A stretch of 32,202 nucleotides of DNA, taken from positions 1-32,202 of the forward strand of contig JAUXSD010000198.1 of assembly GCA_030681525.1 (NCBI GenBank), in the 5' to 3' direction. Source of the DNA: Solirubrobacteraceae bacterium (GTDB lineage: Bacteria; Actinomycetota; Thermoleophilia; Solirubrobacterales; Solirubrobacteraceae). The position numbers and the translations under genes were made by a program. The notes beneath the pieces were generated by a model. It was not told where the DNA came from and ran no database searches. It worked only from the letters and a program-made list of their open reading frames with translations. Below are positions 1 to 32,202 of this stretch, in pieces (the first letter of the stretch is position 1; the number at the start of each line of letters is the position of its first letter).

Positions 1-1707
<1,707 letters not shown>

Positions 1708-1756
1708 GAACTGCTGGAAGGTCGGCCTCAGGGCCGGCCCTCCGTCACGTAGAGCT

Positions 1757-1804
1757 GTCATGACGATGTTGCAGTGCCAATACACGAGGCACCGCAGTCA
1801 TGAC
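1757..1804 (-). other. Long hairpin in the 16S leader
   Basis: Two copies of the self-complementary octamer GTCATGAC (1757-1764 and 1797-1804) can pair with each other and enclose a 9-bp stem with one mismatch (TGCAGTGCC at 1770-1778 with GGCACCGCA at 1788-1796, 9-nt loop). It lies between boxA and the 16S 5' end, where rRNA leaders carry processing structures. Confidence 0.55.
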
Positions 1805-1823
1805 GGGTTGTTCTAATTCAGGT

Positions 1824-1850
1824 CCCTCGCCTCCGGCTATGGAGCGAGGG
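1824..1850 (-). other. Hairpin in the rRNA leader
   Basis: Inverted repeat CCCTCG-C-CTCC / GGAG-CGAGGG with loop GGCTAT and one bulged base, between the boxA-like element and the 1757-1804 hairpin. Probable precursor-rRNA leader structure; no further function can be read. Confidence 0.5.
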
Positions 1851-1901
1851 ATCGAACCTGGACGCACACCGGATCGCTAGGTGCGATCCAAGTGCGCATG
1901 C

Positions 1902-1921
1902 TGTTGAGTTTTCAAAGACCG
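1902..1921 (-). promoter_or_regulatory. boxA-like antitermination site of the rRNA operon
   Basis: The minus strand reads GGTCTTTGAAAACTCAACAG, matching the TGxTCTTTGAAAACT boxA consensus of rRNA leaders that loads the NusB/S10 antitermination complex. It sits about 195 nt upstream of mature 16S and downstream of both candidate promoters, the expected order. Confidence 0.7.
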
Positions 1922-1935
1922 TCGCGCGCTTCCAA

Positions 1936-1952
1936 GGGAGGGGACTCCTCCC
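1936..1952 (-). other. Short hairpin between rRNA promoter and boxA
   Basis: GGGAGG / CCTCCC with a 5-nt loop, between promoter P2 and boxA. No T-tract follows, so I do not call it a terminator. Confidence 0.35.
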
Positions 1953-2001
1953 GGAACCTGCGCTCCATCGAATCGCGAGCGACTCGAAGACAGGACTGGC
2001 C

Positions 2002-2007
2002 AGTATA
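2002..2007 (-). promoter_or_regulatory. rRNA operon candidate promoter P2 (-10)
   Basis: Perfect TATACT -10 hexamer on the minus strand, about 80 nt upstream of boxA. The -35 region (TTCCAT about 16 nt upstream) is weak. A near-consensus -10 is rare in this GC-rich DNA, and a second identical hexamer lies 66 bp upstream, typical of tandem rRNA promoters. Confidence 0.55.
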
Positions 2008-2067
2008 GCGCTCCGGGCAGCCCATGGAAGGGCTCCGGTCGGGGCGCAAGGGACCGGCGCAGCGGGG

Positions 2068-2073
2068 AGTATA
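2068..2073 (-). promoter_or_regulatory. rRNA operon candidate promoter P1 (-10)
   Basis: Second TATACT hexamer on the minus strand, in the context TTGTCTATACT, about 45 nt after the tyrS stop. With P2 it forms a tandem pair ahead of boxA and 16S. No good -35 is visible. Confidence 0.5.
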
Positions 2074-2118
2074 GACAACCCCGCCGGACGCACCCGGGGC
2101 GCGGCGCAAAACGCCTGC

Positions 2119-3294
2119 TCAGGCGGCCCGTCGCAGCCGGCGGAAGCCGCGCTTGCCGACCTGCAGGACCGCCCCGTCGAGCCGCTCGGGGGCCAGATCG
2201 AGGTCCTCGGCGCCCAACGCGGCACCGTCGAGCCTGACCGCACCCTGCGCGAGCTTGCGCCGCGCGTCCGAGCGCGAGCCGCCGAAGCTTGCCGCGATCA
2301 GAGCGGGCATGTGGACCGCGCCGTCCTGCGGCGTGAAGGACGCCTCCTCGATCTCCTCGGGCAGGTCGCCCTGCACGAAGACGCGCTCGAAGTGCGCCGC
2401 GGCCGCCTGTGCGGCGGCGGCGGAGTGGAAGCGCTCCACGAGGCGCCGCGCCAGCGCGTGCTTGGCGTCGCGCGGTGACAGGTCGGCCGGCAGGGCCTCG
2501 CCGAGCAGCAGCTCGTACCAGCTCGCCATCGCGCTGTCGGGCAGGCTGAGCGTCTTGCCGTACATCTCCTGCGGCGGGTCGGTGACCCCGATGTGGTTGC
2601 CCAGCGACTTGGACATCTTGCGCACGCCGTCTACGCCGGGCAGGATCGGCATCGTCAGCGCGACCTGCTCGCCGATCCCGTACGCGCGCTGGACGTCGCG
2701 TCCGAGGAGGAGGTTGAACTTCTGGTCGGTTCCGCCGAGCTCGACGTCGGAGCGCACGGCCACGGAGTCGTAGGCCTGCATGAGCGGATAGAGCAACTCG
2801 GTGATCGAGATCGGCTCGCGTCCGGCGTAGCGCTTGGCGAAGTCGTCGCGCTCGAGTAGCTGGGCGACCGTCGTCGTGCGCGTGAGCGCGAAGAGCTCCT
2901 CCATCGGCATGTCCAGCCACTCGGAGTTGTGGCGCAGCTCGATGCGGTCGCGGTCGAGCACCTTGGCGGCCTGCTCGACGTAGGTCAACGCGTTGGCGTC
3001 GATCTCCTCGCCGGAGAGCTGCGGGCGCGTCGAGGAGCGGCCGCTGGGATCGCCGACGCGGGCCGTGTAGTCGCCGATGATGAGCACGACCACGTGGCCG
3101 CGGTCCTGGAACTCGCGCAGCTTGCGCAGGACCACCGTGTGGCCGAGGTGGACGTCGGGCGCCGTGGGGTCCAGCCCGAGCTTGACGCGCAGCGGGCGGC
3201 CGAGCGCGAGCTTGCTCGCGAGGGCCCCGTCGGGGAGGCAGTCGACCGTGTCGCGGGCCAGGTCGCGGGCGTCGTCGGGCGCGTGGGTCGTCAT
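2119..3294 (-). CDS. tyrS: Tyrosine--tRNA ligase
   Basis: Cytoplasmic class I synthetase that charges tRNA-Tyr. The 391-aa protein has the HLGH form of the HIGH motif at residues 49-52, KMSKS at 226-230, the tyrosine-pocket signature GGTDQKFNLLLGRD around 187-200 and a C-terminal S4-like RNA-binding region (about 325-388). The sequence style fits the shorter TyrZ-like bacterial form. The ATG at 3294 is preceded by GGAG and by TAGCAT (3302-3307) only 7 nt upstream, so the message may be nearly leaderless; there is no room for a T-box. It ends just ahead of the rRNA promoters on the same strand and is divergent from the penicillin-binding protein gene. Confidence 0.96.
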   Translation of the reverse strand: MTTHAPDDARDLARDTVDCLPDGALASKLALGRPLRVKLGLDPTAPDVHLGHTVVLRKLREFQDRGHVVVLIIGDYTARVGDPSGRSSTRPQLSGEEIDANALTYVEQAAKVLDRDRIELRHNSEWLDMPMEELFALTRTTTVAQLLERDDFAKRYAGREPISITELLYPLMQAYDSVAVRSDVELGGTDQKFNLLLGRDVQRAYGIGEQVALTMPILPGVDGVRKMSKSLGNHIGVTDPPQEMYGKTLSLPDSAMASWYELLLGEALPADLSPRDAKHALARRLVERFHSAAAAQAAAAHFERVFVQGDLPEEIEEASFTPQDGAVHMPALIAASFGGSRSDARRKLAQGAVRLDGAALGAEDLDLAPERLDGAVLQVGKRGFRRLRRAA

Positions 3295-3301
3295 AACTCC
3301 A

Positions 3302-3307
3302 ATGCTA
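3302..3307 (-). promoter_or_regulatory. Candidate -10 of tyrS
   Basis: TAGCAT on the minus strand ends 7 nt before the tyrS ATG, the spacing of a leaderless promoter. It is one of nine similar cases in this window. Confidence 0.4.
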
Positions 3308-3400
3308 GAGTCAGCCCCTGCCCTGGGCGTTGCCGCCGCCTGTTGACTTCAGGGCCTTCACGGGGGTCGCCACCGCACCCAGCGGCGCTTCCGCGTTCGC

Positions 3401-5731
3401 ATGAGCGACTTCGTACGTCCAGACATCCCGGTCCTCGCGGATCCCCCTCTCGGTCGCCCCCGGCTCAAGCGCCTGCGGCTGGCCTTCATCCTCTTCGGCC
3501 TGTCGCTGCTCGCGCTTGTCTCGACCGCCTTCGGGATGATGATGGCGGTCGCCGCCGACCTGCCGCAGCTCGAGAACACCTCGGAGTTCAGGAGCACGCA
3601 GAACTCCGTCCTCGTCGACGTCCGCGGCCAGTACCTCGCGACGCTCGCCGACCAGGGCCGGATCATCGTGCCGGCCGACGACATCGCGCTGAACATGCAG
3701 CACGCGATCATCGCCATCGAGGACCAGCGCTTCTACGAGAACGACGGCGTCGACCTGCGCGGCATCGGTCGCGCGCTGGTTCAGGACATCGTCAGCGGTC
3801 GCGCGGCCCAGGGCGGCTCGACGATCACGCAGCAGTTCGTCAAGAACGCGACCGAGGCGCAGAGCCGCCGCACGATCCGCGAGAAGATCCGCGAGGCGGC
3901 GTTCGCGTACCACCTCACGCGCAAGTGGTCCAAGCGCAAGATCCTCACGGAGTACCTCAACTCGATCTACTTCGGCAACGGCGCCTATGGGATCGAGTCG
4001 GCGGCACGCACGTACTTCGGCGCGACCAGCGAGCACTTCGGCTGCGGCCGGCCGGAGAACCGCTGCGCGAGCGAGCTGCTGCCGCACGAGGCGGCGCTGC
4101 TGGCCGGCATGGTCGCCTCGCCGAGCGCCTTTGACCCGGTCGTCAACCGCGAGGCGGCGAAGCGACGGCGCAACATCGTGCTGGCCAAGATGCTCGAGCA
4201 GGGCTACATGACCCGCTCGGAGTACGAGGGCTCGATCCGCGCCCAGCTGCCCGACAACGAATCGATCCACCCGCCGCAGGCGCAGGCGGCGAGCAAATCG
4301 GCGGCGTACTTCGCGACGTGGGTTCGCCAGCAGGTCGTCGACCGCTTCGGCCCCCGCGAGGCGCTGCTCGGCGGACTGCGCGTCCAGACGACGCTCGACC
4401 TCGGCATGCAGCGCCGGGCCGAGGACGCGATCACCAAATGGCTGGGTAACCCGCCGTCGGGCCCGCAGGCGGCGCTCGTGGCGATCAACAACTCGACCGG
4501 CGAGGTACGCGCGATGGTCGGCGGCCACGACTACGACCGCGCGCCGTTCAACCTCGCCACGCAGGGCCAGCGCCAGCCGGGCTCGGCGTTCAAGCCGTTC
4601 GTCCTGGCCACCGCGCTGCGCCAGGGCATCTCGCCGGGCTCGACCTGGACCTCGGCCAAGCAGGTCATCCAGGTGCCGAACTCGATCGAGAAGTTCACGG
4701 TCAACAACTACGAGAACGCCTACTCCGGTGTCAGCACGCTGGCCCGCGCGACGACGTTCTCCGACAACGCCGTCTACGCCCAGGTCGGCATCAAGGCCGG
4801 CACGAAGCGGATCGCGCGGACCGCCGAGCGGATGGGCATCCGCACGCCGGTCTCGAGCAACTACGCGATCACGCTCGGCGGGCTGCGACAGGGCGTCACC
4901 CCGCTGGACATGGCGCACGCCTACCAGACGTTCGCGACGGGCGGCCTGCTCGTCACCGGTAGCCTCGGCGCGGCGAAGCGCGGGCCGGTCGGGATCCGCA
5001 AGGTCACGCTGCGCGACAACCGCAAGCGCGTGCTGCGCCGCAACCGCCCGAAGCGCACGCGCGTCCTCCCCAAGGAGGTCGCCGCGACGACGACGTCGAT
5101 CCTCGAGTCGGTCGTCAAGGTCGGCACCGCGAAGGTGGCCAGCCTCGGCAAGGTGCGGGCCTGGGGCAAGACCGGCACGACCGAGAACTACGGCGACGCC
5201 TGGTTCGTCGGCGGCACCGACAAGTACACGGTCGCCGTGTGGGTCGGCTATCCCGGCGGGCTACGCCCGATGACCACCGAGTACCGCGGCGAGCCGGTCG
5301 CCGGCGGCACGTTCCCCGCCCACATCTGGCACGACTTCATGGCCTCGGTGCTGCAGGGCGAGCAGGATCGCGTGAAGCGCCAGTGCGACCGCGAGGCGCT
5401 CAAGCGCAAGCCCGACGAGGCCCCTTCGAAGAAGTGCATCGAGGCCGGGCTCGCGAAGGACCCGACGGCGGAGGCGCCCGAGACGACGACGGAGGCCCCG
5501 CCCACGGCGCCCGCCGACGACACCGGCGACGGCGACGCGCCGGTCGACGACGGCGACGCGCCGGCGGACGAGGGCGCGGGCGGCACCCCGGGCGGCGGCA
5601 CCGCGCCGCAGGGGCAGACCCCCGCCGCGCCGGCCGCCCCGGTCACGCCGCCCGCGCCGGTCACGCCGCCCGCCGCGCCGCCTTCCTCCCCGGTGGCGCC
5701 CTCCGGCGGCGTTCCCGTCACGCCTCCCTGA
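3401..5731 (+). CDS. Class A penicillin-binding protein (transglycosylase/transpeptidase)
   Basis: Bifunctional peptidoglycan synthase of 776 aa, anchored by one N-terminal membrane helix (about 27-49) with the catalytic domains outside the membrane. The GT51 domain shows E107 in EDQRFYENDG, GGSTITQQF (138-146) and KRKILTEYLN (178-187). The transpeptidase domain shows S395xxK398 in GSAFKPF, SDN at 454-456 and KTGT at 590-593. From about residue 660 the tail is low-complexity, rich in Pro, Ala, Thr and Asp, as in many actinobacterial PBP1 proteins. The ATG at 3401 has no clear ribosome site; a start slightly downstream cannot be excluded, but the helix requires most of the N-terminus. It converges with the glycosylase gene, 17 nt apart. 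Confidence 0.95.
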   Translation: MSDFVRPDIPVLADPPLGRPRLKRLRLAFILFGLSLLALVSTAFGMMMAVAADLPQLENTSEFRSTQNSVLVDVRGQYLATLADQGRIIVPADDIALNMQHAIIAIEDQRFYENDGVDLRGIGRALVQDIVSGRAAQGGSTITQQFVKNATEAQSRRTIREKIREAAFAYHLTRKWSKRKILTEYLNSIYFGNGAYGIESAARTYFGATSEHFGCGRPENRCASELLPHEAALLAGMVASPSAFDPVVNREAAKRRRNIVLAKMLEQGYMTRSEYEGSIRAQLPDNESIHPPQAQAASKSAAYFATWVRQQVVDRFGPREALLGGLRVQTTLDLGMQRRAEDAITKWLGNPPSGPQAALVAINNSTGEVRAMVGGHDYDRAPFNLATQGQRQPGSAFKPFVLATALRQGISPGSTWTSAKQVIQVPNSIEKFTVNNYENAYSGVSTLARATTFSDNAVYAQVGIKAGTKRIARTAERMGIRTPVSSNYAITLGGLRQGVTPLDMAHAYQTFATGGLLVTGSLGAAKRGPVGIRKVTLRDNRKRVLRRNRPKRTRVLPKEVAATTTSILESVVKVGTAKVASLGKVRAWGKTGTTENYGDAWFVGGTDKYTVAVWVGYPGGLRPMTTEYRGEPVAGGTFPAHIWHDFMASVLQGEQDRVKRQCDREALKRKPDEAPSKKCIEAGLAKDPTAEAPETTTEAPPTAPADDTGDGDAPVDDGDAPADEGAGGTPGGGTAPQGQTPAAPAAPVTPPAPVTPPAAPPSSPVAPSGGVPVTPP

Positions 5732-5748
5732 CCCGCGCGCCGCGCGGG
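5732..5748. terminator. 17-nt palindromic stem filling a convergent gap
   Basis: CCCGCGC-GCC-GCGCGGG occupies exactly the gap between two converging stop codons. A 7-bp GC stem could act for both strands as a transcript end. No T-tract is present on either side, so termination is inferred from position. Confidence 0.45.
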
Positions 5749-6348
5749 CTACCCGAGCAGCCCCGGCGGCCACGGCCGCGACACGTTGCGGTTGCCCGCC
5801 GCGCAGAAGCGCCAGGGCAGTTCGATCGCGCGCGTGATGCCGATCCGCGGGCCGGCGACGAGCACCGGCTCGGCGTCATGGCCCGGGGGCGGCGGGCCGA
5901 GCGCGACCGGGCCGCCGAGCAGCGGCGTCGCGTTGAGCTCGAGCCCGATCCCGAGCGCCTGCGTGAGCTTGCCCGGGCCCGAGCAGAGGTCGGTCGGGCT
6001 CGTCCGGCCGCGGCGCTCGACCATGTGGTGGATCCCGGCCAGCGGCTCGAGCGCGCGGATCAGCACCGCCGCGCCGTCCCCCGCCGGCTCCACGACGACG
6101 TTGAGCAGCGCGTGGATGCCGTAGGAGCGATAGACGTAGGCGAGGCCCGGCGCCTCGAAGAGCGGCCACGTGCGCGGCGTGAGGCCGGCGAACGCGTGGC
6201 AGGCGGGCTCGGTCTCGTGGTAGGCCTCGGTCTCGACGATCAGGCCGCTGCACTCGCCGTGGGTGATCGTGCAGCCGACGAGCGCCGCGGCGGCCTCGAC
6301 GACCGGCAGCTCCAGCGCGCGGCGGTGGCGGTCGGCGGCGGCGCTCAC
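5749..6348 (-). CDS. DNA-3-methyladenine glycosylase, AAG/MPG family
   Basis: Base-excision repair enzyme of 199 aa that flips out and removes alkylated purines. The family signature VETEAYHETEPACHAF lies at 38-53; by comparison with the human enzyme E41 is the likely general base and Y43 the intercalating tyrosine. Later conserved stretches include YVYRSYGIHALLNVV and GPGKLTQALGI. The start is taken as GTG at 6348, whose GTGA overlaps the argH stop, indicating translational coupling; the reading frame runs on upstream through argH, but there it is a shadow. The length matches compact bacterial members. Found downstream of argH without obvious pathway link. Confidence 0.92.
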   Translation of the reverse strand: MSAAADRHRRALELPVVEAAAALVGCTITHGECSGLIVETEAYHETEPACHAFAGLTPRTWPLFEAPGLAYVYRSYGIHALLNVVVEPAGDGAAVLIRALEPLAGIHHMVERRGRTSPTDLCSGPGKLTQALGIGLELNATPLLGGPVALGPPPPGHDAEPVLVAGPRIGITRAIELPWRFCAAGNRNVSRPWPPGLLG

Positions 6349-7718
6349 CCCGCGCCGGCGGCGAGCGCCTCGCGCGCGACGGCGAGCTGCTCGCGCACGC
6401 GGGCCAGCGACGTGCCGCCCTCGCTGACCTTGGACTCCAGCCACGCGCTCTGCTGCAGCAGCGCGCGAAACGCGGCCGGCTCGAGCCGGTCGGAGGCACC
6501 GGCCAGCTCCTCGTCGGACAGCTCGCCGAGCGCGCGGCCGGAGTCGACCGCGACGCGGACGAGGCCCGCGACGATGCCGTGGCACTCGCGAAACGGCACG
6601 CCCTGCTTGACGAGGTGGTCGGCGACGTCCGTGGCGGCGATGAGGTCGTCGGAGGCGGCGGCGGACATCCGGTCGCGGTTGAAGCGGGCGCCGGCGATCA
6701 TGCCGGTCGCCGCGGCGAGGCACAGGTCGAGCGTGTCGACCGTGTCGAAGAGGTGCTCCTTGTCCTCCTGCAGGTCCTTGTTGTAGGTCAGCGGGAGGGC
6801 GTGCATCACGCCGTGCAGCGCTCCGAGGTGCGCGACGACGCGCGGGGCCTTGCCGCGCAGCAGCTCGGCCGCGTCGGGGTTCTTCTTCTGCGGCATGATC
6901 GACGAGCCCGACGTCCAGGCGTCCGGCAGCGTGACGAAGCCGAACTCCTCGCTGGACCACAGCACGAGCTCGGCCCCGAGGCGGCTGAGGTGGGTCGCGC
7001 ACGTCGCCGCCGCGCCCAGGTAGTCCAGGACGAAGTCGCGGTTGGAGACGGCGTCGATGGAGTTCGGCGCGACCCGCTCGAAGCCCAGCTCGGCGGCGAC
7101 GGCGCCGCGGTCGGTGTCGAAGTTCACGCCCGCCAGCGCGCCGGCGCCGAGCGGCAGCGCCGCCGTCTGGGCGGCCGCGAAGACGAAGCGCTCGCGGTCG
7201 CGCAGCAGCATCCAGACGTAGGCCAGCAGGTGGTGCGACAGGTAGACGGGCTGCGCGCGCTGCAGGTGCGTGTAGCCCGGCAGGGGCCAGTCGAGGTGCG
7301 CCTCGGCGGCGCCGACGAGCGCGGCGGCCAGCGCGTCGATCGCCCGCGTCGCGTGGCCGGCGGCGTCACGCGTGAAGAGCGCCACGTCGGTGGCGACCTG
7401 GTCGTTGCGCGAGCGGGCGGTGTGCAGCTTGCCGCCGACGGGGCCGGCGATCTGCGTGACGCGCCGCTCGACGGCCATGTGGATGTCCTCGTCGTCGGCC
7501 TCGAACGCGAACGTGCCGCCGGCCAGCTCGGCCTCGACGGCGTCGAGCGCCCCCAGCAGCGCGTCGCGCTCGTCGGCGCCGAGGATCGCCTGCGCCGCGA
7601 GCATGCGCGCGTGGGCGCGCGAGCCCTGGATGTCGTAGGGCCACAGCCGCTGGTCGAAGGACAGCGACGTGTTCAGGCGCCGGAAGATCGGGTCCTGGGG
7701 CTCGGAGAAGCGCGACAT
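6345..7718 (-). CDS. argH: Argininosuccinate lyase
   Basis: Last step of arginine synthesis: argininosuccinate to arginine and fumarate. The 457-aa protein belongs to the fumarase/aspartase superfamily, a cytosolic homotetramer. It shows HTARSRNDQ (99-107), the catalytic THLQRAQP (150-157, H151) and the signature GSSIMPQKKNPD (271-282) with the catalytic serine S272/S273. The ATG at 7718 gives the canonical MSRFSEP beginning. TAGCGT at 7729-7734 lies 10 nt upstream, suggesting a leaderless promoter. Other arg genes are absent here. The glycosylase gene overlaps its stop by 4 nt. Confidence 0.97.
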   Translation of the reverse strand: MSRFSEPQDPIFRRLNTSLSFDQRLWPYDIQGSRAHARMLAAQAILGADERDALLGALDAVEAELAGGTFAFEADDEDIHMAVERRVTQIAGPVGGKLHTARSRNDQVATDVALFTRDAAGHATRAIDALAAALVGAAEAHLDWPLPGYTHLQRAQPVYLSHHLLAYVWMLLRDRERFVFAAAQTAALPLGAGALAGVNFDTDRGAVAAELGFERVAPNSIDAVSNRDFVLDYLGAAATCATHLSRLGAELVLWSSEEFGFVTLPDAWTSGSSIMPQKKNPDAAELLRGKAPRVVAHLGALHGVMHALPLTYNKDLQEDKEHLFDTVDTLDLCLAAATGMIAGARFNRDRMSAAASDDLIAATDVADHLVKQGVPFRECHGIVAGLVRVAVDSGRALGELSDEELAGASDRLEPAAFRALLQQSAWLESKVSEGGTSLARVREQLAVAREALAAGAG

Positions 7719-7728
7719 CGCGGCGCTT

Positions 7729-7778
7729 ACGCTACTTCGAGTCGCGCCGGCGGAGCGCCGAGAGGCGGTCACTACCCT
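7729..7778. promoter_or_regulatory. Divergent promoters of argH and the histidine phosphatase
   Basis: The 69-bp divergent gap holds two TANNNT hexamers placed as for leaderless genes: TAGCGT on the minus strand (7729-7734), 10 nt before argH, and TACCCT on the plus strand (7773-7778), 9 nt before the ATG at 7788. Neither start has a good Shine-Dalgarno at normal spacing. Confidence 0.4.
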
Positions 7779-7787
7779 TCCCCCGCG

Positions 7788-8471
7788 ATGGCCGCGCAGC
7801 GCTACGAGCAGAAGGACTACTCCCGGCCGCCGGGCTCGGTCGAGGTCGTGCTCGTACGCCACGGCGCGTCGGAGGCGGCCGTCGAGGACCAGCCCTTCGA
7901 GCTGCTCGAGGGGCAGGCCGACCCCTCCCTGTCGGAGGTCGGCGAGCGCCAGGCGCAGGCCGTCGCCGCGCACCTCACGCACGAGCCGCTGGCGGCGCTC
8001 TACGTCACGCCCCTGCGCCGCACCGCGCAGACCGCCGCGCCGCTCGCCGCCGCCACCGGACTGCAACCCGTCGTCGTGCCCGAGCTGCGCGAGGTCCATC
8101 TCGGCGAGCTCGACGGTGGCGCGTTTCGGATCGCCGTGCGGCGCCGCGACCCGATCGTCGCCGAGGTCTTTCGCGCCCAGCGCTGGGACGTGATCCCGGG
8201 CGCCGAGACGATGGAGGAGTTCGCCGCCCGCACGCGCGCCGGCCTCGAGCGGATGGTCGACGGGGTGCAGGCGGGCGCGACGATCGCCGCCGTCGTCCAC
8301 GGCGGCGTCATCGGCGAGCTGTGCCGCCAGGCCAGCGACAGCCGCCCGTTCGCCTTCGTGCACGCCGACAACGGCTCGCTGACGCGGCTCGTGCTGCTGC
8401 CCGAGGGGCACTGGTGGGTGCGCAGCTTCAACGAGTGCGCGCACGTGCGGGCGGCGCTCTCGGCGCCCTAG
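7788..8471 (+). CDS. Histidine phosphatase family protein
   Basis: A 227-aa protein of the phosphoglycerate mutase-like superfamily, which works through a phosphohistidine. It shows LVRHG (22-26, nucleophile H25), TPLRRTAQTA (74-83, R77/R78), the acid region ELREVHLGE (99-107) and the second histidine in VVHGGVIG (H171). The insert between 26 and 48 and lack of glycolytic signature residues fit a broad-specificity phosphatase (SixA/CobC/Gpm2-like) rather than the glycolytic mutase; the substrate cannot be read from sequence. The start ATG at 7788 follows a TACCCT hexamer by 9 nt. Immediately downstream is the structured element at 8558-8758. Confidence 0.88.
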   Translation: MAAQRYEQKDYSRPPGSVEVVLVRHGASEAAVEDQPFELLEGQADPSLSEVGERQAQAVAAHLTHEPLAALYVTPLRRTAQTAAPLAAATGLQPVVVPELREVHLGELDGGAFRIAVRRRDPIVAEVFRAQRWDVIPGAETMEEFAARTRAGLERMVDGVQAGATIAAVVHGGVIGELCRQASDSRPFAFVHADNGSLTRLVLLPEGHWWVRSFNECAHVRAALSAP

Positions 8472-8557
8472 GACTCCGCGCAGCCGCACGCCGACGCGCG
8501 ATGACCTTCACGGCTGCTCCGGCCGAGCTGTGCACTTCGTGGCGACGTCTGTCGGCC
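8472..8557. other. Intergenic flank before element A
   Basis: 86 bp between the phosphatase stop and element A. I see no gene, strong hairpin or promoter here, and it has no counterpart beside the second element copy. Confidence 0.5.
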
Positions 8558-8758
8558 GTCGGCGAACGGCATCGTTGAGGGGGTGACAGTGGATGGTCGC
8601 GCCGGCGGGCGGTCCGGGGCCGGCGGGGCGGGCGGGAGGCGGAGATGGCACCGATTCCCCGTATGCCGGGCATTTCGTGCCATCGGCCGCCTGAACCGGC
8701 CCTGCCGTGAGCGGGTGTGTCGGATTGGCCTCGCGGGCCGAGGCTCAATCGACTCACC
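8558..8758 (+). repeat. Structured dispersed element, copy A (possible ncRNA)
   Basis: Non-coding element homologous to 28195-28393. Positions 8558-8684 align without gaps to 28195-28321, 98 of 127 bases identical by hand count; the last part shares the 17-mer CCTCGCGGGCCGAGGCT (8729-8745). Three stems can form in the same places in both copies: P1 8569-8592 (GCATCGTT/GACAGTGG, weak in this copy, with U-G and U-A pairs), P2 8644-8684 (GATGGCAC/GTGCCATC) and P3 8714-8758 (GGTGTGTCGGATTGGCCTCG with its complement, loop CGGGC). A small frame from GTG 8583 can be aligned between copies, but differences are spread evenly over the three codon positions, so it is unlikely to be coding. Both copies lie between converging genes. 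Confidence 0.8.
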
Positions 8759-8828
8759 ATCAACGCCGGGCCCGGCGCAAACGCCGACATGACCTCCGAC
8801 TCGCACCCTCAGAGAAGCAGTTTTTTCG
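8759..8828. other. Intergenic flank after element A
   Basis: Contains the perfect 14-nt palindrome CGCCGGGCCCGGCG (8764-8777) and a run of six T on the plus strand (8821-8826). No convincing stem immediately precedes the T-run, so a terminator for plus-strand transcripts is possible but unproven. Confidence 0.35.
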
Positions 8829-9956
8829 TCACCGACCGAGGACCTCGCGCAGCGCCGCCGCGACGCGCTCGATCTGCCCCTCGCTCAGCTCGGGGAAGAA
8901 CGGCAGCGCGACCGACCGCGCGGCGACGTCCTCGCAGACCGGGAACTCGCCCTCGCGGTGGCCGAAGGTCTCGCGGTAGTACGTCATGAGGTGGATCGCC
9001 GGCAGGTAGGGCTTGGACTGCACGCCGCGCTCGCGCAGCGCACGGATCGTCGCGTCGCGGTCCGTGCCGCGCGGCAGCTGCACGACGAAGACGAACCAGC
9101 CGCGGCGGTCACCGCCGCTGTCGGGGCAGGGCAGCCCGAGCCCCTCGATGCCCGCGAGCGCGGCGCGGTAGCCCGCGGCCGCGCGGGCGCGGCCGGCCAG
9201 CATGTCGTCGAGCCGGTCGAGCTGGGCGAGCCCGATCGCGCAGGCGATGTCGCCCAGGCGGTAGTTGAAGCCGAGGCGGTCGAAGTCCAGCCATTGCATG
9301 TTCGCAGCGCGGCCCTGGTTTCGCTCGGAGTCGATCTGCGCCTTCACGGCCGCGTCGGACGTGGTGACCATCCCGCCCTCGCCGGTCGTGAGCTGCTTGT
9401 TGGCGTAGAAGCCGAAGACCGACGGATGCCCGCGGCCGCCGACCGCCGTGCCGTCGGCGTGAACGGCGCCCAGCGCCTCGCAGGCGTCCTCGACGATCGG
9501 CAGGCCGAGCGCCTCGAACGCCGGCATGTCGGCCGGATAGCCGAAGATGTGGACGGGCAGCAGGGCGCTCGTGCGGTCGGTGACGGCCGCGGCGGCCGCG
9601 GCGGGGTCGAGGTTCAGCGTGCGCGGGTCGATGTCGGCGAAGACCGGCCGCGCACGCTCGAACAGCGGCGCGTTGGCGCTGGCGGGAAACGAGAACGGAG
9701 AGGTGACGACCTCGTCGCCGTCGCGCACGCCGGCGGCGCGCAGCGCGAGGTGCAGCCCGGCCGTGCCGCTGGAGACGGCGCACGCGTGCGCGACGCCCAG
9801 ACGGGCCGCGAAGGCCTGCTCGAAGGCGGGCACGCGCGGGCCGAGCGACAGCTGGCGCGAGCGCAGGACCTCGATCACCGCGGCCTCCTCGGCGGCGCCG
9901 AGCACCGGCCGCGCCAGCGGTACCTCCTCCTCGTGCGCGGCCACGTCGAGCGACAC
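8829..9956 (-). CDS. DegT/DnrJ/EryC1-family PLP aminotransferase
   Basis: Fold-type I PLP enzyme of 375 aa, usually acting on nucleotide-sugar ketones with glutamate as donor. It shows VSSGTAGLHLAL (61-72) at the phosphate end, the aspartate-containing VEDACEALGA (155-164) and the PLP lysine K187 in FYANKQLTTGEGG. The GTG at 9956 begins 2 nt after the cimA stop; a second in-frame GTG four codons later is possible. It is the last gene of leuB-ilvE-cimA-degT. No sugar or cell-envelope genes are nearby, so the amino acid operon context is unexplained: it may have an independent role or act on a pathway keto acid. Family assignment is sure; substrate unknown. Confidence 0.9.
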   Translation of the reverse strand: MSLDVAAHEEEVPLARPVLGAAEEAAVIEVLRSRQLSLGPRVPAFEQAFAARLGVAHACAVSSGTAGLHLALRAAGVRDGDEVVTSPFSFPASANAPLFERARPVFADIDPRTLNLDPAAAAAAVTDRTSALLPVHIFGYPADMPAFEALGLPIVEDACEALGAVHADGTAVGGRGHPSVFGFYANKQLTTGEGGMVTTSDAAVKAQIDSERNQGRAANMQWLDFDRLGFNYRLGDIACAIGLAQLDRLDDMLAGRARAAAGYRAALAGIEGLGLPCPDSGGDRRGWFVFVVQLPRGTDRDATIRALRERGVQSKPYLPAIHLMTYYRETFGHREGEFPVCEDVAARSVALPFFPELSEGQIERVAAALREVLGR

Positions 9957-9958
9957 GC

Positions 9959-11566
9959 CTACGGCGCCGCGGCGCCGCGCACCCGGCTGGGCTGCTCGGC
10001 GTACTCCAGCGAGTCGACGAGCGCCGCCCAGGACGCGGCGATGAGGTTCGTCGAGACCCCGATCGAGCCCCAGGAATCGACGCCGTCGGTGGCGTCGATC
10101 AGCACTCTGATCGTCGCATCCGAGCCCTTCGTCTCGTCGAGGATGCGCACCTTGAAGTTCGTCAGCCAGGTCTCGGCGAGGTGCGGATGCGCCTCGGTGA
10201 GGACGGCGCGCAGCGCCTTGTCGAGCGCGTGCACCGGGCCGTTGCCCTCGGCGTAGGAGACGAAGCGCTCGCCGTCGGCCCAGATCTTGATCGCGGCCTC
10301 GGTCTTGACCTCGCCGTCGGCGTGCTGCTCGGCGGTGACCCGCCACGACTCGAGCCGAAACAGCGGCTGGTACTCGCCGGACTCCTTGCGCAGCAGCAGC
10401 TCGAACGAGCCGTCGGCGGCCTCGAACTGGTAGCCGTCGTGCTCCAAGGCCTTCATTCGCTCGAGCACCCGCGCTGTCGTTGCGTCGTCGAGCTCGAGGC
10501 CCGCCCGCTCGGCCTTGTCGACGACCGTGCCCCGGCCCGACAGCTCGGAGACGAGCAGGTCGCGGTGGTTGCCGACGAGCGCCGGGTCGACGTGCTCGAA
10601 CGTCGTCGCGTCGGCGCGGATGCCGGCCGCGTGCAGCCCGGCCTTGTGCGCGAAGGCGTGCTTTCCGACGTACGGCTGGTGGGCGTTGGGCTGGCGGTTG
10701 AGCAGCTCGTCGGTGAAGTGGGCGACGTCGGTCAGCAGCCGCAGCTGCTCGTCGGAGACGACGCGGTGGCCCATCTTGAGCTGCAGGTTGGCGATGATCG
10801 TAATGAGGTTCGCGTTGCCGGTGCGCTCGCCGATGCCGTTCATCGTGCCCTGCACCTGGGTCGCGCCGGCCTCGACGGCCATGAGCGTGTTGGCGACGGC
10901 GCAGCCGCCGTCGTCGTGGCAGTGGATGCCGAGCGCCACGCCGGGGAGCGCCGCGCGGACGGCGGCGACGTCGCGCGCTATGGCGCCGGGCAGCGAGGGG
11001 CCGTTCGTGTCGCAGAGGACGAGCCGCTCGGCGCCGGCGCCCGCCGCGGCGCCCAGGCACGCCAGCGTGTAGTCGCGGTCCTCGCGCAGGCCGTCGAAGA
11101 CGTGCTCGCAGTCGAAGATCACGCGCTTGCCCTGCGCCACCAGGTACGCGACGGACTCGGCGATCATCGCGAGGTTCTCCTCGCGCGAGACGCGCACGAC
11201 CTTCTCGACGTGGTTGATCGAGGTCTTGCCGACGATCGTGCAGACCGGTGCGAAGCAGCCGGCGAGGACGCGCAGCCCGGCGTCCTCGGCCGCCGGCACG
11301 CCGCGGCGGCGCGTCATGCCGAACGCGGCGATCGTCGCGTGCGCGAGCTCCTCGTGCTCCAGGCGCGCGAACAGCTCGGCCTCCTTGGGGTTGGAGGCGG
11401 GAAAGCCGGCTTCGACGATGTCGATGCCGAGGCCGTCGAGGCGGTGCACGAGGCGCACCTTCTCCTCGGCGGTCAGCGACATCCCGCCGCCGCCCATGCC
11501 GTCGCGCAGCGTGGCGTCGTAGAGCTCGATGCGCGCCGGGGCGGGCGTGGGCGCGATCTCAGCCAA
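9959..11566 (-). CDS. cimA: Citramalate synthase
   Basis: Condenses pyruvate and acetyl-CoA to (R)-citramalate, opening the threonine-independent isoleucine route. The protein is about 535 aa with an HMGL-type TIM barrel: LYDATLRDG near the start, FDCEHVFDGLREDRDYTL, LVLCDTNGPSLP, metal-binding GIHCHDDGGCAVAN, QGTMNGIGERTGNANL, then PYVGKHAFAHKAGLHA and a C-terminal LeuA-type regulatory domain. These follow the CimA (not LeuA) pattern. The start is uncertain: TTG at 11566 has GGAG 6 nt upstream and overlaps the ilvE stop; GTG at 11623 would add 19 residues inside ilvE. It lies between ilvE and the aminotransferase gene in one operon with leuB. Confidence 0.93.
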   Translation of the reverse strand: MAEIAPTPAPARIELYDATLRDGMGGGGMSLTAEEKVRLVHRLDGLGIDIVEAGFPASNPKEAELFARLEHEELAHATIAAFGMTRRRGVPAAEDAGLRVLAGCFAPVCTIVGKTSINHVEKVVRVSREENLAMIAESVAYLVAQGKRVIFDCEHVFDGLREDRDYTLACLGAAAGAGAERLVLCDTNGPSLPGAIARDVAAVRAALPGVALGIHCHDDGGCAVANTLMAVEAGATQVQGTMNGIGERTGNANLITIIANLQLKMGHRVVSDEQLRLLTDVAHFTDELLNRQPNAHQPYVGKHAFAHKAGLHAAGIRADATTFEHVDPALVGNHRDLLVSELSGRGTVVDKAERAGLELDDATTARVLERMKALEHDGYQFEAADGSFELLLRKESGEYQPLFRLESWRVTAEQHADGEVKTEAAIKIWADGERFVSYAEGNGPVHALDKALRAVLTEAHPHLAETWLTNFKVRILDETKGSDATIRVLIDATDGVDSWGSIGVSTNLIAASWAALVDSLEYAEQPSRVRGAAAP

Positions 11567-12500
11567 CCTTGGCTCCGGCGCGGGCGGGGACGGGATCGAG
11601 CCACTCGCGGTAGCGCTCGTCACGGCCGTGCAGCGCGTCCTCGAAGACCGTCTGGACCGCCCGCGTGATCTCGCCGGGCGTGCCGCCGCCGATGGGGTGG
11701 TCGTCGATCTCGCGGACCGGGACGAGCTCGGCCGCGGTGCCGGTCATGAAGACCTCGTCGGCGAGGTACAGCTCGGCGCGTGCGATGTCGCGCTCGATGA
11801 CCTCGATGCCGAGGTCGCGCGCGATCTGGACCGCCGACTTGCGGGTGATCCCGTCGAGGATCGACGACGCCGCCGGCGGCGTGACGATGCGCCCGTCCCA
11901 GACGACGAAGATGTTCTCCCCGGTGCCCTCGCAGACGCGGCCGTGGTCGTCGAGCAGGATCGCCTCCTCGTAGCCGGCCTTCGTCGACTCGATCTTCGCC
12001 AGCACGCTGTTGAGGTACTGGCCCGACGCCTTGGCGCTGGGGATCAGCGACTCCGGGCTGATCCGCCGCCAGCTGGACACCTTCGCGCGGATGCCCTTGC
12101 TCTTGCCCTCCTCGCCGAGGTAGGCGCCCCACTCCCAGACGGCGATCGTCACGTCGACGGGCGCGTCGAGCGGGTTGAGCCCCATCTGCCCGTAGCCGCG
12201 GTAGGCCAGCGGGCGGATGTAGCACGAGCGCAGGCCGTTGCGGCCGATCAGCTCGTGCGTCGCGGCGCGCAACGCGGCAAGGTCGTACGGCATCGGCATG
12301 TAGTACAGCTCGGCCGAGCGGGCGAGCCGGCGGTAGTGGTCCTCGTGGCGGAAGACGGCCGGGCCGATCTCGGTGTCGTAGCAGCGGATGCCCTCGAAGA
12401 CACCCGTGCCGTAGTGCAGGCCGTGGGTGAGCACGTGAACCTTGGCGTCCTCCCAGGCGACGAACTCCCCGTTCATCCAGATGAGGTCCGCTTGCTTCAC
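11559..12500 (-). CDS. ilvE: Branched-chain amino acid aminotransferase
   Basis: Class IV PLP transaminase (313 aa) making the last step of leucine, isoleucine and valine synthesis. It shows HGLHYGTGVFEGIRCY (26-41), the arginine-containing YIRPLAYRGYG, the PLP lysine K157 in SAKASGQYLNS, and the phosphate-binding CEGTGENIFVV. The start is GTG at 12500, with AGGAG about 7 nt upstream overlapping the leuB stop. It sits 9 nt after leuB and overlaps cimA, so it is translated from the leuB-ilvE-cimA-degT message. Confidence 0.96.
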   Translation of the reverse strand: MKQADLIWMNGEFVAWEDAKVHVLTHGLHYGTGVFEGIRCYDTEIGPAVFRHEDHYRRLARSAELYYMPMPYDLAALRAATHELIGRNGLRSCYIRPLAYRGYGQMGLNPLDAPVDVTIAVWEWGAYLGEEGKSKGIRAKVSSWRRISPESLIPSAKASGQYLNSVLAKIESTKAGYEEAILLDDHGRVCEGTGENIFVVWDGRIVTPPAASSILDGITRKSAVQIARDLGIEVIERDIARAELYLADEVFMTGTAAELVPVREIDDHPIGGGTPGEITRAVQTVFEDALHGRDERYREWLDPVPARAGAKVG

Positions 12501-12509
12501 TGAGGGCTC

Positions 12510-13559
12510 CTAGAGTTCGTCGAGTACGGCTCGCGTGGCCTCGGCGGTGGTTGCCGCACCACCGAGATCACGGGTGCGCAGACCGGCGTCGAGCGCGCGG
12601 TCCACCGCCGATTCTACGGCGGCGGCCTCGCTTTCCCAACCCAGTCCGTTGCGCAGCATGAGCGCGACCGACAGGAACATCGCCAGCGGATTGGCGACGC
12701 CGGTGCCGGCGATGTCCGGCGCGGAGCCGTGGACGGGCTCGAACAGACCCGGGGACCCCGATCCCGCCCGCCCCTCGCCCAGGCTGGCCGAGGGCAGCAT
12801 GCCGATCGAGCCGGTGAGCATCGCCGCCTCGTCGCTGAGGATGTCGCCGAACAGGTTCTCCGTGACGATCACGTCGAACTCGGAGGGCCGCGCGATGAGC
12901 TGCATCGCGCAGTTGTCGACGAGCACGTCGGTCAGCGCGATGTCGTTGTACTTGGCCTTGTGCACGATGTGGACGACCTCGCGCCACTGACGCGACGTCT
13001 CCAGGACGTTGGCCTTGTCGACGCTGGCGACCTTCTTGCGCCGCGTGCGCGCGGCGTCGAAGGCGACGCGCGCGATCCGGTCGACCTCGTCGACGGAGTA
13101 CTCGCACAGGTCGCTGGCGCTGCGCGCGGTGCGCGTCTTCTCCCCGAAGTAGATGCCGCCGGTCAGCTCGCGCACGACGAGCAGGTCGGTGCCCTCGATG
13201 CGCTCGCGCTTGAGGGGGCTGGCGTCGTAGAGCGCGGGCACCGGCCGGACCGGGCGCAGGTTGGCGAACAGGCCCAGCCCCTTGCGCAGGCCCAGCAGGC
13301 CCTGCTCGGGCCGCGGCGCGTCGGGATCGGTGGTGTCCCACTGAGGGCCGCCGACGGCGGCGAGCAGCACGGCGTCGGCCTGCTTGCAGGCGGCGAGCGT
13401 CTCGTCGGTGAGCGCGACGCCGTAAAGGTCGATCGCGGCGCCGCCGAACGCGTGCTCCTCGAAGGAGAAGTCCTCGCTGATCGTGCGCAGCAGCTCGAGC
13501 GCCGGCTTCATGATCTCGGGCCCGATGCCGTCGCCGGGCAGGGTGACGATGGTTGGCAT
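12510..13559 (-). CDS. leuB: 3-isopropylmalate dehydrogenase
   Basis: NAD-dependent oxidative decarboxylation of 3-isopropylmalate in leucine synthesis; the same enzyme type converts 3-methylmalate to 2-oxobutyrate in the citramalate route, matching cimA in the operon. The 349-aa protein begins [16 protein letters not shown] and shows [16 protein letters not shown], the substrate-binding [24 protein letters not shown] and the metal-site region [24 protein letters not shown]. The ATG at 13559 follows an inverted repeat and a TAGCCT hexamer by 9 nt. It is the first branched-chain gene of this operon; a Uma2-family gene lies 24 nt upstream on the same strand. Confidence 0.97.
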
Positions 13560-13561
13560 AG

Positions 13562-13579
13562 GCGGATGAGGCTATCCGC
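13562..13579 (-). promoter_or_regulatory. Inverted repeat overlapping candidate leuB promoter
   Basis: GCGGAT-AGCCTC-ATCCGC, a perfect 6+6+6 inverted repeat ending 2 nt before the leuB ATG. Its centre includes TAGCCT (13569-13574) on the minus strand, 9 nt from the start, the usual leaderless -10 position here. It could be an operator or a small hairpin at the 5' end of the message; sequence alone does not decide. Confidence 0.4.
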
Positions 13580-13583
13580 GGGC

Positions 13584-14144
13584 TCAGCCGAAGAGGTCGC
13601 CGACCCGGGCCGACCAGCCCGGCACGACGTCGCCGAGGTCCAGCTGCTCCTCCTCGGTGAGGATGCGGATGTCGTCGCGGGCGCGGTAGACCGTGGCGGT
13701 GCGCAGGGGCGGATCGAGCACGACGACGGCACGGGTGCCGGCGGCCAGCCAGTCCAGCGCCTTGCCCTCGACCTGTGACCGGCGGTCGTTCGGGGAGACG
13801 ACCTCGACGGCCAGATCCGGTGGGCCGGGCCAGTAGCCGGCGGGCGTGGCGCCCACGGCATCCATGCGAGCTTGCGACACGAACCCGGCATCTGGCGCGC
13901 GGACCGTGTCCGGGTCCGAACGAAGGAGAAAACCGATCTCGCTGGCGAACGCGAAGCCCAGGCCACGCTCGATCACGTGGGCGGCAAGCAGCATCCCGAT
14001 CCGCATCGCGACCACGCCGTGCTCGGCTCCGGGAGGCTCCATCTCGTGCAGGATCCCGTCGACCAGCTCCTGTCGATACGGCTCGTGCGAGTACTCGAGC
14101 AGTTCCTGCGCGGTCATGTGACGAAGCGGCGCCTGCGAGGTCAC
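13584..14144 (-). CDS. Uma2 family (DUF820) endonuclease-like protein
   Basis: 186-aa protein with the PD-(D/E)XK-like Uma2 fold, common in cyanobacteria and actinobacteria and of unsettled function. Visible signature: HGVVAMRIGMLLAAHV, APDAGFV, DLAVEVVSPNDRRSQVEGKALDWLAAGT and VVVLDPPLRTATVYR, carrying the conserved Asp, Glu and Lys of the nuclease site. GTG at 14144 is preferred because TACAGT (14151-14156) lies 6 nt upstream; ATG at 14117 is the alternative (177 aa). It is upstream of leuB and may be read through into that operon. Confidence 0.87.
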   Translation of the reverse strand: MTSQAPLRHMTAQELLEYSHEPYRQELVDGILHEMEPPGAEHGVVAMRIGMLLAAHVIERGLGFAFASEIGFLLRSDPDTVRAPDAGFVSQARMDAVGATPAGYWPGPPDLAVEVVSPNDRRSQVEGKALDWLAAGTRAVVVLDPPLRTATVYRARDDIRILTEEEQLDLGDVVPGWSARVGDLFG

Positions 14145-14281
14145 GAAGCGACTGTACCGCGGGATCGGCGGGTGAGCGCGATCCCCCCGCTCGTGCCTGC
14201 CCGGGCGCGGTGCGCGCGCTGAGGATCGCAGGCAGCGGCCTCCCGGCCGGCACTCTCGCAAAGCTCACCAAGGAGCCTCCC

Positions 14282-14926
14282 ATGCAGACCAAGAACTCAC
14301 GCGGTGGCGCCCGTCGCTACGCCGGCGCCGCGATCGCGCTCTTTCTCATCGTCTTCGGCGTCGCCGCCGTCGTGCAGGGCCTCGACGGGCGCTCGACGGT
14401 GCGCGACGCGCTCGCGCTCGAGCACGTCCAGGGTCAAGAGGGCTTCACGCCCGCGGCCATCGCAACGAAGGCCAAGGCGGCGGGCCTGACCGACATCCCG
14501 CTGCCGACGTGCACGGTCGCCGGCCAGTCGATCGACAACGGCACCGACGCGCGCTGCTTCGCCGAGTACATGCGCGTCGACGCGCTCATGGCGACCGGCG
14601 GCAAGACGTACGCGCAGATGCCGCGCTTCGCCAGCAAGGACGGCAAGGGCACGAACATCGAGGCCGAGGCGGTCAAGCTGCCCAACGGCGTCGGCATGCC
14701 CAACCCCGCGCGCAACGTCTGGATCACCGAGACGGCGCTGTCGACCGCGCTGAACACGAGCTACATGGCCGAGCAGATCTCGCTGTTCGGGATCGCCGTC
14801 GGCGGCGCGTTCCTGCTGGTCGGCCTCGTCTTCGGCGCGGTCGCGCTCGGCGGCATCCGGCTGCCGAGCCTGGCGCGCACGACCGTCCGCCGGCCGCGGG
14901 CCGAGGAGATCACCCAGCCGGCGTAG
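14282..14926 (+). CDS. Membrane protein of unknown function with two terminal helices
   Basis: 214 aa, not recognised. It has a cytoplasmic basic N-terminus, a helix at about 14-32, a long polar segment of about 130 residues with two cysteines (C77, C92) that could form a disulfide, a second helix at about 166-190 and a short basic C-terminal tail (RRPRAEE). This predicts a loop domain outside the membrane held by both ends. The start is supported by AAGGAG at 14270-14275, 6 nt before the ATG. It is divergent from the Uma2 gene and converges with the methyltransferase gene, 3 nt between the stops. The neighbours give no hint of function. Confidence 0.85.
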   Translation: MQTKNSRGGARRYAGAAIALFLIVFGVAAVVQGLDGRSTVRDALALEHVQGQEGFTPAAIATKAKAAGLTDIPLPTCTVAGQSIDNGTDARCFAEYMRVDALMATGGKTYAQMPRFASKDGKGTNIEAEAVKLPNGVGMPNPARNVWITETALSTALNTSYMAEQISLFGIAVGGAFLLVGLVFGAVALGGIRLPSLARTTVRRPRAEEITQPA

Positions 14927-14929
14927 GCG

Positions 14930-15690
14930 TCAGCCGCGGCGGGCGACGATGTTCAGCCGCACGTAGTCGAGCACCGGGCGCTCTCCGAGACGAGCCATCA
15001 CGGCGTCGAGGAAGCGCTCGTGCTCGTCGGCGTCGAGGCGTTGGAGGTGCGGCCCGAGGCAGACGGTCTGCAGGTACGCGCGTGGCTCGTCGGGTTCGAC
15101 GGGCCACGTCTGCAGCCAGCACCGAGCCTCCCTGAAGCCGGCCGCCGCCAGGCGGCGCTCCGTCTCGTCGGGCGTGGCGAAGTTCCAGGGTCCGCCCCAG
15201 GCCGCGAAGCGGTCCCCCAGGCCGGCGTCCGCGCCCGCCGCGAGCGCCTGCTCGTGCACCGCGGCGACGTTGCCGGCGCCGCCGCACTGCGCGCTGAGGA
15301 CCGCACCGGGACGCATCGCCGCCGCCAGCGCCGCGAACAGCGCGTCGTGGTCGGCCACCCAGTGAAAGACCGCATTGGAGAACGCGGCGTCGACGTGCTC
15401 GCCGTCGGAGAGCCGCAGCGCCGTCAGATCGGCCTCGCGCACGTCGGCGTCGGGGCCGAGCTCCTCGCGCGCGCGGGCGGCCATCTGCGGCGAGGCGTCG
15501 ACGGCGATGACCCGCCCGCGCGGCAGGCGCTCGGCGAGCAGGCGGGTGACCCGCCCCGAGCCGCAGCCGGCGTCGAGCACGGTCTCGTCGCCGCGCAGGT
15601 CGAGGCGGTCGAGGACGTCCTGCGCCCACTCGACGTGCGGGCTCGAGACGCGGTGGTACGTGTTCGCGTCCCACGTCCGGGCGGCGCCGC

Positions 15691-15694
<4 letters not shown>
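14930..15694 (-). CDS. SAM-dependent methyltransferase, trans-aconitate methyltransferase (Tam)-like
   Basis: Class I methyltransferase of 254 aa. Motif I is VLDAGCGSGRVTRLLAERLP, followed by the acidic VIAVDASPQM and FSNAVFHWVADHDALFAAL. The overall pattern, ending VRLNIVARRG, resembles E. coli Tam (about 252 aa), which methylates trans-aconitate; the yeast counterpart Tmt1 also methylates 3-isopropylmalate. The GTG start at 15694 overlaps the leuD stop in GTGA, so translation is coupled to leuD, an aconitase-family subunit. I infer repair or modification of a LeuCD-related acid. Similarity was judged from memory; a different small-molecule methyltransferase is possible. Confidence 0.85.
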
Positions 15695-16254
<560 letters not shown>

Positions 16255-16263
16255 GATCGGCTC

Positions 16264-17625
16264 CTAGCTCCACTCGCGGATGTCGACGAAGCGGCCCTCG
16301 ATGGCGGCCGCGGCCGCCATCTGCGGCGAGACGAGGTGCGTGCGCCCGCCGCGGCCCTGGCGACCCTCGAAGTTGCGATTCGACGTCGAGGCGCAGCGCT
16401 CGCCGGGCTCGAGCGTGTCGGGGTTCATCCCCAGGCACATCGAGCAGCCCGCGCCGCGCCAGTCGAAGCCGGCCGCGCGGAAGATCTCGTCCAGCCCCTC
16501 ACGCTCGGCCTGCGCCTTGACCTGGGCGGACCCCGGGACGACCATCGCGCTGACCGTCGACGCCACCGTCCGGCCCTTGACCACCTCGGCGGCGACGCGC
16601 AGGTCGCCGATGCGGCTGTTCGTGCACGAGCCGATGAACACGCGGTCCAGCGCGATCTCCCGGATCGGCGTGCCGGCCTCGAGGCCCATGTAGGCCAGCG
16701 CCCGCTCGTGGCCCTCGGTCGAGGGATCGGGCACGGACTCGGCGACGCCGGCGACCATGTCGGGCGCGGTGCCCCACGTGACCTGCGGGCTGATCGCGGA
16801 GGCGTCGAAGGTGATCTCGCGGTCGAACGTCGCGCCGTCGTCGGTGCGCAGCTCGCGCCACTCGTCGGGGATCTCGATCCCGGCGTGCTCGGCGACCCAG
16901 GCGAACGTCGTCTCGTCGGGGGCGATCATCCCCGCGCGGCCGCCGCCCTCGATCGTCATGTTGCAGACGGTCATCCGGCCCTCCATCGACAGCGACGCGA
17001 TCACCGGGCCGGCGAACTCGACGACGTGCCCGGCCGCGCCGGCGGTGCCCATCTGGCCGATCGTCGCGAGGATGAGGTCCTTGGCGGTGACGCCGAAGCC
17101 CAGCTCGCCCGTGTAGTCGATGCGCATCGAGCGCGGCTTGGGCGCGACGAGGCACTGCGTCGCGAGCACGTGCTCGACCTCGCTCGTGCCGATCCCGAAG
17201 GCCAGCGCGCCGAACGCGCCGTGCGTGGCAGTGTGGCTGTCGCCGCAGACGATCGTCATGCCCGGCTGCGTGACGCCGAGCTCGGGGCCGATGACGTGGA
17301 CGATGCCCTGGCGCTCGGAGCCCAGCGAGTACAGCGGGATGCCGAATTCCTCGCAGTTTCGCTCAAGCGTCTGAACCTGGACGCGGCTGAGCTGGTCCTT
17401 GATGAGCGCGACGGTCGGCGTGCCGTCGGTCGGCACGTTGTGGTCGGCGGTGGCCAGCGTGCGGTCGGGGCGGCGCACCGTGCGGCCGGCGAGCCGCAGC
17501 CCGTCGAAGGCCTGCGGGCTCGTGACCTCGTGGACGAGATGCAGGTCGATCCACAGCAGGCCCGGGGCGACCTCGTGGGCGGCCCAGATCTTGTCAAACA
17601 GCGTCGTCGGTGCGGGTGTGTCCAT
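16264..17625 (-). CDS. leuC: 3-isopropylmalate dehydratase large subunit
   Basis: [4Fe-4S] subunit of isopropylmalate isomerase, 453 aa, partner of LeuD. The iron-sulfur ligands are C334 ([13 protein letters not shown]), C394 and C397 ([13 protein letters not shown]). Other family stretches include ATADHNVPT (58-66), [14 protein letters not shown] (127-140) and [14 protein letters not shown]. The length is normal for the bacterial enzyme. It starts with ATG at 17625, 6 nt after the stop of the XRE-cupin gene, with GGAG about 11 nt upstream. This makes leuCD the second and third genes of a regulator-headed operon. Confidence 0.97.
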
Positions 17626-17631
17626 GGGCGG

Positions 17632-18222
17632 TCAGCTCCTGCGTAGGCCGGCGGAGACGACCGCGAGCAGGATCGCGTCGTCGTCGCCGGGGTTCTCGAA
17701 GTGGTGGGGCAGATCGGCGTCGAAGGTCACACAGTCGCCCTCGGCGAGCTCGTGGCGCTCGCCGTCGATGCGCAGCACGACGCGGCCGGACTGCACGAGC
17801 GCCGTCTCACGGCTGCCGGGCTCGTGCATCGGCGGGTCGCCGGGGCCGCCGGTGCTGGCGCGCGGGGCGAGCACGTGGCGTGACAACTCGGCGCGCTGGC
17901 CGGGCAGCGGCGGGGTGAGGATCTCGGCGCTGTGGCCGGAGGCGGGGTCGCTGTTGCCGGGCCGGCGCTCGCCGGTGCGCACGATCGCGACCTGACCGGC
18001 CTCGTCGAGGCGCAGCAGCTGCGACAGCCGCAGGTCCAGGCCCCGGGCGATCCGCTCGGCGACGGCGAGCGTCGGGCTCGTCTCGCCGCGCTCGACCTGG
18101 CTGAGCATCGGCGCGCTGACGCCGCTGCGCTGCGCGAGATCGCGCAGGCTGAGCTCCATCGCGTCGCGCAGGGCGCGGATGCGCCGGCCGATCGGGTTCG
18201 GGTGCTCGATCGTGGTCGCCAT
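17632..18222 (-). CDS. XRE-family regulator with C-terminal cupin domain
   Basis: 196-aa transcription factor. Residues 12-70 form a helix-turn-helix of the lambda-repressor/XRE type (IRALRDAMELSLRDLAQRSG, SAPMLSQVERGETSP). Residues about 110-190 form a small cupin (VLRIDGERHELAEGDCVTF, DLPHHFENPGDDDAI), which in this family usually senses a small ligand. It heads the operon with leuC, leuD and a Tam-like gene. A perfect palindrome (18229-18246) overlaps its -10 hexamer TAACGT, 9 nt before the ATG, so autoregulation is likely. The ligand may be a branched-chain intermediate, by context only. Confidence 0.93.
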   Translation of the reverse strand: MATTIEHPNPIGRRIRALRDAMELSLRDLAQRSGVSAPMLSQVERGETSPTLAVAERIARGLDLRLSQLLRLDEAGQVAIVRTGERRPGNSDPASGHSAEILTPPLPGQRAELSRHVLAPRASTGGPGDPPMHEPGSRETALVQSGRVVLRIDGERHELAEGDCVTFDADLPHHFENPGDDDAILLAVVSAGLRRS

Positions 18223-18228
18223 TACGCT

Positions 18229-18246
18229 TGTACGTTATCACGTACA
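18229..18246 (-). promoter_or_regulatory. Palindromic operator over the XRE-leuCD promoter
   Basis: TGTACGT-TATC-ACGTACA, perfect 7-bp arms with a 4-bp centre. On the minus strand it contains TAACGT (18232-18237), the likely -10, 9 nt from the start of the XRE gene. Position and symmetry fit a dimeric HTH repressor site, most simply that of the adjacent gene's own product. Confidence 0.7.
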
Positions 18247-18294
18247 CGACGCGTGGGCGGCGGCTCGCCCGCTCGGTGCGCTCTCGGGTCGAGC

Positions 18295-18316
18295 TGTTCA
18301 TGTCCCCACATGAACA
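18295..18316. promoter_or_regulatory. 22-bp perfect palindrome upstream of the patatin gene
   Basis: Arms TGTTCATGT and ACATGAACA (9 bp each) around CCCC. It lies between the XRE promoter and the patatin gene. It includes an ATG at 18300 that would be an alternative patatin start; if the GTG at 18474 is used, this is a free-standing operator-like site about 140 bp upstream of the candidate -10. Confidence 0.6.
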
Positions 18317-18473
18317 AACCGACCAGCCGTTCGAGTCGCCTCCGCCGGCCCCGGCCGAAGACGTGGTCGCCCCCACCACGCCCACCCCCTCAGAGATGCC
18401 GTTCCGGCGCGAAGCGCCGACGACCCATCCGTACGCGGCGGGCCGCGCCTCGCCGGGGGTACGCTCAACACTC

Positions 18474-19490
18474 GTGGCCGACGCCCCCTTCCTACGCCCC
18501 GACGTGCTCGTACTCGCCAGCGGCGGCACGCTCGGCGAGGCCTGGATGAGCGGCATCCTGGCCGGCATCGAGGACGCCACCGGGCACGACTTCCGCACGA
18601 CGGAAGCCCTGGTTGGCACGTCGGCGGGAGCGCTCATCGCGGCCGCCCTCGTGGCGGGCGAGCGCCCGCGCCGGCCGCGGACGGCAAACGGCCGGCGCGA
18701 GTTGACGACCGGCGAGCCGGGCGGCCACATCGCGTCGGAGAGCTCGACGCGCCTCGCCGCGCAGTGGCTGCCGGTGCCCCGCACGATCCTGCAGAGCGTC
18801 GCCCGCGAGGCCGTGCGGCTGGCCGGCGCGGCGGCGACGCCGCTCGCGCCCATCGCCCTCGCCGCCGGCTCGAACGGCAGCACGGCCCTGCGCGCCGCGC
18901 TGCTCGGCCGCGCGCCCGGCAACGACACGTCGCTGACCGAGATCCGCGAGCGGGTGGACCGCGCCGGCGCGCGATTCGACGGGCGCCTGCGGGTCGTCGC
19001 GGTCGACCGCGCCAACGGCAGGCGCGTCGTGTTCGGCGCCCCGGGCGCGCCGGCGGCGAGCGTCGCCGAGGCCGTCCAGGCGTCCTGCTCGGTGCCGTGG
19101 ATCTTCGCGCCGGTGCGGATCGACGGGCGCGAGTACGTCGACGGCGGCGTCTGGAGCAACACCAACCTGGACATCGCGCCGGCGTCGCGCGCGACGCAGG
19201 TCCTGTGCCTCAACCCGATCGCCAGCCTCGACATCGCGATGGCCTCGCCGTTCGGGCTGCTGCGAGCGATCGCCGGCAGCACGGCCGCGCTCGAGACGCT
19301 TGCGCTGCGCAGCCGCGGAGCGAAGGTGCGGATGATCGGTCCCGGCCACGACATCGCGCGCGTCATGGCGCCGAACCTCATGGACGCGCGCCGGCGCGAC
19401 GAGGTCCTGGCCGGCGCCTACGCGCAGGGCCTGGCGATCGGCGGGGCGAAGCCGGCGTCCGCGGCGGCCGGCGACGGCGCAACGGCGTGA
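18474..19490 (+). CDS. Patatin-like phospholipase
   Basis: Serine acyl hydrolase with the Ser-Asp dyad of the patatin fold: oxyanion strand LVLASGGTLGEAW (12-24), nucleophile S50 in GTSAG (48-52), catalytic D223 in YVDGGVWSNTNLD. 338 aa from GTG 18474. This start is preferred because the domain begins within 10 residues and TACGCT (18460-18465) lies 8 nt upstream. ATG at 18300 would add 58 Pro-rich residues whose third-position GC is lower than in neighbouring genes, but it cannot be excluded. Role: lipid or ester hydrolysis, substrate unknown. A small membrane protein gene follows 40 nt later and may share the transcript. Confidence 0.9.
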   Translation: MADAPFLRPDVLVLASGGTLGEAWMSGILAGIEDATGHDFRTTEALVGTSAGALIAAALVAGERPRRPRTANGRRELTTGEPGGHIASESSTRLAAQWLPVPRTILQSVAREAVRLAGAAATPLAPIALAAGSNGSTALRAALLGRAPGNDTSLTEIRERVDRAGARFDGRLRVVAVDRANGRRVVFGAPGAPAASVAEAVQASCSVPWIFAPVRIDGREYVDGGVWSNTNLDIAPASRATQVLCLNPIASLDIAMASPFGLLRAIAGSTAALETLALRSRGAKVRMIGPGHDIARVMAPNLMDARRRDEVLAGAYAQGLAIGGAKPASAAAGDGATA

Positions 19491-19530
19491 GGACGGTCAC
19501 ACCGCGCTCTCTGCGAAGGTGGCGCTCGAG

Positions 19531-19842
19531 ATGAACGCGCCGCCCGACAGCCGCCGCAAGACGCTCATCGCCGTGCGCTACGTCCTGCCCGGCGTCATCC
19601 TGCTGGCCGGCTTCGTCGCGCTGCTCGTCAGCGACACGCTCACCGGCCTCGAGGGCCTGGCGATGGGGATCGGCGTCGCCGGCTCGGTCCTGCTGCTCAA
19701 CGTCCTGTACCGCATCGGCGTCAAGGGCGACCTCGAGCGCGACGACGAGGAGGCCGCGCGCGTCTTCTACGACGAGCACGGCCGCTGGCCCGACGAGGCG
19801 CCCCGCGGGGGGCGCGAGCCGGCCGAGCCCCCTTCAAGCTGA
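19531..19842 (+). CDS. Small two-helix membrane protein
   Basis: 103 aa, not recognised as a named family. Basic N-terminus, helices at about 17-35 and 43-61, then a charged cytoplasmic tail with the stretch DDEEAARVFYDEHGRWPDE and a Pro-rich end. ATG 19531 is chosen because GAAGG lies about 11 nt upstream; GTG at 19519 would add four residues. It follows the patatin gene and converges with the ABC permease gene. Confidence 0.8.
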   Translation: MNAPPDSRRKTLIAVRYVLPGVILLAGFVALLVSDTLTGLEGLAMGIGVAGSVLLLNVLYRIGVKGDLERDDEEAARVFYDEHGRWPDEAPRGGREPAEPPSS

Positions 19843-19875
19843 GCGGAGCTGGACCGCGCCGCTGCAATCAACCAG

Positions 19876-20658
19876 CTAGCCCACCTTGCGGCGCGGCGTC
19901 CAGACGAAGAAGCGCACGGCGAGCAGCAGGCCGGCCACCCCCCAGGCAGCGATCACCGCGAGGTCGCCGGCGGCCAGACCGGTGCCCGTCGTGCGCGGAT
20001 CGAAGGCGATCGTCAGCCCGTCGACGAACGGCTTGACCGGGAGAACGCCGGCGACGGACGCCAGGCCGTCGGGCAGCTCGCTGACGGGCACGAAGACCCC
20101 CGAGATGAAGTACAGCGGCAGCACGACGGCGTTCGTCATCGCGGGCGCGGCGTCGTCGCCCGGGATGAGCGCGGTGTAGGCGATGCCCAGAGCGCAGAAG
20201 GAGGCCGAACCGACCGCGAGCGTGGCCAGGAGCCCCGGGAGGGTGCTGGTCGGCAGCGTCACGCCAAACGCCAGGGCGCCGATCGCGCAGAGGATCGCCG
20301 TCACGACGGCGGTGCTGACGAACGCCGTCCCGATCCGTCCCGCGAACACGATCCACGACGGCACGGGCGTGCCGCGAACCCGCTTGAGCACGCCGTCCTC
20401 GCGGATGCTCGTCAGCCCCATCGCGAGGCCCACGAACGACGCCGAGACGACCGCCAGCGCGATGAACGCCGGCACCTGCAGCGTCGAGACGCGGACGTTG
20501 CCGTACTCCGCGCCCGTGCGAGCGTTGCCGAAGATCGAGACGAACATCGTCAGAAAGACGACCGGCAGGATCGCCGTGAAGAACAGCGCCGCGGGGTTGC
20601 GGACGAAGACCTTCAGGTCGGCGCGCAGCTGGACGAGGGCGCGACCGGCGTCGGTCAT
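19876..20658 (-). CDS. ABC-2 type exporter permease
   Basis: 260-aa integral membrane protein with about six helices. It has the family's N-terminal segment FVRNPAALFFTAILPVVFL (18-36), SIREDGVLKRVRGTPVPSWIVFAGR in the cytoplasmic coupling region and GVFVPVSELPDGLASVAGVLPVKPF before the last helix, as in DrrB/NodJ-like exporters. Its ATG overlaps the ATPase stop (ATGA), so the pair is translationally coupled. Substrate unknown; drug or lipid export is typical. Confidence 0.93.
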   Translation of the reverse strand: MTDAGRALVQLRADLKVFVRNPAALFFTAILPVVFLTMFVSIFGNARTGAEYGNVRVSTLQVPAFIALAVVSASFVGLAMGLTSIREDGVLKRVRGTPVPSWIVFAGRIGTAFVSTAVVTAILCAIGALAFGVTLPTSTLPGLLATLAVGSASFCALGIAYTALIPGDDAAPAMTNAVVLPLYFISGVFVPVSELPDGLASVAGVLPVKPFVDGLTIAFDPRTTGTGLAAGDLAVIAAWGVAGLLLAVRFFVWTPRRKVG

Positions 20659-21587
20659 GACGGCGGCGCCTCGGCGGACTCGACGAGCTCGAGGTAGACG
20701 TCCTCGAGCGTCGGGCGCGTCACCTGCAGGCGCTCGAGCTCGATGCCCCGCGCGGCCGCCCAGCCGCACAGCTCGGCGAGCACCCGGGTCGGCAGCTCGG
20801 TGCGCACGCAGGCCACGCCGCCGTCGACCGTGATCGCCGGCCCACCCGGCAGCTCGCGTACGTCGGTCCCGGCGGGCGCTACGAACGTGATCTGCGTCAC
20901 CTGCGTTCCGACCGCGAGCTGCTGCGGCGGGCCCTCGGCGACGATGACGCCGGCCTTGATGATCGCCACGCGGTCGGCGAGCGCCTGCGCCTCGTCGAGG
21001 TAGTGCGTGGTCAGAAAGACGGTCTTGCCGAGCTCGCGCAGGCCGGCGATGACCGACCAGGCCGCGCGGCGCGCCACCGGGTCGAAGCCCGTCGTCGGCT
21101 CGTCGAGGAAGATCAGCTCGGGGTCGCCGACGAGCGCCAGGCCGACGTCCAGCCGCCGGCGCTGGCCGCCCGACAGGCGCCTGGCGCGCTCGTCGGCCTT
21201 CTCCTCCAGGCCCACGAGCGCGATGATCTCGGGCACCGGCCGCGGGCGTGGGTAGTAGGCCGACCACAGCTCGAGCGTCTCGCGCACGGTCAGGTTCGGC
21301 TGCGTGCGGCCCTCCTGCAGGACCATGCCGATCCGCGAGCGCCACGCGCGATCGCCGCGCGCGGGGTCGACGCCGAGCACGCGCACGTCGCCCCCGTCGC
21401 GGCGGCGAAAGCCCTCGAGGATCTCGACGGTCGTCGTCTTCCCCGCGCCGTTGGGGCCGAGGAAGGCGAAGATCTCGCCGCGGGCGACGTCCAGCGAGAG
21501 CCCTCGCACGGCCGCGGACGACCCGTAGGACTTGCGCAGGTCGGCGACCTCGATCGCGAGGCCGCCATCCGCGCCGTCCGCGGCCAC
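20655..21587 (-). CDS. ABC exporter ATPase, DrrA-like
   Basis: 310-aa ATP-binding subunit partnering the permease. Walker A GPNGAGKTT is at 44-52, followed by the signature LSGGQRRRLDVGLALVGDP, Walker B LIFLDEPTTGFDP and the switch histidine in FLTTHYLDEA. The C-terminal extension (about 225-310) matches the DrrA/CcmA group. GTG at 21587 is the likely start, preceded by AGAGG and 11 nt after the leuA stop; the frame is open further upstream through leuA as a shadow. Sharing the leuA transcript would place this exporter under the leucine leader. Confidence 0.93.
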   Translation of the reverse strand: MAADGADGGLAIEVADLRKSYGSSAAVRGLSLDVARGEIFAFLGPNGAGKTTTVEILEGFRRRDGGDVRVLGVDPARGDRAWRSRIGMVLQEGRTQPNLTVRETLELWSAYYPRPRPVPEIIALVGLEEKADERARRLSGGQRRRLDVGLALVGDPELIFLDEPTTGFDPVARRAAWSVIAGLRELGKTVFLTTHYLDEAQALADRVAIIKAGVIVAEGPPQQLAVGTQVTQITFVAPAGTDVRELPGGPAITVDGGVACVRTELPTRVLAELCGWAAARGIELERLQVTRPTLEDVYLELVESAEAPPS

Positions 21588-21598
21588 GCGCCCGACCT

Positions 21599-23182
21599 CT
21601 ACGGCGTCGGGACCGGCTCGTTGGCGCCGACGTCGACGAGCTGCGACGCCGCCTGCGCCTTGCGCACGACGTTCGACAGCGCCCGCATGTAGGCGATCCC
21701 CGCCGCCTCGATGATGTCGGTCGCCACGCCCTGGCCGGAGGCCGACTGGCCGTCGTACTCGAGCACCACCGACGTCTCGCCGAGCGCGTCCTGGCCGCCG
21801 GTGACGGCGTCCACCCGGAAGGCCTGTAGCTGCGCGTCGATCCCGGTGGCGGCGTTGATCGCCGCGAAGACCGAGTCGATCGGGCCGTCGCCGGAGAACT
21901 CGGCCGCGGCCGTCTCGCCGTCGGGCAGCGTCACGGTCACCCGCGCGTGCGGCGGCCGGTCCGAGCCGGCCTCGACGTCGAAGGAGTCCAGCGTGTAGCT
22001 GGCCAGCTCGTCGCGCAGGTCGTCGGTGACGAGCGCCTCGAGGTCCATCGCCGTGACCTGCTTCTTCTTGTCGGCGATCTGCTTGAAGCGCTTGAAGGCG
22101 GTGTTCAGCGCGGCGCCCTCGACGGTGAAGCCGAGCTCGGCCAGCGTCTGCTTGAGCGCGGCGCGGCCGGAGTGCTTGCCGAGCACGAGCGAGTTGGCGT
22201 CCAGGCCGACGGTCGTCGCGTCCATGATCTCGTAGGTCGTGCGCTCCTTGATGACGCCGTCCTGATGGATGCCCGACTCGTGGGCGAACGCGTTGCGCCC
22301 GACGATCGCCTTGTTGGGCTGCACGACGTAGCCGGTCAGCCGCGAGACGAGCCGCGAGGTCCGGGCCAGCTCGCGCGTCGTGACCGTCGTGTGCAGGCCC
22401 GACACGTCGCCGCGCGTGGCCAGCAGCATCACGATCTCCTCCAGCGAGGCGTTGCCGGCCCGCTCGCCGATGCCGTTGATCGCGCACTCGATCTGCCGCG
22501 CGCCCGCGAGCGCGCCGGCGTACGAGTTGGCGACGGCGAGGCCGAGGTCGTCGTGGCAGTGCGTCGAGACGATGACGTCCTTCAGCTCCGGGATCAGCCG
22601 GTACAGGCCCTCGAGGTAGGCCTTGTACTCCTCGGGCGTCGTGTAGCCGACGGTGTCGGGGATGTTGATCGTCGTCGCGCCCTCCTCGATCGCCACCGCA
22701 CAGACCTCGGCGGTGTACTCGAGGTCCGCGCGGGTGGCGTCCATCGGGGAGAACTCGACGTCCTCGACGAACGAGCGCGCATGGGCGACCGACGCGCGCG
22801 CCTGGGCGAGGATGTCCTCCCGGGTCGAGCGGAACTGGTGGACGATGTGGATGTCCGACGTGGAGATGAACGTGTGGATCCGAGGTCGCTCCGCGTCGCG
22901 TACCGCGCGCGCAGCAGCCTCCACGTCTGGCGCTTGAGCGCGGGCGAGCGCCGCGATGATCGGTCCTTGGACCTCGCGCGAGATCGCCTCGACGGCCTCG
23001 AAGTCGCCGGGCGAGGCGATCGGGAAGCCCGCCTCGATGACGTCGACGTTCAGCCGCGCGAGCTGGTGGGCGATCTCGAGCTTCTCGGCGGTGTTCAGCG
23101 AGATGCCGGGCGACTGCTCGCCGTCGCGCAGGGTCGTGTCGAAGATCCGGACGTGGCTGGGGTCGGGCTGCATGCTGCTCAT
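21599..23182 (-). CDS. leuA: 2-isopropylmalate synthase
   Basis: First committed step of leucine synthesis: acetyl-CoA plus 2-oxoisovalerate. 527 aa with the HMGL-type barrel (FDTTLRDGEQSPG at 14-26; metal ligands in STHCHDDLGLAVAN; NGIGERAGNASLEE) and a C-terminal leucine-sensing domain (from about 395; VTVTLPDGETAAAEFSGDGP). The length is that of the E. coli-type enzyme, shorter than mycobacterial LeuA. The ATG at 23182 has AAGGAG 11 nt upstream. It is preceded by a leader peptide (23270-23317) with six leucines and by foldable leader RNA, and is followed closely by an ABC exporter pair. Confidence 0.97.
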   Translation of the reverse strand: MSSMQPDPSHVRIFDTTLRDGEQSPGISLNTAEKLEIAHQLARLNVDVIEAGFPIASPGDFEAVEAISREVQGPIIAALARAQAPDVEAAARAVRDAERPRIHTFISTSDIHIVHQFRSTREDILAQARASVAHARSFVEDVEFSPMDATRADLEYTAEVCAVAIEEGATTINIPDTVGYTTPEEYKAYLEGLYRLIPELKDVIVSTHCHDDLGLAVANSYAGALAGARQIECAINGIGERAGNASLEEIVMLLATRGDVSGLHTTVTTRELARTSRLVSRLTGYVVQPNKAIVGRNAFAHESGIHQDGVIKERTTYEIMDATTVGLDANSLVLGKHSGRAALKQTLAELGFTVEGAALNTAFKRFKQIADKKKQVTAMDLEALVTDDLRDELASYTLDSFDVEAGSDRPPHARVTVTLPDGETAAAEFSGDGPIDSVFAAINAATGIDAQLQAFRVDAVTGGQDALGETSVVLEYDGQSASGQGVATDIIEAAGIAYMRALSNVVRKAQAASQLVDVGANEPVPTP

Positions 23183-23206
23183 GACGGGTGTTGCTCCTTG
23201 CTGAAG

Positions 23207-23306
23207 GCTCGAGGTGTGCTGCTTCTCAGTCGGTTTGCGGCAGTGCGGCCGCCACGCAGATAGCTCCCCCTAGCGGGGGAGCAGGAGAAGCTCAGACAGC
23301 TCGAGC
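23207..23306 (-). promoter_or_regulatory. leuA leader RNA with nested stems (attenuator-like)
   Basis: On the minus strand two long-range stems can form: S1 GCTCGAG (23300-23306) with CTCGAGC (23207-23213), and inside it S2 GCTTCTC (23285-23291) with GAGAAGC (23221-23227). They enclose a perfect 8-bp hairpin GCTCCCCC/GGGGGAGC, loop GCTA (23263-23282), and a 5-bp hairpin GCGGC/GCCGC (23237-23252). The Leu codons lie in the 5' arms of S2 and the 8-bp hairpin, so ribosome position on the leader peptide would decide folding. TGCTCC in the leader can also pair with GGAGCA at the leuA ribosome site. No T-tract is visible, favouring control of translation over classical termination. Confidence 0.7.
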
Positions 23307-23317
23307 GCGTGCGTCAT
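23270..23317 (-). CDS. leuL: leu leader peptide
   Basis: 15-codon frame MTHALELSELLLLPR ending TAG, 88 nt upstream of leuA. Six of 15 residues are leucine, four of them consecutive (CTT CTC CTG CTC). The last codons and stop lie in a perfect 8-bp hairpin. A TACACT hexamer (23327-23332) is 9 nt before its ATG, so the transcript probably starts close to the ATG. Leucine-rich leader peptides ahead of leuA are known in Actinobacteria; this is a clear instance, with leucyl-tRNA supply as the expected signal. Confidence 0.82.
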   Translation of the reverse strand: MTHALELSELLLLPR

Positions 23318-23326
23318 GCGCGACGG

Positions 23327-23332
23327 AGTGTA
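23327..23332 (-). promoter_or_regulatory. Candidate -10 of the leuL-leuA operon
   Basis: TACACT on the minus strand, 9 nt before the leader-peptide ATG. No clear -35 at 17 bp. It is divergent from the lipoprotein gene. Confidence 0.45.
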
Positions 23333-23406
23333 GGCGATGACGCGACAATTGCCCAGCGCCTACGACGAAACCGGGAGACTGTCGCGATCGAGGGTATGGA
23401 GGCCAC

Positions 23407-23748
23407 ATGAAGCGCAGCAAGAGCGTGAACCTCGCCGTCGTTCCGCTGATCGCCGCCGCGTTCCTGGCGGGCTGCGGCGGCGAGGACGAGGTCGCCTACT
23501 GCGTCGACGAGAGCAACCGCGTCGTCGAGAACCGCGAGTGCGAACGCGGGACCAACCCCGGCTTCTTCTGGTTCTTCGGCGCGGCCGGCCTGAGCCGCGG
23601 GTCGTTCGCGGGCTCCGGCGAGCGCATCAACTCGACCGACAAGGCGGCGCTCGCGCGGCGCGGCGGCTTCGGCAGGAGCGCGCGTCCGGGCGGCATCGGG
23701 CGGCCGACCGGCAAGACCATCGGCGGCGGCTTCTCCGGCGGCAGCTGA
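23407..23748 (+). CDS. Small lipoprotein, YgiB/YjfM-like by context
   Basis: 113 aa with a lipoprotein signal peptide (basic MKRSKS, hydrophobic core, lipobox LAGC with lipidated C23). The mature part has two further cysteines (CVDESNRVVENREC), an aromatic patch (GFFWFFG) and a Gly/Arg-rich tail. GGAGG at 23398-23402 supports the ATG. It directly precedes, with no gap, a glutathionylspermidine-synthase-like gene and a DUF350 gene. The same trio (DUF1190 lipoprotein, ATP-grasp, DUF350) occurs in the E. coli yjfL-yjfM-yjfC cluster, so I infer the same role. Direct sequence similarity to YgiB is weak. Confidence 0.85.
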   Translation: MKRSKSVNLAVVPLIAAAFLAGCGGEDEVAYCVDESNRVVENRECERGTNPGFFWFFGAAGLSRGSFAGSGERINSTDKAALARRGGFGRSARPGGIGRPTGKTIGGGFSGGS

Positions 23749-24939
23749 GTGGATCGCCACGACATCGAGCCGCGCCAGGGCTGGCCGGCGATCGTCGAGG
23801 AGCAGGGCCTCATCTACTGGAAGACCCCGCTGCCCGACGGCGAGGAGATCTCCTACTGGCACGAGGGTGCCCACTACTCGCTGACCGGCGAGGAGGTCTA
23901 CGACATCGAGGCGGTCGCGCGGCTCATGCTCGAGATGCTCATCGAGGCCGGCGACTACATCATCGAGGAGAACCTCTTCGCGCAGATGGGGATCCCGGGC
24001 TGGGCGGTCCCGCGCATCAAGCAGACGTGGGAGTCCGAGCCGCCGATGCTGTACGGGCGCTTCGACTTCGCCTACGGCCACGACGGCGTGCCCAGGCTGC
24101 TCGAGTACAACGCCGACACGCCGACCGGGCTGCTCGAGTCCGCGGCGGTGCAGTGGTACTGGGCCAAGGACGTCTTCGGCGAGGGCGTCGATCAATGGAA
24201 CCTGCTGCACGAGATGCTCGTCGGCCGCTGGCGCGAGCTGGCGCAGGGCGGGCGCCTGCCGGGCGAGCGGCTGCACATGCTGCACACGAGCGCCGAGCGA
24301 TCCGGCGAGGACTTCATGACGATCGGCTACATGGCCGAGGTGGCGCGGGCCGCGAACCTCATGTCCGAGCTCGTCGCCATCGAGAGCCTGGGCTACGTCG
24401 ACGGGGAGGGCTTCGTCGACCTGTCGGGCAACGCCGTGCGGACCGCGTTCAAGCTCTACCCGTGGGAGTGGATGATGCGCGAGGAGTTCGCCCACCAGGC
24501 GCTCGAGCACATGGGCGACGGCCCCGGCCAGACGACCTGGATCGAGCCGATCTGGAAGATGCTGTGGTCCAACAAGGGGATCCTGCCGGTGCTGCACCGG
24601 CTCTTTCCGGAGAACCCGCACGTGCTGGCGGCGTTCTTCGACGGCGAGCAGCCCGACAGCCTGACGTCGTTCGTGCGCAAGCCGCTGCTCGCGCGGGAGG
24701 GCGCGAACGCCACCGCCGTGATCGACGGGAAGGTCGTCGAGGAGGGGCCCGACCAGGACTACGGCGAGGAGGGGTTCGTCGTGCAGGAGTACACCGATCT
24801 CGGCGACTACGGCGGCGGTGCGCGCCCGGTGCTCGGCGTGTGGACCGTCGACGTCGAGCCCGCGGGGCTGGGGATCCGTGAGAGCGACGGGCTGCTGACC
24901 ACCAACACGTCGCGGTTCGTGCCGCACGTGATCGCTTGA
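23749..24939 (+). CDS. Glutathionylspermidine synthase-like ATP-grasp protein (YgiC/YjfC family)
   Basis: 396-aa enzyme of the GSP_synth family, an ATP-grasp ligase fold without the amidase half of E. coli Gss. Family stretches include ISYWHEGAHYSLTGEEVYDIE, LYGRFDFAYGHDGVPRLLEYNADTPTGLLESA, TAFKLYPWEWMMREEF, WIEPIWKMLWSNKGILPVL and FVRKPLLAREGANA. It should form an amide bond between a carboxylate and an amine; E. coli YgiC and YjfC lack proven glutathionylspermidine activity, so the substrate is open. GTG 23749 directly follows the lipoprotein stop. The DUF350 gene follows after 26 nt. Confidence 0.93.
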   Translation: MDRHDIEPRQGWPAIVEEQGLIYWKTPLPDGEEISYWHEGAHYSLTGEEVYDIEAVARLMLEMLIEAGDYIIEENLFAQMGIPGWAVPRIKQTWESEPPMLYGRFDFAYGHDGVPRLLEYNADTPTGLLESAAVQWYWAKDVFGEGVDQWNLLHEMLVGRWRELAQGGRLPGERLHMLHTSAERSGEDFMTIGYMAEVARAANLMSELVAIESLGYVDGEGFVDLSGNAVRTAFKLYPWEWMMREEFAHQALEHMGDGPGQTTWIEPIWKMLWSNKGILPVLHRLFPENPHVLAAFFDGEQPDSLTSFVRKPLLAREGANATAVIDGKVVEEGPDQDYGEEGFVVQEYTDLGDYGGGARPVLGVWTVDVEPAGLGIRESDGLLTTNTSRFVPHVIA

Positions 24940-24965
24940 ACTGGACACACGAGGGAGGGACGACC

Positions 24966-25373
24966 ATGCTGGAACTCGTCGGGCAGGTGCTGGCCTATTC
25001 GGGCGTCGGGCTCGTCGTGCTGGTGGCGGGGTTCTTCGTCATCGACCTGCTGACCCCCGGCAAGCTCGGGCAGCTCGTGATGGACGGCAACGTCAACGCC
25101 GCGGTGATCGCGGCGACGTGGCTGCTCTCGCTCGGGCTGATCCTGTGGTTCGCGATCTACTTCACCGGCGCGGGCTGGGCCGGCCTCGACGACGCGCTCG
25201 TCTACGGCGCCGTCGGCGTCGCGGCGCAGGCGGTCGGGTTCGTCGTGTTGGACGCGCTGACGCCGGGCAGGCTGGGGGTCATATGTCAGGAGAGCCGGCT
25301 GCATCCCGCGGCGCTGGTCTCGGCGGCGATCCAGCTCGCGGTGGCGCTGGTGGTGTGCGCATCGCTGACGTAG
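24966..25373 (+). CDS. DUF350 membrane protein (YjfL family)
   Basis: 135 aa, four predicted helices arranged as two DUF350 repeats: FVIDLLTPGKLG (24-35) and FVVLDALTPGRLG (92-104) are copies of the same motif. GAGGGAGGGA ends 5 nt before the ATG, a strong ribosome site. DUF350 proteins accompany GSP-synthase-like ligases and YgiB lipoproteins in several phyla; their activity is unknown. It overlaps the HIRAN gene by 19 nt. Confidence 0.92.
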   Translation: MLELVGQVLAYSGVGLVVLVAGFFVIDLLTPGKLGQLVMDGNVNAAVIAATWLLSLGLILWFAIYFTGAGWAGLDDALVYGAVGVAAQAVGFVVLDALTPGRLGVICQESRLHPAALVSAAIQLAVALVVCASLT

Positions 25374-25870
25374 CGGTCGCGCACGAGGAGCGCTACTGGT
25401 ACCCCGACGACGGCGCGATCGTCTGGGTGGCCGGCTACGTGCCGGTCGACCCGGAGTCGGGGCGCTACCTGGCGCGCGACGCGCCCCAGCTGAGCGCGCG
25501 CGGCCTGGTCGTCGCGGGCGTCGCCGGCGCGGCGCGCTTTCACGACGACGCGCTGCAGTCCGCGGAGGTCTCCCCCGGCTCGGCGCTGACGCTGCGCCGC
25601 GACCCCGACAACGAGCACGACCCCAAGGCGATCGCCGTCCTGGCGACATCGGGCGCGCAGCTCGGCTGGGTGCCGCGCGAGATCGCCGCGCGGGTCGCAC
25701 CGGACTTGGACGGGGGGCGCCCGTGGACGGCGGTCGTGCTGCGCGAGCGGCGCGCCTCCCCGCGCGACCCGCGCACCGGGCTGACGATGCTGCTGGCGCC
25801 GGCGCGGGAGATCGTGCTGCGAGAGCGCGTCAGCCGGCCGCGCTCTCGCCCGGACGCACCTCGACGTTGA
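25355..25870 (+). CDS. HIRAN domain protein
   Basis: 171 aa from GTG 25355, inside the end of the DUF350 gene. The middle shows the HIRAN pattern: LVVAGVAGAARFHDDALQ, SALTLRRDPDNEHDPKAIAVL, AQLGWVPREIAARVAPDLDGG. HIRAN domains bind DNA ends in HLTF-type helicases and occur alone in bacteria with unknown targets. The N-terminal 50 residues (YWYPDDGAIVWVAGYVPVD) are of unknown type. The start is inferred from frame and overlap; there is no clear ribosome site, so translation may be coupled. The last 41 nt overlap the converging oxidoreductase gene. Confidence 0.82.
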   Translation: MRIADVAVAHEERYWYPDDGAIVWVAGYVPVDPESGRYLARDAPQLSARGLVVAGVAGAARFHDDALQSAEVSPGSALTLRRDPDNEHDPKAIAVLATSGAQLGWVPREIAARVAPDLDGGRPWTAVVLRERRASPRDPRTGLTMLLAPAREIVLRERVSRPRSRPDAPRR

Positions 25871-26498
25871 GGATGGCCGTCCCGAGCGACCCCCACAGCC
25901 GCAGCCACAGCGGCAGGTACATCTCCATCCCGCGGGCCGCGGTGATGTCCCCGAGGTCGAGGATGCAGCCCGCCGGCCAGCCCAGCTCCTGCAGCAGCTC
26001 GGACACCTGCGCCTTGGCCGGCGCGTGGTTGCCGGCGACGAAGATCGTGTGCGTGCCGCCGACGAGCGACGGATCGACCATGACCGCCGCGGTCACCGTG
26101 TTGAGCGTCTTGACCACCATCACGTCGGGCAGCGCGCGCTGGATCTGCTCGCCGAGCGAGTCGTCGTTGCAGACCGTCAACGTCGGCGGCATGCCGCGGG
26201 ACGTGTCCAGCGGGTTGGCGACGTCGATGAGGACCTTGCCGGCGAGCTGCTCGGCGCCGGCCATCTCCAGCGCATCGAGCGACGCGGCGCCGGCCGTCGC
26301 GTTGATCACGAGCTCTCCGAAGCCGGCCGCGTCGGCGAACGTGCCCTCGCTGGCCGGGCCGCCGACGCTGTCGGCCCAGGCGACGGCGGCCTCGTTGTCG
26401 GCCGTGCGCGACCCGAGCCGCACCTCGTGACCGCCGCGCAGGAGAGCGCTCGCGAGGGTACGACCCACGACGCCGGTGCCGAGAACGCCGATCCGCAT
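25830..26498 (-). CDS. NADPH-dependent F420 reductase-like oxidoreductase
   Basis: 222 aa with an N-terminal Rossmann fold (MRIGVLGTGVVGRTLASALL) and the F420_oxidored pattern: HEVRLGSRTADNEAA, VLIDVANPLD, VVKTLNTV, VAGNHAPAKAQVSELLQELGW and DLGDITAARGMEMYLPLWLRLWGSLG. Members exchange hydride between F420H2 and NADP, but many paralogs act on other substrates. The ATG 26498 has TAGGGT (26505-26510) 6 nt upstream. The 3' end overlaps the HIRAN gene on the other strand. Confidence 0.9.
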   Translation of the reverse strand: MRIGVLGTGVVGRTLASALLRGGHEVRLGSRTADNEAAVAWADSVGGPASEGTFADAAGFGELVINATAGAASLDALEMAGAEQLAGKVLIDVANPLDTSRGMPPTLTVCNDDSLGEQIQRALPDVMVVKTLNTVTAAVMVDPSLVGGTHTIFVAGNHAPAKAQVSELLQELGWPAGCILDLGDITAARGMEMYLPLWLRLWGSLGTAILNVEVRPGESAAG

Positions 26499-26504
26499 CG
26501 CGCC

Positions 26505-26510
26505 ACCCTA
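26505..26510 (-). promoter_or_regulatory. Candidate -10 of the F420-reductase-like gene
   Basis: TAGGGT on the minus strand, ending 6 nt before the ATG; fits a leaderless transcript. Confidence 0.4.
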
Positions 26511-26551
26511 CCCGTGCCTGCCCGCGTGATCACGCCCAAGCCCGCCGAGCC

Positions 26552-28192
26552 ATGACCGATCTCGCCGATCGCCTCGTCATCAAGGACGGCAACGTGTTCG
26601 CCGTCATCCCCCGTGAGGGCGGGTGGAGCGGGGCCGACGGCGTCTGGATGGACGACTGCCGCCACGTCAGCCGCCACGAGCTGCGCATCGGCGGCGCGCC
26701 GCCGCGGCCGCTGCACGCCGACGACGACGCCGGCCACACGTCCGTGCACCGCTACGCGGGCGGGGCGCGGCTCGAGCGCCGCGTGCACGCCGACGGCACG
26801 ATGGTCGAGCGGATCCTCGCGCCGGGCACGATCGAGCTGACCGCCGAGGGCGACTTCGTCACGATCTTCGGGCTGCGCGGGATCGTGCCGCGCACGCCGC
26901 GCGAGACCCACCGCACCGAGCTGCGCCGCCACGCGATGCCGGGCGAGCTGCGCGTCGAGTACCGCTTCTCGCCCGCGCCGCAGGCGCCGGCGGCGGCCGC
27001 CTTCGCGCCGCCGCGGGTCGAGTGCGACGACGAGCGCTTCGCGGCCGTCCTGCAGCGCGCCTTCGCGGACATGCGGATGCTGCTGTCGTGGCTCGACGGC
27101 GAGCCGTACTTCGCGGCCGGGGTGCCCTGGTACGCGACGCTGTTCGGCCGCGACAGCCTCATCGCGGCGCTGCAGCTCCTGGCGTTCGCGCCCGCCGTGG
27201 CGGCGGGGACGCTGCGCCTGCTGGCCGGCCGGATCGGGCAGGAGGACGACCCGGCGCGCGAGGAGGAGCCGGGCAAGATCCTGCACGAGCTGCGACCGGG
27301 CGAGACCGGCACGCCGCTGGCGCGCTACTACGGCAGCGTCGACGCCACGCCGCTGTTCCTGCTCGCGCTGCAGGCCACCGGGGACGCGGGGCTGCAGGCG
27401 CAGCTCGCGCCGGCCGCCGACGCAGCGCGCCGGTGGATCGCGCGCCGCGACCCGCTGACCTACACCGCCGGCGCCCTGCGCCACCAGGGCTGGAAGGACT
27501 CCGAGGACGGCGTGCCGGCCCCGCATCCCGTGGCGCTCATCGAGCCGCAGGCCTACGCCGGGCGCAGCGTCGAGCCCTTCTGGCTGGAGCAGCGCGGCTT
27601 CTACGCGATGGCGCTGGGCACCGATGTGCTGGCCTCCAACCAGGGACATGTGCTCTGGACGAGTCCGTCCGGCCGCCTGCCCGCCCTGCGGGCGCGGGCG
27701 ATCCGCGACGCGTTGATGGGCCCCGCGATGTTCTCGGGCTGGGGGATCCGCACGCTGGCCGCCGACGAGCCGCTCTACGACCCGCTGAGCTACCACCGCG
27801 GCTCGGTCTGGCCGCACGACACCGCGCTCATCGCGGCCGGTCTTCACCGTCACGGCTTCGCCGAGGACTACCTCACGCTCTTCGACGCGCTCGTCGACGC
27901 CGCGGCGCTCGCGCCGGGCCGGCGCCTGCCGGAGCTGTTCGGCGGCCAGGCGCGGGTGGCGGACGAGCCGTTCGTGGCCTACCCCGTGGCCTGCCGTCCG
28001 CAGGCCTGGGCGGCGGGCGCGATCCCGTTCCTGCTGGCCGAGGGGCTGGGACTCAACGCCTGCGGCGATTGGGCCGGCGCGGCCGTCCTGCCGAGCGGCG
28101 TGAGCGAGCTGCGCATCGACGGCGTCGTGCACGCGAGCCGGACGGCGCGCGGCGCGGTACGGGTGCGACGGCTCGCGCCCGCCCGAGGTTGA
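26552..28192 (+). CDS. Glycogen debranching enzyme / amylo-alpha-1,6-glucosidase family
   Basis: 546-aa protein. The N-terminal beta domain (about 1-150) carries the GDE_N pattern (FAVIPREGGWSGADGVWMDDCRHVSRHEL), followed by an (alpha/alpha)6 catalytic domain with WYATLFGRDSLIAALQ, HQGWKDSEDG, YHRGSVWPHDTALIAAGL and RLPELFGG. Such enzymes hydrolyse alpha-1,6 or related glucosidic bonds in storage glucans. Compared with the usual near-700-aa members from memory, it lacks about 30 residues between QAYA and EPFW and shorter pieces nearby, so it is a compact form. The start ATG at 26552 has no clear signal. Element B begins 3 nt after its stop. Confidence 0.9.
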   Translation: MTDLADRLVIKDGNVFAVIPREGGWSGADGVWMDDCRHVSRHELRIGGAPPRPLHADDDAGHTSVHRYAGGARLERRVHADGTMVERILAPGTIELTAEGDFVTIFGLRGIVPRTPRETHRTELRRHAMPGELRVEYRFSPAPQAPAAAAFAPPRVECDDERFAAVLQRAFADMRMLLSWLDGEPYFAAGVPWYATLFGRDSLIAALQLLAFAPAVAAGTLRLLAGRIGQEDDPAREEEPGKILHELRPGETGTPLARYYGSVDATPLFLLALQATGDAGLQAQLAPAADAARRWIARRDPLTYTAGALRHQGWKDSEDGVPAPHPVALIEPQAYAGRSVEPFWLEQRGFYAMALGTDVLASNQGHVLWTSPSGRLPALRARAIRDALMGPAMFSGWGIRTLAADEPLYDPLSYHRGSVWPHDTALIAAGLHRHGFAEDYLTLFDALVDAAALAPGRRLPELFGGQARVADEPFVAYPVACRPQAWAAGAIPFLLAEGLGLNACGDWAGAAVLPSGVSELRIDGVVHASRTARGAVRVRRLAPARG

Positions 28193-28194
28193 GC

Positions 28195-28393
28195 GTCGGC
28201 GAACGCCACCGCCTAGGGGGTGGCGGTGGACGGTCGCGTCAGCGGGCGGGCCGGGGCCGGCGTGGCGGAAGGCAGGCGGCGATGGCGGATTTACCCCTCA
28301 GAGCGGGTATTTCGCGCCATCCTCCGCGCGATCTCGCCGTGCTTCGACGGCGGCGTGGCGGATAACCCTCGCGGGCCGAGGCTGATCCGCCAC
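28195..28393 (+). repeat. Structured dispersed element, copy B (possible ncRNA)
   Basis: Homolog of 8558-8758, same orientation, also between converging genes. Stems here are stronger: P1 28206-28229 CCACCGCC/GGCGGTGG (8 bp), P2 28281-28321 GATGGCG/CGCCATC closing a 41-nt hairpin of the same length as in copy A, and P3 28355-28393 GTGGCGGAT/ATCCGCCAC (9 bp) around CCTCG/CGAGG with loop CGGGC. Compensatory changes versus copy A: A-T to G-C in the seventh pair of P2, and U-A to C-G plus U-G to C-G in P1. U-G pairs in copy A suggest the plus strand is the RNA strand. A long plus frame begins here, but the sequence is not coding-like. Confidence 0.8.
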
Positions 28394-28400
28394 ACCCATC

Positions 28401-28420
28401 ACCGAACGCTCCGGTTCGGT
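28401..28420. terminator. Hairpin between element B and the SDR stop
   Basis: ACCGAAC-GCTCCG-GTTCGGT, a perfect 7-bp stem located 13 nt beyond the SDR stop codon. It has no T-tract, but its position fits a transcript end for either strand. Confidence 0.45.
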
Positions 28421-28432
28421 CCGAGCGACCGC

Positions 28433-29242
28433 TCAGTCGGGCGGGTCGGCCGGGACGTGGCGGCGAAAGCCGGCCTCGGCGTCGATGACCTGCCCCGTGA
28501 TCTGCCCGCTGTCGGGCGAGACCAGCCAGGCGACGACGGCGGCGACGTCCTCGGGGCGGCCCCAGTGCCCGCGGGGAAACTGCGAGGCCAGGCGCTCGCG
28601 CAGCTCGTCCGACGGCCAGCCGGTGTCGACCGGCCCGGGGTTGACCGCGTTGAGCGTGACGCCGCGGTCGGCGAGCGCGTCGGCCAGCGAGCGCGTCATC
28701 TGGTGCACCGCCCCCTTCGTCACCGCGTAGGGGAGCTCGTCGGCCATCGGCGCGATGTGCTGGCCGGACGTGAACAGGACGATCCGTCCGCTACGTCCGT
28801 CGCCGCGCGCGTGGTCTCGCTGCGCCGCGTAGGCCTGGACGAGCAGCACCACAGCGCGCGCGTTGACCGCCCAGCAGCGGTCCAGCTCCTGCGCGGTGAC
28901 GTCCTCGAGCGAGACCGACGACGAGCGCGCGTGGTTGGCGACGAGGACGTCGATCGTGCCGAAGGCCTGCACCGCGTGCGCCACGACCCGCGCGGGGGCG
29001 GCGGGATCGGCCAGGTCGGCCTCGACGTGCGCGAGCCGCGGGCCGATTCCGCCGAGCGCCTCGAGCACGCCCTCCACGCCGTCGGCGTCCGCGCCCCACG
29101 GCTGCTCGGCGTCGTGGGGCGCCCATGAGTGGATCACGACGTGCGCGCCGTCGGCCAGAAGGCGGCGCGCCACGGCGAAGCCGATCCCCTGGCGGCGGCT
29201 GACCCCGGTGACGAGCGCGACGCGTCCCGCCACGGCGGTCAC
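28433..29242 (-). CDS. Short-chain dehydrogenase/reductase
   Basis: 269-aa classical SDR. N-terminal Rossmann motif LVTGVSRRQGIGFAVARRL, then the structural VLVANHARS (NAG-like), the catalytic Ser in IVLFTSGQ and YAVTK with Tyr and Lys, and NAVNPGPVDTGW after the active site. NAD(P)-dependent oxidation or reduction of an alcohol or ketone; substrate unknown. The GTG at 29242 overlaps the aldo/keto reductase stop (GTGA), so the two oxidoreductases are translationally coupled. Confidence 0.93.
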   Translation of the reverse strand: MTAVAGRVALVTGVSRRQGIGFAVARRLLADGAHVVIHSWAPHDAEQPWGADADGVEGVLEALGGIGPRLAHVEADLADPAAPARVVAHAVQAFGTIDVLVANHARSSSVSLEDVTAQELDRCWAVNARAVVLLVQAYAAQRDHARGDGRSGRIVLFTSGQHIAPMADELPYAVTKGAVHQMTRSLADALADRGVTLNAVNPGPVDTGWPSDELRERLASQFPRGHWGRPEDVAAVVAWLVSPDSGQITGQVIDAEAGFRRHVPADPPD

Positions 29243-30252
29243 GACGGGCCGGCCTCCAGGCTGCGCTGGCCCTCCGCGATGAAGTCGTAGGGGTGCACGG
29301 GCTCGGGCGAACTGACGGCGTCCAGCCGCTCGCGCTGCTCGGAGGACAGCCGCCAGCCGACCGCGCCCAGGTTGTCCTCGAGCTGCTCGACGCGCCGCGC
29401 ACCGACGATCGGCGCGGCGACGCCCGGCCGCGTGAGCAGCCAGTTGATCGCGACCTGCGACGGCGAGCGCCGCGCCTCCTCGGCGACCGCGCCGACGGCC
29501 TCGACGATGCGCCAGTTGCGCTCCGCGTCGCGCCGCTCCCAGGTCTCGACGGCGCTCGCGTCGGCTTCGGCGATCCGCGTGCCGGCGGCCGGTCCGGAGG
29601 AGCGGTCGTACTTGCCGGTCAGCATGCCCTGGGCCAGCGGCGCCCACGGGATCAGGCCGAGCCCCAGCGACTGCGCCGCCGGGCCGATCTCGTACTCCAG
29701 GCGGCGCTCGATGAGCGAGTACTGCGGCTGCAGCGAGACGAGCCGCTCCAAGCCGTGCCGCGCGGCCGCCAGCTCGGCGCTCAGCAGGTGCCAGCCGACG
29801 AAGTTCGAGGCGCCGATGTAGCGGACCTTGCCCGCTCGCACGAGGTCGGTGAGCGCCGACAGCGTCTCCTCGACCGGCGTCAGGCCGTCCCACATGTGCA
29901 GCTGGTAGAGGTCGATCCAGTCCGTGCCCAGGCGCCGCAGCGACGCGTCGCACGCCGCGACGATGTGCCGCCGCGACAGCCCGATGTCATTGCGCCCCGG
30001 TCCCATCGCCCAGCGCACCTTCGTCGCGAGGACGATCTCGTCGCGGCGGCCGGCGATCGCGCGCCCGGTGATCTCCTCGGAGACGCCGCTGCCGTAGATG
30101 TCGGCGGTGTCGACGAACGTCCCTCCGGCGTCGACGAAGCAGTCGACCATCGCGCGCGACGCCGCCTCGTCGGCCTCGCGCCCGAACGTCATGGTCCCCA
30201 GGCACAGCCGGGAGACCACGAGCCCCGACCGGCCCAGCGTCACGTACTCCAC
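29239..30252 (-). CDS. Aldo/keto reductase
   Basis: 337-aa NADPH-dependent (alpha/beta)8 reductase. The catalytic tetrad is visible: D48 and Y53 in FVDTADIYGSG, K78 in LATKVRW, H119 in DLYQLHMWDG. Cofactor-end motifs include IGASNFVGWHL, PIVGARRVEQLEDNL. GTG at 30252 (MEYVTLGRSG) is preferred over upstream codons because GAAAGGGGG lies about 8 nt before it and the family starts this way. It is followed in overlap by the SDR gene and is divergent from the small acidic protein gene. Confidence 0.93.
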   Translation of the reverse strand: MEYVTLGRSGLVVSRLCLGTMTFGREADEAASRAMVDCFVDAGGTFVDTADIYGSGVSEEITGRAIAGRRDEIVLATKVRWAMGPGRNDIGLSRRHIVAACDASLRRLGTDWIDLYQLHMWDGLTPVEETLSALTDLVRAGKVRYIGASNFVGWHLLSAELAAARHGLERLVSLQPQYSLIERRLEYEIGPAAQSLGLGLIPWAPLAQGMLTGKYDRSSGPAAGTRIAEADASAVETWERRDAERNWRIVEAVGAVAEEARRSPSQVAINWLLTRPGVAAPIVGARRVEQLEDNLGAVGWRLSSEQRERLDAVSSPEPVHPYDFIAEGQRSLEAGPS

Positions 30253-30318
30253 GGGCGGCCCCCTTTCGGTGTGAATCGGGTATCCGGACCCCACCGGCCC
30301 CCGAGCGAGGAGAGAACG

Positions 30319-30489
30319 ATGCCCGAAGATCCCGGCGCGGTCCGCAAGGAAGAGGAGATGCGCGAGCACGAGCAGGAGGCTCGCGAGCGCTCCGAGGACG
30401 AGCGCGATCCGCTCGGCACCCCCGACGAGGACGCCATGCCGGCGCCGCCCGGCAACATCCAGGGCGCCAACCTCGGCGGCGCCTCCTGA
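30319..30489 (+). CDS. Small acidic protein of unknown function
   Basis: 56 aa, strongly charged: residues 9-30 alternate Glu and Arg (RKEEEMREHEQEARERSEDE), likely helical, then a Pro/Gly-rich tail (MPAPPGNIQGANLGG). GAGGAGAGAACG precedes the ATG, a good ribosome site. Not recognised. It lies divergent from the aldo/keto reductase and converges with the sugar ABC ATPase. Confidence 0.72.
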   Translation: MPEDPGAVRKEEEMREHEQEARERSEDERDPLGTPDEDAMPAPPGNIQGANLGGAS

Positions 30490-30491
30490 GC

Positions 30492-30539
30492 GCGGGCGGC
30501 GCTTCGCGGCGCGGCCGCTGCCGTGCCGCGAAGGCCCGC
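30492..30539. terminator. Strong stem-loop in a convergent gap
   Basis: CTTCGCGGC (30502-30510) pairs perfectly with GCCGCGAAG (30525-30533), and GCGGGC (30492-30497) with GCCCGC (30534-30539), giving 15 pairs with one 4-nt bulge. It fills the 52-bp gap between two converging genes. No T-tract, so it would be a U-less or bidirectional terminator. Confidence 0.6.
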
Positions 30540-30541
30540 CA

Positions 30542-31729
30542 TCAGGCGCGGGTGAGCGAGCGGCCGCCCTCGGGATCGAAGAGCCTGATCTCGCTCGTGT
30601 CCAGGACCAGCTCGAGCATGCCGTCGGGCGTGGCCTTGCTCGCGGGATCCAGCCGCGCGACGACCTGCTGGCCGCTGCCCGCCGACGGCAGGTCCTCCAT
30701 GCCCGAGTCCTTCGCGAGCTCGTTCAACTGCTCGGACTCGATCTCGTCGGACTGCACCGAGAAGTACGCGTAGAGCTCGGAGCCCATCGACTCGACGACG
30801 TCGATCTTCGCCTTGAACCTCATGCGGTGCGGGAGCTCCGGATCCGCCAGCGCCGCGTCCTCGAAGTGCTCGGGCCGCATGCCGACGATGACGTCGCGCG
30901 ACTTGTGCCCGCCGGACGCCCGCAGCTGCTTGACGCAGACGTCGCTGAGCGGCGCCTCGCCGAACGGCATCTTCACGGAGTTGCCCTCGAGGTGGCCCAT
31001 CACGAAGTTCATCGACGGCGAGCCGATGAAGCCGGCCACGAACAGGTTGGCCGGGTCCTCGTAGAGGCGCTTGGGCGTGTCGACCTGCTGGATGATCCCG
31101 GCGCGCATGACCGCGACGCGGTCGCCGAGCGTCATCGCCTCGGTCTGGTCGTGGGTCACGTAGACCATCGTGGTGCCGAGCTGGCGCTGCAGGCGCGCGA
31201 CCTGGGTGCGCATCTGCACGCGCAGCTTGGCGTCGAGGTTCGACAGCGGCTCGTCCATGAGGAAGCACTTCGGGTCGCGCACGATCGCGCGGCCCATGGC
31301 CACGCGCTGGCGCTGGCCGCCGGAGAGGTTGGCCGGCTTGCGGTCGAGGTGCGGCTGGAGCTCGAGGATCTCGGCCGCGTGGTTGACCTTCTGGTCGATC
31401 TCGGCCTGCTCGACCTTCGCGAGCTTCAGGGCGAAGCCCATGTTCTCGCGCACGGTCATGTGCGGATACAGCGCGTAGTTCTGGAACACCATCGCGATGT
31501 CGCGGTCGCGCGGCTCGAGCTCGTTGACGCGCTCGCCGCCGATGACGAGATCGCCTTCGCTGATGTCCTCCAGGCCGGCGATCATCCGCAGCGCCGTCGA
31601 CTTGCCGCACCCCGACGGGCCGACGAGGATCATGAACTCGCCGTCGCGGATCTCGAGGTTCATGTCCTTGACGGCCTCGAAGCCGTCGGGGTAGCGCTTC
31701 CAGACGTCGTTGAACGTGATCTCAGCCAC
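30542..31729 (-). CDS. Carbohydrate ABC transporter ATPase (MsmK/UgpC-like)
   Basis: 395-aa importer ATPase of the CUT1 type. Walker A GPSGCGKST (37-45), Q-loop Q83 in VFQNYALYPHMTVREN, signature LSGGQ (135-139), Walker B CFLMDEP (155-161), D-loop SNLDAKLR and switch histidine in YVTHDQTEA. The C-terminal TOBE/regulatory domain (about 235-390) fits the MalK group. GTG at 31729 lies 3 nt after the permease stop with AAGGGG upstream. Such ATPases may serve several sugar permeases. Confidence 0.95.
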   Translation of the reverse strand: MAEITFNDVWKRYPDGFEAVKDMNLEIRDGEFMILVGPSGCGKSTALRMIAGLEDISEGDLVIGGERVNELEPRDRDIAMVFQNYALYPHMTVRENMGFALKLAKVEQAEIDQKVNHAAEILELQPHLDRKPANLSGGQRQRVAMGRAIVRDPKCFLMDEPLSNLDAKLRVQMRTQVARLQRQLGTTMVYVTHDQTEAMTLGDRVAVMRAGIIQQVDTPKRLYEDPANLFVAGFIGSPSMNFVMGHLEGNSVKMPFGEAPLSDVCVKQLRASGGHKSRDVIVGMRPEHFEDAALADPELPHRMRFKAKIDVVESMGSELYAYFSVQSDEIESEQLNELAKDSGMEDLPSAGSGQQVVARLDPASKATPDGMLELVLDTSEIRLFDPEGGRSLTRA

Positions 31730-31732
31730 GTC

Positions 31733-32202
31733 TCACCCCTTCACTGCGCCGGCGGTCAGACCGGCCACGATTCGTTTCTGGAACAGGAGCACAAGCAAGA
31801 TGAGCGGGATCGAGATGACGACCGAGGCCGCCGACTGCGTCCCGAGCGGAACCTCGAACTGCGACGAGCCCGTGAACTGCGAGATCGCCACCGGGACCGT
31901 CCGCGCGTTCTGCGAGGACGTCAGCGTCAGCGCCAGCAGGAACTCGTTCCACGCCGCGATGAACGTCAGGATGGCGGTCGTGGCCAGCCCCGGCGCGGCC
32001 AGCGGCACGACGATCTTGCGAAACGCCTGGAAGTGCGTCGCGCCGTCCACGAGCGCGGCCTCCTCGAGGTCCTTCGGGATCTCCTTGAAGAACGAGACGA
32101 GGATGTAGATCGACAGCGGCAGCGCGAACGTGAGGTACGGGATGACCAGCCCGATCAGCGTGTTGTACAGGCCGATGTCCGACCACAGGCGAAACAGCGG
32201 CG
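31733..32202 (-). CDS. Carbohydrate ABC transporter permease (MalG-like), partial
   Basis: C-terminal 155 residues of an inner-membrane importer subunit; the 5' end lies beyond the window. The EAA coupling loop is visible as [20 protein letters not shown], followed by [27 protein letters not shown] and a final helix ending [13 protein letters not shown], typical of MalG/UgpE-type permeases. The open frame continues to the window edge, so no start is given. It is just upstream of the ATPase gene in the same operon. Confidence 0.93.

What the first reader, a model, noticed from the sequence alone, without database searches (positions are those of the whole stretch)
8558..8758. Pair of homologous structured non-coding elements 19.6 kb apart (copy A)
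8558-8684 aligns gap-free with 28195-28321; 98 of 127 bases match by hand count. The segments then diverge but share a 17-mer inside the last hairpin. Sequence between the stem arms varies while arm positions and the 41-nt P2 hairpin length are kept. I do not recognise the family. It may be a multi-copy structured ncRNA or a REP/MITE-like repeat of this lineage.
Basis: seen in the sequence. Interest (0 to 1): 0.85.

Follow-up and report, generated by a model that had tools for sequence, protein, structure and literature searches.

The report
Dispersed mosaic palindromic repeats between genes
The two matching stretches are copies of an interspersed repeat, built from a pair of inverted arms around differing hairpins, that has multiplied in the gaps between genes of this bacterium; it looks like mobile-type repeat DNA rather than a functional RNA.

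Summary
In detail: 98 of 127 bases match gap-free; the next best place in the window gives 61. A and B are two of about 80 loci in this genome. Copy A runs past the finding's end to about 8824, and a third, unnoticed copy lies at 18275-18418. A full element is a pair of inward-facing inverted arms (22 of 22 neighbouring arm pairs at 20 bits or more; 25 of 27 at any score) around one to three hairpins of several unlike types. Types i and iii also occur without arms and in other species of the genus.

The whole-element ncRNA reading fails three tests: arms of one element are no more complementary to each other than to other arms; sense-strand stems show no excess of G.U over A.C; Rfam has no match. 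In 5 of 5 congeners that keep A's neighbour genes the site lacks the element. Elements favour convergent gaps, with arms a median 45.5 nt from gene 3' ends. No Y1 (RAYT-class) transposase was found in seven genus genomes.

Best reading: a MITE/BIME/BOX-like, lineage-specific interspersed repeat with palindromic cargo and an unidentified mover. New variant of a known kind.

The parts
8532..8543 (+). Copy A, small foot hairpin GCACTTCGTGGC outside the left arm
   Evidence: position; other copies have feet of this and other kinds
8553..8635 (+). Copy A, left arm (core GAACGGCATCGTTGAGGG; CCGGGGCCGGCG at 8614-8625)
   Evidence: R1 match, 52.3 bits, E 2.5e-13 in own genome; the four window arms were among the 25 training sequences of R1
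8644..8684 (.).
8711..8761 (.). Copy A, palindromic module i
   Evidence: R2 match, 58.9 bits, E 1.2e-9; a training sequence of R2
8755..8823 (-). Copy A, right arm, inverted relative to the left one; beyond the finding's end
   Evidence: R1 match, 53.2 bits, E 1.3e-13
28187..28270 (+). Copy B, left arm; begins at the end of the upstream gene (gene end 28192)
   Evidence: R1 match, 41.7 bits, E 4.9e-10
28281..28321 (.). Copy B, palindromic module iv (aligned with that of A)
   Evidence: not picked up by the hairpin finder
28349..28399 (.). Copy B, palindromic module i; no right arm recognised after it
   Evidence: R2 match, 64.6 bits, E 5.6e-11; no R1 match there
18336..18416 (-). Third copy C, single arm, in the divergent gap between a minus-strand gene (17632-18222; looks like an XRE-type regulator by reading, no family call) and a patatin gene (plus)
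   Evidence: R1 match, 38.8 bits, E 3.9e-9; patatin by Pfam
18284..18327 (.). Copy C, palindromic module iii
   Evidence: R3 match, 57.8 bits, E 5.5e-11; a training sequence of R3
18406..18418 (.). Copy C, foot hairpin GGCGCTTCGCGCC beside the arm core
18275..18287 (+). Copy C, possible remnant of the other foot (GGTGCGCTCTCGG)
   Evidence: position; the reading as a remnant is inference

Best explanation
A lineage-specific, non-autonomous interspersed repeat that works as DNA. Two copies of a conserved arm of about 60-85 bp in inverted orientation (shown) enclose one to three palindromes of about 40-70 bp of several unlike types (shown; eight by my sorting, some perhaps related). The arms are conserved in sequence but not in mutual pairing (shown), as expected of terminal inverted repeats read one by one by a protein (inferred). 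The palindromes are REP-like repeats in their own right: types i and iii also occur without arms and in other species of the genus (shown). The composite entered intergenic gaps in this lineage; at copy A the five congeners that keep the two neighbour genes lack it (shown at this one locus). It may spread as units with a set internal order (suggested by few cases). The enzyme that moved it is unknown. Elements accumulate just behind genes and between convergent genes, most likely because insertion is tolerated there (inferred). A side effect as a two-way transcription or RNase barrier is possible and untested.
For: About 80 loci in one genome. Neighbouring arms face inwards in 22 of 22 pairs at 20 bits or more and in 25 of 27 at any score. 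Shared arms with unlike hairpins inside. Element absent at A in 5 of 5 congeners with both neighbours (no R1, R2 or R3 match in those gaps). R2 and R3 match across the genus. Arms of one element are not matched to each other: 34.74 against 35.13 in shuffles, 3783 of 5000 shuffles as high, 21 elements. No wobble asymmetry: 74 G.U to 65 A.C, p 0.50, against 19 to 2 in 16S. Convergent gaps over-represented: 26 of 69 against 36 of 232 gaps without an element, p 1.5e-4. 62 arm ends face a gene's 3' end at a median 45.5 nt.
Against: No transposase, target-site duplication or exact insertion boundary was found; the congener gaps are too diverged to fix the ends. The absence test worked at one locus only. 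At rplQ-truA the gap is not empty in two of three congeners read: G001 has 388 bp with a type-i hairpin and other palindromes, G003 251 bp with a different palindrome, G006 115 bp, so a hairpin could be selected for there. Stems of types i and ii keep pairing through double changes, so something preserves palindromy. 56 of 80 elements show one arm only. Arm ends facing a gene's 5' end are not rare (30, median 100 nt).
Confidence: 0.7

Rival explanations
1. Selected 3'-end elements: the hairpins stop transcription from one or both sides, or protect mRNA 3' ends, and are kept for it.
For: Closeness to gene ends and convergent bias; congeners G001 and G003 carry other palindromes in the rplQ-truA gap; stems of types i and ii keep pairing.
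Against: 0 of 76 flanks of 38 type-i hairpins hold TTTT. 12 of 69 elements with clear context are in divergent gaps, as frequent as among gaps without elements (43 of 232, p 1.0; but see the full report for a comparison that points the other way). No G.U excess in gene direction. No element at A in 5 of 5 congeners.
Confidence: 0.17
2. DNA-level function as sites for a nucleoid protein, gyrase or another chromosome-organising protein, as proposed for BIMEs.
For: Sequence-conserved arms without pairing constraint; symmetric palindromes; genus-wide type i.
Against: Strong arm matches are nearly confined to this genome, odd for a housekeeping site; no binding data.
Confidence: 0.08
3. A family of structured non-coding RNAs with the whole 200-290 nt element as the functional RNA.
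For: Low folding energy of A (z -3.59, 0 of 200 shuffles) and B (z -2.49, 2 of 200); pairing kept in the short hairpins.
Against: No Rfam match; no arm compensation; wobble symmetry; inner hairpins of unlike types.
Confidence: 0.05

Closest known systems
BOX elements of Streptococcus pneumoniae (PMC3049150, passages read)
   Same: Composite repeat with fixed ends and a variable middle; intergenic; over-represented between convergent genes; hairpin-forming; often clustered with other repeats.
   Different: BOX ends A and C differ and the middle is an array of boxB; here both ends are the same arm inverted and the middle holds unlike palindromes, two of which also occur without arms. No IS partner found here, few families tested.
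REP, BIME and REPIN (PMC3733652, passages; PMC3116915 and PMC2817692, search listings only)
   Same: Dispersed extragenic palindromes, mosaic arrays in alternating orientation, strong copy-number differences between species.
   Different: No GTAG tag and no clear CGTC tag beside type i, and no Y1/RAYT match in 7 of 7 genus genomes.
ERIC and Correia/NEMIS repeats (PMC2229807, passages)
   Same: 100-200 bp hairpin-forming repeats between genes; the larger Correia element differs from the smaller by a 50-bp internal stretch.
   Different: Those repeats are described as mostly A+T-rich with TA ends and target duplications; here arm matches of 20 bits or more have GC 0.59-0.83 and no duplication was seen.

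Membership tests
REP (GTAG or CGTC superfamily) | Unpaired GTAG or CGTC at one end of the stem | tested here: not met
   76 flanks of 38 type-i hairpins: GTAG 0, CTAC 3, CGTC 6, GACG 8, so most flanks lack both; no expectation was computed, other types not tested. Feature from PMC3733652 passages.
REP (GTAG superfamily) | RAYT, a Y1-type tyrosine transposase, in the genome | tested here: not met
   PF01797: 0 of 7 genus genomes at E <= 0.1, controls ring in 8 of 14; own genome 0. Genomes are 70-98% complete. REPs without RAYTs are on record, so this is not exclusive.
BIME | Mosaic of units in alternating orientation, extragenic, many copies | tested here: met
   Arms inverted; 4 of 80 elements fall in a predicted gene. 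Met as a plan only; no homology to E. coli BIMEs claimed or tested.
MITE | Terminal inverted repeats | tested here: met
   22 of 22 pairs at 20 bits or more, 25 of 27 at any score; but 56 of 80 elements have one recognised arm
MITE | Target-site duplication | tested here: inconclusive
   Congener gaps at A too diverged to place boundaries
MITE | Parent transposon with the same ends | tested here: inconclusive
   Two stretches between arms about 1 and 3 kb apart hold a DUF899 gene, and IMPDH- and GMP-synthase-type genes, no transposase; others not examined; apart from PF01797 no transposase family was searched
BOX | boxA and boxC ends with boxB array | tested here: not met
   Same arm at both ends, unlike middle hairpins; sequence likeness to BOX itself was not tested
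Known structured ncRNA | Match to an Rfam family | tested here: not met
   Window at gathering scores: only 16S; eight loci at E <= 1: one sub-threshold BjrC68 match, L137 166-220, outside the element
Structured ncRNA | Compensatory pairing | tested here: inconclusive
   Arms: none. Hairpins: covariation score reached by 0 of 500 shuffles for types i and ii and 29 of 500 for iii; number of pairs with double changes reached by 38, 69 and 314 of 500. The tool warns that relatedness alone can exceed the shuffles.
Intrinsic terminator | T-run after the stem | tested here: not met
   0 of 76 flanks with TTTT, type-i sites only; copy A has a T-run at its right arm (8817-8822) not beside a hairpin module

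The most novel reading that the evidence does not exclude
A repeat system, probably actinobacterial, in which one kind of arm pair carries different palindromes as cargo and spreads without any Y1 (RAYT-type) transposase, so that an unknown recombinase builds and moves composite palindromes.
Probability: 0.25. Interest if true: 0.7.

Novelty: new variant of a known kind. Interest (0 to 1): 0.42.

Why it matters
GTAG-type REP repeats are explained by RAYT transposases (PMC3733652, passages). A genus with tens of dispersed palindromes in several genomes and no match to that transposase class in seven genomes is a good place to look for another mover. The elements also sit at gene ends, may influence termination, and could break assemblies of such genomes.

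Tried and rejected
Rejected or weakened: whole-element sense-strand ncRNA; RAYT-driven REPs; canonical terminators; a parent transposon in two stretches between facing arms.

Led nowhere: a strict DNA pattern in genome contigs gave 0. The looser one gave 15 loci from many phyla; R1 scores 13.1-21.4 bits there, so I take most as chance. Of the 15 I folded only L093, a Solirubrobacteraceae MAG (20.2 bits), where I see by eye a long palindrome with a mirrored end; L096 and L097 score slightly higher and were not looked at. Two viral-contig loci score 15.5 and 16.4 bits and show no such architecture by eye. Of 27 of 101 genomes with a match, I take only G000 and G002 (L063, E 4.1e-12) as sure; L090 of G003 (E 0.0016) looks arm-like by eye. 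A strict hairpin census found too little. In the looser one, gaps of G000 hold 0.65 hairpins per kb against 0.187 in genes, but those of G001 0.11 against 0.184, which speaks against a genus-wide excess. Locus B's neighbours gave no long congener match, so there was no absence test there. At L121 the flanking genes are not adjacent in the congener matches. A tRNA control for the wobble test (9 tRNAs, G.U 11, A.C 0) was not used, because the program marks mismatches separately.

Rows dropped: 110 of the 116 matches were retyped for clustering; six of the weakest were left out while one of 13 bits beside a strong arm was kept. 83 loci became 80 because three gave no row. One search used 104 of the 117 rows; the 13 left out by eye include weak same-direction neighbours at L111 (16.4 bits), L139 (16.2) and L140 (13.1) and one facing match at L114 (12.7), while a facing match of 13.6 bits at L124 was kept. 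One search recounts the pairs from the rows without that choice. Three of 24 two-arm elements (L124, L125, L143) were skipped because the core motif was not found. One search left out L172, L179 and the window. The G000 type-i sites were picked mostly because no arm lay near, so the 15 of 34 is the fair figure.

Arm-foot class against cargo: not significant (mutual information 0.209, 374 of 5000 shuffles as high, n 45). The two arms of an element share a foot class in 2 of 18 (4.8 expected, no p-value computed), a hint of distinct left and right ends.

Full report
What was claimed and what is there. The two segments match at 98 of 127 positions without gaps; the next best placement of A in the window reaches 61, with a mean of 38.2 and sd 5.18. 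Genome-wide, A finds B at E 1.5e-30 and a place on contig C9 at 1.6e-24, then many partial ones. Both lie between convergent genes: a histidine-phosphatase gene and a DegT-type aminotransferase gene for A, a glycogen-debranching-type gene and a short-chain dehydrogenase gene for B.

Anatomy. An arm alignment of 25 copies, four of them from the window, gave a sequence-only model, R1. In the own genome it lists 116 matches at E <= 1; E-values are rough and training copies match by construction. 110 of these rows cluster into 83 loci; 80 elements were analysed, 24 with two arms and 56 with one. Neighbouring arms less than 450 bp apart face inwards in 22 of 22 pairs at 20 bits or more and in 25 of 27 at any score; the two exceptions are abutting same-direction partial matches. 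Whether some types are distantly related (iii and iiib, iv and vii) was not tested. In A and B the order is arm, iv, i; A ends with the inverted arm at about 8824, B has no second arm. A third copy in the window has one arm and type iii, in a divergent gap.

Feet and order. Outside the arm core there is a small hairpin of several kinds, such as GCGCTGTCGCGC, GGCGCTTCGCGCC and GCACTTCGTGGC. The two arms of one element share the foot class in 2 of 18 cases, 4.8 expected. Read from the arm inwards, ii precedes i in five elements (L130, L131, L135, L143, L149), with one exception (L181: iv, i, ii); iiib precedes iii in three two-arm elements (L158, L165, L182). This hints at composites with distinct ends that spread as units; the numbers are small.

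Lineage. In 101 genomes R1 is strong only in the own genome and at one locus of G002; in a genus search with looser filters the six congeners give 2 to 9 mostly weak matches each, against 109. The hairpins are wider: R2 (type i) gives 73 matches in G000, 68 in G005, 26 in G006, 19 in G003, 13 in G001, 5 in G002 and 0 in G004; R3 (type iii) gives 66, 10, 13, 3, 12, 3 and 0 in the same order. Palindromes match on both strands, so sites are about half of these numbers, and any strong hairpin gains score from these models. Of 32 genomes outside the genus, 7 have R2 matches (best E 5.1e-5) and 3 have R3 matches (best 2.2e-4). In 20 stretches of G005 with 22 type-i sites no R1 match at E <= 0.1 was found. 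So type i is a repeat in its own right.

Sites without the element. The phosphatase and DegT genes are neighbours in G001, G002, G003, G005 and G006, with 1 to 94 bp between the matched stretches, against a 357-bp gap here; G004, an incomplete genome, has no such pair. None of R1, R2 or R3 matches in those gaps. At rplQ-truA three congeners could be read: G001 has 388 bp with a type-i hairpin and other palindromes, G003 251 bp with another palindrome, G006 115 bp. Gaps can thus be filled by unlike palindromes in different species.

RNA or DNA? Type i and ii stems vary with pairing kept (covariation score reached by 0 of 500 shuffles), type iii only marginally (29 of 500); counts of pairs with double changes are less striking (38, 69 and 314 of 500). 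Left and right arms of one element are no better matched than arms of different elements (34.74 against 35.13, 21 elements). If a sense-strand RNA were selected, G.U should outnumber A.C when stems between tandem genes are read in gene direction. The counts are 74 and 65 (p 0.50), against 19 and 2 in the first half or so of the 16S rRNA (p 0.0015 for the difference). The hairpin finder penalises G.U less than A.C on the stored strand, which should not hide a G.U excess. Rfam has no match.

Placement. Gene calls come from my own codon-usage script, checked against the window only. Of 80 elements 31 are in tandem, 26 in convergent and 12 in divergent gaps, 7 at contig edges and 4 inside a predicted gene. 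Against the 232 element-free gaps of any length in the same stretches (36 convergent, 43 divergent), convergent is enriched (p 1.5e-4) and divergent is not depleted (p 1.0). Against only the 48 element-free gaps of at least 100 bp (5 convergent, 22 tandem, 21 divergent), convergent is enriched (p 0.0012) and divergent depleted (p 0.0031). Because the element itself lengthens its gap I prefer the first comparison; the second favours the terminator rival. 62 arm ends face a gene's 3' end at a median of 45.5 nt and 30 face a 5' end at a median of 100.

Mover. Pfam PF01797 (Y1_Tnp, the class of RAYT and IS200/IS605 transposases; class recalled) has no match in seven genus genomes at E <= 0.1, while controls ring in 8 of 14. 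Between arms on C9 lie IMPDH- and GMP-synthase-type genes and on C5 a DUF899 gene. No other transposase family was searched, so the mover is unknown, not absent.

Known kinds. BOX elements are the closest in plan and share the convergent bias, which their authors take as possible evidence of mobile, parasitic repeats tolerated downstream of genes (PMC3049150, passages). [quoted passage not shown] the word 'actinobacter' occurs 0 times in its main text). ERIC and Correia repeats are hairpin-forming MITEs (PMC2229807, passages). A survey of 40 genomes found 92 families of stem-loop repeats (PMC2267715, abstract). A search for papers with Solirubrobacter, palindromic and intergenic gave 0, and the listings of two wider searches showed none on this lineage (20 of 62 and 15 of 146 papers listed). 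Only open-licence papers were searched, so absence from print is not shown.

Noticed in passing
window 18275-18418: Third copy of the element, in a divergent gap between a regulator-like gene and a patatin gene; not listed in the finding.
   Followed up: yes
L235 1850-2235 and L233 about 1247-1500 (G001 and G003, rplQ-truA gap): Other species of the genus fill the same gap with different nested palindromes; the G003 one also resembles a stretch of G000 (L267 15279-15343, 80% over 66 bases).
   Followed up: partly
L093 4474-4850: Solirubrobacteraceae MAG contig with an arm-like start and, by eye, a mirrored end around other palindromes: perhaps the same architecture in a relative.
   Followed up: partly
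L191, L192, L193 (phosphatase-DegT gap of G001, G002, G005): By eye, a shared AGCTTGCG ... CAGGGCGAA stretch after the phosphatase gene in three congeners, perhaps another repeat.
   Followed up: no
own-genome contigs C9, C104, C96, C300, C313, C241, C35: Several elements lie within about 300 bases of a contig end, as if the palindromes broke the assembly.
   Followed up: no
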